This document shows, one piece after another, positions 1-64,000 of a stretch of 64,000 nt of DNA. Origin of the DNA: Flavobacteriaceae bacterium. Lineage in GTDB: Bacteria > Bacteroidota > Bacteroidia > Flavobacteriales > Flavobacteriaceae. Where the stretch lies: the NCBI GenBank assembly GCA_029238125.1, contig JAQWGQ010000005.1:62001-126000 (forward strand). The letters are read 5' to 3'. The translations under genes and the position numbers were made by a program. Position 1 is the stretch's first letter; each line of letters starts with the position of its first letter. Below the pieces are notes generated by a model. That model saw only the letters and a list, made by a program, of their open reading frames with translations. It searched no databases and was not told the origin of the DNA.

Positions 1-500
1 CGGTTGGTAATACTTCGATTTATGAGTTTTTCGGTAGATGCATATACGGGCTGAAATACGGCAGACTTTATTGTTGCATCTGGTGTTTCTTCCTCAAGTT
101 CGGGGTGAGCAATGGAGCAGCGAGAGCCGTACCACAATAGTCGACCGAAAGCAATATAGCGAACATTTGTTTGAAGCTGCTTTTGAATCCACTGATATCC
201 GCGAAACCAAACGAGCTCAATTTCGCCAGTTGAATCTTGAAAGCTAGCAACCAGACGTTTCCCTTTGGCTTGATTGATTAGGCGGATATCGGTAATTCTT
301 CCGATAATCTGGACGTCAGCTTGCACTTTTGGTAGCTCGGCGATGCTGTAAAACCGAGTGCGATCTACATATCGGTTTGGAAAGTGATACAGTAAGTCCT
401 TACAGGTGTCAATCCCCAATTCGCTGCGAAGTAAAGTGCCGCGATTTGGACCGACTCCTTTTAGGTACTCAATGGGTTTTTCTAACAACGCTGCTGCCAT
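1..500 (-). CDS. recG: ATP-dependent DNA helicase RecG, N-terminal part (runs off the window)
   Basis: RecG remodels stalled replication forks and Holliday junctions. Only the first 166 codons are inside the window; the gene continues beyond base 1. Reading from the ATG at 500 gives MAAALLEKPIEYLKGVGPNR near the N-terminus, followed by a wedge/OB-fold region with LYHFPNRYVDRT at about residues 43-54, the usual start of RecG. The helicase motifs lie outside the window. The gene is divergent from uvrD, 100 bases away. A variant -7 box (TATCTTCG, 505-512) lies 4 bases before the ATG, so the mRNA may be leaderless. The family call is firm; completeness cannot be judged. Confidence 0.9.
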   Translation of the reverse strand, partial: MAAALLEKPIEYLKGVGPNRGTLLRSELGIDTCKDLLYHFPNRYVDRTRFYSIAELPKVQADVQIIGRITDIRLINQAKGKRLVASFQDSTGEIELVWFRGYQWIQKQLQTNVRYIAFGRLLWYGSRCSIAHPELEEETPDATIKSAVFQPVYASTEKLINRSITN

Positions 501-504
501 ATAA

Positions 505-512
505 CGAAGATA
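505..512 (-). promoter_or_regulatory. variant -7 box of recG
   Basis: On the minus strand this reads TATCTTCG, one mismatch from the Bacteroidota -7 consensus TAnnTTTG, and it is followed by four bases and then the recG ATG. No clear -33 TTTG was found. The regular 4-base gap, seen also at other genes here, is the main support. Confidence 0.35.
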
Positions 513-600
513 ATTTTTTTCAAGAGAATTGTTGATAAAGTCTCCTTTTGTTATGGGTTAGCGACTGGATTTTTTCTTTTTTACACGTACTTTAGTAGCT

Positions 601-2889
601 GTGGAAGATTACCTATCACAACTCAACGAAGCACAACAAGAGCCCACAACCCATGTGGATGGACCGCTTATGGTCATTGCAGGTGCTGGATCTGGAAAAA
701 CAAGAGTTCTGACCTATCGGATTGCGTATTTGATGCAACAAGGGATAGATGCGTTTTCCATACTGGCACTGACCTTTACCAACAAAGCAGCTCGAGAAAT
801 GAAAACTCGAATTGCTGAGATTGTTGGCGAGAGTGAATCCAAAAATCTATGGATGGGAACCTTTCACTCTGTTTTTGCTCGAATCTTACGTGCAGAAGCA
901 GATCGATTGGGCTATCCTTCTAGCTTTACGATTTACGACACCCAGGACTCGGAACGCCTTGTCAAATCGATTATCAAGGAGATGAATCTGGATGCAGATA
1001 TCTACAAGCCAAAGCAAATTCGAAACCGGATTTCATCCTTTAAAAATAGTTTGATAACGGTTCGTGCCTATCACAACAACCCCGAATTGGTTGAAGCAGA
1101 CAGAGAGGCCAGACGCTCGGCCATGGGAAATATCTATAAAAACTACGTCGAACGTTGCTTCAAAGCAGGAGCGATGGATTTTGATGATTTATTGCTCAAA
1201 ACCAATGAGCTTCTCAATCGATTTCCTGATGTATTGGCAAAATATCAAGATCGCTTTCGATATATTTTGGTCGATGAGTACCAAGATACCAACCATTCCC
1301 AATATCTGATCGTACGCGCCTTGGCAGATAAATTTCAAAATCTATGTGTGGTAGGTGACGATGCGCAGAGTATCTATGCGTTTCGTGGTGCCAACATTGA
1401 AAACATATTGAATTTTCACAAGGATTACCCCGATGCAAAAACCTATCGACTTGAACAAAACTATCGCTCTACAGAATATATCGTCGAAGCGGCCAACAGT
1501 GTGATCAATCACAATCAAAACAAACTCGATAAAACCGTGTGGACTGCCAACGAAAAGGGCGAAAAGATTGTAATTCATCGTAGTCCATCAGATGGTGATG
1601 AGGGTCGATATGTGGCACAATCCATTTTTGAGCAAGCAATGAACTTGCAACTGCCTTATACTTCCTTTGCCATTCTGTATCGAACCAACGCACAATCCAG
1701 AGCGATGGAGGATGCGTTGAGAAAGCGAAATATCCCATACAGAGTGTATGGAGGCCTTTCATTCTATCAGCGGAAAGAAATCAAAGATATGCTCGCTTAC
1801 CTTCGTTTAATTGTCAACCCGAAGGATGAAGAAAGCTTGCGAAGAGTAATCAATTACCCCGCTCGCGGTATTGGGCTGACTACGATGAACAAACTGGTGG
1901 TTGCCGCAGAAGAACACAATCTTACTTTGTTTGAAGTTGCTGATCAAGCCAACCATTTGCCGCTGCAAATTCATGCTGGTGCAAAAACAAAACTGGTCAA
2001 CTTTGCAACTTTGATTAAAAGCTTTCAGGTTGCAAATGGCAATCAAGATGCCTTTGAAACCGCAGATATGGTTGCCAAAAAAACAGGTTTGGTACAAGAG
2101 CTAAAAAAAGAAGGAACCCCAGAAGCTGTTAACCGAGTTGAAAATATTGAGGAATTGCTAAATGGGATTCGAGATTTTGTCGAAGGGCAGCGTGAAATTG
2201 TAGATGCCAAGGGATCATTGGTTGAATTCCTTGAGGATGTTGCCTTGGCGACAGACTTTGACAATGAGACATCAGATGAAAATGAGGTGTCTTTGATGAC
2301 CGTTCATTTGGCAAAAGGATTGGAGTTTCCACATGTCTTTATTGTTGGCATGGAAGACGATCTGTTTCCCTCAGCGATGAACATGAATTCCCGTGCCGAA
2401 TTGGAAGAAGAGCGTCGATTGTTTTATGTGGCACTTACGCGGGCTGAAAAACAAGCAACTCTGACTTACACCCAGTGTAGATATCGCTGGGGCAAACTCA
2501 ATGACGCTGAACCGAGTCGATTTTTGACTGAGATTGATCCATCTTATGTGGATAATCGCGTTGTAGAGTCAAACTATGAATTCAAGCCCTTGGTTGATCC
2601 TTCCATTTTTGGGGATGATCAGCCAAAAGTTCGCTTTAAAAAGCCACCAACAAAATCAAAATCTAAACACGTACCCAAAAATCTCAAGCCAGTTTCCACT
2701 TCATCTCATTCGCCTTCCGTTGAACTCGGGGGCTTGGAAGTGGGGGCAAGGGTAAGTCACAATCGTTTTGGTGCAGGCACAATTGTTTCCATAGAGGGGA
2801 ATGGGGGAGATGCAAAAGCCCTGATTGATTTTGATGCAAATGGTCGAAAAAATTTACTTTTACGATTTGCGAAACTCAATTTACTTTAA
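601..2889 (+). CDS. UvrD/PcrA-type superfamily 1 DNA helicase
   Basis: A 3'-5' SF1A DNA helicase for nucleotide excision repair, mismatch repair and removal of proteins from forks. It is 762 aa, a usual length for PcrA/UvrD. Walker A is AGAGSGKT at residues 27-34 (Lys33); Walker B/motif II is ILVDEYQDT with Asp225-Glu226; later motifs include QNYRS, YRTNAQSR and VSLMTVHLAKGLEFP. The C-terminal ~50 residues (GGLEVGARVSHNRFGAGTIV onward) form the Tudor-like domain seen in PcrA. The start is GTG; no ATG lies between it and Walker A except one that would cut into the motif. A box TACTTTAG at 588-595, one mismatch from the -7 consensus, sits 5 bases before the GTG. The yciO-like gene follows after 2 bases. 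Confidence 0.95.
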   Translation: MEDYLSQLNEAQQEPTTHVDGPLMVIAGAGSGKTRVLTYRIAYLMQQGIDAFSILALTFTNKAAREMKTRIAEIVGESESKNLWMGTFHSVFARILRAEADRLGYPSSFTIYDTQDSERLVKSIIKEMNLDADIYKPKQIRNRISSFKNSLITVRAYHNNPELVEADREARRSAMGNIYKNYVERCFKAGAMDFDDLLLKTNELLNRFPDVLAKYQDRFRYILVDEYQDTNHSQYLIVRALADKFQNLCVVGDDAQSIYAFRGANIENILNFHKDYPDAKTYRLEQNYRSTEYIVEAANSVINHNQNKLDKTVWTANEKGEKIVIHRSPSDGDEGRYVAQSIFEQAMNLQLPYTSFAILYRTNAQSRAMEDALRKRNIPYRVYGGLSFYQRKEIKDMLAYLRLIVNPKDEESLRRVINYPARGIGLTTMNKLVVAAEEHNLTLFEVADQANHLPLQIHAGAKTKLVNFATLIKSFQVANGNQDAFETADMVAKKTGLVQELKKEGTPEAVNRVENIEELLNGIRDFVEGQREIVDAKGSLVEFLEDVALATDFDNETSDENEVSLMTVHLAKGLEFPHVFIVGMEDDLFPSAMNMNSRAELEEERRLFYVALTRAEKQATLTYTQCRYRWGKLNDAEPSRFLTEIDPSYVDNRVVESNYEFKPLVDPSIFGDDQPKVRFKKPPTKSKSKHVPKNLKPVSTSSHSPSVELGGLEVGARVSHNRFGAGTIVSIEGNGGDAKALIDFDANGRKNLLLRFAKLNLL

Positions 2890-2891
2890 AG

Positions 2892-3494
2892 ATGCGGTTG
2901 TCATTTTTTGGACATAATGAGAGAGTGATTCAAAAAGCAGTTGATATTCTTGCTTCTGGCGGTCTTATTATTTATCCCACTGATACGGTATATGCAATGG
3001 GTTGTGCAAGTCACAATGTCAAAGCTCTTGAGAAGTTGGCAAAAATCAAACATGCAAAAAAAACAAAACCCCCTGTGAGTTTGGTTTGTGCATCCATATC
3101 CCAAGCTGCGGACTATACAGGGCAAATGGACAATACAAACTTCCGATTGCTTAAAACGTATTTCCCAGGCCCATATACCTTTGTTTTACCAGTCATGCAA
3201 AAGCTCCCAAAGGCCTTGGGGAAACGGGACTCTATCGGGATTCGTGTGCCCAAACACGAAGGGATTTGTGCTTTGATCGAAGCTTTAGGTCAGCCACTGG
3301 CCTCTGCATCGCTCCATCATGAAGACGAGGTGCGAGATTATACCACGGATCCAGATGAGATTGAACAAGAATGGGGTTCTGTCGTCGATTTGTTTATCGA
3401 TAGTGGTTTTGGTGGAAATCAGCCATCAACTGTGGTGGATTTGTGTGTGTCACCTCCCAAAATCATTCGACAGGGAGTAGGGGAGTTTTTTTAG
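2892..3494 (+). CDS. Sua5/YciO/YrdC-family protein (threonylcarbamoyl-AMP synthase type)
   Basis: A YrdC-domain protein of 200 aa, a length typical of the YciO branch. Members that work as TsaC/Sua5 make threonylcarbamoyl-AMP from threonine, bicarbonate and ATP for the t6A modification of tRNA; the role of YciO-type members is less settled. Visible features are GGLIIYPTDTVYAMGC near residues 23-38, the basic AKIKHAKKTKPPVSLVC block at 49-65 and GKRDSIGIRVPKH further on, which form the nucleotide pocket. It starts 2 bases after uvrD and is probably cotranscribed with it; a hairpin terminator follows. The t6A partner tsaE lies elsewhere in this window (52.1 kb). Confidence 0.85.
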   Translation: MRLSFFGHNERVIQKAVDILASGGLIIYPTDTVYAMGCASHNVKALEKLAKIKHAKKTKPPVSLVCASISQAADYTGQMDNTNFRLLKTYFPGPYTFVLPVMQKLPKALGKRDSIGIRVPKHEGICALIEALGQPLASASLHHEDEVRDYTTDPDEIEQEWGSVVDLFIDSGFGGNQPSTVVDLCVSPPKIIRQGVGEFF

Positions 3495-3502
3495 AGCAAA
3501 AA

Positions 3503-3528
3503 AAAACGCAACCTTTGGGTTGCGTTTT
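3503..3528. terminator. bidirectional Rho-independent terminator
   Basis: An 11-bp perfect stem (AAAACGCAACC / GGTTGCGTTTT) with a 4-base loop TTTG lies between two converging genes, the yciO-like gene (+) and the OmpA-type lipoprotein gene (-). The A/T arms give U-rich tails in both directions. Confidence 0.85.
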
Positions 3529-3554
3529 GTAAAGATTCTTTATTGCGGTAGCTA

Positions 3555-4412
3555 CTACTCTGTAGTTGCAGCCATCGCTTCGTCAAGTAGACTGTAGAAC
3601 TGATCCAATTTTGGAAGTAATACAATGCGAATACGTCTGTTGTTTGCACGTCCAGAAGCAGATTCATTATCGTCAACGGGCATATATGAACTACGACCAG
3701 CAGCGATCATACGCTCAGGAGCTACACCAAATTCTTTTTGAAGAACGCGAACGATAGAAGTAGCGCGATCGACACTCAAGTCCCAGTTGTCCTGAAATAG
3801 GTCATTGCTGATTGGACGATCGTCTGTGTGCCCTTCAACCATAAACTCAAATTCTGGCTTATCGTTGATGATTTTAGCAACTTTCCCTAAGACTTCTTTT
3901 GCACGAGCAGTGATTTTGTTACTACCTGTGTTGAATACCATTTTATCAGATATTGAAATGAAAACAACACCTTTCTCAACATTGATTTCAATATCACTAT
4001 CATTGATATCGACAAGTGAGCTTTTCAATGCAGTTACAAGTGCTAAGGTTACAGAGTCTCTACGAGTTACCGCATCTTGCATTCTGCGAATGGTCAGATC
4101 TTTCTCTTTCAGTGACTCAAGTGAGCGTTCAAGATTGTCAGCCCCTTTTTTGGTCAAGGTAGTTAGGTTACCCATGTTGTTGATGAGGTCCTGGTTATTC
4201 TCAATAAGAAACTGGTTTTGATTACGAAGCTCAGCAATAGAAGCATCTGTTGCTGCTTTTTCATCTAAACAAGCATTGAGTTTAACAGTTGCAGAATTGA
4301 GTAATTCTTGGGTCTCTTTTTGTTGAGTTTCAAGAGCAGCATATTTCTTTTGGGGAACACACGAAGTGAACAGGATTGGGAATGCTACAAGTAAAACGAT
4401 TATTTTTTTCAT
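3555..4412 (-). CDS. OmpA-family outer-membrane lipoprotein
   Basis: A 285-aa envelope protein that probably ties the outer membrane to peptidoglycan. The start chosen is the ATG giving MKKIIVLLVAFPILFTSC, a lipoprotein signal with Cys18 as the likely lipid attachment site; an upstream in-frame ATG at 4436 would spoil the signal peptide. Residues ~20-120 are heptad-rich and probably coiled coil. Residues ~160-275 are an OmpA C-terminal domain with the peptidoglycan-binding stretches VEGHTDDRPI and NNRRIRI. Position and terminator suggest a single-gene unit. A -7 box (TAACTTTG) lies at 4434-4441. Confidence 0.9.
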   Translation of the reverse strand: MKKIIVLLVAFPILFTSCVPQKKYAALETQQKETQELLNSATVKLNACLDEKAATDASIAELRNQNQFLIENNQDLINNMGNLTTLTKKGADNLERSLESLKEKDLTIRRMQDAVTRRDSVTLALVTALKSSLVDINDSDIEINVEKGVVFISISDKMVFNTGSNKITARAKEVLGKVAKIINDKPEFEFMVEGHTDDRPISNDLFQDNWDLSVDRATSIVRVLQKEFGVAPERMIAAGRSSYMPVDDNESASGRANNRRIRIVLLPKLDQFYSLLDEAMAATTE

Positions 4413-4433
4413 TACTATGATTTTAATTTTGTC

Positions 4434-4441
4434 CAAAGTTA
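4434..4441 (-). promoter_or_regulatory. -7 box for the OmpA-type lipoprotein gene
   Basis: TAACTTTG on the minus strand matches TAnnTTTG exactly and lies 21 bases before the chosen start codon. No clear -33 element was seen at the usual distance. Confidence 0.5.
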
Positions 4442-4492
4442 TTAAAAATAAGATTAATCTATCTTTATTGTAACGCTTTTTTATAGAGAAAA

Positions 4493-5467
4493 TTATTTTG
4501 GATTGACTTTGACAATTAAATACTTACCAAAAACACTCGTTATTCGAAAAGGTATGACTGTTTTTTTTCGATTTGATAGGATTTTTGGAAATGTCCGAAA
4601 AAAGTAATTGTGTGCCTTTATAATGGCCCAAACATGATCGAATTTGAAAGTGAAAAAAAAGTAGAGCCCCAAAAAGAAATCAAAGCCCAGTCGAAAGATG
4701 ATTACTAGAAGTAAGGGGAAAGCAGGTATGGTCTTTGTGTAAGTCCAAAGAGAGTTGCGGATATTGTAGTACAACTTCTTCGGTTGATTGGTTGCCAACG
4801 TTCCTCCACCCAAGTGTGCTACCTTTATATTGCCGTGGCACATTGTATACCAATCAACTGCCTTTCCCCGAATACACAAATCAATTTCTTCAAAATGCAT
4901 AAAAAACCTTTCATCAAAACCCCCCAACTGGGTGAAGGCAGTTTTTCGAACCCAAAAAGCCGCTCCACTCGCCCAGGTTACTTTTTCAGGGTTATCATAT
5001 TGCCCTTTATCTTTTTCACAGTGGTGTAGATAACGACCACGACAATACGGAAAGCCAAACATGTCTAAGTGACCACCAGCTGCACCAGCGTATTCGAAAA
5101 TAGATTCGTTTTGATCAGAAACAATTTTTGGCTGTGCAAAACCGAGACGCTGATGGGCTTCAAAGAGTTGTCGCATGGGGGAGACCCAATCCGAGCTTAC
5201 ACGAACATCGTTGTTGAGAAAGCAGTACAAGTCTGCATCGATTTTAGAAACAGCCAGGTTGTAACCCTTCGCATACCCATGGTTTTTGTCGAGAATCAAA
5301 ACCTTAACTTTGGGAAAGTTCTTTTTTACAACATCTAGGGAATCATCTGTTGATCCATTATCAACTACCCAAACTTCTGCATCTTGTTTATGAGTAACAA
5401 CGCTGCCCAAATAAGAAGATAAGAGGTCTTTACCGTTATAATTCAGTATGAGGATTGCAACGTTCAT
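4493..5467 (-). CDS. family 2 glycosyltransferase (membrane-associated)
   Basis: A 324-aa GT-A fold enzyme that adds a sugar to an unidentified acceptor, probably a cell-surface glycan or glycolipid. The N-terminus MNVAILILNYNGKDLL and VVDNGSTDDSL (nucleotide-sugar binding) are typical of GT2, as is the acidic FLNNDVRVSSDW segment near residue 88. The region around residues 245-285 is strongly hydrophobic and may be one or two membrane segments. It lies 1 base downstream of the HsdR_N gene on the same strand, so the two are probably cotranscribed, although a functional link is not obvious. The sugar substrate cannot be told from sequence. Confidence 0.88.
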   Translation of the reverse strand: MNVAILILNYNGKDLLSSYLGSVVTHKQDAEVWVVDNGSTDDSLDVVKKNFPKVKVLILDKNHGYAKGYNLAVSKIDADLYCFLNNDVRVSSDWVSPMRQLFEAHQRLGFAQPKIVSDQNESIFEYAGAAGGHLDMFGFPYCRGRYLHHCEKDKGQYDNPEKVTWASGAAFWVRKTAFTQLGGFDERFFMHFEEIDLCIRGKAVDWYTMCHGNIKVAHLGGGTLATNQPKKLYYNIRNSLWTYTKTIPAFPLLLVIIFRLGFDFFLGLYFFFTFKFDHVWAIIKAHNYFFRTFPKILSNRKKTVIPFRITSVFGKYLIVKVNPK

Positions 5468-5468
5468 A

Positions 5469-5918
5469 TCAGTTTGGATTTAACATAGGTAAATCTTCGC
5501 AAAAATGATACTGTTGATTCACATAATCAAAACTACAATAATAATGATTCAAGCCGTTGGTGATCATCATATATTGTGCATTAAAGTTCATGTTATAGCG
5601 AGCGATTTGATCAAAAGTGTTCTGTGTAATGGAGACATTTGGTGCCTTGCATTCTACCAAAACCTGCACACTCCCATCTGCAGAAAACACAATCACGTCA
5701 AATCGTTTTTGCAGACCAGCAAGTGTAAACTGCTTTTCAACGTTTATCCAGGACTTTGGTGCTTTCTTATCGTCTAGCAAATAGTGAACCACATGTTGTC
5801 GCACCCATTCCTCTGGCGTTAATATCACAAATTTTTTGCGAATTGGATCAAAAATGTACCGCTTGTTTTCACTACTTTTGGTTATCATTGGATATGCCTG
5901 AAATGCCAGTTTTTGCAT
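5469..5918 (-). CDS. stand-alone type I restriction HsdR N-terminal domain protein
   Basis: A 149-aa protein with the PD-(D/E)XK nuclease-like fold of the HsdR N-terminus (HSDR_N_2 type). Visible signs are the FDVIVF strand and the VLVECKAP motif, whose Glu-x-Lys matches the nuclease signature. There is no helicase part and no hsdM or hsdS nearby, so it is not a working type I restriction system. Its role is unknown; from memory this gene often neighbours holA in flavobacteria. The ATG at 5918 (MQKLAFQAYP) is preferred over an upstream one that would overlap holA. A variant -7 box is 4 bases upstream. Confidence 0.8.
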   Translation of the reverse strand: MQKLAFQAYPMITKSSENKRYIFDPIRKKFVILTPEEWVRQHVVHYLLDDKKAPKSWINVEKQFTLAGLQKRFDVIVFSADGSVQVLVECKAPNVSITQNTFDQIARYNMNFNAQYMMITNGLNHYYCSFDYVNQQYHFCEDLPMLNPN

Positions 5919-5930
5919 ATTGCAAAATTG
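5911..5930 (-). promoter_or_regulatory. variant -7 box and short inverted repeat at the HsdR_N start
   Basis: The minus strand reads CAATTTTG (5923-5930), one mismatch from TAnnTTTG, 4 bases before the ATG. Overlapping it is an inverted repeat TTTTGCA-TAT-TGCAAAA (5911-5927) that contains the start codon. It could be an operator or just AT-rich symmetry. Confidence 0.3.
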
Positions 5931-5940
5931 AAAAAAAACA

Positions 5941-6945
5941 TTGAACTCTCTACAAGACATTTTAAAAGACATTCAAGAAAGACGTTTTTCTCCTGTATAT
6001 TTTTTAATGGGAGCAGAGCCATACTTTATTGATCGAATCGAGAAAGAGCTGTATCACAGTGTCATTTCAGAAGAAGAACGTGCATTTAATCAATCGATAC
6101 TATACGGAAAAGACACCTCGGTTGATCAAATCCTAGATGCAGCCAAACGGTTTCCGATGATGGCAGAACATCAGCTTGTGATTGTTCGTGAGGCACAAGA
6201 ACTTTCTCGAGTCATTGATCAGCTGGAGAGTTATGTGAGCAATCCCCAGCCATCAACAGTCCTAGTTGTTTGTTACAAGTACAAATCCATTGATAAGCGA
6301 AAAAAACTCTACAAAGCTTTACAACAACACGCCGTTTTGTTTGAGAGCAAGCAACTTTATGAAAATCAAGTTCCAGATTGGATACAAAGGTGGGTAAAGA
6401 ACAAAAAGCGAACCATAAACCTAAAGGCATCGCACCTTTTGGTTGAGTGCTTGGGGACTCATTTGAGTGCAATCGAACAATCCCTTGAAAAACTCCTTCT
6501 TCTGGTAGATCACGATCATGAAATTACCGAAAATCACATCGAAGAGCACATTGGGTTTAGCAAGGACTTTAACAATTTTGAGTTGCGAAAGGCCCTGGGG
6601 ACTGGAAATGTTGCTCACGCACAACGGATCTGTCATTACTTCACACTGCATCCTCGTCAGCATCCGATTATTGTAACGCTTTCCACTTTACATTTGTTTT
6701 TTATGCAACTGCTGCAATATCATGGCTTGGAAAATCACAACTCGAATCATGTTTCTCGGGTGCTTGGGATTCGCCCTTTTGTTGTAAAAGAATATCAAGT
6801 TGCAGCAAAACGTTATCCCATGAAATCCATTTCCTTTATACTTGACAAAATTCGAATTGCCGATATGAAATGTAAAGGCCTAGGGGTTGGCTTAATTTCT
6901 GAAAAAGCTGTTTTGAGACAATTGATTAACGATATCGGTGGTTAG
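5941..6945 (+). CDS. holA: DNA polymerase III subunit delta
   Basis: The delta subunit is the wrench of the clamp loader: it opens the beta sliding clamp. The protein is 334 aa, as expected for HolA. The start MNSLQDILKDIQERRFSPVY, then YFLMGAEPYFIDRIEK (where AAA+ proteins would have a P-loop) and FPMMAEHQLVIVREAQEL are characteristic of bacteroidotal HolA. The start codon is TTG: the next ATG lies inside the conserved LMGAEPYFI strand, so TTG is likely real. It is divergent from the HsdR_N gene by 22 bases, and its last 4 bases overlap the 3' end of the convergent E1 gene. Confidence 0.9.
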   Translation: MNSLQDILKDIQERRFSPVYFLMGAEPYFIDRIEKELYHSVISEEERAFNQSILYGKDTSVDQILDAAKRFPMMAEHQLVIVREAQELSRVIDQLESYVSNPQPSTVLVVCYKYKSIDKRKKLYKALQQHAVLFESKQLYENQVPDWIQRWVKNKKRTINLKASHLLVECLGTHLSAIEQSLEKLLLLVDHDHEITENHIEEHIGFSKDFNNFELRKALGTGNVAHAQRICHYFTLHPRQHPIIVTLSTLHLFFMQLLQYHGLENHNSNHVSRVLGIRPFVVKEYQVAAKRYPMKSISFILDKIRIADMKCKGLGVGLISEKAVLRQLINDIGG

Positions 6946-9332
6946 CTGAGTTTCGGAAACTGTTTGGGGTCGAATTCATGCATCATTTCATATGCAGTTT
7001 CAATGATATCATCAAGACTAGGTTTCGAAAAGTAGTCTCCATCTGAGCCATATGCAGGGCGATGTGCTTTGGCTGATAAAGTTTTGGGTTTGCTGTCTAA
7101 TAGCGGAAATATATGTTGCTTTTCAAGTAGTTCATTCAAGATATAAGCAGTTCCACCCCCTGGAACGTCCTCATCAACAATCAACAAACGATTTGTTTTT
7201 TCTACACTTTTTCGAATGTCGTTATTCAAGTCAAATGGTATCAGAGATTGAATGTCGATAACTTCAGAATCGATTCCCATTTTATGCAACTCTTCCGCTG
7301 CTTCAGCTACGATTCGCAAGGTTGATCCATAGGAAACAAGGGTGATGTCATTTCCTTTTCGCAAAGTTTCAGTGGTTCCAAGTGGCACACAAAACTCCCC
7401 CAAATTGTTGGGAAGTCTTTCTTTTAATCGATAGCCGTTTAAAGATTCAATGACAAGTGCTGGATCATTTCCCTTTAGAAGGGTGTTGTACATACCCGCA
7501 GCTTGGGTCATATTGCGCGGAACGAGGATAAACATCCCACGAAGGTTATGTACCAAGCCACCCATTGGAGATCCAGAATGCCATATTCCTTCCAGTCGGT
7601 GTCCTCTAGTGCGAACGATGAGTGGACAGACTTGTTTTCCATTTGTGCGATAGTGTAAAGTCGCCAAGTCATCACTCATAATTTGTAGGGCATACAATAC
7701 ATAATCGAGGTACTGAATCTCTGCAATTGGACGGAGTCCACGAAGAGCCATTCCAATTCCTTCACCAATAATCGTTGCCTCACGAATTCCACGATCTGCT
7801 ACTCGCTCAACTCCAAAAGTGGATTGCAATCCTTCTAGTCCTTGATTGACATCTCCGATTTTGCCAGTGTCTTCACCAAAAACGAGGAGTTTACTGTTTT
7901 TCTCAAACAATGCTTTAAAGTTGTCCCGAATAATGATACGACCGTCAACTTGCGTGGTATGGTCGTCATAGGTCACGTTAATTGGATCCACTTGCAAAGA
8001 GGACGTCTGGGTTTCGTTGTAGAGATTGCTACTGAATTTTGGCTGTATTTGTTCAAAATAACGTTTTGGCCACAATTGCAACTCTTCTGATTGTGAGCTT
8101 GGATGATGTCGCATGATCCGAAGAGATTTTCGAGCAAGAGATGCAATTTTTTTGCGGTTAATCGATTTGTCTTTAATCAGTCGATTTGCTTCTTTTATTA
8201 AATCTTGATTTCCACATGCAGCCAGACATTCAAGGAGCTGTTGTGCTTCTTTAATGATGGGCTTTAAACTGGCTTTCCAAGCGTCATCTTTTGCTTGCTT
8301 TGCTTGTTGTTGAGTTGATTTTTCAATCTCATCAAGCTCGGCTTCCGTGGCAATTTTGCTGTTTAAAATCCAATCTCTAAATTTTCGATTACAATCGTTT
8401 TCTTTTTCCCACTCTAGTCGATCCTCAGATTTGTATCTCTCATGCGAACCAGAAGTTGAATGTCCTTGCGGTTGGGTGAGTTCGGTTACGTGAATAAGCA
8501 CAGGTACATGATGGGTTCGGGCAAGTTCTCCTGCTTTTTGAAAGGTGTGAATCAAGTTTGGATAATCCCAACCCTTAACTGTAAAAATCTCAAAACCCGC
8601 TTTAGTTTTACTTCTTTGAAATCCAGCTAGTGCTTCCGATATACTCCCCTTGATCGTTTGATAACTGTTATCCACGGAAATACCATATTCATCATCCCAT
8701 ACGCTAATTACCATCGGAATTTGATGAACACCAGCAGCATTTAATGACTCAAAAAAGAGTCCCTCACTTGTACTTGCATTCCCAATTGTACCCCATGCCA
8801 CTTCCTTGCCATTTACAGAAAATTGGGTGTCGTGAAAGACCTCTTCCTTTCTGTATAGCTTGGAGGCCAACGCAAGACCTACAAGGCGTGGCATTTGCGC
8901 AGCTGTACAGGATACGTCAGAACTCGAGTTGTACCGCTCGGTTTGACGCAACCATGTTCCGTTTTTGTCGATCAAGTCTGTGTTGTAATGCCCTCCCATC
9001 TGTCGACCAGAAGACATGGGTTCATGCTCTGGATCGGTGTGTGCATACAAACCAGCGAACAATTGTTGAGGGGTTAGACTATCGATGGCCATCATAAAGG
9101 TTTGATCTCGATAGTAACCAGAACGAAAATCTCCTCTTTGAAAGGCCTTGGCCATGGCAATCTGCGGAAGTTCTTTACCATCTCCGAATATGCCAAACTT
9201 TGCTTTGCCCGTTAAAACTTCTCTTCGACCCAATAAACTCATCGCTCTACTCAGGCAAACAATCTGGTAATCTTTTAGGATTTCTTCCTTAAAAGATGTA
9301 AATGAAATTTCTGAAGTGAGTTCGTTTATCAT
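6942..9332 (-). CDS. 2-oxoacid dehydrogenase E1, fused alpha and beta subunits
   Basis: A thiamine-diphosphate enzyme of 796 aa that decarboxylates a 2-oxoacid and passes the acyl group to an E2 lipoyl protein. Residues ~1-350 are the alpha part, with EPMSSGRQMGGHYN, WGTIGNASTSEGLFFESLN and VWDDEYGISV (the ThDP-binding segment, GNAS in place of the usual GDG). Residues ~460-796 are the beta part, with LLVFGEDTGKIGDVNQGL, EGIGMALRGLRPIAEIQYLD and a transketolase-C domain. A helical linker joins them. E2 and E3 are not in the window. Branched-chain oxoacids are a likely substrate, but pyruvate cannot be excluded. Its 3' end overlaps holA by 4 bases. Confidence 0.88.
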   Translation of the reverse strand: MINELTSEISFTSFKEEILKDYQIVCLSRAMSLLGRREVLTGKAKFGIFGDGKELPQIAMAKAFQRGDFRSGYYRDQTFMMAIDSLTPQQLFAGLYAHTDPEHEPMSSGRQMGGHYNTDLIDKNGTWLRQTERYNSSSDVSCTAAQMPRLVGLALASKLYRKEEVFHDTQFSVNGKEVAWGTIGNASTSEGLFFESLNAAGVHQIPMVISVWDDEYGISVDNSYQTIKGSISEALAGFQRSKTKAGFEIFTVKGWDYPNLIHTFQKAGELARTHHVPVLIHVTELTQPQGHSTSGSHERYKSEDRLEWEKENDCNRKFRDWILNSKIATEAELDEIEKSTQQQAKQAKDDAWKASLKPIIKEAQQLLECLAACGNQDLIKEANRLIKDKSINRKKIASLARKSLRIMRHHPSSQSEELQLWPKRYFEQIQPKFSSNLYNETQTSSLQVDPINVTYDDHTTQVDGRIIIRDNFKALFEKNSKLLVFGEDTGKIGDVNQGLEGLQSTFGVERVADRGIREATIIGEGIGMALRGLRPIAEIQYLDYVLYALQIMSDDLATLHYRTNGKQVCPLIVRTRGHRLEGIWHSGSPMGGLVHNLRGMFILVPRNMTQAAGMYNTLLKGNDPALVIESLNGYRLKERLPNNLGEFCVPLGTTETLRKGNDITLVSYGSTLRIVAEAAEELHKMGIDSEVIDIQSLIPFDLNNDIRKSVEKTNRLLIVDEDVPGGGTAYILNELLEKQHIFPLLDSKPKTLSAKAHRPAYGSDGDYFSKPSLDDIIETAYEMMHEFDPKQFPKLS

Positions 9333-9345
9333 TAGGTAATGGCGG

Positions 9346-9363
9346 ACAAATTTACAAATTTGT
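9346..9363 (-). promoter_or_regulatory. -7 box within an 18-bp palindrome upstream of the E1 gene
   Basis: The minus strand has TAAATTTG (9347-9354), an exact TAnnTTTG match 14 bases before the E1 ATG. It is embedded in a near-perfect 18-base palindrome ACAAATTT-AC-AAATTTGT (9346-9363). A repressor bound there would cover the -7 box, but no regulator is identified. Confidence 0.5.
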
Positions 9364-9380
9364 GTTGGAAACCGATGTCC

Positions 9381-12161
9381 TCAAAACCAACTTCTCGTAA
9401 ACAAAGAGAGAAGTTGACTGGTTTGTATTGAGAGTGTAAACCGAATTTTAGACGGATATGCCTTGTCATCAATCTCCCAACCTAGGTTTGAATACAAAGG
9501 GAAATATAACCCCAAGTAGTCCTGTATCAGGTTTAAGTTAAGCCCAGCATCGTAAATAAAACGATTTTTTTGTCCTCGATTTTTAACCAAACCTATGTCG
9601 CTGTAAATTTCAAGTCCACGCCAAAGGGTTGTACTTAAGTTGGCAGATATCATCCATTGATTGACCATTTGAATCGGAATAAATGATTTAAATCCCCCTT
9701 CTGCAAGTAGATATTGCTGACTAAAAAAACCACTTGTTTCGGAACGACCCAAAAGGTTGTACGTAAAGGAATAATCATTGACTCTTGAGATGCCAAAATC
9801 AAAATTTCCACTGTTGTTTTGATCAGAAAGTAATCCCATAAAAAATCGAAAGGTGTATTGTTTTCCTTCATTGTAGTATTTTCGATTCCGATAAGAGGCA
9901 GAAAACTTTGTAAACGAATCTCCCATTTGTAAAGTTGCACCGAATCCCCTCGATGAAGAGCTGCTACTATTGGAATAAGTGTAAGAAAGTGAGCTGTTAT
10001 ACGATCCGTCTAAAAGCTTTTTATTTTGATCTTCCTGAAACAAAGAGACCAGTTCAAGTCCAACAATGGAGTGTTTATTACCAGTCAAACCTTCGGGTCG
10101 GAACGTTGCATTGATTTGTGGGTTGAAACGATAGTATCTTTGATCTGAATTAAAGTGGAAAGACTCTATGCCAAATCCGTATGAAATATTGGTTAGCTTT
10201 TTTTTCTGAAAATAGGATCGGTGTCGGATGGAGAACGAACCGCTTAAGCTCATCTCTTTATTTCCGTACTGTGGAGAGAAAAACACGGTTGTTGGTTGTC
10301 TGAGCGTAAGCCCATTGTGAATCACCATTCCCATTAAAACACCATCATAGGCATTGTATGTCAAACTGGGAGCAATATATGTTGTCGCGTAATGGGAGGA
10401 AGGGATGTCTTCAAACAAACGAAGCTTTTTATCTCGTTTTGCAAAACTGTTATTAAGACAAATATTGTTATTATTCGTGTTGACCTCTAGGACCAGTTGA
10501 TTGGGGTTTAAAACGATTTTGTCAACCTGCGTTTGATCAAATGACAAGTGTTGTTTCTCGACCCCGCCTGGAAGCCAAACAGACGAAACGAGCTGATGTT
10601 TTGAATAGCTGTTTAGTCTCATTGGGTTTTGCGCTTTTGTATGGTTTGTCAATTCAACGTGAACCTGATTTTCAGATTTCCCAATTTGGCGAATTTCGTA
10701 ATCTGTTAGTCCATTGTCAGCACAATACCCTTGATAAAACCATTTGGCGCGTCCTTCAAAAAATAATTCGAAATGGTCTTGAATCGTTAGCGGATTTAGG
10801 TTGTTTTTGCTTGTGAATAGATTAAAGATAAACGCATCAACTTGTTTTTTGCTTTCTGTCTCCTCTAAGATTTTGATTCCCATAGCTGAACGGGACCGCA
10901 AAGCGATTTTACGATTGTATTTTGTCACGTCCTCACTTGGCATGAGTAAGGGCTGTGCAAGGTTTCTGCGATACACAAAAGCAGCTTGTAAATTGGTTTT
11001 AAAGCTAAATGGAGTTTGCGCAAATTGATAGGTCGATAGCGGAGGGAATTTGGACAGATTCCCGATCAATCGCAGTTCAGGGAAATAGGTTTCTACATAC
11101 CGCATAAATAGGTAATGGGATAGACCATCAGCAATCCACCTATTTTGACGGTAATTCTCAGGAAATTTGGACTGAACCAATTTACGCAGGAGAATTTGAA
11201 TGGCCTTTAGTTCAAACTGTTCCTGTTTTGGGATCGGGCGGAAGGTGTTCAGTAGCAAATCAAAGCCTACAATTGGATTCTGATTGTAAAACTTCGAATC
11301 GATTAAAAAGTATTCATTGCTCAGGTTTCCGAAAAAACTCTCTGCAAATTTTTGCATTCGTTTTGTGATTTCGACACCAATTTGGACTGTGTCCAAATTG
11401 TCTGCCATATCTGTCACGATCTCAAAGTCAGACGAACGAATGGACTTATAATCGTTCTTTTTTTTTAAATAAAACTCCAAATCACCCTGAATTTGTCCCT
11501 TTACTTGCCAACAAGCGTTTTGCAAATCTCCCTTGATTGAGGGAATGATGTCATAATCTTCTGGAAAACAAAGGGTGAACTTTGTAGATGAACGCAACGC
11601 AGTCCGATCGTTAAATCCATAGTTAGAGTCGAGATTCCACCGCCCATCGAAGTCCTGATTTACAAATTGCAAAAACCCATTTCTAAAGCTGATTTCATCA
11701 TTATTATCGATTCCATACCCTGTAAAATCATCGGCAGGCAGTTTTACGATGTAAGAAGCGGAAAATACAATCGAATCTTTTGGTTGAATCGGGTGTGTCA
11801 AATGAATCGCAACAATGTCTATTTGTTCATCTAAACGATGCCAATTCAAACTGCCATGTGCAGTACGAAAGCTATGGATCTTGGTATTTCCTTTTTCATC
11901 CGATTTGGATTTTTCAAATTGGAAATTGAATTCTTGTGCAAGTTTGACAGCCAAAGGCGTGGAAGTATTCGCATAAGCATGATTCCAATCATAAAGATAT
12001 AAGGTGTCCAAAGCATTGCTACCTGTGTTGGTGTAGCGAAATAACTGTTTTACTTTGATAAGTCCCCTCAGTGGATCAACTTGTGCATCAATTTCATTGT
12101 CTTGCTGTGCGAAGCAAAACGCTATTTGAAAAATCAAGATGAGGCAAAACCGTTTTTTCAA
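9381..12161 (-). CDS. M1-peptidase-like periplasmic domain plus outer-membrane beta-barrel
   Basis: A 926-aa exported protein. Residues 1-18 are a signal peptide (MKKRFCLILIFQIAFCFA). Residues ~20-500 resemble the N-terminal and catalytic domains of M1 (gluzincin) aminopeptidases, including WNLDSNYGFNDRTAL and RWIADGLSHYLFMRYVE, which lines up with the second zinc-ligand helix (WLNEG...). The first zinc motif HExxH is absent: the aligned region around residues 315-330 has no His-Glu pair. The last ~330 residues alternate polar and aromatic residues and end in SWF, a typical outer-membrane barrel ending. It is probably catalytically inactive and may be a barrel-anchored surface or assembly protein. 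It sits 2 bases after the LOG-family gene. Confidence 0.75.
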   Translation of the reverse strand: MKKRFCLILIFQIAFCFAQQDNEIDAQVDPLRGLIKVKQLFRYTNTGSNALDTLYLYDWNHAYANTSTPLAVKLAQEFNFQFEKSKSDEKGNTKIHSFRTAHGSLNWHRLDEQIDIVAIHLTHPIQPKDSIVFSASYIVKLPADDFTGYGIDNNDEISFRNGFLQFVNQDFDGRWNLDSNYGFNDRTALRSSTKFTLCFPEDYDIIPSIKGDLQNACWQVKGQIQGDLEFYLKKKNDYKSIRSSDFEIVTDMADNLDTVQIGVEITKRMQKFAESFFGNLSNEYFLIDSKFYNQNPIVGFDLLLNTFRPIPKQEQFELKAIQILLRKLVQSKFPENYRQNRWIADGLSHYLFMRYVETYFPELRLIGNLSKFPPLSTYQFAQTPFSFKTNLQAAFVYRRNLAQPLLMPSEDVTKYNRKIALRSRSAMGIKILEETESKKQVDAFIFNLFTSKNNLNPLTIQDHFELFFEGRAKWFYQGYCADNGLTDYEIRQIGKSENQVHVELTNHTKAQNPMRLNSYSKHQLVSSVWLPGGVEKQHLSFDQTQVDKIVLNPNQLVLEVNTNNNNICLNNSFAKRDKKLRLFEDIPSSHYATTYIAPSLTYNAYDGVLMGMVIHNGLTLRQPTTVFFSPQYGNKEMSLSGSFSIRHRSYFQKKKLTNISYGFGIESFHFNSDQRYYRFNPQINATFRPEGLTGNKHSIVGLELVSLFQEDQNKKLLDGSYNSSLSYTYSNSSSSSSRGFGATLQMGDSFTKFSASYRNRKYYNEGKQYTFRFFMGLLSDQNNSGNFDFGISRVNDYSFTYNLLGRSETSGFFSQQYLLAEGGFKSFIPIQMVNQWMISANLSTTLWRGLEIYSDIGLVKNRGQKNRFIYDAGLNLNLIQDYLGLYFPLYSNLGWEIDDKAYPSKIRFTLSIQTSQLLSLFTRSWF

Positions 12162-12163
12162 GT

Positions 12164-12850
12164 CTAAAAGTTTGGTCCTGTGTCTGTATCGGAATAATAC
12201 TGCTTGAGTAAATCGATGACTTCATCTGCCGTATCAACACAGATGAATATATCTAAATCTCCTTCACTTATGGTGTTGTTTTGTGCTAAGAGGGTTTGTT
12301 TTAGCCAGTCTATGAGTCCACTCCAAAACGAAGTTCCTACGAGGATAATTGGGATTTTTTTGATTTTAGAGGTTTGAATAAGCGTGATTGCCTCCATCAA
12401 TTCGTCGAGAGTGCCAAATCCGCCAGGAAGAACAACAAATGCTTGTGCATATTTGACAAACATCACCTTACGAACAAAGAAATAGTCAAAATTGATCATT
12501 CGATCCTTGTCGATATACTTGTTGTGATTTTCCTCAAAGGGAAGGTCAATGGTTAGCCCCACTGAGGAACCTCCAGCTTCTTGCGCTCCTTTGTTTGCAG
12601 CTTCCATAATCCCAGGGCCTCCACCTGTGATAACTCCAAATCCAAGACCAACAATTCGCTGAGCGATTTCACTCGCCAATTTGTAATTGGGGTCTGTGTT
12701 TGGCGTTCGAGCTGATCCAAAAATAGAAATACAGGGGTTATGAAGTCCCATTTTTTCAAATCCCTCGACAAATTCACCCATGATTTTGAATAACATCCAT
12801 GAGTTTTTTGTCGTTAATTCATTCCAACCTGACGCATAATTTTTATCCAT
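12164..12850 (-). CDS. LOG-family (TIGR00730) nucleotide 5'-monophosphate phosphoribohydrolase
   Basis: A 228-aa Rossmann-fold protein of the lysine-decarboxylase-like LOG family. Members cleave cytokinin ribotides or AMP to the free base and ribose 5-phosphate. The two diagnostic motifs are GGGPGIMEAANKGA near residue 78 and PGGFGTLDELMEAI near residue 142. The physiological role in non-plant-associated bacteria is uncertain. It lies between uvrA (3-base gap) and the M1-like gene (2-base gap) on the same strand, so the three may form one transcript. Confidence 0.87.
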   Translation of the reverse strand: MDKNYASGWNELTTKNSWMLFKIMGEFVEGFEKMGLHNPCISIFGSARTPNTDPNYKLASEIAQRIVGLGFGVITGGGPGIMEAANKGAQEAGGSSVGLTIDLPFEENHNKYIDKDRMINFDYFFVRKVMFVKYAQAFVVLPGGFGTLDELMEAITLIQTSKIKKIPIILVGTSFWSGLIDWLKQTLLAQNNTISEGDLDIFICVDTADEVIDLLKQYYSDTDTGPNF

Positions 12851-12853
12851 AGT

Positions 12854-15682
12854 CTATCTATTAAGTTCGTATTTCAAATATTTTGCCGTGTGAGAGTTTA
12901 TTGACGATAAAATTTCTTCTGGGGTACCTGTACACACGACCTGCCCACCTTTTGCACCGCCTTCTGGCCCAATATCAATGATATGATCCATGGTTTTAAT
13001 CACATCTAGATTGTGTTCAATCACCAAAACGGTATTACCCTTGTCAACGAGTTTTTGAAGAACTTCAAGCAAGACCCGAATATCATCGAAATGTAAACCT
13101 GTGGTTGGCTCATCTAAGATATAAAATGTTTTTCCAGTATCTTTTTTGGAGAGTTCTGTCGCAAGCTTAATACGTTGGGCTTCTCCTCCTGAGAGGGTTG
13201 TCGACTGTTGTCCCAAGCTGATATAACCGAGTCCAACATCTTGTATGGTTTTGAGTTTTCTGTAAATTTTAGGATGAGATTCAAAAAACAAACAAGCTTC
13301 ATTAATGGTCATGTTTAGTACATCATTGATCGTTTTATTTCGATACCTAACTTCCAAGGTTTCTCTTGTGAATCGTTTTCCTTGACAATCGTCACAGGGG
13401 ACATAGACGTCGGGTAAAAAGTTCATCACTATCGTTTTTAAGCCCGCACCTTGACAACTTTCACAACGGCCACCTACCACATTAAAACTAAATCTTCCGG
13501 GTTTGTACCCACGAATTTGCGCTTCTGGAGTCTTAGTAAATAGACTTCTTATTTCGCTAAATACGCCTGTATAGGTTGCTGGATTACTTCTCGGAGTACG
13601 CCCAATAGGAGATTGATTGATATCGATAACTTTGTCGATGTGTTCTAATCCGTCAATCGATTTGTATCCAAGGGGTTCTTTTACGCCATTGAAAAAGTAT
13701 TTGTTGAGAATGGGGTAGAGGGTTTCGTTGATTAAGGTGGATTTACCACTTCCAGAGACACCCGTAACTCCAATCATGGTGCCGAGGGGAAATTTTACAT
13801 CGATATTTTTCAGATTATGTCCACTGCAATTGCGCAGTTTCAAATCTTTTCCACTCCCTTTTCGTCGAGAGCTTGGAACGCTGATTTGTTCCTTTCCGTT
13901 TAAAAACGCGGCTGTAATGGTTTTTAACTTCTTTACCTCTTTTGGTGTTCCTTGTGCGATCACTTCTCCGCCATTTCTACCTGCTTTTGGTCCAAGGTCA
14001 ATCAAGTGGTCTGCACGCTCCATCATCTCCTTGTCATGCTCTACCACGATAACGGTGTTACCAATATCACGTAACGATAGGAGAGAGTCAATCAGTCGGT
14101 CATTGTCTCTTTGATGTAGTCCAATACTCGGTTCGTCGAGTATATACAAAACACCAACCAGTTGTGCGCCAATCTGGGTTGCTAATCGTATTCGTTGCGC
14201 TTCCCCTCCTGACAATGATTTTGAACTGCGGTGAAGTGACAGATAGTCGAGGCCAACGTCCAATAGGAACTGAATACGCTTTTGAATTTCTTTAATGACT
14301 TCCGAAGCAATTGCCACTTGTTTCTCAGAGAGATTTGATTCCAGTTTGCCTACCCAAAGTGCAAGCTCACTTAAGCCCATCGATGAGACCTCAGCAATGT
14401 TTTTACCTGCCAGTTTAAAGCACTTTGCCGCTTCGTTTAAGCGCGAGCCATGACAAGAAGGGCACTTGATCTCATCCATAAACGATTTAGCCCAACGTTT
14501 AAGTGATGCAGAATGCGCCTCTTTAAATTGGTTCTCGATAAAAGGAACAATGCCATCATAGTCGATTGCGTATTCTCGAGTCAACCCAAGCGTTTTAGAG
14601 ACCACAGAAAACTGTTCGCTTCCTCCGTGAAGGATCACCTCGATAGCATCTTTCGGGATCGAATGAATGGGGTCCTGCAAGGAAAATTTGTAACGGGCTG
14701 CAATACTTTCAAACTGTTTGAATGTCCAGTTGCTCTTATGACTTCCAGCAGGTTTTATCCCCCCAGCGTGAATCGATACAGAATCGTCGGGGATTACCTT
14801 GTTTAGGTTGACTTCATACTTTACGCCAAGTCCGCTACAACTTGTACACATCCCCTTGGGAGAATTAAATGAAAAGCTATTTGGTTCAGGAGAAGGATAG
14901 GCAATTCCAGTGCTTGGGCACATCAATTTTCGACTGAAGAATCGATTTTCCTCACTGTCTTGCCCCCAAAGAATAATGGTGTCTTTTCCGTGATACATCG
15001 CAGTTTGCAAACTCTCTTTAAGCTGTTTTTGTGAACTTGCTTTTTCACTGTCAATCAACAAGCGATCAATCACAATTTCAATGTCGTGGAGCTTGTAGCG
15101 ATCCACTTTATACCCTGGTTTTAAATCGACAAATTCTCCGTCAACTCTCACTCGAGTAAACCCTTGTTTTAAGATTGTTGAAAACAATTCGCGATAATGT
15201 CCTTTTCGAGAACGCACAACAGGTGCCAGTAAAATGACTTTTTGGGCATTAAAATCATTGTGAATAAGAGAAACAATCTCATCATCACTGTATTGAACCA
15301 TCAACTCTTGGGTGGCGCTGCTGTAGGCATTGGCAGCTCTTGCATAGAGTAAACGGAAAAAATCATACAATTCTGTGATTGTTCCGACTGTAGATCTTGG
15401 GCTTTTACTCGTTGTTTTTTGCTCAATCGCAACGACGGGTGATAAACCATCGACTTTATCAACGTCTGGTCGCTCCATACCGCCAATAAATTGACGTGCA
15501 TAGGCGCTAAAGGTTTCGATATAACGACGCTGTCCCTCGGCATGAAGGGTGTCAAATGCAAGAGATGATTTGCCGCTGCCCGATAATCCTGTAATCACGG
15601 TCAGTGCATCACGTGGAATAGAAACATCTATGTTTTTTAGATTGTGTTCTCGAGCACCTTTAACAACTATTTTTTCTTTCAT
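12854..15682 (-). CDS. uvrA: excinuclease ABC subunit A
   Basis: UvrA finds DNA lesions and loads UvrB in nucleotide excision repair. The protein is 942 aa and has two ABC modules: Walker A GLSGSGKSSLAFDT near residue 32 and GVTGVSGSGKSTLINET near residue 640, each paired with a LSGGEAQRI signature and LDEPSIGLH / LDEPTTGLH. Zinc-binding cysteines occur as CPSCHGSRL and as CESCQG...CDDCQG. The start chosen is the ATG at 15682 (MKEKIVVKGAREHNLKNI); a TTG two codons upstream is possible but less likely. It leads a minus-strand group with the LOG gene and the barrel gene. Confidence 0.96.
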   Translation of the reverse strand: MKEKIVVKGAREHNLKNIDVSIPRDALTVITGLSGSGKSSLAFDTLHAEGQRRYIETFSAYARQFIGGMERPDVDKVDGLSPVVAIEQKTTSKSPRSTVGTITELYDFFRLLYARAANAYSSATQELMVQYSDDEIVSLIHNDFNAQKVILLAPVVRSRKGHYRELFSTILKQGFTRVRVDGEFVDLKPGYKVDRYKLHDIEIVIDRLLIDSEKASSQKQLKESLQTAMYHGKDTIILWGQDSEENRFFSRKLMCPSTGIAYPSPEPNSFSFNSPKGMCTSCSGLGVKYEVNLNKVIPDDSVSIHAGGIKPAGSHKSNWTFKQFESIAARYKFSLQDPIHSIPKDAIEVILHGGSEQFSVVSKTLGLTREYAIDYDGIVPFIENQFKEAHSASLKRWAKSFMDEIKCPSCHGSRLNEAAKCFKLAGKNIAEVSSMGLSELALWVGKLESNLSEKQVAIASEVIKEIQKRIQFLLDVGLDYLSLHRSSKSLSGGEAQRIRLATQIGAQLVGVLYILDEPSIGLHQRDNDRLIDSLLSLRDIGNTVIVVEHDKEMMERADHLIDLGPKAGRNGGEVIAQGTPKEVKKLKTITAAFLNGKEQISVPSSRRKGSGKDLKLRNCSGHNLKNIDVKFPLGTMIGVTGVSGSGKSTLINETLYPILNKYFFNGVKEPLGYKSIDGLEHIDKVIDINQSPIGRTPRSNPATYTGVFSEIRSLFTKTPEAQIRGYKPGRFSFNVVGGRCESCQGAGLKTIVMNFLPDVYVPCDDCQGKRFTRETLEVRYRNKTINDVLNMTINEACLFFESHPKIYRKLKTIQDVGLGYISLGQQSTTLSGGEAQRIKLATELSKKDTGKTFYILDEPTTGLHFDDIRVLLEVLQKLVDKGNTVLVIEHNLDVIKTMDHIIDIGPEGGAKGGQVVCTGTPEEILSSINSHTAKYLKYELNR

Positions 15683-15728
15683 GAGCAAACATGCAAGATA
15701 CTTTTTTAAATCGATTAAAGAAACAGTT

Positions 15729-16310
15729 TTATACGCTGATTTTATTCACGGCGAAGTGAGCGATTACATCATGTAAAAACGCGTGTATTTGTGCTCTAAA
15801 ATGCGGATAGTGTTTTTTTAAAATCTCGACAGAAGGTCCCATTAAATCCATATCCTTACGTCTCGACATCTGATTTAAAACCAAGCGTATACCATCAATC
15901 GAAGCATAACCTTCTAACCAACCATATTTTTTCATGGCCATAAAATAATGTTTAGCACTTTCTGGCATCAAGTGAAGTTGTTTTTCGAGAATGTTCAATG
16001 CTTTAGTGACATAATCGGATAGAGAAATACTTTGGAAATCGCGAAAATCAGCCGCCAGAAAATGATCGTAAAACAAGTCTAAAATAACACGTGACCGATG
16101 ACGATATTGATCAAACAACATAGCGCGTAATTCCCGACTGATGGGGTGACTGTCCGTAAATAGATCGATTTCCCGATGAAGTTCGATTCCCTTTTGAATA
16201 GACGAATCATAAATGTGAAGCGTCTTATTGCTGACATGGTCCCCCAAAAAATTCCCCAACAGGATTTTTTCGTCACTTCCTGAAAGAATCAAATGTCCAA
16301 GATAATTCAT
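15729..16310 (-). CDS. AcpH-like acyl carrier protein phosphodiesterase (DUF479)
   Basis: A 193-aa protein of the AcpH/DUF479 family, whose E. coli member removes the phosphopantetheine group from acyl carrier protein. The N-terminus MNYLGHLILSGSDEKILLGN and FLGDHV, then HREIDLFTDSHP and DLFYDHFLAADF, are the HD-like metal motifs of the family. The start is the ATG at 16310; longer in-frame readings overlap glmM. A perfect -7 box sits 4 bases upstream, so the mRNA is probably leaderless. It lies divergent from glmM, with the two -7 boxes 23 bases apart. Confidence 0.87.
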   Translation of the reverse strand: MNYLGHLILSGSDEKILLGNFLGDHVSNKTLHIYDSSIQKGIELHREIDLFTDSHPISRELRAMLFDQYRHRSRVILDLFYDHFLAADFRDFQSISLSDYVTKALNILEKQLHLMPESAKHYFMAMKKYGWLEGYASIDGIRLVLNQMSRRKDMDLMGPSVEILKKHYPHFRAQIHAFLHDVIAHFAVNKISV

Positions 16311-16314
16311 TCCC

Positions 16315-16322
16315 CAAAAATA
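16315..16322 (-). promoter_or_regulatory. -7 box of the acpH-like gene, 4 bases from the ATG
   Basis: The minus strand reads TATTTTTG then GGGA then ATG. This is an exact TAnnTTTG match. With a start of transcription a few bases after the box, the message would begin at or next to the A of ATG. Confidence 0.6.
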
Positions 16323-16345
16323 GGAATGTCGGACATATTCTTTAT

Positions 16346-16353
16346 TATCTTTG
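16346..16353 (+). promoter_or_regulatory. -7 box of glmM
   Basis: TATCTTTG matches TAnnTTTG exactly and is followed by CAAAAG and then the glmM ATG (16360). It also argues against the in-frame TTG at 16351, which would lie inside the promoter. Confidence 0.6.
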
Positions 16354-16359
16354 CAAAAG

Positions 16360-17736
16360 ATGACATTAATCAGCTCAGTTTCAGGTATACGCGGAACCCT
16401 AGGGGGTAAATCAGGGGATAACCTCACCCCAATTGATGTCGTGCGCTTTGCCAGTGCCTACGGAAGCTGGTTGTTGCAAAATCATGAAAAGGCAATAGTC
16501 GTGGTTGGTCGTGATGCACGACCTTCTGGCCCAATGATACAAACCTTGGTTCAACAAACATTGATTTCGCTAGGAATTGATGTGATTGACGTTGGACTAT
16601 CAACCACACCAACAGTAGAGATGGAGGTTGTGCGCCACAAAGCACATGGAGGGATTATACTTACTGCCAGTCACAACCCAAAAGAATGGAATGCCTTGAA
16701 GTTGCTAAACGAAAAAGGTGAGTTTCTCAATGCGCAGGACGGCGAGAAAATCAACCAGATGAGTCAAAACTTGTCCGCAATTGACTTTGCTGTTGTTGAC
16801 GACTTGGGGTCGATTTGTATAGAGCCAGATGCGATTCAGCATCATATTGAGGCAATACGCAACTTGCCAATCGTCGATCTTAAAGCAATTCGAACAAAAG
16901 GATTTAAAATTGTTGTCGATGGCGTGAATTCTAGTGGTGGAATCGCTGTTCCACAATTATTGCAAGCATTGGGCGCCAATGTGGTACTGATACATTGTGA
17001 ACCCAACGGCGACTTTCCTCACAACCCTGAGCCTCTTGCGCATCACTTGACAGATTTGTCAGAAGCAGTTGTTGCGCATCAAGCGGATTTGGGTATTGCC
17101 GTCGATCCCGATGTTGACCGACTCGTATTTATGGATGAAAAGGGGACATTGTTTGGAGAAGAATACACGTTAGTGGCTTGTGCCGATTATGTTTTGCGTA
17201 CCAACCCCGGAAACACGGTATCTAATTTATCTTCCACCCGTGCCCTTGCTGAAGTGACTGCCCAATATGGTGGGAACTATGTTGCTAGTGCTGTAGGCGA
17301 AGTACACGTTGTTGAGATGATGAAAAAGACAAATGCTGTGATCGGCGGGGAAGGTAATGGGGGAGTGATTTACCCTGATCTACATTACGGACGTGATGCT
17401 TTGGTAGGCATTGCCTTGTTTCTGTCTCACCTGTGTCATGCAGATTGCTCGGTATCTGTATTACGAAGCCATTACCCAAATTGGCTGATGAAAAAAGACA
17501 AAATCACACTCTCTAAAACTACAGATACAGATGCGTTATTGAAAAAAATCGCTTTGCATTTCTCTGATGAACAAGTCACTACGATTGACGGAGTAAAGGT
17601 TGACTTCCCATATGGGTGGGTGCATATCCGAAAGTCTAACACAGAGCCCATTATTCGCATATATGCAGAAGCAAAAACAAAAAGTGAATTAGACCAATTG
17701 GTGACGGCGATAGAAACCCTTGTCGCAACCGATTAG
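16360..17736 (+). CDS. glmM: phosphoglucosamine mutase
   Basis: GlmM converts glucosamine 6-phosphate to glucosamine 1-phosphate on the way to UDP-GlcNAc, feeding peptidoglycan and lipid A synthesis (lpxA, lpxC and lpxD are at 46-49 kb). It is 458 aa. The phosphoserine loop is TASHNPKEWNALK with Ser104; the metal loop is DPDVDRLVFMDE; the sugar loop is GEGNGG; the phosphate site is RKSNTEPIIRIYAEA near the C-terminus. Other members of the alpha-D-phosphohexomutase family are possible in principle, but the length and TASHNP context fit GlmM. The start is the ATG at 16360, judged from the promoter. Confidence 0.9.
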   Translation: MTLISSVSGIRGTLGGKSGDNLTPIDVVRFASAYGSWLLQNHEKAIVVVGRDARPSGPMIQTLVQQTLISLGIDVIDVGLSTTPTVEMEVVRHKAHGGIILTASHNPKEWNALKLLNEKGEFLNAQDGEKINQMSQNLSAIDFAVVDDLGSICIEPDAIQHHIEAIRNLPIVDLKAIRTKGFKIVVDGVNSSGGIAVPQLLQALGANVVLIHCEPNGDFPHNPEPLAHHLTDLSEAVVAHQADLGIAVDPDVDRLVFMDEKGTLFGEEYTLVACADYVLRTNPGNTVSNLSSTRALAEVTAQYGGNYVASAVGEVHVVEMMKKTNAVIGGEGNGGVIYPDLHYGRDALVGIALFLSHLCHADCSVSVLRSHYPNWLMKKDKITLSKTTDTDALLKKIALHFSDEQVTTIDGVKVDFPYGWVHIRKSNTEPIIRIYAEAKTKSELDQLVTAIETLVATD

Positions 17737-17817
17737 TACGTTGCGTATACTAAACTTGTAGCCCCTCTCTTTTTTGTTATATTAGCGTTAGACAAAACCC
17801 AAATCTTGTTTCGCTCC

Positions 17818-18177
17818 ATGATTAGCTTACATCTCATTCACGATATCCATAAAAGTCGTCCACTTGTCAAATCAAACGTTGTTCATGACAGAGGGTTAAT
17901 CACTTTTGTTAAACAACAAAAGGGAGTTCGTTGGCGTCAATACCTAAAGACGTGGTGTGTTTTTAAAAAGGATTTTATTGATAATTCTCAATTCAGGGGC
18001 TCACTTTCCATTACCCACCCCCCTGAAAAAATTCAAGCATTAAAGCCAGATGTTCAAAGATCACTAGGATTTATGACACATGGTAGCAAAAAATCGCTTG
18101 CAAATATCAAAAACCCTCAAGAACCTACTCCGTTTAGGGTCGATAGTGCCAATACAAAGTGCGAACAGATAAACTGA
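17818..18177 (+). CDS. uncharacterised small ORF (119 codons)
   Basis: An open frame of 119 codons fills most of the 445-base gap between glmM and the dehydratase gene and ends 2 bases before the dehydratase start codon region. The predicted protein (starting MISLHLIHDIHKSRPLV) is basic, has no signal peptide or clear membrane segment, and shows no motif I recognise. It could be a real lineage-specific gene, a decayed gene, or chance. A recognisable -7 box is missing. No other signal was seen in this gap. Confidence 0.3.
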   Translation: MISLHLIHDIHKSRPLVKSNVVHDRGLITFVKQQKGVRWRQYLKTWCVFKKDFIDNSQFRGSLSITHPPEKIQALKPDVQRSLGFMTHGSKKSLANIKNPQEPTPFRVDSANTKCEQIN

Positions 18178-18181
18178 TACA

Positions 18182-19165
18182 ATGTTAAATATTGAAGACA
18201 TAAAAAAAGCCAAAGAACGGATCTATAATTATGTGAATGAAACACCCGTTCTATCTTCTTCTGTTTTAAATGAATGGATTGGTCATGAGGTTTATTTTAA
18301 AGCCGAGTGTTTGCAAAAAATTGGAGCTTTTAAAGCAAGAGGAGCATGTAATGCAATATCATGGTTAATTGAGAACAATTCAAAACCTAAAATGGTAATT
18401 GCAAATAGTTCTGGAAATCATGCACAAGCCGTTGCATGGGCTGCGCAACAATTTAATATACCAGTAACTATTTATATGCCAACCTACTCTTCAAAAATAA
18501 AAATACAAGCAACTAATTCTTATGGTGCCCAAATAGAATTATGCAAAAACCACAATGTCTCAGATAAAAAAGTGAAACAAGCTTCAGCAGAGAAGGGTGC
18601 CTATTGGATACCACCATTTAATCATAATCAAGTAATAGCAGGTCAAGGAACTGCAATTTACGAAGCCCTTAACCAAGTTTCTAATATTGATGCTGTTTTT
18701 GCTCCTTGTGGTGGTGGTGGACTTTTGTCAGGGGCACTTGTCGCAACTCGTTCACTTTCACCCAAAACAAAAGTTATAGGAGCTGAACCTTTGAATGCGA
18801 ATGATGCAGCACAATCATTAAGAATGAATTCAATACAAAAACTTCCATCTGTTCCTGATACCATTGCTGATGGAGCCATGTCAATGGCAGTAGGTGACAT
18901 TACATTTGAGTACTTAAAAATGCTAGATGACATGTATGAAATTGAGGAATTAAAAATCATTTACTGGACACAATGGTTGACTCATTTATTAAAATTACAT
19001 GTTGAACCAACAAGTGCAATGACTATGGAAGCTGTCGCTCAATGGTTGAAAAATCAGAAAACGAAAAAGCGTGTAATGATTATTTTATCAGGCGGTAATA
19101 TTGACCGGGCAAACCAATTAAAAATATGGAATAATAATTATTTAGATCTTAGACCTGAGATATAA
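18182..19165 (+). CDS. PLP-dependent threonine/serine dehydratase or serine racemase family
   Basis: A fold-type II PLP enzyme of 327 aa. Lys51 in LQKIGAFKARGACNA is the Schiff-base lysine; SSGNHAQAVAWAA is the substrate loop; CGGGGLLSG is the phosphate-binding loop; LSGGNID lies near the C-terminus. There is no C-terminal ACT domain, so it is the catabolic or racemase type, not the long isoleucine-sensitive biosynthetic IlvA. Its codons are clearly more AT-rich than those of glmM or uvrA nearby (many AAA, AAT, ATA, TTA), which suggests more recent acquisition. Substrate (threonine, serine or hydroxyaspartate) cannot be decided from sequence. Confidence 0.85.
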   Translation: MLNIEDIKKAKERIYNYVNETPVLSSSVLNEWIGHEVYFKAECLQKIGAFKARGACNAISWLIENNSKPKMVIANSSGNHAQAVAWAAQQFNIPVTIYMPTYSSKIKIQATNSYGAQIELCKNHNVSDKKVKQASAEKGAYWIPPFNHNQVIAGQGTAIYEALNQVSNIDAVFAPCGGGGLLSGALVATRSLSPKTKVIGAEPLNANDAAQSLRMNSIQKLPSVPDTIADGAMSMAVGDITFEYLKMLDDMYEIEELKIIYWTQWLTHLLKLHVEPTSAMTMEAVAQWLKNQKTKKRVMIILSGGNIDRANQLKIWNNNYLDLRPEI

Positions 19166-19320
19166 AAAAACATAAAAAATAAAATATTGAGGTTTAGGTG
19201 TTTATGCAAATATTTATGCTCCAAACCAACTTTTGTAACGGCAGACAAAGAAGTACACCGCAGCCCAACATTTTATTTGTGTGACCGTTGTAACCATTTG
19301 GAACTGCCAAGATTCAAATA

Positions 19321-20199
19321 CTAGCTGCCAGGTCGCATTCTCTTAAACCGATTGTGAGTCCACAGATAATGACTCGGATCTTGTTTGATTAGGGACTCCA
19401 ATTCTTCCGTAAACTGATCTGTAATTTCGTAGTTTTTCACTTCTTTTGGGTTCTTCGAAAGCACAATGATCTTCGTTTCGTAAAACCCTCTTTTTACACG
19501 TCTAACTTTAGCCATTAACACTGGAATATCGTATTCTTTTGCAATGCGTTCTGCTCCTGTAAAAACAGGAACTTCCGTGCCTAAAAAAGAACGGAAGTAG
19601 GTCTTTTTCCTGATTTGAGGGGACTGGTCACTCGCAAATCCGTAGAGTGCCAAATGATTGCTTTCAGCATGTTCTTTAATGGCAGCAACTGTTTTACGTC
19701 GTGGAATTAAAAACGCACCATATCGTCGTCTTGCTTTGATGACGAGTTTGTCAAAATATGGATTGGCCAAAGGAGTGTAAATTCCATATGCGGTATGATC
19801 GGAATAATATCCCATTGATAAAAGCCATTCGTAGCTCGCATAATGCCCACACATCATAATCACAGATTTGCCTTGTAAAGCGAGATCTTGCATAATTGAG
19901 GTATTGTGAACAACAAATCGTTTTTGAATTTGGCGTTTAGAAAGAGTCAGGGATTTAAAGGTCTCCAAATACAAATCACAAAAGTGCTTATAAACTGCCT
20001 TTTCGATAGCCAAGCGCTTGACAGGGTCATTGCCAAAGCCCGTACGAATTAGATTGGCACGTACCACTTCTTTTCTGTAGCCAATGATATGGTAAAGCAC
20101 AAAAGAGAGTCCATCAGAAATAATATACAGCAAACGAAATGGCATCAAGGCGAGGGTATAGATAAAGGGGAGCGCAAAAATATAAATAAGTAATTTCAT
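19321..20199 (-). CDS. LpxL/HtrB-type lipid A acyltransferase
   Basis: A 292-aa inner-membrane acyltransferase that adds a secondary acyl chain to lipid A. It has an N-terminal membrane segment (about residues 3-25), the acyltransferase motif HYASYE (HX4E) near residue 118 and later FASDQSPQ. The family covers LpxL, LpxM and related enzymes; which position it acylates is not evident. It is divergent from the rhomboid gene and shares a symmetric promoter region with it. Confidence 0.85.
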   Translation of the reverse strand: MKLLIYIFALPFIYTLALMPFRLLYIISDGLSFVLYHIIGYRKEVVRANLIRTGFGNDPVKRLAIEKAVYKHFCDLYLETFKSLTLSKRQIQKRFVVHNTSIMQDLALQGKSVIMMCGHYASYEWLLSMGYYSDHTAYGIYTPLANPYFDKLVIKARRRYGAFLIPRRKTVAAIKEHAESNHLALYGFASDQSPQIRKKTYFRSFLGTEVPVFTGAERIAKEYDIPVLMAKVRRVKRGFYETKIIVLSKNPKEVKNYEITDQFTEELESLIKQDPSHYLWTHNRFKRMRPGS

Positions 20200-20233
20200 G
20201 AAGATCGCCTGAAAATGCTAATTTTTCGAAGTG

Positions 20234-20249
20234 CAAATATATATATTTG
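20234..20249. promoter_or_regulatory. back-to-back divergent -7 boxes forming a 16-bp palindrome
   Basis: CAAATATATATATTTG is a perfect palindrome made of two TAnnTTTG boxes: 20234-20241 read on the minus strand (toward the lpxL-type gene, start 20199) and 20242-20249 on the plus strand (toward rhomboid, start 20265). Only one polymerase could occupy it at a time, so the two genes may compete. Confidence 0.55.
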
Positions 20250-20264
20250 ACATCAAATTTAGCC

Positions 20265-20906
20265 ATGTCGACACCTATTCTACTATTGATTGTTTTCAAT
20301 GTTTTGGTTTCCTACAAAGGGTTGTCAGAATCTCGCTTTTTTGAGCGATACAAGTTTTCCGTATTAGCACTTCATCAGCAGCAGTATTATCGCCTTTTGA
20401 GTTCTGGATTTTTACACGTAGACACCGCGCATTTGGTCTTTAATATGTTTGCCCTCTACATGTTTGGCGATGTTGTTATTCAAATCACTGGCGTCTTTCT
20501 TTTTATGCTGATTTATATCCTCAGTTTGCTGGCAGGGAATTATTTTACTTATGTCAACCATAAAAATGAACCAAACTATAGCGCAGTAGGGGCGAGTGGT
20601 GCGGTTTCTGGGATTGTCTATTCATCGATACTTCTTTTTCCTCAAATGCAATTGGCCCTGATCTTCTTTCCTATCCCAATGCCAGGGTATGTATTTGGGA
20701 TCTTATATCTGTTGTATACCTTGTTTGGCATGAAAAGCCGTAGAGATAATATCGGGCATACAGCACATTTTGGGGGAGCTGTGTCGGGCTTTGCAATCAC
20801 CCTTTTTATTTTTCCAAGTTTGATTTATATGCAAACCAACCTCATCTTACTTATGCTGATTCCCTTGATTGTGTATGTAGTGATGAAAAGAAATGGCAAT
20901 TTATAG
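20265..20906 (+). CDS. rhomboid-family intramembrane serine protease
   Basis: A 213-aa polytopic membrane protein. The catalytic serine lies in GASGAVSG (Ser111) and the catalytic histidine in HTAHFGGAVSG (His168), both within hydrophobic helices; an HVDTAHLVFNMF segment at 51-62 matches the rhomboid L1/TM2 region. About six membrane segments are visible. The ATG at 20265 is preferred over the in-frame TTG at 20247, which lies in the -7 box. Its 3' end overlaps the convergent TlpA-like gene by 6 bases. Substrates are unknown. Confidence 0.88.
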   Translation: MSTPILLLIVFNVLVSYKGLSESRFFERYKFSVLALHQQQYYRLLSSGFLHVDTAHLVFNMFALYMFGDVVIQITGVFLFMLIYILSLLAGNYFTYVNHKNEPNYSAVGASGAVSGIVYSSILLFPQMQLALIFFPIPMPGYVFGILYLLYTLFGMKSRRDNIGHTAHFGGAVSGFAITLFIFPSLIYMQTNLILLMLIPLIVYVVMKRNGNL

Positions 20907-22028
20907 ATCGGCCGTTGCATTTTTAAGGATGCTTTTAATCGATGCCAAATCGTGGCTACGAGCGAGAACAGCACCGCGTTCATCAATCAAAAATAGTTCT
21001 GGAATAGAACGTACATTGTATTCAGCTGCGATGGGGTCTTGCCAATGCTTTAAGTTCGATACATGAGTCCAATTCAAATGATCGTCTTTAATCGCTTGCA
21101 GCCAGCGTTCGTTGTTACGATCAAGTGATACACTCAAAATGGTCACTCCTTTATTTTGGTAGTTGTTGTAGAGGTCAACAAGCTCAGGACTTTGGTCGCG
21201 ACAAGGTTTACACCAAGAGGCCCAAAAATCGATCACAGTAAATTTTTCTTTGGTATCGTACAGAGAAACGAGTTCGCCTTCTGGACTAGGTGCTTGAAAG
21301 TCAGGAGCAACTTCACCAACTTCTGGAGATTCCTTATTCTCTTGTACTTCTTCTGGATTGAGTAATTTCTGTATGTTTTGAGCAGATTTTGTTTTTTTGA
21401 TATATCCATCGAGTTGATCAAACAAAATTTGTGCTTCTGCAGAATCGATTTGACCAGATGTCACTTGCTGCTCAAGTATCAAAGAAGACACATAAGAATC
21501 TGGATTATCAGTGACATAGCTGAGTTCAAAATCTTTCAATTTAGCGACTATATTGTCATATTGGCCTTGCAAATCAGAGGTGTTTAAGCTGTCTTTTCGC
21601 AGCATGGCATTTCGAAGTTCAAACGAAATTTCACGCAAAGCAATATTAAATGTACTGACATCTTCTAAAAACTGACTCACATCGAGATTGGATTTTGTAC
21701 CTCTTACACTCGCATTTTGAATGCTGTCTTTAATCGCCTGAACGGTTATTGTTCCTGGCTCTAAAACAAAAGGCAACAAACTGCGAACGCCCTCAAAATT
21801 TAGGTAGTGCATTTCAGGATACTTTGCAGAACCAGAAAAGCTAAACGTACCAGCTTCAACCTTTATCGTGTCGATGGGCATAAGTTGAGATTGATCGTCT
21901 ACACCTAGCAGAAGAACGCTTTGGCCATCCTCTAAGTCGATTGTTCCATTTAGGGTATATTCAGTTGACCCAGAGGAGCAACCGATGATAAAGAGTATGA
22001 GAGTGATATATGGAGCTAGTAAACGCAT
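20901..22028 (-). CDS. TlpA-like thioredoxin-fold lipoprotein with N-terminal DUF4369-like domain
   Basis: A 375-aa periplasmic thiol-disulfide protein. The signal peptide ends in LFIIGCSSG, with a lipoprotein Cys near residue 17. Residues ~25-120 look like the DUF4369 domain common in Bacteroidota. A thioredoxin domain occupies the last ~140 residues, with WASWCKPCRDQSPELV (CxxC active site) and a SIPELFLIDERG cis-Pro segment. It probably reduces periplasmic disulfides. The start is the ATG at 22028, which gives the signal peptide directly. A good promoter lies at 22043-22072. Confidence 0.88.
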   Translation of the reverse strand: MRLLAPYITLILFIIGCSSGSTEYTLNGTIDLEDGQSVLLLGVDDQSQLMPIDTIKVEAGTFSFSGSAKYPEMHYLNFEGVRSLLPFVLEPGTITVQAIKDSIQNASVRGTKSNLDVSQFLEDVSTFNIALREISFELRNAMLRKDSLNTSDLQGQYDNIVAKLKDFELSYVTDNPDSYVSSLILEQQVTSGQIDSAEAQILFDQLDGYIKKTKSAQNIQKLLNPEEVQENKESPEVGEVAPDFQAPSPEGELVSLYDTKEKFTVIDFWASWCKPCRDQSPELVDLYNNYQNKGVTILSVSLDRNNERWLQAIKDDHLNWTHVSNLKHWQDPIAAEYNVRSIPELFLIDERGAVLARSHDLASIKSILKNATADL

Positions 22029-22042
22029 TTTTTTATTTTTTT

Positions 22043-22072
22043 CAAATGTAAGTAATGTTTTGGTATTCTCAA
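22043..22072 (-). promoter_or_regulatory. promoter of the TlpA-like gene (TTG-N19-TACATTTG)
   Basis: On the minus strand TTG (22070-22072), 19 bases, then TACATTTG (22043-22050) match the Bacteroidota -33/-7 pattern with standard spacing. The start codon follows after 14 bases. Confidence 0.65.
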
Positions 22073-22101
22073 TTGATAGAATACATTCCGTAAAATCATT
22101 G

Positions 22102-22109
22102 TATTTTTG
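22102..22109 (+). promoter_or_regulatory. -7 box of aroC
   Basis: TATTTTTG matches TAnnTTTG and lies 14 bases before the aroC ATG. A TTG exists 26 bases upstream, a spacing longer than usual. Confidence 0.5.
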
Positions 22110-22123
22110 CAAAAAATAGATTC

Positions 22124-23209
22124 ATGGCAGGCAACAAATTCGGTCATATTTTCACATTAACCACTTTCGGTGAGTCACACGGACCTGCCCTTGGTGGAGT
22201 CATTGATGGTTGTCCAGCCGGGGTGTCCATTGATGAAGATGCCATTCAAGCAGATCTTGACCGTCGAAAACCAGGTCAATCCAAAATTGTAACCCAGCGA
22301 AAAGAACCCGATCATGTTGAGATTTATTCAGGTGTTTTTGAAGGAATGACAACAGGCACACCAATTGGGTTTGTGATTCACAACAGCAATCAAAAATCAA
22401 AAGATTACGACCATATTAAAAACGCTTATCGCCCGTCTCATGCGGATTATGTCTATGATAAAAAATATGGCTTTCGCGACTATCGAGGCGGTGGTCGAAG
22501 CTCTGCTCGTGAAACAGCGGCAAGAGTTGTTGCCGGTTCAATTGCAAAACAATTCATGTCTGGTGTACAATTCCATGCTTTTGTGTCTGCTGTAGGAGAT
22601 CTCAAGCTTGAAAATCCACATCTCATCAATGATTTTTCATCGGTTGAGTCCAATCCTGTTCGTTGCCCTGACCCCAAAATGGCCAAGGAAATGGAGGAAT
22701 ACATCAAGCAAATTCGAAAAGAGGGAGACACCGTTGGCGGATTGGTTACTTGTGTCATTAAAAATGTTCCCATTGGATTGGGAGAACCCGTGTTTGATAA
22801 ACTTCATGCAGAACTCGGTAAAGCCATGCTTTCTATCAATGCCGTGAAAGGATTTGAATATGGAAGTGGTTTTGAAGGTGCTTCTTGGCGCGGAAGTCAA
22901 CACAATGATCTTTTTAATACAGATGGCACGACAAAGACAAATTATTCTGGTGGTGTTCAAGGGGGGATAAGCAATGGGATGGATATCTATTTCAACGTTG
23001 CCTTTAAGCCAGTTGCAACCATTATGCAGGATCAAAATACAATTGACAAATCTGGAAAAGAGATTACCATGGAAGGAAAAGGTCGCCATGATCCTTGTGT
23101 GGTTCCCCGTGCGGTACCTATCGTGGAAGCGATGGCATCACTTGTGCTAGCAGATTATTTTCTGATTGCACGTACAAACTCAATTATCGGGGATCATAAT
23201 ACGATTTAG
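22124..23209 (+). CDS. aroC: chorismate synthase
   Basis: The last step of the shikimate pathway: 5-enolpyruvylshikimate 3-phosphate to chorismate, with reduced FMN. The protein is 361 aa. Signatures are [18 protein letters not shown] at the N-terminus, [31 protein letters not shown] (FMN and substrate site) and the C-terminal [19 protein letters not shown]. aroB of the same pathway is at 54 kb; other aro genes are outside the window. It is a single gene, divergent from the TlpA-like lipoprotein gene. Confidence 0.97.
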
Positions 23210-23306
23210 TACTTAAATCAACCTAAGACTCAACTAAGATTTCACTGTTTTACTGTTCCATATGCATTAGAACAGCTATTGTGCACTCCGTGTTTGGTGT
23301 CTGATC

Positions 23307-24518
23307 CTATACGTTGAGTTTTTCACCTTCGCTTTTAGCGATTATCACCGCTCCACAACTGTCACTCCACACGTTTACGGCAGTTCGGAACATGTCAAGA
23401 ATGCGGTCAACGGCAAGAATGAGTCCAACACCTTCAAGAGGTAACCCCATTGCTGATAGCACAACGGAAATCATAACTAGGCCTGCCATAGGGATTCCTG
23501 CAGCTCCAATTGATGCTAATAACCCTGTGAGTACGCCAATGATTTGCTCTGTAAACGTCAATTCAATTCCATATGCTTGTGCAATAAACATGGCTGCAAC
23601 CAGTTCGTATAAGGCTGTACCATCCATGTTTACAGTCGCACCAAGGGGTAGGGTAAAGCTTGTTATTTTTGTAGAAACCCCACTATTTTTATTAACAGCA
23701 CTCATAGTAAGGGGTAAGGTGGCATTGCTAGACGAGGTTGAAAAAGCTGTGATCAATGGTGTCCGCATCGCACTGAAGTGTTTTGATGGGCTAACACGAC
23801 CAATGATTTTTAAAAGGAGTGGTAACACAATCACAGCATGAATAAATAGTGCAAGGATGACCACAACCATAAACAGTCCTAAACGAGAAAAGAGTTCACC
23901 TAAATTGTTGTTTTCAGCAATTTGTTTAGCGACAATTCCGAAGATTCCAAAGGGAGTGAAACTAATAATGAAAATGGTAATTTTCATGATCAACTCAAAC
24001 AGTGAGTCAAAAAAGCTGAGCAATGTTTTACGGCTTTTTTCCTTGGTTTTCGTAATGAAAAAGCCCATTAAGATGGCAAAGAATATGATCGACAACATCT
24101 GGTTTTCGACCATAGCAATGAAAAGATTGTCTGGAACTATATTCATTAGGGTGCTTCCAAAAGATTCTTTAGCAACTCCAAGTCCATCTACTTGGTTGGC
24201 AAAGCCCAAGTCAGCGCCTACACCTGGCCTGAAGATGTTGACGGTCACTAATCCCGTAATCAACGCAATGGTACTGGTACCAATGTAATAGCTAACGGTT
24301 TTTATTCCTAAGCGTCCGAGGTTACCACCACTGCCTACATTTGCAATCCCAGATATGATTGAAGTGAAAATGAGTGGAATGATAATCATTTTAAGGGCTT
24401 TGATAAAAATGTCGCCCATCCAAGCAACGAGGTGAACATGTTCACTAAAATAAATGCCGTATAATATGGATAATGCAAAAGCAATTAAAATCTGCCAGTA
24501 TAATGCTAATTTTTTCAT
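23307..24518 (-). CDS. dicarboxylate/amino acid:cation symporter (DAACS family)
   Basis: A 403-aa sodium- or proton-coupled importer of the GltP/GltPh family, for glutamate, aspartate or C4-dicarboxylates. Eight hydrophobic helices are visible. The family signatures are the serine-rich FSTSSSNATLPLTM hairpin, NMDGTALYE, AGIPMAGLVM and DRILDMFRTAVNVWSDSCGA. In GltPh-type carriers an Arg in the last helix sets acidic amino acid specificity; here the segment reads MFRTAVNVWSDSCGAV without an obvious equivalent, so the substrate is open. It is transcribed alone. Confidence 0.9.
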   Translation of the reverse strand: MKKLALYWQILIAFALSILYGIYFSEHVHLVAWMGDIFIKALKMIIIPLIFTSIISGIANVGSGGNLGRLGIKTVSYYIGTSTIALITGLVTVNIFRPGVGADLGFANQVDGLGVAKESFGSTLMNIVPDNLFIAMVENQMLSIIFFAILMGFFITKTKEKSRKTLLSFFDSLFELIMKITIFIISFTPFGIFGIVAKQIAENNNLGELFSRLGLFMVVVILALFIHAVIVLPLLLKIIGRVSPSKHFSAMRTPLITAFSTSSSNATLPLTMSAVNKNSGVSTKITSFTLPLGATVNMDGTALYELVAAMFIAQAYGIELTFTEQIIGVLTGLLASIGAAGIPMAGLVMISVVLSAMGLPLEGVGLILAVDRILDMFRTAVNVWSDSCGAVIIAKSEGEKLNV

Positions 24519-24606
24519 AAGAGGGGGATATATGATTCTTTATATAATTACTGATATGTTAGAATATAATTTTACAAGATAGTTAAATTCAAAAAACTTG
24601 ATGGTT

Positions 24607-24996
24607 TCAGTCTTTAATAAACCTGTGATGAGTCTGAATAGGGCAATTATCATATTTGCCAAACCAGTGATATCTTCTTTTTGCGATTAATAAATACATA
24701 TAATCGAGAATCGGAGTAGGTATGATTTGAAAAAATACGCCAATGATATTGACATAGGGGAGTTGTCGCATAATCCACAATATTGCTTGACTTTTTGTGT
24801 ACACTTTCCCATGATAATTGCGTACAATGATTGAATCTGTACTTTGATGTCCTAGGACTTTTTTTGCATAGCGACTATCAATTGTAGAGAATAGAAAACG
24901 TTTTTTGGTGTCTAGGCGAATAAGAGTCTTAGAAAGTCGATTACACAACACGCATATACCATCAATAAAAATAACATGATGTTGGGGAGAGTTCAT
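24607..24996 (-). CDS. DCC-family thiol-disulfide oxidoreductase-like protein (DUF393)
   Basis: A 129-aa protein of the DCC/DUF393 family, named for the conserved DGxCxxC near the N-terminus, here FIDGICVLC with Cys15 and Cys18 in a thioredoxin-like fold. The function of the family is not firmly known; a redox role is inferred from the motif. The start codon overlaps the mutS2 stop (TAATG), so translation is probably coupled. Confidence 0.82.
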   Translation of the reverse strand: MNSPQHHVIFIDGICVLCNRLSKTLIRLDTKKRFLFSTIDSRYAKKVLGHQSTDSIIVRNYHGKVYTKSQAILWIMRQLPYVNIIGVFFQIIPTPILDYMYLLIAKRRYHWFGKYDNCPIQTHHRFIKD

Positions 24997-27155
24997 TATG
25001 ATCGCTTGACAAGTTCTAATTCATCTGTATGGACTTGGGTTGTAAACGTTCCGTAGTTGACAATCGCTTTGTTTTTCTCTAAACTATCAATAGTGCCAAC
25101 CGCCTTTCCATCAAATAAACGGACATGGTCTCCGATGTATAAACTCACTTTATTCCGCTTTTTTTCTACAACTTTGGGTTTGTTTTTTTTCTCGACCCGT
25201 ACTTTTTCAATTTTTTCTTCGACCTCTTCTTTCAACTTTTTCTTTTCTGCCTTTTTCTTGCGAACAATCGCAGCAGACTGTTTTCTTCTCTTCGCATTTT
25301 CGCCCTCAACAATCTGAAGTAACGCAGCCACTAAAGTTCGTTTTTTCCCATTGACAAAAAAAGATTCTGCAACATCATTTACTTTGTTTCCGAGAACAAT
25401 CATGCGTTGATCCTGGTCGAAAAGGGTTTGGTAACTCTCCAATTTCGCTTTCACTTTTGCATTTAGCGCTTCTAACTTCTCATTTTGCTTTTTAGACTTT
25501 AGGGCTTCATCTTGCAACTCTTTGGTGTTTTTTGCCATCGTTGAACGCTCGCGTTGCATTTTGGCAAGTGTTGCATCAAAACGGACTTTTCCACGTTCGA
25601 TTTTCTTCTTAGCTCGATTGATCAAACTGTAAGGGATTCCGTTCTTCTGGGCAACTTCAAAGGTAAAAGAACTCCCAGCTTCACCCGTAACCAGTTGAAA
25701 GGTAGGGGAGAGTTTATTTCGGTCAAACTGCATATTGGCATTAGCAGCATAGGGCAATTCATCAGCCAATAACTTCAGGTTGGTGTAGTGCGTAGTAATC
25801 ACACCAAGTGCCTTTTCCTCATAGAAAACTTCAAGAAAAATCTCTGCCAATGCTCCACCAAGTTCAGGATCTGAACCAGTCCCAAATTCGTCAATTAGCA
25901 ATAAACTCTTCGCATTGCACTTCTTTAAAAATCGATTCATGTTTTTGAGTCGATAGCTATAAGTGCTCAATTCATTTTCAATGGATTGGTTGTCTCCTAT
26001 GTCTGTAAGGATGCTTTCAAATATGCATATATGAGATTGAGGATGGACTGGAATGAGAAAACCAGTTTGAAGCATTAGTTGAAGCAAACCAATTGTTTTC
26101 AGCGTAATGCTTTTTCCTCCTGCATTGGGACCTGAAATGACCAGAATTCGGAGTTCATTATGGAGGTGGATGGTCTGTGGGTAGGTGACTTGTTTTTTTT
26201 GTTTGTTTGACAAATAGAGTAGGGGGTGGTAAGCATCTTTCAAATCCAAGTCTGCGCTTTCATTCAATTTTGGCATCACACCATTCATCTCTTTGGCGTA
26301 TAGTGCCTTGGCACAAATCATATCGATTTCGGTGGTATAGCGCTGATAATTGGTAAGAAGTTCTTCATGAGGTCTCATCCAATTGGTTAACTCCCTCAAA
26401 ATGCGATCGATCTCATCTTGCTCATCATAAATCAGATTCTCCATTTCCTGACTGTACTGTACTACAGCTTGGGGCTCGATGTATACAATACTCCCTGTTT
26501 TACTGCTTCCTAAAAGAGATCCTTTGACCTTACGTCGGTACATCGCCTTCACAGCCAACACCCTGCGATTTGAAACCACAGTTTCTTTAATGTCATCTAG
26601 AAAACCTGAGCTTTGATACTTGCTCATTGCTGACCCAAAACTTTGGCTGATTTTACCGCGAACTTGATCCATCTGTTTACGAATGACAGCAAGAGAATCA
26701 GATGCTTGGTTACGAACCTCTCCAAAGCGGTCAATCACCCGATCGACTTCTTTGGGAATGGATTTTTCAATCGGAATGTCCTCTCCAAATTTGTGGAGTT
26801 GGGGGAAAAAGAGTTTTGTTTTTTTAAAAAATTGGAGAAGACTTTGGGTAGTTTTTGCCAAATGCGTGATGTGTTGAAAAAGCTCGATCTCTATCTTGCT
26901 GTTTTCAATAGAAAGCAAACCCAAGGCCTTGTCGATAGACTCAAACCCATGATTGGGGATGTTGTATTCACTGCTAAAAGAACTGTTGTACTCGTTGACT
27001 CGTTCAATTTCAATTTGAACACGCGAAAAAGAAGTATGCGGACGAAGTGTGAGTAATGATGATTTTCCCAATTCAGTTGCACAGCGTGAAGCTGCTTGTT
27101 CGAGAACAACATCGAACTCTAAGTCGGTTATGGATTTTTCGCTAATCTTTTTCAT
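24996..27155 (-). CDS. mutS2: MutS2 family protein without Smr domain
   Basis: A 719-aa MutS2 homologue, involved in recombination control or in rescue of collided ribosomes in other bacteria. The ATPase has Walker A GPNAGGKSITLKTIG near residue 340 and Walker B LLLIDEFGTGSDPELGG near 420. Residues ~510-650 form a long charged coiled coil. The C-terminus is a KOW-like beta domain (IGDHVRLFDGKAVGTIDSLE), and the Smr endonuclease domain of most MutS2 proteins (~780 aa) is missing. It is divergent from ung by 44 bases. Confidence 0.9.
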   Translation of the reverse strand: MKKISEKSITDLEFDVVLEQAASRCATELGKSSLLTLRPHTSFSRVQIEIERVNEYNSSFSSEYNIPNHGFESIDKALGLLSIENSKIEIELFQHITHLAKTTQSLLQFFKKTKLFFPQLHKFGEDIPIEKSIPKEVDRVIDRFGEVRNQASDSLAVIRKQMDQVRGKISQSFGSAMSKYQSSGFLDDIKETVVSNRRVLAVKAMYRRKVKGSLLGSSKTGSIVYIEPQAVVQYSQEMENLIYDEQDEIDRILRELTNWMRPHEELLTNYQRYTTEIDMICAKALYAKEMNGVMPKLNESADLDLKDAYHPLLYLSNKQKKQVTYPQTIHLHNELRILVISGPNAGGKSITLKTIGLLQLMLQTGFLIPVHPQSHICIFESILTDIGDNQSIENELSTYSYRLKNMNRFLKKCNAKSLLLIDEFGTGSDPELGGALAEIFLEVFYEEKALGVITTHYTNLKLLADELPYAANANMQFDRNKLSPTFQLVTGEAGSSFTFEVAQKNGIPYSLINRAKKKIERGKVRFDATLAKMQRERSTMAKNTKELQDEALKSKKQNEKLEALNAKVKAKLESYQTLFDQDQRMIVLGNKVNDVAESFFVNGKKRTLVAALLQIVEGENAKRRKQSAAIVRKKKAEKKKLKEEVEEKIEKVRVEKKNKPKVVEKKRNKVSLYIGDHVRLFDGKAVGTIDSLEKNKAIVNYGTFTTQVHTDELELVKRS

Positions 27156-27199
27156 TGCATTTCCTTACCTTCGGAAAACGCAAAACTAACTTTTTTTTG

Positions 27200-27865
27200 A
27201 TGAATGTTAAACTGGAAGCATCTTGGAAAGCCGCACTCAATGAAGAGTTTACAAAACCCTACTTTACCGACTTGACAAACTTTGTTCGCGATGCTTACGA
27301 AACCAACGTAGTTTACCCACCTTCTCATCTTATTTTTCATGCACTTGATTCTTGTCCATTGACAGACACAACTGTCGTCATTCTTGGTCAAGATCCTTAT
27401 CACGGGTCAGGGCAGGCACATGGATTGAGCTTTTCAGTTCCTGAGGGGGTTTCACATCCACCTTCGTTGATCAATATCTTTAAAGAACTTGAAACGGATA
27501 TTGGAAAGGTTTATCCCCAAAACGGGTCATTAACTTCTTGGGCATCACAAGGGGTTTTGTTGCTCAATGCGACCTTAACCGTTGCAGCAAGTCAGGCCGG
27601 AAGTCATCAAAATAAGGGGTGGGAGCAATTCACTGACGCTGTTATTGATGTGATTTCAACACAATGTGATCATGTTGTCTTTATGCTTTGGGGAAATTAT
27701 GCCAAACAAAAAGGAAAACGAATTGATCGCGATCGACATCTTATTCTGACATCAGGACATCCATCACCCTTGAGTGCAAATCGAGGACTGTGGTTTGGAA
27801 ACCGCCACTTTAGTCAAGCCAATAGCTTTCTCATTAGCAAAGGAAAATCGCCAATCGATTGGTAG
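27200..27865 (+). CDS. ung: uracil-DNA glycosylase, family 1
   Basis: Removes uracil from DNA at the start of base excision repair. It is 221 aa from the ATG at 27200 (MNVKLEASWKAALNEEF); an upstream in-frame ATG at 27155 would overlap mutS2. The water-activating loop is GQDPYHG with Asp65; the uracil-binding segment is AHGLSFSVP; the DNA-intercalation loop is HPSPLSANRG. The next gene, on the other strand, ends at the adjacent base. Confidence 0.96.
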   Translation: MNVKLEASWKAALNEEFTKPYFTDLTNFVRDAYETNVVYPPSHLIFHALDSCPLTDTTVVILGQDPYHGSGQAHGLSFSVPEGVSHPPSLINIFKELETDIGKVYPQNGSLTSWASQGVLLLNATLTVAASQAGSHQNKGWEQFTDAVIDVISTQCDHVVFMLWGNYAKQKGKRIDRDRHLILTSGHPSPLSANRGLWFGNRHFSQANSFLISKGKSPIDW

Positions 27866-28567
27866 TTATTGCTTTGTAAAAATCACCGTGCAAAGAGAAG
27901 GTTTAACTTCTGTACCGTCGCCCATAGGCGGTTCGGTTATTCTAGTAATGGGATTTTGCGGTTGGGTTTCTTCATTGTTGTATGAAAACGTATTTCCCTC
28001 TTCAGTTCCAGCATCATAGAGATGGCCAACAAGGGTTTTTTCTAAAACAAATTCATTGTCCTCATCCAATAAGTTTACACTAGCGCAGGCGACAAACCAA
28101 TCGGGGCTTGGTGCCAACATACTTGCAAAAGAAACAGCTGGGAATTCGCGGTTTACCTCAATTTCAATTGAAATTGTACCGACCCCACCACTGAGTCCAC
28201 TACCGGTATAGGTTTTCAATCCAATATTTTGACTGATCAGGGCTTCCAGTTCGTTTTCCAAAGTGGTTGTACTGCCTGTTTCGGCCATTTGCTCAATGCC
28301 ACTTGAAGCAAACTCTCCTTCTTTAAAATAGGGATGATCTTTTTCATGTACCCATCCCACTAAAGGCGAGAAATGTGCAGATGAAGGGTATTCGTTGGGA
28401 AAATCGGTGCTGTTCCAATCAAAGACAAAACTAAGCTGGTAAGTTGCGGTTTCTTCAAACATATTTTCTATATCAACAATGATTTGCTGCGCTTCCGACT
28501 CAACATCAGATAAAACACAAGAAGTTAATAAGAGGAAAATAATGCTTAGGTTCAAATAGGTTTTCAT
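27866..28567 (-). CDS. spondin-domain lipoprotein
   Basis: A 233-aa secreted lipoprotein: MKTYLNLSIIFLLLTSC gives a lipoprotein signal with Cys17. The mature part matches the Spondin_N domain, known first from animal extracellular-matrix proteins: YQLSFVFDWNSTDFP, HFSPLVGWVHE, SSGIEQMAETGSTTTLENEL, the hallmark SMLAPSPDWFVACASVNL and LYDAGTEEGNTF. The F-spondin fold binds calcium and polysaccharide in animals; the bacterial role is unknown. The spacing to the nucleoside phosphorylase gene upstream is 56 bases, so it may be on the same transcript. Confidence 0.83.
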   Translation of the reverse strand: MKTYLNLSIIFLLLTSCVLSDVESEAQQIIVDIENMFEETATYQLSFVFDWNSTDFPNEYPSSAHFSPLVGWVHEKDHPYFKEGEFASSGIEQMAETGSTTTLENELEALISQNIGLKTYTGSGLSGGVGTISIEIEVNREFPAVSFASMLAPSPDWFVACASVNLLDEDNEFVLEKTLVGHLYDAGTEEGNTFSYNNEETQPQNPITRITEPPMGDGTEVKPSLCTVIFTKQ

Positions 28568-28623
28568 GCTTCGGGGGTTTTAAAAAAAATAAACAAAAGT
28601 TGTGCCATAATTTAGTCTATATG

Positions 28624-29496
28624 TTACAAAAAAAATCCTTTTTTGATAGCATTCGTGACTCGTTCGATCATATTGTAAACTGTTTTATCAGGTTGGTCAG
28701 AAAATGTACCGTGGAAGCGATTGGCTAAAATGGCAGATAAGGAAATTGCTCTATGACCCAAGACCTGACTCAAGCCATAAATCCCCGCAGTCTCCATATC
28801 GAAATTGGTAATCAAAGCGTTCTTGTAACTGAATCTTGTAAGTTCATTCAAATTAAAAGGGAGCTTATTTTTTGTTCTCAATTGACGTCCTTGCGGGGCA
28901 TAGAAACCAGGGTTTGTTGCGATAATTCCTTTGCTCATTCCGAGTTTCTCACAGTCATTAATCATGACTGAATTTCCTTCCGTATAGTAGGGATGGTTGA
29001 ATTTTTTGGAGATTCCTAATTGTGTGAGAAGTGAAACTGCGAATGGGTGATCGCACATACTGGGATCGTAATAATGCATGAGATTGTCAAATCCGATCGC
29101 TGCTTCTGCTACGACTAAGCTGTCGAGCTCAATATTGGCTTGTATGGCACCTGAAGTTCCAAGTCGAATAAAAGTCAAAGGGGTGGGGGAGTTAAGCGGT
29201 TTTCCAGTGTTGAGATCAAGAGTAAACAAGGCATCTAGTTCGTTGAAAACAATATCGATATTATCCGTTCCCATCCCCGTTGAAATCACGCTAACCATTC
29301 GGTTTCCTAATACCCCTGTATGAATGCAGATTTCCCTTTTTTGGTTTGTAAAATCAATTCGATCAAAGAATTGAGACACGGTCGGAACGCGATCAGGATC
29401 TCCAACAGTAATAATAAGGGGAGCGCAATGTTCAGGCCGAATCCCTAGGTGGTATATCGAACCATCGTCATTGAGTATGAGTTCTGCCTCGTTCAT
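28624..29496 (-). CDS. nucleoside phosphorylase, uridine phosphorylase-like
   Basis: A 290-aa enzyme of the NP-I family that splits a nucleoside with phosphate into base and ribose 1-phosphate. IITVGDPDRV (phosphate site) near residue 30, STGMGTDNIDIVFNEL and RLGTSGAIQ are family motifs; NFDMETAGIYGLS holds the ribose-binding Met-Glu pair. Uridine phosphorylase is the closest type I recognise, but purine specificity is not excluded. The ATG at 29496 overlaps the stop of the SUI1 gene by 4 bases, implying coupled translation. Confidence 0.83.
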   Translation of the reverse strand: MNEAELILNDDGSIYHLGIRPEHCAPLIITVGDPDRVPTVSQFFDRIDFTNQKREICIHTGVLGNRMVSVISTGMGTDNIDIVFNELDALFTLDLNTGKPLNSPTPLTFIRLGTSGAIQANIELDSLVVAEAAIGFDNLMHYYDPSMCDHPFAVSLLTQLGISKKFNHPYYTEGNSVMINDCEKLGMSKGIIATNPGFYAPQGRQLRTKNKLPFNLNELTRFSYKNALITNFDMETAGIYGLSQVLGHRAISLSAILANRFHGTFSDQPDKTVYNMIERVTNAIKKGFFL

Positions 29497-29816
29497 CCGC
29501 CAACACGTTTCACTTGATGCCCTTGTTTTTGGAGATGAGCTGTAATTTTGTCTCGATAGTTTCCCTGAATCAAAATATCTCCGTCTTTGACACTCCCACC
29601 AACTGCGCAAAGAGACTTTAGTTCTTTTTCTAGGGCCTTCAACTCTTGCGGACTACCGACAAATCCTTTGATAATGGTAACGGTTTTCCCACCCCGCCCT
29701 TTATTGCTAAAGTGTGCCTCGAGTTGTTGTTTTTTGGGCTGTATTTCGGGTTGGTAGGTCCCTTCTGCTTCTGGGAAGAGGGACTTTAAATCAGAAAGAC
29801 TATTGAGTTTAGCCAT
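29493..29816 (-). CDS. SUI1/YciH-type translation initiation factor
   Basis: A 107-aa eIF1-like protein. The C-terminal half has the SUI1 core: GKTVTIIKGF, LEKELKSLCAVGGSVKDGDI and IQGNYRDKITAHLQKQGH. In E. coli YciH helps discriminate initiator tRNA and start codons. That is notable here because leaderless messages seem common in this segment, though no direct link is shown. It is 1 base from the oxygenase gene upstream and overlaps the phosphorylase gene downstream. Confidence 0.88.
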   Translation of the reverse strand: MAKLNSLSDLKSLFPEAEGTYQPEIQPKKQQLEAHFSNKGRGGKTVTIIKGFVGSPQELKALEKELKSLCAVGGSVKDGDILIQGNYRDKITAHLQKQGHQVKRVGG

Positions 29817-29817
29817 A

Positions 29818-30759
29818 TTATTTTCGCAAGCCCAAATCGCGCAGACGTTCCTCTAAGAATTCTCCAGCTGTGATGTCTTCAAACCTTTTTGGGTGCTCAT
29901 CATCAACGCAGTGAGGGAGTACGTCGAGTTTCATATCGGAAACAGGATGCATAAAAAAGGGAATGGAATAACGGGAGCTATGCCAAGCCGATTTTGGTGG
30001 ATTGACTACACGGTGGATCGTTGATTTCAATTTATTGTTGGTGTGTCTTGAGAGCATATCCCCAACATTAATCACAAGTTCGTCTTCTTCTGCGATGGCA
30101 TCAATCCACTCGCCTTGGTGATTTTGTACCTGCAACCCACGGCCTTGTGCACCCATAAGCAGTGTAATCAGATTGATATCACCATGAGCAGCAGCTCTTT
30201 CAGCTTTTTTTGGTTCTTCTGTAATGGGCGGGTAGTGAATGGCTCGGAGAATGCTGTTTCCACCTTTGACAAATGGGTCAAAATAGTGCTCATCTAAGCC
30301 AAGGTGAAGTGCCAGAGCGCGCAAAACAAAACATCCTGTTTTTTCCAATGCTGCAAAGGTTTTTTGCCCAACCAAATTAAAAGCAGGACTCTCATCGACC
30401 AATACATTTTCGGGGTATTCCTCGCTATTGCTGGGAGGTTCATGTTGTCCAAAATGAAAAAACTCCTTTAAATCACCTGTGGTTCGACCTTTGGCGTGTT
30501 CTTTTCCAAAAGATGTATAACCACGTTGGCCAGCAAGCCCTTGAATTTCATATTTTGCCTTCGTTTCGAAGGGAAGACTAAAAAACTCACGAACTTGTGT
30601 ATACAGTTCATCGACCAAATTTTGATCTAGAAAGTGACCTTTTAATGCGACAAAGCCAATGTCTTCATATGCCTTTCCGATGTTTTGAATAAACTCGTTA
30701 CGTATATCGTCAGTACCACTTAAAAAATCACCAAGATCAACTGAGGGAATTTGTTTCAT
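29818..30759 (-). CDS. isopenicillin N synthase-like 2-oxoglutarate/Fe(II) oxygenase
   Basis: A 313-aa non-heme iron oxygenase. Fe(II) ligands are the HxD of AAAHGDINLITLL and the His of KSTIHRVVNP; the oxoglutarate Arg is in RYSIPFFMHP. The N-terminal domain (about residues 5-95, with AYEDIGFVALKGH) is the usual DIOX_N part. Substrate is unknown; these genes are common in flavobacteria and usually unstudied. A -7 box is 14 bases upstream. Confidence 0.85.
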   Translation of the reverse strand: MKQIPSVDLGDFLSGTDDIRNEFIQNIGKAYEDIGFVALKGHFLDQNLVDELYTQVREFFSLPFETKAKYEIQGLAGQRGYTSFGKEHAKGRTTGDLKEFFHFGQHEPPSNSEEYPENVLVDESPAFNLVGQKTFAALEKTGCFVLRALALHLGLDEHYFDPFVKGGNSILRAIHYPPITEEPKKAERAAAHGDINLITLLMGAQGRGLQVQNHQGEWIDAIAEEDELVINVGDMLSRHTNNKLKSTIHRVVNPPKSAWHSSRYSIPFFMHPVSDMKLDVLPHCVDDEHPKRFEDITAGEFLEERLRDLGLRK

Positions 30760-30773
30760 ACTTATGGTTTACA

Positions 30774-30781
30774 CAAATTTA
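30774..30781 (-). promoter_or_regulatory. -7 box of the oxygenase / SUI1 / phosphorylase group
   Basis: TAAATTTG on the minus strand matches TAnnTTTG, 14 bases before the oxygenase ATG, between the ald stop and that gene. No -33 box was found at the standard spacing. Confidence 0.45.
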
Positions 30782-30791
30782 AACAATTCTA

Positions 30792-31904
30792 TTACAATAT
30801 GTTTTTAACGGGAACAAATGGTAAGGAAAAGACCTCAGCAACAGAGCGGTGAACCACTTTTCCTTGTACGATATTAAGTCCATTTGCCAAATGTGGAAAT
30901 TGTTTGCAGGCATTCTGCCAACCGAAATTGGCAAGTTTAACGGCGTAGTCAACGGTCACGTTTGACAGGGCTTTGGTTGAAGTTTGCGGTACCGCACCAG
31001 GCATATTTGCAACCGCATAGTGTAGAATATCGTCAACGACATAGGTCGGGTTTTGATGAGTGGTTGCTTTTGTGGTTTCAAAACAGCCACCCTGATCGAC
31101 TGCAACATCGACCAAAACGGCTCCTTTTTGCATAATACGGAGTTGTTTTCGAGTGATTAACTTGGGTGCTTTAGCACCAGGCACAAGTACCGCTCCAATC
31201 ACCAAATGGGCTTTGGGAAGATGCTTTTCAATTGCACTTAATGAGGACAAGCAAGTAGTTATGTTCTTTGGCATGATTGCTTGGAGTTCTTCAATCCGAT
31301 TGGGGTTAATATCGTAAATGGTCACATCAGCACCCATTCCAGCCGCTACCAAAGCAGCTTGAGTACCAACAACCCCGCCACCGAGGATCATCACATCGGC
31401 GGGAGAAACTCCTGAAACACCACCCATAAGAACACCCAATCCCCCTTGTGGACTTTCTAGGTATTTCGCGCCTTGCTGACTCGCCAAACGACCAGCGACT
31501 TCGGACATGGGGGTAAGTAGGGGAAGACCACCCTGATCATCAGTAATGGTTTCATAAGCCAAGCAGACCGCGTTGCGGTCAATCATGGCCTTGGTTAAAG
31601 ACGCAGAAGAGGCAAAATGAAAAAAGGTATAGATCAATTGGCTTTCTTGTATCAGATCAAATTCTTCGGGTAGGGGCTCTTTAACCTTGATGATCATATC
31701 GGCATATTGATAGACTTCTTTTGAATAAGATGCAATGGTTGCCCCAACTTTGAGATAATCATGATTTGAAAACCCACTACCAACACCCGCATTGTTTTCG
31801 ACGCAGACATCGTGTCCATGCGAAATCAGTGTTTGAACTCCATCTGGTGTAATTCCGATACGGAATTCATTATTCTTAATTTCTTTTGGGACTCCGATTT
31901 TCAT
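30792..31904 (-). CDS. ald: alanine dehydrogenase
   Basis: NAD-dependent oxidation of L-alanine to pyruvate and ammonia, and the reverse. It is 370 aa, the usual length. KEIKNNEFRIGITPDGV near residue 5 holds the substrate Arg and Lys region; the Rossmann loop VMILGGGVVGTQAALVAAGM lies near residue 168; PGAKAPKLITRKQL and VDVAVDQGGC follow. A complete -33/-7 promoter lies upstream (31951-31981). Confidence 0.95.
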   Translation of the reverse strand: MKIGVPKEIKNNEFRIGITPDGVQTLISHGHDVCVENNAGVGSGFSNHDYLKVGATIASYSKEVYQYADMIIKVKEPLPEEFDLIQESQLIYTFFHFASSASLTKAMIDRNAVCLAYETITDDQGGLPLLTPMSEVAGRLASQQGAKYLESPQGGLGVLMGGVSGVSPADVMILGGGVVGTQAALVAAGMGADVTIYDINPNRIEELQAIMPKNITTCLSSLSAIEKHLPKAHLVIGAVLVPGAKAPKLITRKQLRIMQKGAVLVDVAVDQGGCFETTKATTHQNPTYVVDDILHYAVANMPGAVPQTSTKALSNVTVDYAVKLANFGWQNACKQFPHLANGLNIVQGKVVHRSVAEVFSLPFVPVKNIL

Positions 31905-31950
31905 ATTGTGATATTTAGCACAATTAGTGCCTTGATTATTTTATGTGTAA

Positions 31951-31981
31951 CAAATGTAGGGTTTATAAAAATAAATTCAAA
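31951..31981 (-). promoter_or_regulatory. promoter of ald (TTTG-N19-TACATTTG)
   Basis: On the minus strand TTTG (31978-31981), 19 bases and TACATTTG (31951-31958) match the Bacteroidota -33/-7 consensus with standard spacing, 46 bases before the ald ATG. It is the best full promoter match I found here. Confidence 0.75.
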
Positions 31982-32066
31982 TACCATAATTTAACATAAT
32001 ATATATTATATTGTTTTAAGAAGCCACTAAAATTCAACTATATTTACATCATCCAAATCACAAATT

Positions 32067-32252
32067 ATGAAAGGATTCAAAATTTTATTGGTCTGCGTAG
32101 CAAGTATTATAAGTTGTACAAGTCCAAATCCTCAAAACATTTCAACTGGGACGATTTCAAAGCACGTTATGGTGTCATCGGCCCATCCATTGGCGTCGGC
32201 GATTGGTATTGATGTCATGAAAAATGGCGGAAATGCAATTACATGGCTTTAG
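32067..32252 (+). pseudogene. ggt: 5' fragment of a gamma-glutamyltranspeptidase gene
   Basis: Only the first ~58 codons of a ggt-type gene remain. The reading starts with a lipoprotein signal (MKGFKILLVCVASIISC) and continues SSAHPLASAIGIDVMKNGG, the conserved N-terminal motif of gamma-glutamyltranspeptidases (normally SSHPLA...GGNAVDAAVA). After GGNAI the homology stops: the next bases (from about 32241) belong to the 3' end of the inverted cas9 fragment, and a stop follows 3 codons later. A full protein would be ~560 aa with a catalytic Thr in the missing part, so no activity is expected. No other ggt piece is in the window. Confidence 0.8.
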
Positions 32253-34089
32253 TACTTAAACTACCATAATCATCTTTAAAAACAACTTTAGCCAACAGTT
32301 TTGCATATTCCTCCTCAAATCCAAAACGATCGTTGAGTTTTTGAATAAGCATGTCATTACCGGTTTTAGAATCATCCCCTTCATACGAATAAAGTAAATG
32401 CCAAAATTGATAGGCAGGTTGTAGGGTAAAGGCATGTCCTTCCAAATCAGTATCCAATGCTAAAATTTGGGTGTTGATGCCTAACTCTGCGAAAACTTTT
32501 TGAATGCCTTCTTTTGTTTCAGTGCCATTTAATTTACTCCAGTCCACGTCGTGTCCAGAATGCAGTGCAATTTCTTTAAACTGGTCATAGAGTGCCTTGT
32601 TGGTTATATTTCCATCCAAACCATTCTTAAAGTTTATTTCCCAACCATCTTTTGACTTTAAATCGGTAAAGTTTAGTATTTGATTTAGACTAAGCTTGTC
32701 TTTAATGTTGAGCTCTCGAAATAGATTTTGCTTTAACTCTAAACTAGGAGAGCTCTTTTCTTTGGTTATTACATTCTTAAATTCTAAATCATTGAGCTTT
32801 TGCCAAATTTTATATTCTTGAAATAAGGGAGATGATTTGGGACAAACTTTTGGGCCAATTATTTTTCGTTTAACCTTTCCATCTTTTTCAATCTTCACCT
32901 CTTTGCCCTCCAATTCGCAAACACTAATCAATCCCTTTTGTGATTTTAAACGACGTTGATAAAAGATAATAATGTCTCTAATATGTGTTTTTAAATCCTC
33001 TGTTAATTCTATATGATGTTTAGACTGTGTTTCCCAAATTCGTTCAAATTCGTCCAAATAATCTTGACGGTAAAATACTTGAGATTTTAGTCTGTTATGC
33101 GGATTGGCTTTAATTTGATGATGTAAATATTGCCCTACCGTTTGTTTGTTAAAATATAACTCTTTGCTGCGATCACTTATTTTTCCCAAATAACCGCTTG
33201 AGCCACTTATTTGACGGTTTATCTCTTGGAAAACAATGGTTAATTGTTCCCAATTTAATTGTTCAGAAAGACCCTTCACACGCCATTGGTAGTTCTCTAA
33301 AACCAATTCTTTCCCTTTGACTGTTCGCTTTATTCCTTCTATCTTGAAGGCTTCTTCACAAATCTTATAGGTCTGTTTAGCACTTTTTTCAAAAAGATTT
33401 TGTTTGAGCTCGGGTATTAATTGTTCGGCATAATAGTTACTTTGTGTGTCCCAAATCTGATCAAATTCATTCTGCAAGTCAGACCGATAAAAATCAGGTG
33501 TTCCTTTTTTATCTGCTTCTATCCGTTGCACCATCAACTGCCCAGGTGTCAACTTTTCTTCATACAACTTTTTAGCTAACGCCATACCATCAACAGCTTG
33601 CCCGTCTCCTTCATCTTTTGCTTTGCGATTACTTTTATAACCTCTCTTTTTATTAATGGCAAAAAACACACGCGCTAATTCTTCTAAGCCTATTTGCTCG
33701 TTTGCCGTTTTCGCCCTCAATTCCCAAATCTCGTGATGAGCATTACTCCTCTCATCGGTAAGTTTTGTACTAGTAGAAATGATATTTGATGCAAGAAGAA
33801 TATCCTTCAATGCCTTTCTTCTCAATTTGTATCGATGTAAATTTCGTCTTGCTCCTCGCTTTGAGGTTCTTGATGCATTTGGTGATAATCCTTTACCTGA
33901 ACTAAAATCTTCTTCTGGTTTAGCAGAATCACTAACTTTTCCACTCTTTCTATCAACTTTACTAAAATTGTCGTATTGGATAATTCTAACTCCTGTTTTT
34001 ATAATAGATGATTGATTTTTTTGTGACTCATTTACCAATGCCCAGCCAATGCTGGTGGTTCCGAGGTCAAGTCCTAATATTTTTTTCAT
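32239..34089 (-). pseudogene. cas9: N-terminal 616-codon fragment of a type II-C Cas9
   Basis: The start has RuvC-I (MKKILGLDLGTTSIGWALV, catalytic Asp8), an Arg-rich bridge helix (RTSKRGARRNLHRYKLRRKA, about 73-92) and a long REC lobe with NKKRGYKSNRK near 148. The reading stops after KDDYGSLSTKAM, where the intact family continues RKILP... toward RuvC-II. HNH, RuvC-II, RuvC-III and the PAM-interacting domain, more than half of a ~1400-aa protein, are missing. The stop TAA (32239-32241) is created at the junction with ggt. No frameshift or internal stop is seen in the 616 codons, so loss is recent or the fragment is kept. Target cleavage is impossible as encoded. Codons are AT-rich like other acquired genes. 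Confidence 0.92.
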
Positions 34090-34105
34090 GGTTAAATTAT
34101 TTTTT

Positions 34106-34113
34106 TATATTTG
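34106..34113 (+). promoter_or_regulatory. -7 box of the tracrRNA gene
   Basis: TATATTTG matches TAnnTTTG exactly, 16 bases upstream of the cas9 start codon and pointing away from cas9. It sets the likely tracrRNA 5' end at about 34118. Confidence 0.6.
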
Positions 34114-34117
34114 GTTA

Positions 34118-34200
34118 ACAATTTAAAGCGAATCACAATAAGGATTATTCCGTTGTGAAAACATTAAGTTGCCTCGTCTTATAATACGGGGCATTTTTTA
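34118..34200 (+). ncRNA. tracrRNA of the type II-C CRISPR-Cas remnant
   Basis: The anti-repeat is predicted at AACAATTTAAAGCGAATCAC; its reverse complement is a plausible II-C repeat start (GTGATTCGCTTTAAATTGTT). It runs into CACAATAAGG, the same junction seen in the Neisseria meningitidis tracrRNA (ACAATAAGG), then a short GGA-TTAT-TCC nexus-like hairpin, a single-stranded stretch and a terminator hairpin with a T-run. It is divergent from cas9, a usual place in II-C loci of Bacteroidota. The 5' end is inferred from the -7 box. The RNA appears intact although its Cas9 is truncated and no array is present. Confidence 0.8.
34170..34199 (+). terminator. Rho-independent terminator ending the tracrRNA
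   Basis: TGCCTCGT / ACGGGGCA forms an 8-bp stem with one G-U pair and an 8-base loop, followed by TTTTTT. Confidence 0.8.
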
Positions 34201-34211
34201 TTCCTTTTTCT

Positions 34212-34484
34212 TTACCCGTAAGCAGATTTTTTATACATATAAGGTTTTTGCGCATACAGACTTAGAGCGTGTGCATCATGTCCAGCATGTGAAATTTTTG
34301 AAATGGTTTGGTTTGGACTTTTGGGTAGATAGTCCATTTTTTTGCCTTTGTCAACAACCACTACTTCATGTTCATCATAGCGATTTTCAGCTTCAGAATC
34401 GGAGTACAATAGAATGGTGATCTCTAATTCCTTCCATATTTCAAGCACTCCATAGTATTGAATAGCTGCGGAATCGCAATGCAA
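34212..34484 (-). CDS. uncharacterised small ORF next to the tracrRNA
   Basis: A 90-codon open frame with only a TTG start (an in-frame stop lies 21 bases upstream of it). The predicted protein has an acidic middle (SDSEAENRYDEHEVVVVDKG) and ends basic (YMYKKSAYG); no domain is recognised. It could be the 3' remnant of a longer gene or a chance frame. It fills most of the region between the tracrRNA and the DUF2461 gene. Confidence 0.3.
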   Translation of the reverse strand: MHCDSAAIQYYGVLEIWKELEITILLYSDSEAENRYDEHEVVVVDKGKKMDYLPKSPNQTISKISHAGHDAHALSLYAQKPYMYKKSAYG

Positions 34485-34579
34485 AGAATAAGTAGAAGTA
34501 TTTTACATCTCAAGTAGGTTCATGTTCAATAAAATCCCCATGTAAGGGAGTCAGTATGCTGAAAGCTAAAATTTGGATG

Positions 34580-34609
34580 CAATGCGTAGCTCATGGCTAC
34601 CATGCATTG
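34580..34609. repeat. imperfect inverted repeat (stem-loop)
   Basis: CAATGC-GTAGC-TCATG-GCTAC-CAT-GCATTG folds into an 11-bp stem with a 3-base bulge and a 5-base loop, followed by an AT-rich stretch. It lies in the gap between the small ORF at 34.2-34.5 kb and the end of the DUF2461 gene and may be a terminator of poor form. A search for other copies would show if it is a dispersed element. Confidence 0.35.
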
Positions 34610-34630
34610 TTTAAAATTATAAAAAAATAA

Positions 34631-35299
34631 TTAGATCAACGACTCCCCATCGGCATTGGTGGTCAGCACCTCACTCATATAGTTCACAAAGGGACGCACG
34701 GCTTGTAGGGCTTTGTTTGCGCGGTTAATAAAGTCGGGCTGGCAGATTTCCTTATCTGTGTAGTTAATGGTGAATATATGCTGCTTAAAACGCAAAAGAT
34801 CAATATGTGGGTGGTCTTTGGCATATCCCTTGGGTGCGGTTTTCACCGCTTCGCCTTGGAGTTCGCCCCAAACACTGTTGAATGTTTTGTTGTTTAGGAT
34901 AGAACGGTATTCTTCTCCATCGATGTCTATTTCTTGGCGGATGCGTTTTAAGTCTGCAGGGTTGGGATCCCAAAAGCCACAAGCGAGAAAGTTATTACCG
35001 GGAGACAAATGCAAGTAGTAGCCACCTCGATAGTGGGGCTTGGTGCGGTGCCATGTCAGTCCAAAATGTGTTTTAAAGGGAATTTTGTTTTTGGAAAAAC
35101 GCACATCCCGATAAATGCGAAACACCTTAAATCGATCAATGCTGTCATGGGTATTAAGCTGGTCTTTGAGTTGTTCCCCAAAGGCCTTGACTTGGGTTTC
35201 TAGGGCTTTAAAGGTGGGTTTATGCTCCATAAACCAATCCCGATTGTTGTTTTGTTGCAAGTCTGAAAAAAAAGAATAAATGCCTTTTGGTAATTGCAT
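34631..35299 (-). CDS. DUF2461 (TIGR02453) family protein
   Basis: A 222-aa protein of the DUF2461 family, found in bacteria and fungi and without known activity. It starts MQLPKGIYSFFSDLQQNNNR and has NRDWFMEHK, KVFRIYRDVRFSKNKIPFKT and GGYYLHLSPGNNFLACGFWD, the conserved core. No signal peptide, so cytoplasmic. It is divergent from the small membrane operon. Confidence 0.85.
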   Translation of the reverse strand: MQLPKGIYSFFSDLQQNNNRDWFMEHKPTFKALETQVKAFGEQLKDQLNTHDSIDRFKVFRIYRDVRFSKNKIPFKTHFGLTWHRTKPHYRGGYYLHLSPGNNFLACGFWDPNPADLKRIRQEIDIDGEEYRSILNNKTFNSVWGELQGEAVKTAPKGYAKDHPHIDLLRFKQHIFTINYTDKEICQPDFINRANKALQAVRPFVNYMSEVLTTNADGESLI

Positions 35300-35308
35300 G
35301 TCTATATT

Positions 35309-35338
35309 TTTGGTAATCCATAAAAATATGTAATTTTG
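35309..35338 (+). promoter_or_regulatory. promoter of the small membrane protein operon (TTTG-N18-TAATTTTG)
   Basis: TTTG (35309-35312), 18 bases, then TAATTTTG (35331-35338), a near-standard -33/-7 pair, 21 bases before the first start codon. It supports the reality of three very short genes. Confidence 0.65.
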
Positions 35339-35359
35339 AAGTAACCAAATCTTAAAACT

Positions 35360-35569
35360 ATGCCTTGGACAACCACATATCTCTTTTTTTTACTTGTACT
35401 TATTATCAACAAACTCTTTTATGAGGCCTCGTTGAACAAGCCCATTTTGAGCTTTGTATTGATTTCTTTTTTGTTTGCCGCCTACTTCTTTTTATTGATC
35501 TATGGAGACAATTTTGAGATCATTGAATATTATGTGATGTATCAATATTCTTCAATCGGTCAGGAATGA
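35360..35569 (+). CDS. small membrane protein, 69 aa
   Basis: Starts MPWTTTYLFFLLVLIINKLF and has two hydrophobic segments (about residues 5-17 and 28-48), the second ending in YFFLLIYGDN, then an acidic tail. No family recognised. Its stop overlaps the start of the next gene (ATGA). A good promoter precedes it, so expression is likely. Confidence 0.6.
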   Translation: MPWTTTYLFFLLVLIINKLFYEASLNKPILSFVLISFLFAAYFFLLIYGDNFEIIEYYVMYQYSSIGQE

Positions 35570-35745
35570 ATAACACAACTTTGATTTTGGTTTTCGCCTT
35601 ATTGGGCTGTAGCTATCTGCTTTATCGTTCTTTTAAACGACGCTTTTCAAAGACCCCATTGTTTCGCATATTTGTGAGCATGGTGTCTTATGTGCTGATC
35701 GCCTTAGCGGTAATGATCGTTCTGACTTGGCATTCGTTTTATTAA
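35566..35745 (+). CDS. small membrane protein, 59 aa
   Basis: Sequence starts MNNTTLILVFALLGCSYLLY, then a basic cytoplasmic-type stretch (RSFKRRFSK) and a second hydrophobic helix VSMVSYVLIALAVMIVLTW. The pattern is two membrane helices with a positive loop between. It overlaps the preceding gene by 4 bases and the next starts 10 bases on. No family recognised. Confidence 0.55.
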   Translation: MNNTTLILVFALLGCSYLLYRSFKRRFSKTPLFRIFVSMVSYVLIALAVMIVLTWHSFY

Positions 35746-35755
35746 ACGAATTTCC

Positions 35756-35917
35756 ATGGATTTTCTTCTAATTGGATTGTTCTTGCTGTTTTTACACGGG
35801 CTAAACAAGCTCTACCCCATGACCTTTTACAAATATCCCGGGTGCAGTATCTTCGTAACGATTCTGTTGTATTTGTTTCTTCTATTGCTCTTAATCGGTT
35901 TGCTTGCTGGCAAATAA
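35756..35917 (+). CDS. small membrane protein, 53 aa
   Basis: Starts MDFLLIGLFLLFLHGLNKLY and ends in a second Leu-rich helix (VTILLYLFLLLLLIGLLAGK). Two membrane segments, no known motif. It is the last gene of the three-gene unit and ends 6 bases before the 3' end of hisIE on the other strand. Confidence 0.5.
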   Translation: MDFLLIGLFLLFLHGLNKLYPMTFYKYPGCSIFVTILLYLFLLLLLIGLLAGK

Positions 35918-35923
35918 AGAGTA

Positions 35924-36523
35924 CTATCCCTTCTGTCGTTCCTCAAGTACGCGAACCACATCGTTTAAGGTATGCCCTTTGGCCTGTAATAAAATCATCA
36001 AGTGAAACAACAAGTCTGCACTTTCGTTTAAAAACAAATCGGAATTGTTGTCTTTTGCTTCGATGACGGTTTCTACGGCTTCCTCCCCTACCTTTTGCGC
36101 AATCTTATTGATGCCTTTGGCAAACAAACTCGCCACATAGCTTTTGTCAGAAGGGTTGTTTTTGCGATTCGCAATTACCTCTTCCAAGGCAGTCAAAAAG
36201 CCATAGTTAGGTGTATTGCTATCGCCCCAACACGTATCATCTCCCTTGTGACAAGTGGGGCCTTTGGGCTTGGCCTGAATCAATAGGGCATCACGATCAC
36301 AATCTACCGCCATATTGACTAGGGTCAATACATGACCACTTTCTTCACCTTTTGTCCAAAGGCGTTTTTTGGAACGACTGAAGAAAGTGACTTGTCGCGT
36401 CTCTTGTGTTTTGGTAACGGCTTCTTGATTCATATAGCCCAACATCAGTACACATTTGGTGGTTGCATCTTGCACGATGGCGGGAACAAGTCCGTCTGGG
36501 TATTTGCTAAAATCGATTGTCAT
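35924..36523 (-). CDS. hisIE: phosphoribosyl-AMP cyclohydrolase / phosphoribosyl-ATP pyrophosphatase
   Basis: Steps 2 and 3 of histidine synthesis in one 199-aa protein. The N-terminal HisI part has [26 protein letters not shown] and the zinc site CDRDALL with [13 protein letters not shown]. The C-terminal HisE part (about 105-199) has [20 protein letters not shown] and [13 protein letters not shown]. Last gene of the his operon, overlapping hisF by 4 bases. Confidence 0.96.
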
Positions 36524-37272
36524 CGCATTGGTATTTTGTGTAATCGCAATTCGTTTTTAAGTTCTGGTATGCTGATTTCTTTAAAGTGAAATACACTTGC
36601 TGCCAAAGCCGCATCTGCATTTCCCTCGACAAAGGTATCAATAAAGTGTTGCATGGTTCCTGCACCGCCAGAGGCAATGACTGGAACCGTGACTGTTTCG
36701 CTGAGTTGCCGTAGTGCGGTATTGGCAAACCCTTGTTTGGTTCCGTCGTGATCCATAGAGGTAAACAGCAGCTCCCCTGCACCTCGATCTACGGCTTCTT
36801 GCGCCCATGGAAACAATTTTCGTTCGGTGGGAATCTTACCGCCAACCAAGTGAACAACCCATTCCGAAGCAATTTGTTTGGCGTCAATCGCTACAACGAC
36901 ACATTGTGTACCAAACCGATTGGCAACCTCGCTAATGAGTTCAGGACGGCGAACAGCAGCAGAGTTGATCGAGACCTTATCCGCGCCATTGTCCAACAGG
37001 ATTCCTACATCGTCCATTGCATTGATGCCACCGCCCACAGTAAAAGGAATATCAATGGCTTGGGCAACATTACGGACGAGCTTGGCAAGGGTTTTTCGTT
37101 TTTCTTCTGATGCTGAGATGTCGAGAAACACGAGCTCATCTGCCCCTTCCTCTGCATAACGCTGAGCAAGTTCAACAGGATCTCCTGCATCCCGAAGGTT
37201 CACAAAATTGACTCCCTTGACCGTGCGACCATCTTTGATATCTAAACAGGGTATGATTCGTTTTGTGAGCAT
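36520..37272 (-). CDS. hisF: imidazole glycerol phosphate synthase, cyclase subunit
   Basis: With HisH it turns PRFAR and ammonia into imidazole glycerol phosphate and AICAR. It is a 250-aa (beta/alpha)8 barrel. [20 protein letters not shown] carries the first catalytic Asp (Asp11), and [13 protein letters not shown] the C-terminal phosphate site; DHDGTKQGF holds the second acid. A 1-base gap separates it from hisA. Confidence 0.96.
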
Positions 37273-37273
37273 A

Positions 37274-38002
37274 TCAGTTTTGATTGAGTTGATAGGTTTC
37301 CAATTCTTCTAGCCCGATTTTTCCTTCGTATATGGCTTTACCCACAACTGCTGCCGAACATCCAAGTTCACGACAAGCGTATAGGTCGTCCATGGTGCTC
37401 ACCCCACCTGAAGCGATCAAAGACAAGCCCTCAACCTCATTGAGTAGCTCTCGGTATAGTTCTAAAGACGGACCCTCTAGCATCCCATCTTTGGCGACAT
37501 CTGTACACAAGACGTTTGTAAATCCTTTTTTTGTGAAATCCTGAATAAACTCCAACACATCAAGTCCAGAGTCTTGTTCCCAGCCATGAGTGGCAATACG
37601 ACGGTTTTTGGCGTCTGCCCCTAAGATGAGTTGATCTGCACCATATTGATCCAACCACTTCAATACAAGTTGGGGTTCGACCACAGCGATACTTCCAAGG
37701 GTGACCTGTGTAGCGCCACAATCGAAAGCAGTTTGCAAATCACGCTCCGACTTGATTCCACCGCCAAAGTCTACTTGTAAGGCGGTTTGGGTAGCAATGG
37801 CCTCTAAAACCTTCGCGTTGACAATATGCTTGGCACGAGCACCGTCAAGGTCAACCACGTGTAGGTGTGTCAGTCCAGCCCCTTCAAAGCGTTTGGCAAC
37901 CTCAACGGGGGAATCACTATAAACGGTTTTGGTGTCATAAACTCCTTTGGTTAGACGTACACATTGTCCATCTATGATATCGATTGCAGGAATAATAATC
38001 AT
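37274..38002 (-). CDS. hisA: ProFAR isomerase
   Basis: Isomerises ProFAR to PRFAR in histidine synthesis; 242 aa. The barrel starts [20 protein letters not shown] (Asp8) and has [13 protein letters not shown] and [10 protein letters not shown] phosphate-binding loops and [11 protein letters not shown] with the other catalytic Asp. It overlaps hisH by 4 bases. Confidence 0.96.
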
Positions 38003-38577
38003 AATGACAAAAAATTTTGTAAAAGTTGTGCGCCCATGGCTCCGCTCTTTTCCGGGTGGAATTGGGTGCCATAAAAGTTGTTTTTTGCCATTGCCGCAGC
38101 AAAATTGACGTCATAAAGACACTGTCCAACCGTGTCTTCATTGGGTAGGGCATAATAACTGTGCACCAGATAAAAATGACTGTCGTTTGGGATTTTATCA
38201 AACAACACTCCACTACTCTTCACTTCGTTCCAACCCATATGCGGCACATTGCGTGTGGTCGTAAACCGAACCACTTCGGTATCAAAGATTCCCAAGCCCG
38301 TTGTATTTCCCTCTTCGGAGCTGTTACACATCAACTGCATTCCCAAACAAATGCCCAAAACAGGTTGTGCCAGCTCTGGAATAAGCGTATCCAACTGGGT
38401 ACTTTTGAGTTTTGCCATTGCCGAGCTCGCTTCCCCCACGCCAGGGAAAATAATATGAGAAGCCGATTGAATGGTTTCTGGATCACTTGACAGAGTGGCC
38501 GAAACCCCCAAACGTGCCAAAGCAAAGCGAATGCTCTGGATATTCCCAGCTCCATAATCGATAATGGCTACACTCAT
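37999..38577 (-). CDS. hisH: imidazole glycerol phosphate synthase, glutaminase subunit
   Basis: A class I glutamine amidotransferase that gives ammonia to HisF; 192 aa. Catalytic Cys in [12 protein letters not shown]; His and Glu in [12 protein letters not shown]. Starts [20 protein letters not shown]. Overlaps hisB by 4 bases. Confidence 0.96.
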
Positions 38578-39695
38578 AACTGCCCTTTGGTAGAAGGAAG
38601 AATCAATTTTTCAGGATCGCGCTGAATCGCTGCTTTGATGGCTTTGGCAAAGCTTTTAAAAATCGCCTCGATTTTGTGGTGCTCATTGTGTCCTTCTGCT
38701 TTGATATTCAGGTTGGCCTTTGCCCCATCAGCAAAAGATTTAAAAAAGTGGAAAAACATCTCGGTTGGCATTTTGCCAATCAGCTCACGCTTAAATTTGG
38801 CGTCCCACATCAACCAAGACCGCCCGCCAAAGTCAATGGCGACTTGCGCAAGGCAATCATCCATCGGTAAGCAAAATCCATAGCGTTCGATACCGAGTTT
38901 GTCTGCTAAAGCCATTGAGAAGGCCTCTCCGAGCGCGATAGCAGTATCTTCAATGGTGTGGTGCTCATCGACTTCCAAATCGCCCTTGGTGGTCATTTCG
39001 ATATCAATCCCTCCATGGCGTGCCAATTGATCGAGCATGTGATCAAAAAATGCAATTCCTGTATCAATTGTGCTTTGCCCAGTTCCGTCGAGGTTGAGTG
39101 CAATCGAAATGTCCGTTTCTTTGGTCACACGCTTGTGCGTACACAAGCGTTGACCAGCTTTGAGCATGGTGTAAATTTCACTCCAGTTGGCCGTCGTTAA
39201 AGCAATAGCTGCTTTGGTGGCCTTGCCAGGAGTTTCGGTAAGGCGATCATCGTGTTGAAGCAAAATGCCTTGCGCCCCAAGGTTGACCGCCAATTGCATA
39301 TCGCTCAAGCGGTCTCCGATGACAAAGGAATTTTCTAAATCATAATCCCCAGACAAATAAGCCGTTAACAAGCCCGTTTCAGGTTTGCGCGTGGACGCTT
39401 GATCTGCTGGAAAGCTTTTGTCAATACAGACTTCCTCGAAAATAATCCCCTCGTTTTTCATCGCATCAATCAAATGATTGTGCACAGGCCAAAATTGCTC
39501 CTCCGGGAAGCTATCGGTACCTAATCCGTCTTGGTTGGTTACCATGACAAGGGTATAGTCCAATTCTTTGGCGATACGTCCCAGATAGGTAAATATACCA
39601 GGGTAAAACGTCAATTTTTCAAAACTGTCAAGTTGATAGTCCTCTGGCTCTAGCGCCAGTGTCCCATCACGATCGATAAATAAGACCTTTTTCAT
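38574..39695 (-). CDS. hisB: bifunctional histidinol-phosphatase / IGP dehydratase
   Basis: A 373-aa fusion. Residues ~1-165 are a HAD phosphatase: [10 protein letters not shown] (nucleophile Asp8, Asp10) and [13 protein letters not shown]. Residues ~180-373 are imidazole glycerol phosphate dehydratase with Mn-binding [30 protein letters not shown] and [16 protein letters not shown]. The bifunctional form is that of enterobacteria and many Bacteroidota. Overlaps hisC by 4 bases. Confidence 0.96.
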
Positions 39696-40738
39696 GATGA
39701 CAAGCGATTTAATGTTTCTATCAATATTTGATTTTCCTGGGGTGTTCCAACAGAGAAACGAAGGCAGTTTTCACACCCCACTTGCTTACTGCGGTTGCGC
39801 ACAACGATGTCATTTTCGATGAGTTGAGCATATCGTTTGTTCGCATCATCAACCTGTACCAAAAGGAAATTCGCATCACTCGGATAAACCTTTTCAACAA
39901 AGGAAATCTTCTCAAGCTGTACAAATAGATCATTCCTTTGCGCAATAAGTTGTGTGATTTGCCCTTGGGTTGTATTCCAATCCTCTAGAACAGAAATGGC
40001 ACGCTCTTGGGTCAATGAATTGATATTATATGGGGGTTTGATTTTGTTGAGAATATCGATAATTTCTTCGCTTGCGATACAAATCCCGAGCCGAATTCCC
40101 GCTAGCCCATAGGCCTTGGAAAGGGTTTGGGTGATGATCAAGTTGGGATAGGATGATAATTCCGAAACCAAACTCTTTTGCGTAGAAAAGTCAATATATG
40201 CCTCATCGATCACCACAAGACCAGTAAAAGATTGAAGTAAGTAAATGATGTCCTCTCGGCGAAATGAATTACCACTTGGATTGTTGGGAGAACATAGGAA
40301 TATCGCTTTGGTTTGGGGTGAAATTTGGCGGATAATGTCTTTTGTAACTATCTGAAAATCATCATTTAAAGGAACTTCATCTAAAGAAATACAATTGATA
40401 TTTGCAAGCACGTTATACATGCCATAAGTTGGGGGCATCACAATGATTCTGTCTTGATTTGGAATGCAAAACGCACGAAAAATTAAGTCTAAAACCTCGT
40501 CACTTCCATTGCCGAGAAGCAATTGATTGGCAGTTACCCCTCTATGCCTTGTGATGACTTCTTTTAGCTTTCGTTGTTGCGGATCGGGATAACGGTTTAC
40601 ACCATTGTCAAATGGATTTTCGTTGGCATCCAAATACACAACCTCTCTCTGAACAGGGTCAAATTCGTCCCGCGCCGAGGAATATGGCTGTAAATCAACA
40701 ATGTGTGAGCGGACTAGTTTTTGGATATCAAAACTCAT
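39692..40738 (-). CDS. hisC: histidinol-phosphate aminotransferase
   Basis: PLP aminotransferase for the histidinol-phosphate step; 348 aa. [20 protein letters not shown] at the N-terminus, [37 protein letters not shown] and the PLP lysine in [16 protein letters not shown] identify it. Overlaps hisD by 4 bases. Confidence 0.96.
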
Positions 40739-42018
40739 ATCAAATCTTTTAATCGAAGACTTACTGCATTTTTGTGCGCATACAAGCCCTCGGCATTGGC
40801 CAGGGTTTCTATTGAGGGTCCAAGGTCTTTCAAACCTGTCTCGCTTATCTTTTGAAAGGTAATCGCCTTGAGAAAACTATCCAAGTTAACTCCACTGTAT
40901 TGTTTGGCGTACCCATTGGTTGGTAAAGTGTGATTGGTCCCCGAAGCATAATCACCTGCGCTTTCAGGAGTATAATTCCCAATAAACACCGATCCAGCGT
41001 TGACTACCCCCTTGACAAACATGTCTTCGTTGGCCATACAAATGATATAGTGTTCAGGGCCGTATTCGTTGATAAAAGCAATGGCATCGGATTCAGCAGC
41101 AAAATAAATGGCCGTTGAGTTTGCAAGTGCTTGTGCAGCGATTTCTTTTCTGGGAAGTGCTTCAAGTTGCTTTTGCACTTCATCTTGCACCTTGCTAATG
41201 GTGTTTTGACTCGTGCTGACCAATACCACTTGACTATCTGTCCCGTGCTCTGCTTGTGACAGTAAATCTGCTGCGACATAAGAAGGTACTGCTGTCTCGT
41301 CTGCAACGACCAGCAACTCACTCGGACCAGCGGGCATATCGATTGAAACGCCGTATTGCGTTGCTTTTTGTTTGGCAGCAGTAACATACTGATTACCTGG
41401 CCCCAATATCTTATAAACCTGTGGAATCGACTCTGTGCCAAAGGTCATTCCGCCAATGGCTTGGATTCCCCCGACTTGAAATAAGCGGGTGACACCGCAT
41501 TTATAAGCTGCATAACGGATGGCTGGCGCAAGTTGACCTGATTGATTTGGTGGCGTACACAGTACGATTTCACGACAACCAGCAATGGTAGCAGGAATGG
41601 CAAGCATAAGTATAGAAGAAAACAAAGGGGCTGTCCCTCCCGGGATATAAAGCCCGACTTTCTCAATTGGTCTTTTCTCTTGCCAACATGATACCCCCTC
41701 TTGCACATCAAGCTGTACCCGATCGGTTTGCTGCGCTTTGTGGAAGGCGTAGATATTGTCATAGGCCTTGTCAATCGCAGCTCGTAAATCAGCTGACAAC
41801 TCGTTTTGAGCGCTTTTCAGGTCGGCTGGGTCAACTTCAATGCGCTCGGGTCGATAGCCATCAAACTTCTCGCTATAGGCCTGTATGGCTTGATCGCCTT
41901 GCCGTTGAATTGCGCCAAAGACTTCGTCCACAACAGGCAAGACGTCGTCTAAAGATGCCGTTGGACGCATGGTTAGCTCGTTCCATTGATCGGTAGTTGG
42001 ACTCAAAACCGTTTTCAT
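40735..42018 (-). CDS. hisD: histidinol dehydrogenase
   Basis: Zinc and NAD-dependent, two-step oxidation of histidinol to histidine. From the ATG at 42018 it is 427 aa. Features: GLYIPGGTAPLFSSILML, GPGNQYVTAAKQ, MPAGPSELLVVADE, LSQAEHGTDSQ and the catalytic YGPEHYIICMA; the ANHTLPT-like GTNHTLPTNG lies near residue 360. The start chosen overlaps the hisG stop (ATGA), as with the other his genes; an earlier in-frame ATG at 42042 would overlap hisG by 28 bases. Confidence 0.95.
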   Translation of the reverse strand: MKTVLSPTTDQWNELTMRPTASLDDVLPVVDEVFGAIQRQGDQAIQAYSEKFDGYRPERIEVDPADLKSAQNELSADLRAAIDKAYDNIYAFHKAQQTDRVQLDVQEGVSCWQEKRPIEKVGLYIPGGTAPLFSSILMLAIPATIAGCREIVLCTPPNQSGQLAPAIRYAAYKCGVTRLFQVGGIQAIGGMTFGTESIPQVYKILGPGNQYVTAAKQKATQYGVSIDMPAGPSELLVVADETAVPSYVAADLLSQAEHGTDSQVVLVSTSQNTISKVQDEVQKQLEALPRKEIAAQALANSTAIYFAAESDAIAFINEYGPEHYIICMANEDMFVKGVVNAGSVFIGNYTPESAGDYASGTNHTLPTNGYAKQYSGVNLDSFLKAITFQKISETGLKDLGPSIETLANAEGLYAHKNAVSLRLKDLI

Positions 42019-42875
42019 AAGACCATTTTTTCTACGGGGCAAACCAAAATATCTTGCGCACCAGCTGCTTTTAACTCGTCGATGACTTCCCAGAACGTCC
42101 CCTCATTAACGACAGAGTGAAGTGAACTCCACCCTGGTTCGGCCAAAGGCAATACCGTAGGAGATTTTAATACGGGGAGTATAGACGATATCTTGTCAAT
42201 ACTCTCATTGGGTACGTTCATCAAAATATACTTTGACTGACGTCCTTTCAGCACAGATTGAATACGAAACTGCAATTTTTTTAAGATGTCATTCTTTTCA
42301 ACACTCAAGGTACTGCTGGCTGCGAGAACAGCTTCGGATTTAAACAACACCTCGACTTCTTTAAGGTTATTTTTAAACAACGTAGAGCCACTGGAAACAA
42401 TATCGCAAACCGCGTCAGATAAACCGATATTCGGAGCAATTTCGACAGAACCATTGATGATGTGAAGTTCAGCGTCAATCCCTTTTTCTGCAAGAAACCC
42501 TTTCACGGTGTTTGGATAAGAAGTCGCGATTTTCTTCCCTGTCAAGCTTTCAATACCCTTGTAGATATCCTCTTTTGGAATTGCGATCGATACCCGACAT
42601 TTCGAAAATCCTAACTTCTCTTTGATGGAGATATCGTCTCCTTTTTCAACCAGTAAATTTTCGCCGATAATCGCAATATCAACGACTCCATCACGGAGAT
42701 ACTGGGGGATATCCCCATTGCGTAAGTAGAAAATTTCCATAGGGAAATTACGTGCGACGGCTTTTAACTGGTCCTTGCCATTATCGATAGAAATTCCACA
42801 GTCATTGAGGAGTTTCAATGATTCATTATGTAGTCTTCCAGACTTTTGAACGGCGATGTGTAACTTTTTTTTCAC
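42015..42875 (-). CDS. hisG: ATP phosphoribosyltransferase, long form
   Basis: First and rate-setting step of histidine synthesis: ATP plus PRPP to phosphoribosyl-ATP. It is 286 aa, so the long HisG with a C-terminal regulatory ACT-like domain (about residues 210-286) and allosteric inhibition by histidine expected. IAVQKSGRLHNESLKLL, DIAIIGENLLVEKG, and the PRPP loop DIVSSGSTLFKNNL are visible. First structural gene of the operon, 22 bases after the attenuator hairpin. Confidence 0.95.
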   Translation of the reverse strand: MKKKLHIAVQKSGRLHNESLKLLNDCGISIDNGKDQLKAVARNFPMEIFYLRNGDIPQYLRDGVVDIAIIGENLLVEKGDDISIKEKLGFSKCRVSIAIPKEDIYKGIESLTGKKIATSYPNTVKGFLAEKGIDAELHIINGSVEIAPNIGLSDAVCDIVSSGSTLFKNNLKEVEVLFKSEAVLAASSTLSVEKNDILKKLQFRIQSVLKGRQSKYILMNVPNESIDKISSILPVLKSPTVLPLAEPGWSSLHSVVNEGTFWEVIDELKAAGAQDILVCPVEKMVL

Positions 42876-42890
42876 GATTTCAATTTATAC

Positions 42891-42926
42891 AAACAAAAAA
42901 ACCCGCTTGAATCTCAAACGGGTTTT
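42891..42926 (-). terminator. his attenuator: Rho-independent terminator hairpin with overlapping antiterminator
   Basis: On the minus strand AAAACCCGTTTGA-GAT-TCAAGCGGGTTTT (42926-42898) is a 13-bp stem with one G-U pair, a 3-base loop and a following T-run (42897-42891), 16-22 bases before hisG. Its left arm contains CGTTTGAGA (42920-42912), which can instead pair over 9 bp (one G-U) with TCTCAAGCG (42965-42957) at the end of the leader peptide gene. That makes terminator and antiterminator mutually exclusive, as in classical amino-acid attenuation. Confidence 0.8.
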
Positions 42927-42950
42927 GAATAATGTTATATCATATCCAAC

Positions 42951-43004
42951 TCAACTCGCTTGAGACAAGGAATATATATGATGGATATGTGTGTTTTTTT
43001 TCAT
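42951..43004 (-). CDS. hisL: his operon leader peptide, 17 aa
   Basis: A 17-codon frame, MKKNTHIHHIYSLSQAS, with His codons at positions 6, 8 and 9. Codons 14-16 overlap the antiterminator strand (TCTCAAGCG). A ribosome held at codons 8-9 by scarce His-tRNA would leave that strand free to pair with the terminator's left arm, letting transcription reach hisG; a ribosome that reaches the stop would cover it and let the terminator form. A further hairpin CTCAA-GCGAG-TTGAG in the leader may stop readthrough when the leader is not translated. The start is 8 bases after a near-consensus -7 box (GATATTTG). Confidence 0.75.
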   Translation of the reverse strand: MKKNTHIHHIYSLSQAS

Positions 43005-43041
43005 TTCGATTGCAAATATCAAACAAAATTTTGAAAAAAAC

Positions 43042-43860
43042 TTATTGATTGCCCAAAATTATGGGTAAACCACCTTCTCCACTTCCGATCACAATCACTT
43101 TTGCATTGGTCGATTCTGACAATTGCAAGGTTGCTTCAATTCCTTTTTCAAGGAGAATATTTCGGGTTAGGGAAGCATTTAAAATACGGTTTGCAAGTGC
43201 TTTACCTTCTGCCTCAATCCGTACTTTCTCAGCTTCTTGCTTTGCCTTTACCAAACGGAACTCGTATTCCAGTGCTTCTTGCTCCTGCGTGAGTTTACGT
43301 TGAATTGCTTCTTTGATTGAAGGTGGTAGGGTCACATCACGTACCAGTACCGAATTGATTTGCACATGCTGTGGCTCTACTTTCTTTTTGGTTTCCTCAT
43401 AGATTTCGTTTTGAATCGCGTCGCGTTTGGACGAGTACAACTGTTCGGGCGTATAACGTCCAATGACCGAGCGAGCGACTGCTCGAATTTCGGGAACGAT
43501 CACAATATTGAGGTAATCCTCACCCTTGGTTTTGTGCATTAGTCCCAGATCTTCTATAATAGGTTGATAGAGTACAGAAACATCGAGTGAAATTTCAAGA
43601 CCGTTAGAAGACAAAACACGCATGTTGCTTTCAAACTCTTCTTGTTGCTTGATGTTATAGACATACACCTTATTCCAAGGTGCTATGATATGAAAACCCT
43701 CCGATAATGCGGGCTTGTCAGTTTCGGTACCACCACCAAATCGTTTCCATACAACTCCTGCCTCTCCGTATCCGATATTAACAGCTGATCGGAAAAGAAA
43801 AATGAGTGCAACAAAAATCAGCACAGTGATTGGTAGTCCGAGTTTAGGTAAATTATTCAT
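43042..43860 (-). CDS. prohibitin-like SPFH protein
   Basis: A 272-aa membrane-anchored protein of the SPFH (stomatin, prohibitin, flotillin, HflK/C) superfamily. One membrane helix (about residues 9-25) precedes the prohibitin domain (about 28-190, with NIGYGEAGVVWKRFGG and VSVLYQP) and a coiled coil (about 195-245, QEALEYEFRLVKAKQEAEKV). Such proteins form ring oligomers and often regulate membrane proteases. It lies 17 bases downstream of fabG and ends 37 bases before the hisL start, so some readthrough into his is possible. Confidence 0.85.
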   Translation of the reverse strand: MNNLPKLGLPITVLIFVALIFLFRSAVNIGYGEAGVVWKRFGGGTETDKPALSEGFHIIAPWNKVYVYNIKQQEEFESNMRVLSSNGLEISLDVSVLYQPIIEDLGLMHKTKGEDYLNIVIVPEIRAVARSVIGRYTPEQLYSSKRDAIQNEIYEETKKKVEPQHVQINSVLVRDVTLPPSIKEAIQRKLTQEQEALEYEFRLVKAKQEAEKVRIEAEGKALANRILNASLTRNILLEKGIEATLQLSESTNAKVIVIGSGEGGLPIILGNQ

Positions 43861-43877
43861 TGATATATATTAAAAAT

Positions 43878-44624
43878 TTAAGTAAGCATTCCACCATCTA
43901 CATTGATCACCTGTCCAGTGATGTAACTCGACAAGTCCGAAGCCAAAAACACACATGCATTGGCTACATCATTTGGCGTTCCACCCCGCTTGAGCGGAAT
44001 TCCAGCACGCCATCCTGCGACAACTTCTTCTGAAAGTTTTGCAGTCATTTCTGTTTCGATAAAGCCCGGAGCAATTACATTGCAGCGGATGTTTCGCGAT
44101 CCAAGTTCAAGAGCAACAGACTTCGAAAAACCAATAATTCCCGCTTTGGATGCTGCGTAATTTGATTGTCCAGCATTCCCTTTTACCCCAACAACAGAGC
44201 TCATATTGATAATGCTGCCATGTCGCTGCTTCAGCATCGTGCGCTGAACAGCTTTGGTGAGGTTGAAGACAGATTTCAAATTGACTTCAATCACCTTGTC
44301 AAAATCCTCTTCCGAGATACGCATCAGCAGATTGTCTTTGGTGATTCCCGCATTGTTGATCAATACATCAATCGAGCTGAAGTCTGCGAGGACATTTTCG
44401 ACAAGTTCTTGGGCTTGTTCAAAGTCTGCGGCATTGGATTGGTATCCTTTGGCTTGTACACCAAGCCCTTGTAATTCTGTTTCGAGTGCATTGGCAGCAT
44501 CGACAGAAGAGCTATAGGTAAAGACCACGTTGGCACCATGTTCCGCAAAAACAGTTGCGATACCTTTTCCGATACCACGACTAGCCCCAGTGATTAAAAC
44601 AGTCTTGTTTTCGAGTAGTTTCAT
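43878..44624 (-). CDS. fabG: 3-oxoacyl-[acyl-carrier-protein] reductase
   Basis: NADPH-dependent reduction step of fatty acid elongation; 248 aa SDR. Cofactor site GASRGIGKGIA; NNAGIT; catalytic Ser in NMSSVVGVKGN and Tyr-Lys in NYAASKAG; IAPGFIETEM and NVDGGM at the end. It lies 4 bases after sucD. Neighbouring lpx genes use products of the same pathway (hydroxyacyl-ACP). Confidence 0.94.
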   Translation of the reverse strand: MKLLENKTVLITGASRGIGKGIATVFAEHGANVVFTYSSSVDAANALETELQGLGVQAKGYQSNAADFEQAQELVENVLADFSSIDVLINNAGITKDNLLMRISEEDFDKVIEVNLKSVFNLTKAVQRTMLKQRHGSIINMSSVVGVKGNAGQSNYAASKAGIIGFSKSVALELGSRNIRCNVIAPGFIETEMTAKLSEEVVAGWRAGIPLKRGGTPNDVANACVFLASDLSSYITGQVINVDGGMLT

Positions 44625-44628
44625 TGAT

Positions 44629-45501
44629 TTAGTTTAGGATTTGAGCTACTTTTTTTCCGATTTCAGCTGGAGAGTCCACAACGTGAATCCCACATTCTGA
44701 CATGATTTTCTTTTTGGCTTCTGCAGTATCCTCTGCCCCACCAACTATCGCACCTGCATGACCCATCGTACGGCCTTTCGGAGCAGTTTCTCCTGCGATA
44801 AACCCAACAACTGGCTTTGGATTGCCTTGTTCAAAAACCCAGCGTGCGGCATCGGCTTCGAGTTGCCCGCCGATTTCACCAATCATAACGATACATTCTG
44901 TTTCCTCGTCATTCATAAGGAGTTCTACGGCCTCTTTGGTTGTTGTTCCAATAATTGGGTCTCCGCCAATGCCAATAGCAGTCGTGATTCCCAAACCTTC
45001 TTTCACAACTTGATCAGCAGCTTCATAGGTTAAGGTTCCCGATTTGGACACGATACCCACATTTCCTTTCTTAAATACAAAGCCAGGCATAATACCAACT
45101 TTAGCTTCTTCCGGAGTGATTACACCAGGACAATTGGGCCCGACTAGACGAGCATTGCGTTCTTTGACATAAGAAGACGCTTTGACCATATCAGCGACAG
45201 GGATTCCCTCTGTGATGGTTACAATGACCTGAATACCGGCATCTGCGGCTTCCATGATGGCGTCTGCTGCAAAAGCAGGGGGTACAAATATGATGGATGT
45301 ATCTGCCCCAACGGCATCAACAGCATCTTTGACCGTGTTGAAAACAGGTTTATCCAAATGGATTTGTCCGCCCTTTCCTGGCGTAACTCCACCAACAACC
45401 TGTGTGCCATAGGCAATCATTTGCTCGGCGTGAAAGCTTCCTTCACTCCCTGTAAAACCTTGTACGATAATTTTCGAGTCTTTATTGACCAATACGCTCA
45501 T
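44629..45501 (-). CDS. sucD: succinyl-CoA synthetase, alpha subunit
   Basis: Part of the TCA cycle enzyme making ATP or GTP from succinyl-CoA. 290 aa. CoA-binding domain with [14 protein letters not shown]; the phosphohistidine loop is in [17 protein letters not shown] (His about 248). IKNTKTPQ-type beta partner sucC is not in this window. It lies between efp and fabG on the same strand with 2-4-base gaps. Confidence 0.94.
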
Positions 45502-45503
45502 AA

Positions 45504-46070
45504 CTATTCTTTAATTCGTTCGATATAGGTTGATTTTTCTGTGTCTACTTTGATCTTATCTCCTTCATTGATAAACAAAGGGACATTAATTTTTGCGCCA
45601 GTTTCCAATGTAGCGGGCTTGGTCGCATTGGTTGCGGTATTTCCCTTCACGCCGGGCTCACTGTGTGTAACTTCTAATATCACGCTTGCGGGCATGTCAA
45701 CAGACAATGGAATCCCGTCATCCGAATTTGTCATCACAGTAACATGTACCCCTTCCTTAAGCAATTCTGGGGCGTCTAATATGCTTTTTTGAAGTTCGAT
45801 TTGATTGTAATCATCGGTGTTCATGAAATGATAGGTTTCCCCATCATTGTATAAAAACTGAAATTTGCGGGTTTCAACACGAACATCATCGATTTTATGG
45901 CCTGCTGAAAAGGTATTGTCAATCACTTTTCCACTGGTAACACTCTTGAGTTTTGTTCGAACAAAGGCAGGGCCTTTTCCAGGTTTGACATGTAAAAACT
46001 CAATGATTTTAAAAATATCATTGTTGTAGCGAATGCAAAGTCCTTTGCGAATATCAGAAGTTGATGTCAT
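45504..46070 (-). CDS. efp: translation elongation factor P
   Basis: EF-P relieves ribosome stalling at polyproline stretches. 188 aa with three beta-barrel domains. The tip loop is [14 protein letters not shown], with Lys32 as the residue that is modified in many bacteria. No modification genes (epmA/B or earP) are seen nearby. Cotranscribed with lpxA (3-base gap) and sucD. Confidence 0.95.
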
Positions 46071-46073
46071 GCG

Positions 46074-46859
46074 TTATGATGTTTTGGAATATCCTTTCAT
46101 AATCCCGCGTTGTGAGTCCCGAATAAATTGTAAAATCTCATCTCTTTCAGACGAAACCTCCATTTCTGCTTCGATGATTTCCACTGCCTGGGTATTGTTG
46201 TAACTTTTTTGGTAGAGGATTCGATAAATATTTTGAATCTCTCTAATTTTTTCACTTGTAAAACCACGACGACGAAGCCCTACAGAGTTGATCCCTACGT
46301 AGGAGATAGGTTCACGTGCGGCTTTGACAAAAGGCGGGACATCTTTTCGGACCAAAGACCCACCAGCGATAAAAGAGTGACTTCCCACAGAACAAAACTG
46401 ATGGACAGCCGTCATCCCTGCCAAAATCACATGGTCGCCAATGGTGATATGCCCAGCCAGTGTGCTATTATTGGAAAAAATACAATGGTTACCGACGATA
46501 CAATCATGTGCGATGTGAGAATAGGCCATAACCAGGCAATTTTCACCAATTATTGTTTTCCCTCTTGAGGAAGTTCCTCTATTTATGGTTACACATTCCC
46601 GAATGGTGGTATTGTCCCCGATATCGGCTGTAGAGTCTTCACCATTAAACTTTAAATCTTGTGGGACGGCGGAAATTACGGAACCGGGAAAAATCGAACA
46701 ATTTTTTCCAATGCGTGCACCTTCCATAATCGTAACGTTTGACCCAATCCAAGTTCCTTCTCCAATTTCAACGTTTTTGTCAATGGTTGTAAAGGGTTCA
46801 ATGACGACATTTTTGGCAATTACGGCTCTTGGGTGGACGTATGCAAGCGGTTGATTCAT
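46074..46859 (-). CDS. lpxA: UDP-N-acetylglucosamine acyltransferase
   Basis: First step of lipid A synthesis, adding a 3-hydroxyacyl chain from ACP to UDP-GlcNAc. 261 aa, a left-handed parallel beta-helix: hexapeptide repeats (IEPFTTIDKNVEIGEGTWIG onward, to about residue 190) followed by a helical C-terminal domain. His in MAYSHIAHDCIVGNH matches the catalytic base region. Overlaps lpxC-fabZ by 4 bases. Confidence 0.93.
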   Translation of the reverse strand: MNQPLAYVHPRAVIAKNVVIEPFTTIDKNVEIGEGTWIGSNVTIMEGARIGKNCSIFPGSVISAVPQDLKFNGEDSTADIGDNTTIRECVTINRGTSSRGKTIIGENCLVMAYSHIAHDCIVGNHCIFSNNSTLAGHITIGDHVILAGMTAVHQFCSVGSHSFIAGGSLVRKDVPPFVKAAREPISYVGINSVGLRRRGFTSEKIREIQNIYRILYQKSYNNTQAVEIIEAEMEVSSERDEILQFIRDSQRGIMKGYSKTS

Positions 46860-48256
46860 ATTTTAACTTGATTTTTCTTGACAATTTGTGCCATCATCTC
46901 CGCTTCTGTGGTCAATCGACCTCGACTATATGCATAAGCTTGCATGTGGCAGATTCCCCTTCGGATTGGAGACAGGAGTTCCAATTTAAAAACAAGGGTA
47001 TCGCCAGGAACTACGGGGTGCTTGAACTTGGCGTTCTCTATTTTCATAAAAAAAGTGAGATAGTTTTCTGGATCGGGAACGGAATTGAGAACCAATACCC
47101 CACCAGCTTGTGCCATTGCCTCGATTTGAAGTACACCTGGCATCACAGGTTGACCTGGAAAATGTCCCTGAAAAAAAGGTTCATTCATGGTTACACTTTT
47201 GACAGCTATGACATGCTTTTTACTGATTTCAAGGATCTTATCAACCAACAAAAAAGGAGGTCGATGAGGTAAAATGTCCATAATCTGATTGACATCTAGA
47301 GCTGGCTCAGCGTTTAAGTCATAATTGGGAACGTGATTTCTCTTCTCTTCCTTGATGATTTTGGCCATTTTTTTGGCAAACTGAGTGTTGACTGCATGGC
47401 CAGGTTTTGAGGCGATGACCTTTCCGCGAATTCGTGTTCCAATCAATGCCAAATCTCCAATCACATCCAATAGTTTGTGACGTGCTGCTTCATTGGGATA
47501 ATGAAGGGTAAGGTTGTCTAGAATTCCATTGGGTTTTACAGATATCGATTTTTTATTAAATGCTTTTCGTAAGCGATCCATTGTTTCTTCGGACAATTCT
47601 TTGTCAACATAGACAATGGCGTTGTTGAGGTCCCCACCTTTGATCAGACCACTTTCCAAGAGGTTTTCAATTTCGTGAAGAAAGCTAAATGTACGCGCAT
47701 TGGCAAACTCATTTTTGAATTGGCTAAGAGTTTTCAGACTTGCATTTTGTGTACCAAGAACTTTTGTGCCAAAATCCACCATAGTCGTAACTTCATAGTT
47801 GTCAGCGGGCAACAAGGTAATTTCACTTCCCGATTCATCACAAGTGTAGGTGATATTCTCTTTGACGACATATTCCTCACGATTTGCATTAAGTTCTTTG
47901 ACTCCGACTTTGTCAATCGCTTCGACAAAAAATTTGGATGAACCATCCATAATTGGAGGTTCAGAGGCATTTAGCTCGATAAGTACGTTGTCAACTTCAC
48001 AGCCAACAAGGGCTGCTAAGACGTGTTCACAAGTTTGGATAGTAACGCCGTTTTTTTGGATACTTGTTCCTCGTTTGGTATCTGCAACATGCTGAGCAAG
48101 GGCCTCAATAATCGGGCTGCCTTCCAGATCGATGCGTTGAAAAGCATAGCCATGGTTGGCAAGGGCTGGTTTAAAAGTCATCGTGACTTCTTCTCCAGTA
48201 TGTATCCCTACCCCTTTGAGAGTAATTGCATTTGAAATTGTAGTTTGTTTAGCCAT
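46856..48256 (-). CDS. lpxC-fabZ: bifunctional UDP-3-O-acyl-GlcNAc deacetylase / hydroxyacyl-ACP dehydratase
   Basis: A 466-aa fusion typical of Bacteroidota. LpxC (about residues 1-305) has zinc ligands in [20 protein letters not shown] and the nearby Asp, and the final [11 protein letters not shown]. FabZ (about 318-466) has [14 protein letters not shown] and the catalytic His/Glu segment [20 protein letters not shown]. The fusion ties lipid A synthesis to fatty acid elongation, which share the hydroxyacyl-ACP substrate. It overlaps lpxD by 8 bases. Confidence 0.95.
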
Positions 48257-49277
48257 TTTCAGATTGGTTTTTTTGGAGTTTATGAAGCGTTTCTATATGC
48301 TTCGGTAGGTTTTTGAAGTGTACATAAGATTTGTTGTAGGATCGATAGTCCAGTGCAGGATAGCCCATTACCTTTTCATCATCTTTTAGATTGCGGAGAA
48401 CCCCTGTTTTGGCCTGAATTTGGACGCGGTTACCAATTTTGAGGTGACCAGCAATACCGACTTGGCCTCCGATCACACAATGACTTCCAATCTTGGATGA
48501 CCCAGCAATACCTGATTGCGCTGCAATAACCGTATGCGATCCGATTTCAACATTGTGGGCGATTTGAATCAAATTGTCAAGTTTGACGCCTTTTCGAATG
48601 ATGGTTTTCCCTAGTGTTGCCCGATCGATCGTCGTATTTGCCCCAATTTCAACATCATCTTCAATCAAGACTGAACCCGTTTGGGGTACCTTCTCATAAG
48701 ATCCAGAAGCAGTAGGACTAAACCCAAAGCCGTCCGAACCAACCACTACGTTATTGTGAAGAATACAATTGGCTCCGATTTCAGATTGTCGTAAAATTTT
48801 TGCACCAGAGAAAATCGTGGTGTTATCTCCAATAATTACATCGGATTCGATAACCACATGGTCGTGGATTTTGACGTTATTTCCAATTTTTACTCCATTA
48901 TGAATAACCGTAAAAGCTCCCACATAGGTATTTTTTCCAATTGCAGATGAGGAATCAATCGCAGTCTGATTGTGAATGCCGTTGAGCTCTTTCGAAGCGC
49001 CATTAAACTGACTGAGCATCGTCGTAAACGACTGATAAGGGTCTGAAACTTTGATCAGAGTCGTGTGAATTTCTTTTTCTGGCTGGAAACTTTCACTGAC
49101 AAGAGTAATACTGGCTTTGGTCGAATAGACATAGGGCATGTACTTCGGGTTTGCTAAAAAAGCAAGTGATCCCTCTGTTGCATATTCAATTTTCGATAAT
49201 TTAGAAACGCGAGCATCTTTATCTCCCACTATAAATCCATCTAGAATTTCAGCAATCTGAGAAGCAGTGTATTCCAT
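48249..49277 (-). CDS. lpxD: UDP-3-O-(3-hydroxyacyl)glucosamine N-acyltransferase
   Basis: Third acylation step of lipid A synthesis; 342 aa. N-terminal uridine-binding domain (about 1-95), then hexapeptide beta-helix repeats (from about 105 to 300) and a C-terminal helix. Catalytic His in [14 protein letters not shown]. The minus-strand order lpxD, lpxC-fabZ, lpxA is common in Bacteroidota. Confidence 0.93.
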
Positions 49278-49304
49278 CGGTGCAAAAATAACAAAATTGC
49301 AAGA

Positions 49305-50507
49305 CTATTTGGGATAACAACAGTAATACTTGGTTACGGCTTTGGTGAGCATTTTTAAATTTGATTCATCTGAACCTGCCAATAACTCTTTGGTACCCCC
49401 GTTCTTGTCAATCAGAATAATTGGAGATTGCTCCAAATTGTATGCCATATTTTTCATCTTCCCATCAAACACGAAGTAGGGTACCTCTTGAACGGATATG
49501 TCCAACTTGGATACCGCTTTGTTTTTTTGTTTCTCAATAAAATCAGAGCAGAACGGTTTATTGCTGACTTCGATTTTTGGCAAACGACGGTTTAGAACCA
49601 TCTCGCATAGTGCCGAATACACAGGATCGTGGTGATTGACACCTGCTTTGATCATGGAAAGTACGTCCACGTCGTCAATTGCCGCATAGTGCTTCATATC
49701 AAGCTCTAGTCTTGAAGAACGTGTAGCGGATAAAAAGTAGAGTATATCAGCAGAAGCTTGGATGGGTTCGCCGTTTTGTGTCAATTCTCTTGCTCGCAAC
49801 ATAATCCGCTTCAACACTTCCTCAGCCACATAACTCGTTTTGTGAAGATAAACCGACCAATACATCAAGCGTCTTGCGAGTAAAAACTTTTCAATCGAAT
49901 ACATTCCTTTATCTTCAACAACAAATTCATCTTGATGTACTCGCAACATGGCGATGATACGGTCGGTGCTGATATTGCCTTCTGTCACCCCAGAATAGAA
50001 ACTGTCTCGCTTTAAGTAATCCAATCGATCCATATCCAATTGGGAAGAAATCAATTGATTAAAAAAAGGGCGCTTGTATTTCCCTTCAAACATTTGGATC
50101 GCAAGACTGAGTTTTCCGTCATATTTGTCATTGAGCATATTCATAAGGGAGAGTGACCAAAACTCATGGGGAACATTGTCAATCAATATCCCTTCAAGGG
50201 CATGAGAAAAGGGGCCATGACCCAAGTCGTGAAGAAGAATGGCAATCATGGCGGCTTCCCGTTCACTTTCTGAAATGGGAGTTCCTTTTGAGGTTAGGAT
50301 TTCTAGGGTTTTATGCATCAGGTGCATCGCCCCTAGGGCGTGGGCAAAACGGTGATGTGTAGCGCCACTAAAGACATAATGCGACAAGCCCATCTGCTGG
50401 ATTCGTCGGAGTCGCTGAAAAACAGGCTCTTGAATAATGGTGGAAATAAACGGAGTAGGAATTGAAATAAAACCGTAAATTGGATCGTTATAATTCTTGA
50501 GTCTCAA
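49305..50507 (-). CDS. HD-domain phosphohydrolase (dNTPase-like)
   Basis: A 400-aa HD-superfamily protein. Metal ligands: HRFAHALGAMHL (His56) and LLHDLGHGPFSHALEG (His93-Asp94). The family includes SAMHD1-like and dGTPase-like enzymes; the substrate here is unknown. The start is TTG at 50507: an in-frame stop lies two codons upstream and no ATG comes before NDPIYGFI, the conserved N-terminal strand. First gene of the lpx cluster; a -7 box (50523-50530) is 15 bases upstream. Confidence 0.87.
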   Translation of the reverse strand: MRLKNYNDPIYGFISIPTPFISTIIQEPVFQRLRRIQQMGLSHYVFSGATHHRFAHALGAMHLMHKTLEILTSKGTPISESEREAAMIAILLHDLGHGPFSHALEGILIDNVPHEFWSLSLMNMLNDKYDGKLSLAIQMFEGKYKRPFFNQLISSQLDMDRLDYLKRDSFYSGVTEGNISTDRIIAMLRVHQDEFVVEDKGMYSIEKFLLARRLMYWSVYLHKTSYVAEEVLKRIMLRARELTQNGEPIQASADILYFLSATRSSRLELDMKHYAAIDDVDVLSMIKAGVNHHDPVYSALCEMVLNRRLPKIEVSNKPFCSDFIEKQKNKAVSKLDISVQEVPYFVFDGKMKNMAYNLEQSPIILIDKNGGTKELLAGSDESNLKMLTKAVTKYYCCYPK

Positions 50508-50522
50508 ATATTAGAATTTAAA

Positions 50523-50530
50523 CAAATATA
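50523..50530 (-). promoter_or_regulatory. -7 box for the HD/lpx cluster
   Basis: TATATTTG on the minus strand, exact TAnnTTTG match, between the HD gene (start 50507) and divergent porX (start 50536). It would drive the HD-lpxD-lpxC/fabZ-lpxA-efp-sucD-fabG row. Confidence 0.5.
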
Positions 50531-50535
50531 CGAAT

Positions 50536-52083
50536 ATGGAGTCGATACAGGTGTTGTGGGTAGATGATGAAATCAGTCGATTGCAACCACACATCCAGTT
50601 TTTGGAAGAAAAAGGATACCAAGTCAATCCATGTACAAATGGTCCAGATGCATTGGAATTGATTAAAAAAAAAGCGTTTGACGTTGTTCTTCTCGATGAA
50701 AACATGCCTGGCATGGATGGGTTATCTGTCTTGAGCGAAATCAAACAAATCCTTCCCAACCTCGCCGTAATTATGATCACAAAGAGTGAGGCAGAAACAC
50801 TAATGGAGGAAGCCATTGGCTCAAAAATAGCAGACTACCTGATCAAGCCCGTCAATCCCAATCAGATTTTATTGTCTCTGAAAAAAAACTTGGATCACTC
50901 ACGTTTGATTACTGAAAAAACGTCGATGGATTATCAGCGTTCATTCCAAGAACTCAATATGGAAATCAGTCGGGCAAATGACTATGCAGAATGGGCTGCG
51001 ATTTATCAAAAGCTCTGCTTTTGGGAATTGGAACTCGACGATTTGGAATCGAATGACTTTCAAGAGATTCTCGATTACCAAAAGGCAGAAGCCAATCATC
51101 AGTTTTCCAAGTTCATATCGGCCAATTATAAAGATTTGGTTCGAGGGGATAGCCCCTTAATCATGTCCCATCAAATGATTGAACAACTGGTATTGGACAA
51201 GATGCCAAAAGACAAAACAACTCTTCTGGTTGTGATTGACAACCTTCGCTACGATCACTGGCGAGTTTTACAAACACACCTCTCCCCTTTCTACAAATTG
51301 CAAGAAGAAATGATTTGTAGTAGTATTTTACCCACTGCTACTCAGTATGCAAGAAATGCATTATTTGCTGGGGAGTTGCCGGTTCATATCAAACGATTGT
51401 ACCCCAACCTCTGGAAAGACGACACCGATTTGGGAGGGAAAAACCAACACGAGCAAGAGCTATTGGATGCACAGTTTGCTGCGCTTGAGCAAGATTTATC
51501 GTTTAGTTACCATAAAATCAATCGCCAAGAACAAGGATTAAAACTTGCTTCCCAACTGCAAAATGAAGCAAATAATGACCTCTGTGTAGTCGTTTATAAC
51601 TTTGCCGATGTGATTTCTCATGCCAAAACTGAGATGGAAATCATCAAAGAGTTGGCATCTTCTGATAAGGCCTTTCGGTCGTTGACGTCCACATGGTTTA
51701 AGAACTCTCCTTTGTTAGACATTATCAAACGTGCGCAGTCACTGGGCTTTACCTTGATGATTACCACAGATCACGGCACCATCAATGTGCGTCAGCCCTC
51801 CAAAATTTTGGGAGACCGGGAATCGAGTACCAATATTCGATATAAAACAGGAAAACGTCTCACTACTGAAGATAAAAACCTCTTTACGGTTTCCAACCCT
51901 GAAGAGATTGGCTTACCAAAAATCAACCTTTCTAGTAGCTTTACTTTCGCTACCGAAGATCGCTATTTGATCTATCCGTCAAATTACAATCACTTTGTCA
52001 AGTTATATAAAAACACCTATCAACACGGTGGAATTTCTTTAGAAGAAATGCTGATTCCTTTTGCGGTGCTTTCCCCCAAGTAA
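50536..52083 (+). CDS. porX: PorX-type response regulator with PglZ domain
   Basis: A 515-aa regulator of the type IX secretion system and gliding. Receiver domain (1-120): LWVDDE with acid pocket Asp10-Asp11, LLDENMPGMDGLSVL with phosphoacceptor Asp54, and LIKPVN. A helical linker leads to a PglZ/alkaline phosphatase-like domain (about 200-515) with VVIDNLRYDHW and TTDHGTINVRQPSK, which in PorX is a zinc phosphodiesterase. The partner kinase PorY and sigma factor SigP are not in the window. The start is near the divergent HD gene. Confidence 0.9.
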   Translation: MESIQVLWVDDEISRLQPHIQFLEEKGYQVNPCTNGPDALELIKKKAFDVVLLDENMPGMDGLSVLSEIKQILPNLAVIMITKSEAETLMEEAIGSKIADYLIKPVNPNQILLSLKKNLDHSRLITEKTSMDYQRSFQELNMEISRANDYAEWAAIYQKLCFWELELDDLESNDFQEILDYQKAEANHQFSKFISANYKDLVRGDSPLIMSHQMIEQLVLDKMPKDKTTLLVVIDNLRYDHWRVLQTHLSPFYKLQEEMICSSILPTATQYARNALFAGELPVHIKRLYPNLWKDDTDLGGKNQHEQELLDAQFAALEQDLSFSYHKINRQEQGLKLASQLQNEANNDLCVVVYNFADVISHAKTEMEIIKELASSDKAFRSLTSTWFKNSPLLDIIKRAQSLGFTLMITTDHGTINVRQPSKILGDRESSTNIRYKTGKRLTTEDKNLFTVSNPEEIGLPKINLSSSFTFATEDRYLIYPSNYNHFVKLYKNTYQHGGISLEEMLIPFAVLSPK

Positions 52084-52097
52084 TCTATTTTTACACC

Positions 52098-52502
52098 ATG
52101 GTACTGGAATATACTTTGAAAGAACTCGATCGTGTTGCCAAACAACTCATCGATTCGTTCACCCACTCTGTAGTCGCCATTAGCGGTCAAATGGGAAGTG
52201 GTAAGACCACACTGGTTCAATCTATCGCTTCGCAATTGGGAAGTGACGAAACCGTGAGTAGTCCTACATTTGGACTGGTTCATGAGTACAATATTCCCAA
52301 TGGAAAGCTCATTCACATGGACTTGTATCGTTTAGAACAGGAAAGTGAGCTTGAACAGCTTGGTTTTGACGATTATATCTCCCCTGGAAATTTGTGTTTG
52401 ATTGAGTGGCCAGAGCTAGCTGCCAAGCACATCCAAGGCGGGTGTCATCACTTGAATATCGAATGGGTAAATGATCATAAACGCAAATTGAACTTCAAAT
52501 GA
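52098..52502 (+). CDS. tsaE: tRNA t6A synthesis ATPase TsaE
   Basis: A 134-aa P-loop ATPase that supports the TsaB-TsaD complex in making t6A in tRNA. Walker A ISGQMGSGKTTL near residue 32; SSPTFGLVHEY (switch I-like) and MDLYRLEQESEL. It follows porX by 14 bases and overlaps the DUF4258-like gene by 4. The Sua5/YciO-type gene at 2.9 kb could serve the first step. Confidence 0.93.
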   Translation: MVLEYTLKELDRVAKQLIDSFTHSVVAISGQMGSGKTTLVQSIASQLGSDETVSSPTFGLVHEYNIPNGKLIHMDLYRLEQESELEQLGFDDYISPGNLCLIEWPELAAKHIQGGCHHLNIEWVNDHKRKLNFK

Positions 52503-52825
52503 GTTTCTTAAAACGCTTGTCGTACTATCTCGGTGGATTTTCGATTGGCATCGTATTGTTACTCTTCTTTTTGAATGGTAAAAACACACGATGTACTTAT
52601 ACGCCTGATGCGCGAGTGATCAATGATTTTTCCAAAAAAGAATGGGTCTTTAACACGCCCACCAATGATAGCATTAATCGAAGTCAGTTTTTAAACAGTG
52701 GTGACATTGTTTTTTCCAAGAGCCGAGTTGGACTAGATAGTTGCAATATATATCGACTGCGGCTTCCCCATGGAGTTTATGATGTTCAGAATTGTGATAG
52801 TATCGCTTATTTTACCGTTCGTTAG
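52499..52825 (+). CDS. small membrane-anchored protein, DUF4258-like
   Basis: A 108-aa protein with one N-terminal membrane helix (about residues 8-25). The remainder (TYTPDARVINDFSKKEW and, at the end, YDVQNCDSIAYFTV) resembles a DUF4258-type protein that often stands near tsaE and ald in flavobacteria; that is from memory and not certain. Function unknown. Overlaps tsaE by 4 bases (coupled), and its 3' end overlaps the proline dehydrogenase gene by 14 bases on the other strand. Confidence 0.7.
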   Translation: MSFLKRLSYYLGGFSIGIVLLLFFLNGKNTRCTYTPDARVINDFSKKEWVFNTPTNDSINRSQFLNSGDIVFSKSRVGLDSCNIYRLRLPHGVYDVQNCDSIAYFTVR

Positions 52826-53993
52826 CCAATCTCGTTCTTCTTTTCAATTCATTTTGTAATTGCACAAGTTCTCTTGTGGTTTGCCCAGCTATTGCGGAGT
52901 TTTCCTCTGCTCGTCTTGCGAGATAAGGAATCAATTTATCCATTGGACCAAATGGCACAAACTTGACCACATTATATCCTTCATTGGCTAGGATAAAACT
53001 GATGTAATCACTCATACCGAGCAATTGACTAAACCATATCCGATCATCGTTTCGTTTTATCTCGTATTGATCCATGAGATTGATGGCCTGAATCATACTT
53101 TCTTCATTATGAGACCCCAAGACAACTGCGATATTGGTAAGATGCTTGATACAATAATCCACAGCAGCGTTAAAACTCATATCTGTTTCGGATTTGGAGG
53201 TGCAAATGGGACTGGAAAGACCGTGTTTGTGAGCAATTTTACATTCTTTTTCCATGTAGGCACCGCGAACGAGCTTGACTCCAAGATAAAATGACTGCTG
53301 AATGGCTTGCATATGCATCTGTTTCAAACGATGATTTCCATCGACCAAATACAATTGAACGGTATTGTATACCACAGCTTTGTTGAGATTGAACTCACGC
53401 ATCAAATCTAAAACCAGTTGATCGGTTGCAATTTGCATACTGTATTCTTCGGCATCAACCAGCAAAGCAACCCCATGTTCCTGCGCAATTTGGCAACAGG
53501 AACGAAATCGATTTATGACCTTTTTCCAAGCGATTTGTTCTTCTAAATTTAGCGACTGTTTCGCATTTATTTTTTGAAATAAATGCTTGTGACCAAACGA
53601 GGTAGGTTTACAGACGCTAAATGGGATGTCATTTGTTTTTGAAGCGTGAACAATTAGCTTTTGCACCATCTCACAGTTTGTGTCGAACTCGCTATCAGTA
53701 GAAATGTCTTCAACGGCATAATTGAGATAAGAATGCACCCCAGAGTTGGAAAGCGAAACAACCGTAGATTCGCATGCTTGTAGGGATGTCCCTGCATAGA
53801 ACGGATGAAATAACCAGCGTTGAAGGTGTTGTAATCCTGGTAATTGGATATGCCCGAAGTGTTTCAATAGCTGAACACCGATTTTTGAAATTCTTGGATT
53901 TGACAGCAACCAAAACAAACGCACCAATTGTTTAAGTTCTTTTGTTGAACGATGTGCAAAAGCAGAAGAATGGTTGTTGAAATTATCACGCAT
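52812..53993 (-). CDS. proline dehydrogenase
   Basis: FAD-dependent oxidation of proline to pyrroline-5-carboxylate; 393 aa, the monofunctional form without the P5C dehydrogenase part. GVALLVDAEEYSMQ, VKLVRGAYMEKECKIA (flavin site), VVLGSHNEESM, QLLGMSDYIS and the C-terminal YLARRAEENSA (substrate-binding) are visible. Single gene; a P5C dehydrogenase is not in the window. Confidence 0.92.
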   Translation of the reverse strand: MRDNFNNHSSAFAHRSTKELKQLVRLFWLLSNPRISKIGVQLLKHFGHIQLPGLQHLQRWLFHPFYAGTSLQACESTVVSLSNSGVHSYLNYAVEDISTDSEFDTNCEMVQKLIVHASKTNDIPFSVCKPTSFGHKHLFQKINAKQSLNLEEQIAWKKVINRFRSCCQIAQEHGVALLVDAEEYSMQIATDQLVLDLMREFNLNKAVVYNTVQLYLVDGNHRLKQMHMQAIQQSFYLGVKLVRGAYMEKECKIAHKHGLSSPICTSKSETDMSFNAAVDYCIKHLTNIAVVLGSHNEESMIQAINLMDQYEIKRNDDRIWFSQLLGMSDYISFILANEGYNVVKFVPFGPMDKLIPYLARRAEENSAIAGQTTRELVQLQNELKRRTRLANER

Positions 53994-54042
53994 ATAATCG
54001 AAACTGTTTGTTTTACAACATTTAAAAATAAAACATTTGGTT

Positions 54043-54050
54043 TACTTTTG
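54043..54050 (+). promoter_or_regulatory. -7 box of aroB, 4 bases from the ATG
   Basis: TACTTTTG matches TAnnTTTG and is followed by CATC and then ATG (54055). It also argues against an upstream in-frame TTG at 54037. A leaderless mRNA is expected. Confidence 0.6.
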
Positions 54051-54054
54051 CATC

Positions 54055-55125
54055 ATGGGTAAAAAAAAGATTGACAAACCATCGATTAGCACGATACTTT
54101 ACACAGAGAAAGGATGGAATCGCCTCGACGAAACGGTCGGGTCAAACCAGTACACTTCAATCTTTGTACTCACTGACAGCAACACCAAAACTGACTGTTT
54201 ACCCCTTTTTGACAATCACTTTCAGTACGCTTACACCCTACTGACTATGGAAGCTGGTGAAACCAACAAACATCTTGCGACTTGTGAAGATTTATGGGCT
54301 TCACTGTCCGACCAAGGAGCGGATCGAAATAGCTTGTTGATCAATCTTGGAGGTGGTGTCGTAACTGACTTGGGTGGTTTTGTTTCCTGCACCTACAAAA
54401 GAGGAATTGATTTTATCAATATTCCCACCTCATTACTCGCAATGGTCGATGCCTCAGTTGGTGGAAAAACTGGTGTTGACTTCCAAGGATTAAAAAATCA
54501 AATCGGAATCATAAAAGAACCTGAGTTTGTTGTGATTGATCAAGTGTTTTTGCAAACCCTTCCCCCAGACGAACGCAGAAGTGGGTATGCCGAAATGCTT
54601 AAACACGGACTGATAGCAGATGCGGATTATTTCTCGATGCTTTCGTCAAACTCTATTGACATAAACGACCAATTGACAGATCATATCCGTCAATCGGTCA
54701 GCATTAAGAGTCAAGTGGTTACCGAAGACCCTTTTGAACAGGGTTTGCGTAAAATTCTCAACTACGGTCATACCCTAGGGCATGCGATTGAGACCCATTT
54801 TCTAGAGCATCCAACAAAAGATCGCTTGTTGCATGGTGAGGCGATTGCGATTGGGATGATAATGGAAGCCGAGTTGTCATGCCGTACTACAAATTTGACA
54901 GTGGAAGAGCGCGATCAAATCAAAACCGTTTTTTCATCGATTTATGACCCTGTCTCGTTTGCAGAAAGCGATGTGATTGCAATCAAAGGATTACTAAGGC
55001 ACGATAAGAAAAATCAATCGAATCAAGTTCGCTTTGTACTTCTTCAAGCCATCGGCAAACCTGTTATTGACTGCCTGGTTAGCGAGGAGGATATTAACGC
55101 TGCCTTTCAGTTTTACGCTGACTAA
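54055..55125 (+). CDS. aroB: 3-dehydroquinate synthase
   Basis: Second step of the shikimate pathway: DAHP to 3-dehydroquinate, with NAD and zinc or cobalt. 356 aa. LINLGGGVVTDLGGFVSCTYKRG, NIPTSLLAMVDASVGGKTGVD (NAD and phosphate site), GYAEMLKHGLI and the metal ligands in NYGHTLGHAIE are present. Its 3' end overlaps ppc by 4 bases on the other strand. PEP carboxylase next door uses the same precursor, PEP, but they are not cotranscribed. Confidence 0.95.
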   Translation: MGKKKIDKPSISTILYTEKGWNRLDETVGSNQYTSIFVLTDSNTKTDCLPLFDNHFQYAYTLLTMEAGETNKHLATCEDLWASLSDQGADRNSLLINLGGGVVTDLGGFVSCTYKRGIDFINIPTSLLAMVDASVGGKTGVDFQGLKNQIGIIKEPEFVVIDQVFLQTLPPDERRSGYAEMLKHGLIADADYFSMLSSNSIDINDQLTDHIRQSVSIKSQVVTEDPFEQGLRKILNYGHTLGHAIETHFLEHPTKDRLLHGEAIAIGMIMEAELSCRTTNLTVEERDQIKTVFSSIYDPVSFAESDVIAIKGLLRHDKKNQSNQVRFVLLQAIGKPVIDCLVSEEDINAAFQFYAD

Positions 55126-57683
55126 GCAGAGTTTCGACTCGCATTGATATTTCCAAATAATGAGCGGGTTACCATTTTTTCAAGGATTTCATCACTCCCC
55201 TTTTGATGTAGTTTACCCAACGCATACTGCTGTATTGTTAACAGTGGCAGCACGATTTTTTCACGCATCATAATCGATGCTTTACCAGCTGGCTCATTTT
55301 CCATCAATTCTGATTGTCCAGTTAGCTTAAGTAAGTATTTCTTGGAACGTTGGTATTCTGTATAAATCTTATCCCAAAACGCACCGTACTCTGGATCGTT
55401 TTGCATATAGGCAGTGAGTTTGAAAAACGATTTGGTCAAACTCATCATGGAGTTATACACCAATGTTCTAAAGAAAGCGTTGTTTTGATACAAAGCCAAC
55501 ACCTGATCAAATCGCCCCGACACCTCGAATTTTTCCAAAGCCAGACCCACGCCATAAAACCCAGGTACGTTTTGCTTTAACTGACTCCAACTCCCGACAA
55601 AAGGAATTGCGCGAAGGGCTGAAAAATCCAACGACTTGGATTTTCCTCTTTTGGTTGGGCGGCTGCCAATATTGGTTTTGGCGTAAAACTTCAAGGTGCT
55701 CATATGCTCCAAATAAGGCAAAAACTTTGGGTGAGACTTAAAATCTTGATAGGCCTGATAACTTGTTTCGGCAAGCTCGTCCATGGTTTGACGGTCTTCG
55801 ACAGACAACTCCGACTTGCTACTGTTAAAAACCCGGTTGGCAATCCCTGAACTCAAAAGTTGTTCGAGGTTATACTGGCAAGAATTGATCGTGCCAAAGT
55901 TCGAACTGATCGTTTGCCCTTGAACGGTGATTTGAATTTCATCCGATTCGATGCTGTCTCCAAGAGAGGCATAAAACTGGTGTGTGTTTCCACCACCACG
56001 TGCTGGTGGCCCACCCCGACCGTCAAAGAATAAGGCCTTGATCCCATGCTTTCTGGAGATTTCGGTAAGCTCTTCCTTGGCGCGGAAAATACTCCAATTT
56101 GCCATCAGATAACCACCATCCTTTGTGCCGTCTGAAAATCCGAGCATAATGGTTTGCTGGTCTCCTCTCTCCCGTAAGTGATTTCGATAGGTAGGATTGC
56201 TGTACACGATATCCATCACCGTAGGTGCAATACTCAAGTCGGTAATGGTTTCAAAAAGCGGCGCCACATCAACAGTAGGTGCTTCCCAGTTACTCAGGCG
56301 GATCATCGCAAAAACTTCAAAGATATTTTGTGCGGTTTGGTTGTTGCTAATGATATAGCGATGACACCCCAATTGTCCGTTTTTCGTTTGAATCTCCTGC
56401 ATGGCGCGAATCGACCCAAGGGTTTTGTTGACAAGTTCGTCGGAAAAGCTATCTGGAGACAAATCTCCTTTGAGTGTGGTTAGAAATTCAATTTTCTCAA
56501 CTTCACCAAGTTGTAAATAATCCACATCCTTACTGACTACACCTTGCTTTTGAGCGCCTTTGAGCAAAGTCATAAAGGCCTCGTGGTGGACACGCGAATC
56601 TTGACGGATATCCAAACTCGCAAAGTGATAACCAAAGATATTGACCTTACTGAGCAAGGCATCGACTTCTTTGGCAAACATTCCATGATAATCCGACAAC
56701 AAAAGTTCGTGAATCTGCTCCAACTTTAAGGTCAAATCGGCAAGGGATATTTCGGGCTGTTCTTTTTTGCTAAAGATGCTGTTATAGAGCTTGGTTTCGA
56801 TGTCCACAGCTATATCCTCTACCCCTTTAAAGGTTAGTCTTCTACGCAATTTGCGGATATCGCGATAATAGTTCCGAATCACATTACTACGCAGTCCTTC
56901 AGCCGTTTTAAGAGTGATATCTGTGGTGACAAAGGGGTTTCCATCTCGATCTCCACCAGGCCAAAATCCAAGATTGATCAATGGATTTACAAAGTCTTCC
57001 TTGTCAAAAATGTTGTTTTTGATATACTGATGGATATTGCTGACCGAGTGATAAAACACTTGTTCCAAATACCACATCAAACTTTTTGCTTCGTCAAGAG
57101 GACTTGGCTTTTCTTTCTTAAAGAAAGGAGTTCTACCGAGTTGGGCAAGCAAAATTTTGATGGAAGGCAAATCATTGGCCTTAATGGCAGTTGATAAATC
57201 TGTGATAATCCCGAGAACGGAACCCGGATAAAATTGTGTCGGGTGAGCAGTGAGTACTGGTCGTACTCTAAAATTGTTCAAATAATCTTTTAATGCTCCC
57301 GTTTTTGATTTTTCTGCAGCCTCTTCTTTAGAACTTCTCAGGGTTCCCCGTCCACTGAAATTATTGATTTCTGTGAAGGCAGCATCTTCAATAGCATCGA
57401 AAAGTACAACCTGGCGTTCAATAAATTGAATCAATCGAAACAAGGTGTCGATATTGTCTTTTTCGGAGTTATTTGGGTAGTATTGTTCGAAAAACTCCTC
57501 TACAATTTCAATTGGGTTTTTGTTTTGATCAAATCCGAGCGCACAAAATTCAGCAAAGAAAGGAAGGAGCGTAGAGGTTTTCGAAATTTGGGAGTATGGA
57601 AGTGTGGAAAACACACTGTTATACAGGTTAAATCTCGAAACAACCTCGTTTTCGAAGCGTTCTAATTTTGTTTTTTGTACCAT
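55122..57683 (-). CDS. ppc: phosphoenolpyruvate carboxylase
   Basis: Anaplerotic carboxylation of PEP to oxaloacetate. 853 aa. VRPVLTAHPTQFYPGSVLG (catalytic His), FWPGGDRDGNPFVT, LGFSDGTKDGGYLMANW and FFDGRGGPPARGGG (catalytic loop) are clear. The C-terminus is NINASRNSA rather than the usual QNTG, whose last Gly matters in other PEPCs. The first ~100 residues, with several Gln/Asn-rich helices, are a little longer than in E. coli but normal for the class. Confidence 0.94.
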   Translation of the reverse strand: MVQKTKLERFENEVVSRFNLYNSVFSTLPYSQISKTSTLLPFFAEFCALGFDQNKNPIEIVEEFFEQYYPNNSEKDNIDTLFRLIQFIERQVVLFDAIEDAAFTEINNFSGRGTLRSSKEEAAEKSKTGALKDYLNNFRVRPVLTAHPTQFYPGSVLGIITDLSTAIKANDLPSIKILLAQLGRTPFFKKEKPSPLDEAKSLMWYLEQVFYHSVSNIHQYIKNNIFDKEDFVNPLINLGFWPGGDRDGNPFVTTDITLKTAEGLRSNVIRNYYRDIRKLRRRLTFKGVEDIAVDIETKLYNSIFSKKEQPEISLADLTLKLEQIHELLLSDYHGMFAKEVDALLSKVNIFGYHFASLDIRQDSRVHHEAFMTLLKGAQKQGVVSKDVDYLQLGEVEKIEFLTTLKGDLSPDSFSDELVNKTLGSIRAMQEIQTKNGQLGCHRYIISNNQTAQNIFEVFAMIRLSNWEAPTVDVAPLFETITDLSIAPTVMDIVYSNPTYRNHLRERGDQQTIMLGFSDGTKDGGYLMANWSIFRAKEELTEISRKHGIKALFFDGRGGPPARGGGNTHQFYASLGDSIESDEIQITVQGQTISSNFGTINSCQYNLEQLLSSGIANRVFNSSKSELSVEDRQTMDELAETSYQAYQDFKSHPKFLPYLEHMSTLKFYAKTNIGSRPTKRGKSKSLDFSALRAIPFVGSWSQLKQNVPGFYGVGLALEKFEVSGRFDQVLALYQNNAFFRTLVYNSMMSLTKSFFKLTAYMQNDPEYGAFWDKIYTEYQRSKKYLLKLTGQSELMENEPAGKASIMMREKIVLPLLTIQQYALGKLHQKGSDEILEKMVTRSLFGNINASRNSA

Positions 57684-57752
57684 TGATTATTTATCGTTTA
57701 AAAAAAACCTCGAACTTGTGGTAAGAGGGTTGTGTTTTTTTTGTTTACCCAA

Positions 57753-58232
57753 TTACAGTTCTTGGAAAATGGTATGCATCAAGCGCTTTTTGTCATTGAT
57801 GCTTTCTTCTAACGAAATCATGGTTTCGGTACGCAAAATCCCTTCGATATCGTCGATCGAGAAAATGATTTCTTTGGCATGCTCCGTACTTTTTGCACGG
57901 ACCTTGCAGTAGATATTAAACTTTCCAGTCGTGATGTGTGCTACCGTTACGTTTGGAATTTCGGAAAGACGCTCCAAAACATATTTTGTCTGGTGGGTTT
58001 TCTCTAAATAAATCCCGATGTAAGCAATAAACGAATAGCCCAATTTTTTGTAATCCAGAGTTAAGGATGACCCCTTGATAATTCCTGCATCTTCCATTTT
58101 CTTTACACGAACATGAACAGTTCCCGCTGAAATCAAGAGCTTTTTGGCAATGTCGGTAAAAGGGGTGCGCATGTTATCAATCAGAATATCAAGGATTTGA
58201 TGATCGATTTCGTCCAATTTTACTTTGTTCAT
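57753..58232 (-). CDS. Lrp/AsnC-family transcriptional regulator
   Basis: A 159-aa leucine-responsive-type regulator. N-terminal winged helix-turn-helix (about residues 5-55: ILDILIDNMRTPFTDIAKKL, ISAGTVHVRVKKMEDAGII) and a C-terminal RAM/ligand domain (about 70-150). The usual targets are amino acid genes; alanine dehydrogenase, proline dehydrogenase and the his genes are in this window, but no binding site was identified. Upstream, 58233-58307 is AT-rich. Confidence 0.9.
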   Translation of the reverse strand: MNKVKLDEIDHQILDILIDNMRTPFTDIAKKLLISAGTVHVRVKKMEDAGIIKGSSLTLDYKKLGYSFIAYIGIYLEKTHQTKYVLERLSEIPNVTVAHITTGKFNIYCKVRAKSTEHAKEIIFSIDDIEGILRTETMISLEESINDKKRLMHTIFQEL

Positions 58233-58307
58233 ATTATTTTTTTTGCAAATAAAGCAAAAAATCTTTGAATTATATGTATATTATTTGCTATTTTATTGTA
58301 AATCGCA

Positions 58308-59387
58308 TTATAAATCCAACGTATTCAACACATTTTGTGCGGATTCATCGATTTTACTGTCAATTCTGTTTAATTTTTCACAATTGGGCTCAATATGACC
58401 ATAGCAATGCGATAAATCACCAACAGCAGCAAAAACCGCTTGAAAAGATATGGAGTCGTTTTGCAAAACTTCTTGAAACTGCAATCCAATATCCCCTCTC
58501 TGCAGACTGCCGTTTTCGATAAAGCTTACATCCCGAAGAAGAAAGTCGAAAAAGATCTTTTGGTTTTCTGGGATCAAATGATAAATTGACAACTCGCTGA
58601 AAGAAGTTGTCGCAATGGCTTGCAGTGATAAAATATAGGCGTAAAATACATATTCTCGAGTTTTCTCACGTCCATAGTCGCCTGGGTAGTGTCCCGCTTC
58701 GATCAACAGGGTCGGTACGCCAGCAGACTGAAAGGCATCTCCTACGCAGTTGGGATTAAAATGATCATCAAAACGACCAATTTGCGGTCCGATCAACGGC
58801 TGAAGCCCTTCAAAGATTGTACTTGCCAATTGTGCAGCCAATGTTCGGCACGGATTATAATTTCGAGCTAAATCAAAAGCGGGAGCCAATAAGGATACCG
58901 TTGCTGGCATACCATCGACCCCAAAAATCGTACGCTGATCGTGTAGATTAAATGTAAAATCAGGAGAAAATTGATCAAATTCATCACGTAGCACACGGCT
59001 TTCAACCTGACTCAAGTCTATCGCATCACGGTTTAAATCCACTTGATTCGCGTTTACACGGGTATATGCCTTTGCTCCATCGGGGTTAAGAATGGGAATA
59101 ATGGAAAGTTGCAATTGATTAAGCCAATCCGGTTTGGTATCGAGAAGACGAAGAAGATCAAACAAGCTTTTCGTTGTTGTGGACTCATTTCCGTGCATTT
59201 GCGACCACATCAGCACCTTGGTGTCCCCTGCACCCATTCGAATGCGATAAATGGGCAAACCAGACGTGCTATGGCCAATTATCGAGTGATTGTAATCGGA
59301 CAGCAAGGGCTCAATATGGGCATTGGTAATATATCTCCCCGCCAATTTGGATTCTGCAACAGTCGAATATGATGGAAATGGATTCAT
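58308..59387 (-). CDS. M14-family zinc carboxypeptidase-like protein
   Basis: A 359-aa metallopeptidase of the carboxypeptidase A type. Zinc ligands: MHGNESTT (His65, Glu68) and NLHDQRTIF (His, about 147); an Arg near NLNRDAIDLS type site is DLNRDAIDL; a late Glu (LIEAGHYPGDYG) is the catalytic base candidate. There is no signal peptide, so it acts in the cytoplasm or is exported otherwise. The ATG at 59387 is preferred to a TTG two codons upstream. A -7 box lies at 59404-59411. Confidence 0.85.
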   Translation of the reverse strand: MNPFPSYSTVAESKLAGRYITNAHIEPLLSDYNHSIIGHSTSGLPIYRIRMGAGDTKVLMWSQMHGNESTTTKSLFDLLRLLDTKPDWLNQLQLSIIPILNPDGAKAYTRVNANQVDLNRDAIDLSQVESRVLRDEFDQFSPDFTFNLHDQRTIFGVDGMPATVSLLAPAFDLARNYNPCRTLAAQLASTIFEGLQPLIGPQIGRFDDHFNPNCVGDAFQSAGVPTLLIEAGHYPGDYGREKTREYVFYAYILSLQAIATTSFSELSIYHLIPENQKIFFDFLLRDVSFIENGSLQRGDIGLQFQEVLQNDSISFQAVFAAVGDLSHCYGHIEPNCEKLNRIDSKIDESAQNVLNTLDL

Positions 59388-59403
59388 ATGCAATTATCGT
59401 TTG

Positions 59404-59411
59404 CAAATGTA
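59404..59411 (-). promoter_or_regulatory. -7 box of the M14 peptidase gene
   Basis: TACATTTG on the minus strand matches TAnnTTTG, 16 bases before the ATG. A GTTACAA element (59424-59430) lies in the -33 region of the same promoter. Confidence 0.5.
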
Positions 59412-59423
59412 AACAGAATACAA

Positions 59424-59514
59424 GTTACAAAAGTAAACTCCTAAATGTTACAATTGTATAGAAAATGATTCGAAAACTCATTGAAAATGTTACAGTTGTA
59501 TAATATTGAATCAT
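59424..59514. promoter_or_regulatory. operator-like repeats upstream of the XRE gene
   Basis: Two 18-base direct repeats differ at one base: AAATGTTACAATTGTATA (59443-59460) and AAATGTTACAGTTGTATA (59485-59502), starts 42 bases apart, four helical turns. A GTTACAA also occurs at 59424-59430, and its reverse (TTGTAAC) at 59652-59658, directly before the XRE start codon. An inverted pair ATGATTC (59465-59471) / GAATCAT (59508-59514) brackets the second repeat. They are likely binding sites for the regulator encoded at 59659 and could also control the divergent peptidase gene. The rest of the 265-base gap is AT-rich with nothing else seen. Confidence 0.5.
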
Positions 59515-59646
59515 AGTATTATTTAAATGACTGTATATTAGTTAATTACATATATATTTTAAAGTAAAAGATGAAGTATAATTAGTTTATAAGGTATTAA
59601 ATTAATACGTATATTTACCTCACTATGATTAAAATCAACTGTAGTT

Positions 59647-59654
59647 TACATTTG
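59647..59654 (+). promoter_or_regulatory. -7 box of the XRE gene, 4 bases from the ATG
   Basis: TACATTTG is an exact TAnnTTTG match, then TAAC and ATG (59659). It overlaps a TTGTAAC element, the reverse form of the repeated operator-like motif, which fits autorepression. Confidence 0.6.
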
Positions 59655-59658
59655 TAAC

Positions 59659-60066
59659 ATGGAAGAAATTGTAAAAAGGATTACACAAATTTTGGAAGAT
59701 CAACAGCTTAGCTCTTCTGCTTTCGCAGACACCATAGGCGTACAGCGATCTTCCATTTCGCATGTCTTGTCCGGTCGAAACAAACCTAGCTTGGAATTTG
59801 TTCTAAAGACGGTTCGTGCGTTCCCCTCCTACTCTACCGATTGGTTGTTGTTTGGCAAATCATCCGAATCCCCAGCAACCTACCCAACCCCTACAAATGA
59901 GACGCCACCTTCTAACGCTCAAGATATCGCGTTTAAAGATCGACCCATTACAGACCAGAGTCCAATAGAATCTGGTTCAACTTCCAAATCACACTCGGAA
60001 ATTGATAAGATTGTTTTGCTACATAAAGATGGGTGTTTTACAGAGTACATCCCCAAAAATGATTAA
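59659..60066 (+). CDS. XRE-family helix-turn-helix regulator
   Basis: A 135-aa DNA-binding protein. Residues ~1-62 are a lambda-repressor-like HTH (SSAFADTIGVQRSSISHVLSGR, then KPSLEFVLKTVRAFPSYSTDWLL), the type used in flavobacterial regulators. The rest is Ser/Pro/Thr-rich (ESPATYPTPTNETPPSNAQD) and probably disordered, ending in a short hydrophobic motif. Nearby TGTTACA repeats are the likely target. The start codon sits 4 bases after a -7 box. Confidence 0.85.
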   Translation: MEEIVKRITQILEDQQLSSSAFADTIGVQRSSISHVLSGRNKPSLEFVLKTVRAFPSYSTDWLLFGKSSESPATYPTPTNETPPSNAQDIAFKDRPITDQSPIESGSTSKSHSEIDKIVLLHKDGCFTEYIPKND

Positions 60067-60086
60067 TTTTGTAGTTAAAATCTGCT

Positions 60087-60467
60087 ATGCATCAGTTCTG
60101 CCGTTTTATAACAATCTTGATTCTCTTTACTGCTTGTTATCAAACTGAGCGGAATTGCAAGCCCTATCAAACTGGCGCATTCAGCTTTTACACGGTTGTT
60201 GATGGTGATACCCTTTCCAGTCGTTTTGTCCGCAACGATTCCATTGAAATCGATTATTTCTTCAACACTCCCGACACTGCCAATATCCGTTGGGTCAGTG
60301 ATTGCGAGTGTATTGTCACCAAACGAAACCCTCTCACTTTTCAAGAAGCCAAAGCCGTTCAAATGAAAATCCTCTCTACTCTTGAGGATGGCTATATTTT
60401 TGAATATAACCTTGTCGGAGATCGCTCCAATGTCCAGCGCGGACGTGTGACAAGGATGGTGGAGTAA
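60087..60467 (+). CDS. small conserved lipoprotein
   Basis: A 126-aa protein with a lipoprotein signal (MHQFCRFITILILFTACYQ, Cys17). The mature part has four further Cys and the pattern GAFSFYTVVDGDTLSSRFVR, WVSDCECIVTKRNPLTFQE and FEYNLVGDRSNVQRG. It belongs to a small flavobacterial family whose members I recall being labelled DNA topoisomerase IV only because they lie close to parC; nothing in it is like a topoisomerase. Function unknown. An opposite-strand frame here lacks family features and is rejected. Confidence 0.75.
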   Translation: MHQFCRFITILILFTACYQTERNCKPYQTGAFSFYTVVDGDTLSSRFVRNDSIEIDYFFNTPDTANIRWVSDCECIVTKRNPLTFQEAKAVQMKILSTLEDGYIFEYNLVGDRSNVQRGRVTRMVE

Positions 60468-60526
60468 GGCAAAGACTTTCTCTACCTCTTTTGTATATTT
60501 GGGAATCGACCCCTTAAAATCAACCC

Positions 60527-61321
60527 ATGACAAAACAACTTATTCTAATTACGGGTGGCTCTAGTGGTATTGGCAAGGCCGCCGCTGCTGCGCTCTATGC
60601 CCAAGGGGCTTTTGTGCTACTACAAGCGCGAAACCTTGACAAACTTCAAGCTGCAGCTCACGAAATTGACCCGACTGGCAAACGCGTACATTATTACTCC
60701 ACCGATTTGACTTCTCTACGTGATGTAGAAGCTTCTGCTAAGGCGATCGTTCAAGAACACGGCCTTCCCGATTGTATCATCAATTGTGCGGGGGAAGGCG
60801 AATGGCTTTCCTTTCTGGAATCCAATCCCGATCATTATGCCCAAACCATCGCTTCCCCCTATTTGGCAACAGCACTCACTTGTAAGGTCTTTTATGATTT
60901 GATGAAAGAGAGAGGGGCTGGGCATTTTATCATTGTCAATTCAGCAGCGGCCTATTTTTCATTCTCAGGGGCGACTGGTTACATCCCATCCCGCTGGGCA
61001 TTATTGGGCTTTTCCAAAGCGCTTCAGGCAGACTTGCACAATACGGACTTTAGCGTGTCTTCTGTTGTTTTTGGAAAGGTGGACACTCCGTATTTTAGCA
61101 ACAATCCCATCAGTGAAAGTCGAATTCCCAAAATTGCAGATTGGCTTATCTCCACCCTGACTGCCCAACAAGCAGGACAACGCATCGCGAAAACAGTAAA
61201 ACACCCAAAATCTGAGGTTCTTGCTCCCTTTATGCTGGGTGTTCTGGTAGTGCTCAATCGGTTTTTCCCGGGGAGTTTTAGATGGTTACTCCGCATCACG
61301 GGCTACAAACGTCCCTTATAA
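60527..61321 (+). CDS. short-chain dehydrogenase/reductase with atypical YxxxR motif
   Basis: A 264-aa SDR with the cofactor site TGGSSGIGKAAA (residues ~8-19) and a CAGEGEW segment replacing NNAG. The catalytic Ser is in VNSAAAYFSF; the Tyr is in GATGYIPSRWALLGF, with Arg in place of the usual Lys of YxxxK. Sequence style resembles 3-ketodihydrosphinganine reductases, but substrate and activity are uncertain. Its end overlaps parC by 6 bases on the other strand. The last ~30 residues form a hydrophobic/basic tail (FFPGSFRWLLRITGYKRPL), possibly membrane-associated. Confidence 0.82.
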   Translation: MTKQLILITGGSSGIGKAAAAALYAQGAFVLLQARNLDKLQAAAHEIDPTGKRVHYYSTDLTSLRDVEASAKAIVQEHGLPDCIINCAGEGEWLSFLESNPDHYAQTIASPYLATALTCKVFYDLMKERGAGHFIIVNSAAAYFSFSGATGYIPSRWALLGFSKALQADLHNTDFSVSSVVFGKVDTPYFSNNPISESRIPKIADWLISTLTAQQAGQRIAKTVKHPKSEVLAPFMLGVLVVLNRFFPGSFRWLLRITGYKRPL

Positions 61322-63907
61322 CTCCAAACTGATTTGGGAGTTGCCTTTTTCTTCTTGATCAACCGTTTCAGGGTCTTCTACTTCAATATCGGCAGGAGTT
61401 TCTTGCACAGGGTTTTCGTAGGGTAAAGCATTCAACACATTAAATTGCTTTACCTTGTCGGTGGTGACTTGATTGCCGATTGCTTTAATGCCTTTGACAG
61501 ATATAAAATCTTCAAATACAAGTTGCTGAGGTGGTTTAGGGACTTTCCCTCTCGGTTTGACGAATTCAATCTCAAACACAGGTCTGTGATCCGTACTGAT
61601 CAACTCCAGATGGTTTTGCTTGCCTTCTTGGATAAAACTCTCTTCCCGATCGGCAGATTCAATGAGAAAACGCTTGCCAAAATAACGCTCCTTCACACCG
61701 TCAAAATAGATTGCAGATATCGGTTTGGTCGGTTCCCATTTTTCTAAGATTAGCATATCCTCAGGAAAATGCATATTAAGGTCAGGAATACTGGTTTTAA
61801 TCAACCCTGACTGTGTTGCAATCAACAAACGGTCATCCCCACGGAACGCCCCAACCAAGTCTCCACGCCCATCAACATTGAGACGACCTACCGCTTCATC
61901 AAACCAAATGTCACGAGGTTTTAGGGTAGAAACCCCTTCTTCTTTTAACTCTACACGTTTAACTGTGTATTTGGTGACGGTGTTTCCACGAACCCTTCTT
62001 GATTTGATATCCAAATCCGCAAAGTCAAGATCCCACTTCAATTTTTTGATACTCCCCGACTGACGCAATAAGACCGTAACAATCTCAGCTTCTCCATTGG
62101 GGTTTGCCGAAAAATAAAACACCTTGGACTGGGCCTTTCCGTTGCTCAGGTCATAGGATTTGTCTCTAGTCACACCAGTTACTGGGAATCGTTTCATATA
62201 AGTTGTGCCGTTCCGACCATCCCTATAAATCATATTGTAGATGGTGCGGTCGTCCTTCTTTTTAAATACAGCTACATGAATGATATTTTTTCCGATAAAG
62301 GTTTTGGACTCAACCTTGGTTACGGTCATCTTTCCATCTTCAGTAAAGACGATGATATCATCAATATCGGCACAGTCCGCTACATATTCATCCTTACGGA
62401 GTGAAGTTCCCACAAAGCCCTCTTCTCTGTTGACATAGAGTTTGGTGTTGCGAATCACAACTTTTTTGGCATCTACATCGTCAAACACACGTATTTCGGT
62501 TTTGCGCTCACGCCCTTTTCCATAATTTTTCTTGAGATGTGTGAAGTAACTGATCGCAAAGTCCGTCAAATTGGCGAGATCATGCTTGACTTGCGCCAAA
62601 TCGGCTTCTAGGGCATCGATACGCTGCTGGGCTTTGTCTAGGTCGAATTTGGAAATACGTTTGATTCGGATTTCAGTCAATCGAATCACATCATCGTCGT
62701 TAACCTCTCGTTTTAAATGACCGATATGTGGAGCCAAGCCCTTGTGAATGGCCTGAATCACACCCTCCCAGGTTTCTTGCTCTTCAATATCTCGATAAAT
62801 ACGCTTTTCAATAAAGATACGTTCGAGAGATGCAAAGTGCCACTGCTCTTCGATTTCAGCTTTCTTGACCAAGAGTTCTTGTTCCAAAATCGAAACGGTG
62901 TTGTCTGTCGATCGGCGCAACATCTCACTCACTCCGATAAATAGGGGCTTGTTTTCCTCGATTATGCATCCCAAGGGAGAAATGGAGGTTTCACAAGCGG
63001 TAAACGCAAAAAGGGCATCAATCGTTTTATCTGGAGAGATATTGGGTGGCAGGTGAATCAGAATTTCAACTTCAGCAGCGGTATTGTCTTCAATACGCTT
63101 GATCTTGATCTTTCCTTTATCGTTGGCCTTTAAGATAGAATCGATTAGCGATGAGGTCGTTGTGCTAAATGGAATTTGACGGATTACCAAGGTGTTTTTA
63201 TCCAGTTGAGCGATTTTGGCACGCACACGAATCTTACCCCCTCGCAAACCATCATTGTACAGACCCACGTCCATCACGCCACCTGTTGGGAAATCGGGAT
63301 ACAAATCAAATCGCTTTCCTTTCAGGTGCTTAATTGACGCATCGATCAGTTCGATAAAGTTGTGCGGCAGAATTTTGGTGGAAAGTCCAACGGCAATCCC
63401 TTCTCCACCTTGTGTGAGCAGCAGAGGGAATTTTACTGGAAGATGAATCGGCTCCTTTTTTCGTCCATCATACGACATTTGCCATTGTGTGACTTTCGGA
63501 CTATAAACAACTTCCAGAGCAAATTTGGACAAGCGTGCCTCGATATAACGAGAGGCAGCAGCACTATCGCCAGTGAGAATGTTTCCCCAGTTTCCTTGGG
63601 TGTCAATCAATAAGTCTTTTTGCCCGATTTGTACCATGGCATCAGAGATACTGGCATCTCCGTGTGGGTGGTATTGCATGGTATGTCCAACGATATTGGC
63701 CACTTTGTTGTAGCGCCCATCGTCCAACTCTCGCATCGAATGTAAAATCCGTCTTTGCACGGGCTTAAGTCCATCCGAAATAGCAGGTACAGCACGTTCT
63801 AGTATCACGTATGAAGCATAGTCCAAGAACCAATCCTTGTACATGCCCGTTACCTTGACTAAGGTATCTTGCGTTTTGTCGTGATGTTCGTCCAAGTGTT
63901 CCTCCAT
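61316..63907 (-). CDS. parC: DNA topoisomerase IV subunit A
   Basis: Decatenation and relaxation of replicated DNA, with ParE. 863 aa. The catalytic Tyr121 is in AAASRYIEARL; the gate region has YHPHGDASISDAM at about 79-91, and the position matching GyrA Ser83 is Ala85. The C-terminal part (about 520-780) has weak beta-pinwheel repeats (VFTEDGKMTVTKVESKTFIG and similar), and there is an acidic tail. GyrA is the main alternative; the lack of a GyrA box and the place just after parE favour ParC. Confidence 0.93.
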   Translation of the reverse strand: MEEHLDEHHDKTQDTLVKVTGMYKDWFLDYASYVILERAVPAISDGLKPVQRRILHSMRELDDGRYNKVANIVGHTMQYHPHGDASISDAMVQIGQKDLLIDTQGNWGNILTGDSAAASRYIEARLSKFALEVVYSPKVTQWQMSYDGRKKEPIHLPVKFPLLLTQGGEGIAVGLSTKILPHNFIELIDASIKHLKGKRFDLYPDFPTGGVMDVGLYNDGLRGGKIRVRAKIAQLDKNTLVIRQIPFSTTTSSLIDSILKANDKGKIKIKRIEDNTAAEVEILIHLPPNISPDKTIDALFAFTACETSISPLGCIIEENKPLFIGVSEMLRRSTDNTVSILEQELLVKKAEIEEQWHFASLERIFIEKRIYRDIEEQETWEGVIQAIHKGLAPHIGHLKREVNDDDVIRLTEIRIKRISKFDLDKAQQRIDALEADLAQVKHDLANLTDFAISYFTHLKKNYGKGRERKTEIRVFDDVDAKKVVIRNTKLYVNREEGFVGTSLRKDEYVADCADIDDIIVFTEDGKMTVTKVESKTFIGKNIIHVAVFKKKDDRTIYNMIYRDGRNGTTYMKRFPVTGVTRDKSYDLSNGKAQSKVFYFSANPNGEAEIVTVLLRQSGSIKKLKWDLDFADLDIKSRRVRGNTVTKYTVKRVELKEEGVSTLKPRDIWFDEAVGRLNVDGRGDLVGAFRGDDRLLIATQSGLIKTSIPDLNMHFPEDMLILEKWEPTKPISAIYFDGVKERYFGKRFLIESADREESFIQEGKQNHLELISTDHRPVFEIEFVKPRGKVPKPPQQLVFEDFISVKGIKAIGNQVTTDKVKQFNVLNALPYENPVQETPADIEVEDPETVDQEEKGNSQISLEL

Positions 63908-63908
63908 A

Positions 63909-64000
63909 CTACTCCTCGATTTGATCGAGTTCTACTTTGAGATTATCAATAATAAATTTTTGGCGTTTGGGTGTGTTTTTACCCATGTAGAACGACAACA
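63909..64000 (-). CDS. parE: DNA topoisomerase IV subunit B, C-terminal end (runs off the window)
   Basis: Only the last 30 codons are in the window. They read YMGKNTPKRQKFIIDNLKVE near the end, the standard C-terminus of ParE-type type II topoisomerases in Bacteroidota. The stop is 1 base from the parC start, so the two are coupled. The ATPase domains lie outside. Confidence 0.85.
   Translation of the reverse strand, partial: LSFYMGKNTPKRQKFIIDNLKVELDQIEE

Follow-up and report, generated by a model that had tools for sequence, protein, structure and literature searches.

One gene of the window (the whole 64,000-nucleotide stretch of Flavobacteriaceae DNA that was analysed) encodes a protein that profile searches and structure modelling describe as an M1-fold pseudopeptidase joined to a beta-barrel of the outer membrane. 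Its catalytic site has been lost, and inactive copies of the protein are under purifying selection, kept rather than decaying. The barrel and its emptied peptidase scaffold are most likely kept for another job. We infer the location, the binding role and the function of the barrel, and consider it probable that the pseudopeptidase, presumably in the periplasm, is a binding or docking module of the barrel.

The gene product is a widely kept, predicted outer-membrane protein with no function in any library searched and with catalytic relatives nearby in the tree. Live and dead forms of an enzyme on the same barrel offer a natural comparison. Bacteroidota envelope biogenesis still has unassigned parts, for which the protein is a candidate. 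A literature search by title and start of abstract, with subscription papers and preprints outside its scope, found no paper on an M1-barrel fusion.

The M1-fold half and its relatives

By itself, the window protein gave nothing above noise in Pfam and NCBIfam and zero matches among PDB sequences; PF01433 (Peptidase_M1) was among the families without a match in the Pfam scan. Test HMMs were built solely from 58 copies belonging to other families of the class. On the window protein, the HMM of the N-terminal part scored E 2e-42, that of a 190-column M1 core E 1.6e-7 and that of the barrel E 2.3e-63. With 500 shuffled proteins as control, the N-terminal model reached a best E of 4, and no match to the M1-core and barrel HMMs appeared at E up to 10. 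The M1 relation of the window protein exceeds chance.

The N-terminal HMM covers residues 17–150 and 335–548. Residues 150–335 are too diverged for it, so the register at the place of the HExxH motif (residues 322–326) rests on the multiple alignment, which is ungapped there and lies directly upstream of the conserved Trp342. ADGLSHYLFMRYVE starts at residue 344. A full-length AlphaFold2 model made from the window protein and 26 relatives (pLDDT 71.9, pTM 0.68) matches the aminopeptidase ERAP1 over residues 18–624 (3mdj, VIA-align Z 17.4, 3.5 A, 450 residues), and Foldseek places its N part with ERAP1 6mgq (E 7.3e-14). The sequence-only reading of this DNA had proposed M1 signatures in the N-terminal half followed by a barrel ending in SWF. 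Profiles and model agree with it on the fold, the model contains the barrel (Table 1), and the protein ends in ...RSWF. At its other end is a hydrophobic stretch that by eye resembles a type I signal peptide.

Among relatives, PF01433 at E up to 0.1 was found in 18 of 27 Flavobacteriaceae-type rows (best 8e-6). The Peptidase_M1 cut-off was passed by all ten active members scanned (L041, L044, L045, L094, L100, L106, L108, L119, L126 and L134) and by none of five inactive members, two of which match beneath the cut-off.

Table 1. Features of the gene and its product, with window coordinates
Feature	Coordinates	Strand	Basis or remark
Whole gene, M1-fold pseudopeptidase and outer-membrane beta-barrel fusion (predicted)	9381..12161	(-)	926 aa, TTG start, intact frame
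Probable Sec signal peptide, residues 1-19	12105..12161	(-)	By-eye reading; helix 2-15 in model
M1 aminopeptidase fold, residues about 18-590	10392..12110	(-)	HMM and structure model
QILLR, residues 322-326, at the HExxH place of active relatives	11184..11198	(-)	Alignment
Asp345 (in ADG) at the third-ligand Glu (DEG) place of active relatives	11127..11129	(-)	Alignment
Transmembrane beta-barrel, residues about 591-912	9426..10391	(-)	Model: 15 strands and a short one; 16 assumed
Highly conserved barrel stretch, residues 796-826, DYSFTYNLLGRSE..SQQ...AEGGFKS	9684..9776	(-)	Low confidence in both models

Matches at E 1e-5 or better occur in 46 of 60 related genomes, usually one per genome, and, within the window's genus, in 10 of the 12 remaining genomes (assemblies of 1.0–1.7 Mb at 58–86% completeness). 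A 26-row profile matches 312/395 genomes of the order at E 1e-10 and 168/198 genomes sampled from the class at E 1e-40. Both counts are upper limits for the fusion, since other M1 proteins with shorter matches contribute to them. Near-whole-profile matches are present in many families of both samples; judged by sequence, the M1-barrel fusion occurs through the order and the class. In a phylum sample of 148 genomes searched at E 1e-30, no full-length fusion was found outside the class among the matches listed, which stop at or before profile position 655; a diverged barrel could escape detection. In named genomes, 575 relatives were confirmed, of which the best 80 were used; Kordia, Maribacter, Winogradskyella and Flavobacterium are represented. 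No match was found in viral contigs. One M1 relative (L149; genome G598, family f55) is a protein of 525–539 aa with HEVGH and without the barrel, and no barrel was seen by eye in nearby frames.

Affinities of the barrel

The C part of the full model resembles FhaC (4ql0, Z 16.4 over 262 residues), SAM (7vku, Z 16.4 over 279) and TamA (4n74, Foldseek E 4e-6). A barrel-only model from 54 rows has pLDDT 73.8 and pTM 0.72, and both models are weakest at one of the most conserved stretches of the barrel (residues 796–826). These likenesses raise a more specific form of our preferred explanation: the protein may be an Omp85-type translocation or assembly factor, a true Omp85 branch in which the M1 domain replaces POTRA and passes substrates on to the barrel, and the dead form acts purely as a chaperone. 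We hold this to be possible rather than probable. In its favour, the best 50 of 638 Foldseek rows for the barrel alone (E up to 10) are all TamA, BamA/BAM, SAM or FhaC, with a best E of 3.7e-7; the fits are loose, however, with TM by query of 0.40–0.53 and rmsd of about 8–12 A, and VIA-align sets other barrels within one Z unit of Omp85 (Z 15.5), namely a TonB-type siderophore receptor at Z 14.7 and porins, one of them at 14.5.

Profile-profile comparison gives a weak signal. Active barrels reach E 8.9e-4 over 259 columns against six Omp85 loci that fall outside the BamA-like set and that we would guess to be TamL-like, compared with E 0.37 against TonB receptors, but they reach only E 0.19 against 23 BamA-like loci; each value comes from one comparison of small alignments, and pairs of unrelated barrels get to 0.03–0.06 in the same way. 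Flavobacteriaceae-type barrels alone gave no clear signal against Omp85, TonB or DUF5686 profiles, and more diverse sets did. The Omp85 sequence hallmarks also speak against full membership. In the 24 rows printed, the stretch that corresponds to loop 6 has neither RGF nor RGY and reads LGRSE or similar, with RGF or RGW solely at the extreme C-terminus of a few rows, whereas an [LM]RGY-and-length test picks out 23 of 30 Omp85 loci. PF01103 has no match in the window protein or the barrel rows scanned. Pfam scans found no POTRA domain, and residues 488–568 are all-beta in the model; POTRA is not universal in the Omp85/TpsB superfamily. Given the tied VIA-align scores, the missing RGF/RGY and the missing POTRA, we call the modelled barrel Omp85-like without assigning it to Omp85.

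The nearest profile relative found is DUF5686 (PF18939), against which the active barrels score E 4e-5 over 229 columns and controls 0.03–0.49. Below its Pfam cut-off, PF18939 matches 2 of 54 rows with a best E of 0.0014, a level that unrelated families reach too; at the cut-off there was no match, which leaves the window barrel in no Pfam family. DUF5686 itself (loci L294–L310) was found in none of 13 searched genomes from the window's genus and in 9 of 13 others.

The Flavobacterium johnsoniae BAM complex (PMC12611786) was considered as a known system and rejected for want of a sequence link: a search with the family profile yields no PDB chain at E 1 or better, although a BAM entry from F. 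johnsoniae, 9n2f, is in the structure library. In the accessible part of that paper, BamM is a surface lipoprotein with a PPI-fold domain, 'peptidase' as a word start does not occur in the main text, and no such subunit is named.

A chain of the PlpD patatin type, in which the N-terminal domain would cross the barrel and reach the surface, is improbable. Such a chain likewise joins an enzyme-fold domain to an Omp85-like barrel, and the available portion of PMC4104836 describes PlpD as a patatin-type enzyme-barrel chain; here, however, neither Pfam nor the model places a POTRA between the two parts, and an even number of strands in a barrel behind a signal peptide would leave the N-terminus in the periplasm.

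Loss of the catalytic site and retention of the protein

HExxH is intact in 74 of 143 aligned relatives and missing from 69. (This alignment omits the window locus L001, the wider copies L047–L056 and the duplicates L087, L093 and L116.) All 59 relatives from outside the order keep the motif, among them the barrel-less L149; the class rows are best loci and hand-chosen places from the list of 168 matching genomes rather than a random draw. Within the order there are 15 carriers, distributed as f4 1/1, f6 2/2, f11 7/7, f14 2/2, f15 1/2 and f7 2/16. The window's own family, f1, lacks it in 38/38, as do all copies from f2 (2), f3 (1), f5 (11), f12 (1) and f13 (1). Among the 141 long rows (the 143 minus the 351-aa fragment L011 and the 525-aa protein L149), both His, the Glu and the third-ligand Glu are present in 73/73 active rows, and HExxH was found nowhere in the 68 inactive ones. 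The sequence-only reading had reported the first zinc motif as missing, and indeed the 926-aa protein contains no HExxH and differs at each of the zinc-ligand and catalytic places (Table 1). That reading had named homologues with intact HExxH at the same place as a refutation. Such homologues exist, and they strengthen the dead-peptidase idea, because they make this a secondary loss within an M1 lineage.

In 81 Flavobacteriaceae-type copies, the first His place is Lys (77) or Gln (4), and the catalytic Glu is always replaced, by T, I, V, A or S. His persists at the second His place in 19 of them, and the third-ligand place is Asp (75), Asn (3) or Glu (3). By alignment, the 68 inactive rows retain lone catalytic residues at the first His (5 rows), catalytic Glu (2), second His (4) and third Glu (7). 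Inactive families differ from one another at the catalytic positions while single old residues persist, which looks like release from constraint. The window protein has Arg417 and Arg422 in two columns that hold Tyr in 73/73 active rows; by the spacing in LTA4H, one of these Tyr would be the catalytic one. The GxMEN-type motif, searched as G[AGS][MV]E[YNH], was not found in the window protein and reads GGMEY in 67 of 74 active rows.

It is very unlikely that the protein is still an active metallopeptidase with a rearranged metal site. The frequent Asp at the third ligand, the residual second His and three Asp identical in 81/81 copies (Asp115, Asp185 and Asp487) could be read as parts of such a site. 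Against this stand the complete replacement of the first His and the catalytic Glu and, in the window's N-terminal half, the lack of any widely kept His or Cys: over residues 21–560 of the 81 copies, no Cys column reaches at least 90%, and the sole His column that does (column 83) is Glu in the window protein. These columns speak against another His/Cys metal site, a possibility that the sequence-only reading had allowed for. M1 activity can come from elsewhere, since the same genome holds two other M1 genes above the Pfam cut-off.

Inactive copies are under purifying selection. In four same-genus pairs, one of them with dS >1, dN/dS was 0.16–0.21 for residues 20–480, 0.05–0.15 for residues 285–360 around the lost site and 0.09–0.16 for residues 580–926; the value near the lost site is below that of the N half in 4/4 pairs and below that of the barrel in 3/4. 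Mean column conservation in active rows is 0.56–0.69 over residues 20–480 against 0.40 over 640–926, and in inactive rows 0.32–0.47 against 0.49, a contrast that is slight beside the lost site (0.47 versus 0.49) and is drawn between active and inactive sets that differ in diversity. The inactive peptidase half is thus less conserved than the active one, as a decaying gene on its way out would be, but with a frame open over 926 codons, dN/dS of 0.05–0.21 and the wide presence in related and same-genus genomes given above, we reject decay as extremely unlikely and agree with the sequence-only reading that a dead peptidase has been retained.

The gene is flanked by a LOG-family gene (12164–12850) and a gene for a 796-aa dehydrogenase E1 (6942–9332), both named by sequence reading. 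In a set of 106 loci, in which some genomes are possibly counted twice, E1 occurs in 93 and LOG in 89 within the stretches compared, always on the same strand as the barrel gene; E1 is at most 500 bases downstream in 88 and LOG is upstream in 89. The order uvrA (12854–15688), LOG, barrel gene, E1, all on the minus strand in the window, is found in many of the 106 loci, and no functional link among the four genes is evident. Many genomes share both the gene and this arrangement, which makes an assembly artefact unlikely. Elsewhere on the minus strand of the window, histidine biosynthesis genes (His_biosynth, IGPD, aminotransferase and histidinol dehydrogenase) lie near one another at 36520–42042, and a single protein at 46856–48256 combines LpxC and FabA-like domains.

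Active and inactive copies are likely orthologous, as judged from full-length similarity and from gene order at one active locus: the E1 neighbour is common to the active L041 and to the inactive f7 copies L070 and L083. Conserved neighbours were not seen beside the active L044, L045 and L046 within the stretches compared, beside the active class loci, where flanks are short, or beside the inactive L037, L038, L042 and L043. Gene order ties the active L041 to inactive copies, which counts against an origin solely by duplication and death of one copy, although this is one locus and two f7 genomes hold an active and an inactive copy (L078 and L138 in G134, L082 and L137 in G278). In the tree, the active copies of these two genomes cluster with distant families, far from the inactive ones.

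Trees were built by a quick method from hand-picked rows, first 103 of the 143 and then 43 of those. The 103-row tree joins the inactive f1, f2, f3, f5 and f12 rows and L058 (f15) in one group with support 100, and leaves the placement of the f7 and f13 inactive rows, and hence one loss or several, undecided; the 43-row tree puts all inactive rows, including f7 and f13, on one side (SH-aLRT 87). L058 (genome G090) is an inactive copy in f1-like uvrA-LOG-E1 surroundings, unlike the active L072 of another f15 genome, and represents either a transfer or a binning error.

Proposed role and comparison with known systems

In the explanation that we prefer, the binding or docking module, the protein would sit in the outer membrane by a barrel of about 16 strands, with the M1 fold on the N-terminal side. 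Signal peptide and strand number together make a periplasmic position of this domain the more likely one. The original form, which persists across the class, would have had an intact M1 centre and was probably a periplasmic peptidase tethered to the outer membrane. An ancestor of the Flavobacteriaceae and neighbouring families would then have lost the zinc ligands, the catalytic Glu and the M1 tyrosines while keeping the protein. The emptied M1 domain probably serves as a binding or docking scaffold for the barrel's work, comparable to POTRA in Omp85 proteins; since the peptidase fold is still present, peptides or unfolded polypeptides may be held by it. Active copies would cut or remove peptides at the membrane, or process the barrel's cargo, and inactive copies would hold or position them. 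The sequence-only reading had suggested a dead peptidase reused as a surface or secretion-linked protein. Its first part, a dead and retained peptidase, stands; the surface location and the secretion role stay conjectural. A bolder version, in which an M1 peptidase domain stands in place of POTRA on an Omp85-related barrel and a class-wide Bacteroidota outer-membrane machine has changed, along the Flavobacteriaceae line, from tethered peptidase to non-catalytic substrate handler for a pore that assembles or exports proteins, is speculative, and we think it rather unlikely.

Three known groups come closest. DUF5686 (PF18939) has the best profile relation to the barrel that we found, and the literature search found no paper naming it. 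The Omp85/TpsB proteins (BamA, TamA, FhaC and Sam50) are similar in barrel size, in Foldseek ranking and in having a separate N-terminal domain, and differ in the RGF/RGY motif, POTRA and PF01103 match that the window barrel lacks. The accessible part of PMC4104836 lists ten Omp85 subfamilies, with non-POTRA forms that carry WD40, patatin or PF00149 'metallo' domains and none with M1. Peptidase M1 (PF01433; ERAP1, LTA4H and tricorn-interacting factor F3) has the same fold as the one predicted for residues 18–624 of the window protein, which differs from these enzymes in lacking HExxH, the third-ligand Glu and the GxMEN-type motif and in being joined to a transmembrane barrel.

Follow-up and report, generated by a model that had tools for sequence, protein, structure and literature searches.

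How did half a cas9 gene come to stand head-on against the first codons of ggt, a gene that is intact in congeneric genomes? The arrangement lies in a 64,000-nt stretch of contig JAQWGQ010000005.1 (the window), to whose positions all coordinates given without a contig or locus name refer. The original prediction was that one deletion could have removed the rest of ggt, the C-terminal part of cas9 and the adaptation genes. From what follows, it is very probable that a recent single deletion ran across ggt, a 139-aa gene next to it, the array/cas2/cas1 end of a type II-C locus and the C-terminal part of cas9, leaving a dead locus behind.

Re-reading of the sequence and its open reading frames confirmed the head-on junction of ggt (plus strand) and cas9 (minus strand), which occupies 32240-32242 and has no strand of its own: ggt extends to 32240, cas9 begins at 32242, and base 32241 lies between them. 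The ggt 5′ fragment (32067-32252, plus strand) starts with an ATG at 32067 and matches GGT through the residues GGNAI, the last base of which is 32240 (58 codons); the frame then reads T-W-L before a stop at 32250-32252, giving 58 genuine and three read-through codons, 61 in all. The fragment has no Pfam match, and its assignment is based on identity to congener GGTs (53-67%, E about 1e-10 to 3e-21), which are intact at the matching site (563-573 aa). On the other side, the cas9 orf (32239-34089, minus strand; 616 aa) ends in …DYGSLSTKAM, with its final sense codon, ATG, at 32244-32242 and a TAA at 32241-32239. That this stop codon was made by ggt antisense sequence, as had been proposed, holds for two of its three bases, which belong to the ggt Ile codon, while the third, 32241, comes from neither parent: ggt would need G here (GAT, Asp in the congeners shown), and in Cas9 relatives the position following KAM or KAI is occupied by R or K in nearly every case, H or A being rare. 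Because it fits neither, base 32241 would be either a single base of filler or the product of a substitution after the event.

The minus-strand frame is identified as the N-terminal part of cas9 by TIGR01865 (201 bits, E 3.7e-59; cut-off 100 bits) and by alignment with full-length relatives, although no Pfam family was matched. Eighty genome loci encode relatives of the fragment, mostly 1370-1461 aa when full-length, the nearest in the aligned set being 62% identical. By alignment the fragment spans what we take, from general knowledge of Cas9, to be RuvC-I, the bridge helix and the REC lobe; RuvC-II/III, HNH and the PAM-interacting domain are absent, and at 616 aa vs ~1400 it is not the full-length Cas9 with RuvC and HNH of a functional type II-C system. 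None of the 76 residues at columns invariant among 72 relatives is changed. At columns conserved at the 95% level, 4/149 residues are changed, the relatives' median being 1.5, with 14 of the 72 as high or higher. Because the fragment shows no decay, the loss is taken to be recent, as the clean 616-codon frame had suggested; a young deletion alone explains such a frame, so that no function need be invoked, and we read the fragment as a probable young pseudogene. Three other Cas9 frames among the loci, of 1036, 670 and 1062 aa (L067, L089 and L124), end well short of the contig end and are possibly further truncated cas9 genes.

On the left, the site is anchored by ald (alanine dehydrogenase; 30792-31904, minus strand; TIGR00518, 493.9 bits), which adjoins ggt in congeners, and on the right by a DUF2461 gene (34631-35299, minus strand; PF09365, 1.7e-66, and synteny), with the his operon next to it. 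Five congener contigs reach across the site (G012, G002, G005, G006 and G001, the last without the ald end), and a sixth (G008) begins just ahead of ggt. The congener order is ald (minus strand), intact ggt (plus), the 139-aa gene (plus) directly after ggt, variable cargo, DUF2461 (minus) and the his genes; in the window, ald, the ggt stump and cas9 are followed by DUF2461 and his in their expected places. Between the 139-aa gene and DUF2461, G002, G001 and G005 carry no sizeable cargo, and G012 carries a TonB fragment. This interval, whose contents differ from congener to congener, is a small cargo hotspot that takes up foreign and defence genes. Comparison with close relatives, in which an intact order of ggt through cas2, cas1 and cas9 had been expected, thus gave a divided answer: congeners have the intact ggt order, but no genome of the same species with an intact locus was found. 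As further cargo at the hotspot, G008 carries an ORF6N-HNH gene (L031:2371-3129) and G006 a partial EcoRI-type adenine methylase (L035:6646-7137).

The source genome (G000) is metagenome-assembled and fragmented, with 1.47 Mb spread over 38 contigs and a completeness of 82%, so absences from it are no proof. The missing parts of ggt and cas9, which should be gone if they were deleted, were indeed not found elsewhere in this 82%-complete genome: it yielded no GGT and no Cas9 C-terminus matching the fragment. A search with the C-terminal part of a relative's Cas9 gave two matches, both to another Cas9, on contig C21, which is much less closely related. Neither Cas1 nor the 139-aa gene was found in the 82%-complete genome; judged by the Cas1 search, it lacks the cas1/cas2 component of a functional type II-C system. 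The only sequences there matching the tracrRNA anti-repeat as an array repeat would are the tracrRNA itself and one stray with three mismatches; the stray, on C21, was rejected as an array, being inside a tyrS-like gene.

The premise that cas1 and cas2 usually lie downstream of cas9 was upheld in 59 of the 66 relatives (out of 80) in which their position could be judged, where they are just 3′ of cas9 and on the same strand. This 3′ side is now ggt in the window, and cas1, cas2 and an array presumably once stood there. In one II-C locus (L070:13285-14519), cas1 and cas2 are inverted with respect to cas9, and a HIRAN gene lies upstream. Gene sizes in congeners and relatives would put the deletion at a minimum of about 5.6 kb (ggt ~1.5 kb, the 139-aa gene 0.5 kb, cas9 2.35 kb and cas1-cas2 1.2 kb), plus an array of whatever length. 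Loss of the rest of ggt, the cas9 C-terminal part and the adaptation genes in a single deletion is thus supported by congener order, by the absences from the genome and by the 59/66 relatives.

What remains of the locus has the canonical order of the relatives, is homologous to intact loci and is cut at a junction with foreign sequence, as a remnant would be. An intact tracrRNA (34111-34205, plus strand), divergent from cas9, came to light when cas9 relatives were compared; it has an anti-repeat (34119-34139), a nexus and a terminator hairpin, the anti-repeat and terminator being those parts that a functional type II-C system has. Its core, CACAATAAGGATTATTCCGTTGTGAAAACATT, is divergent from cas9 in most of the 80 relatives, and core plus tail are found beside cas9 in relatives in the same position and orientation. 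The predicted fold has a z score of -3.45, better than all 200 shuffles; no tracrRNA family in Rfam was matched. A second tracr-like match in the same genome (contig C3) was dismissed as chance, being inside an integrase-like coding frame. Beyond the tracrRNA lies the relic of a HIRAN-domain gene (34212-34484, minus strand), recognised because the HIRAN genes that adjoin cas9 in L126 and L042 resemble it (29-30%; E 7e-10 and 2e-9), the L126 protein matching PF08797; the relic has no Pfam match of its own, and its upstream part is interrupted by stops. HIRAN genes accompany some Bacteroidota II-C loci, 3′ of cas9 in L057, L123 and L126 and 5′ in L070 and L077.

These parts are consistent with a type II-C locus that would have sat in the hotspot, bounded by the 139-aa gene on one side and DUF2461-his on the other, its cas9 facing ggt. 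One recent deletion would then have cost cas9 its C-terminal 56% and ggt about 90% of its length, together with the 139-aa gene and the array/cas2/cas1 end of the locus; the ends would have met with little or no homology, perhaps gaining one base. The deletion would have spared half a Cas9, a tracrRNA that is intact but has no crRNA to pair with, and a HIRAN gene that had decayed earlier. That last point could instead be read as part of the locus dying before the deletion, in two or more steps, with CRISPR lost first and ggt eroded separately afterwards, or in the opposite sequence; this is unlikely, as the junction is single and clean, no further scar lies between the anchors, and a single event is enough.

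The assembly itself is fragmented, in 38 contigs of the kind expected from a metagenome bin, where two unrelated pieces could have been joined. However, ald-ggt and DUF2461-his neighbour each other in congeners too, with order and orientation unchanged, which argues that the join is a deletion and not a chimera of distant loci, and both sides of the join are unique sequences, unrelated to each other, with no repeat there able to mislead an assembler; a chimera is accordingly very improbable. If the REC lobe still bound RNA or acted as a decoy, for example, the 616-aa fragment and tracrRNA might be retained for such a use, which would fit the clean frame, in which every invariant residue is kept, and the intact tracrRNA. 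A recent deletion predicts an equally clean frame, though, the stop sits at the scar, the fragment has no HNH, RuvC-II/III or PAM-interacting parts, and no array was found in the 82%-complete genome; we give retained use hardly any credence. The single recent deletion is preferred to all of these, and one event would be responsible for everything seen at the junction, the cas9 fragment presumably being without function.

Beyond the original prediction, the 139-aa gene was also lost, and the tracrRNA and HIRAN relic survive; new here are the nature of the site, a cargo hotspot, and a parallel scar in the congener G012. In a genus-wide search with the tracrRNA, the only match other than chance besides the window locus was in G012, at the same hotspot, and across 1.68 Mb of loci the full tracrRNA tail pattern is otherwise confined to loci carrying cas9. 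The minus strand beside the G012 tail reads MKKFTNLYSIQKT and includes FTNLYSIQKT, which agrees in all 10 residues with the start of a complete Cas12a from G502. A loose Cas12a-start pattern found only Cas12a genes and the G012 site in 3.4 million translated residues; the short G012 start itself gave no match against PDB and plasmids. Here a TonB receptor gene, normally of about 980 residues, breaks off at residue 412 and stands head-on with 13 Cas12a codons, and up to 8 nt at the join, GTTTTTTG, are present in either parent. The G012 scar (contig C10; L029:9838-11190) thus comprises a TonB truncation, a Cas12a start and a type II-C tracrRNA tail relic. As in the window, a truncated plus-strand gene faces the minus-strand start of a class 2 effector, with tracrRNA sequence alongside (intact in the window, a tail relic in G012); unlike in the window, the effector is Cas12a, only 13 codons of it remain, ggt is intact and the join has up to 8 nt common to the parents. 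A class 2 effector stump thus stands head-on with a truncated plus-strand gene at one hotspot in two sister species, and the G012 tracrRNA tail likely derives from the same II-C insertion as that of the window.

Loss of a Cas9 locus by deletion is already known. In Mycoplasma gallisepticum, the Cas9 locus, within a defence island, has undergone partial deletions that also took neighbouring genes; deleted isolates have lost the tracrRNA with the array left, and point mutations account for shortened Cas9 forms, one of which stops within the REC lobe (PMC11893278). The window resembles this case in the partial deletion of the locus together with a neighbour and in a Cas9 truncated in the REC lobe, but the survivors differ, the tracrRNA being kept and the array gone, as does the cause of truncation, which in the window is a scar fused to the neighbouring gene. 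The window is thus a new instance in a new lineage with different survivors. A cas9 with upstream tracrRNA is also found at the Flavobacterium psychrophilum FpCas9 locus (PMC10309648) and at a Chlorobiota metagenome-assembled locus (L053), both of which keep the full cas9, cas1 and cas2 that the window has lost. Literature phrase searches matched no paper on CRISPR loss, remnants or orphan tracrRNA. The window scar represents an ordinary loss of bacterial immunity in a small-genome flavobacterium. CRISPR-Cas loci are gained and lost fast, yet a fresh scar is rarely caught together with an empty site in a sister species, and with one hotspot freshly scarred by II-C loss in one species and carrying a V-A/tracrRNA scar in a second, the rate and mode of loss could be measured in this genus.

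The distant Cas9 homologue on contig C21, outside the window (C21:10222-13653; L145:5223-8654, plus strand), has 1143 codons, the larger part matching TIGR01865 (259.7 bits), and one in-frame TAA at codon 202 in G000. Its G012 orthologue (L187:3506-6937), in a 20-kb collinear stretch, is uninterrupted. In both genomes Thr replaces the catalytic Asp of RuvC-I, Phe the Glu of RuvC-II, and Val and Tyr the Asp and His of HNH, with the RuvC-III His and Asp kept. dN/dS between G000 and G012 is 0.129 (1142 codons), with 0.03-0.106 in seven neighbouring genes, so that loss of catalytic residues is combined with retention by selection, as in a nuclease-dead protein. Around both copies no cas1, cas2 or array was found; upstream of the C21 gene are a tracrRNA-like sequence (minus strand) and strongly conserved hairpins, and a 16-nt motif, TATTGTGATTTGATAA, which may be a relic repeat, follows its stop, although a second copy is ancestral to the site. 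The whole unit is absent from G005, leaving a clean empty site.

The C21/G012 protein is a candidate natural nuclease-dead Cas9 (dCas9), the part most likely to surprise specialists; if functional as such, it deserves far more attention than the scar. A few phrase searches of the literature matched nothing on natural dead Cas9 beyond two reviews that word it differently, which is weak evidence of novelty, and a phrase search on dead effectors likewise matched no paper. It is possible, though we hold this only tentatively, that the lineage sheds nuclease-competent class 2 effectors (half a Cas9 in the window, 13 codons of Cas12a in G012) and keeps the C21 protein as an RNA-guided DNA-binding protein, e.g. 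a regulator. On the Persicobacter plasmid pPP11, an annotated Cas9 (WP_338399666.1; L051:4373-7921) has Ser in place of the RuvC-I Asp and has lost the HNH motif; an array of 26 repeats lies near it, and a second Cas9 on the plasmid is accompanied by cas1-cas2. The pPP11 and C21 proteins are alike in lacking the RuvC-I Asp and the HNH motif, but only that on pPP11 has an array nearby.
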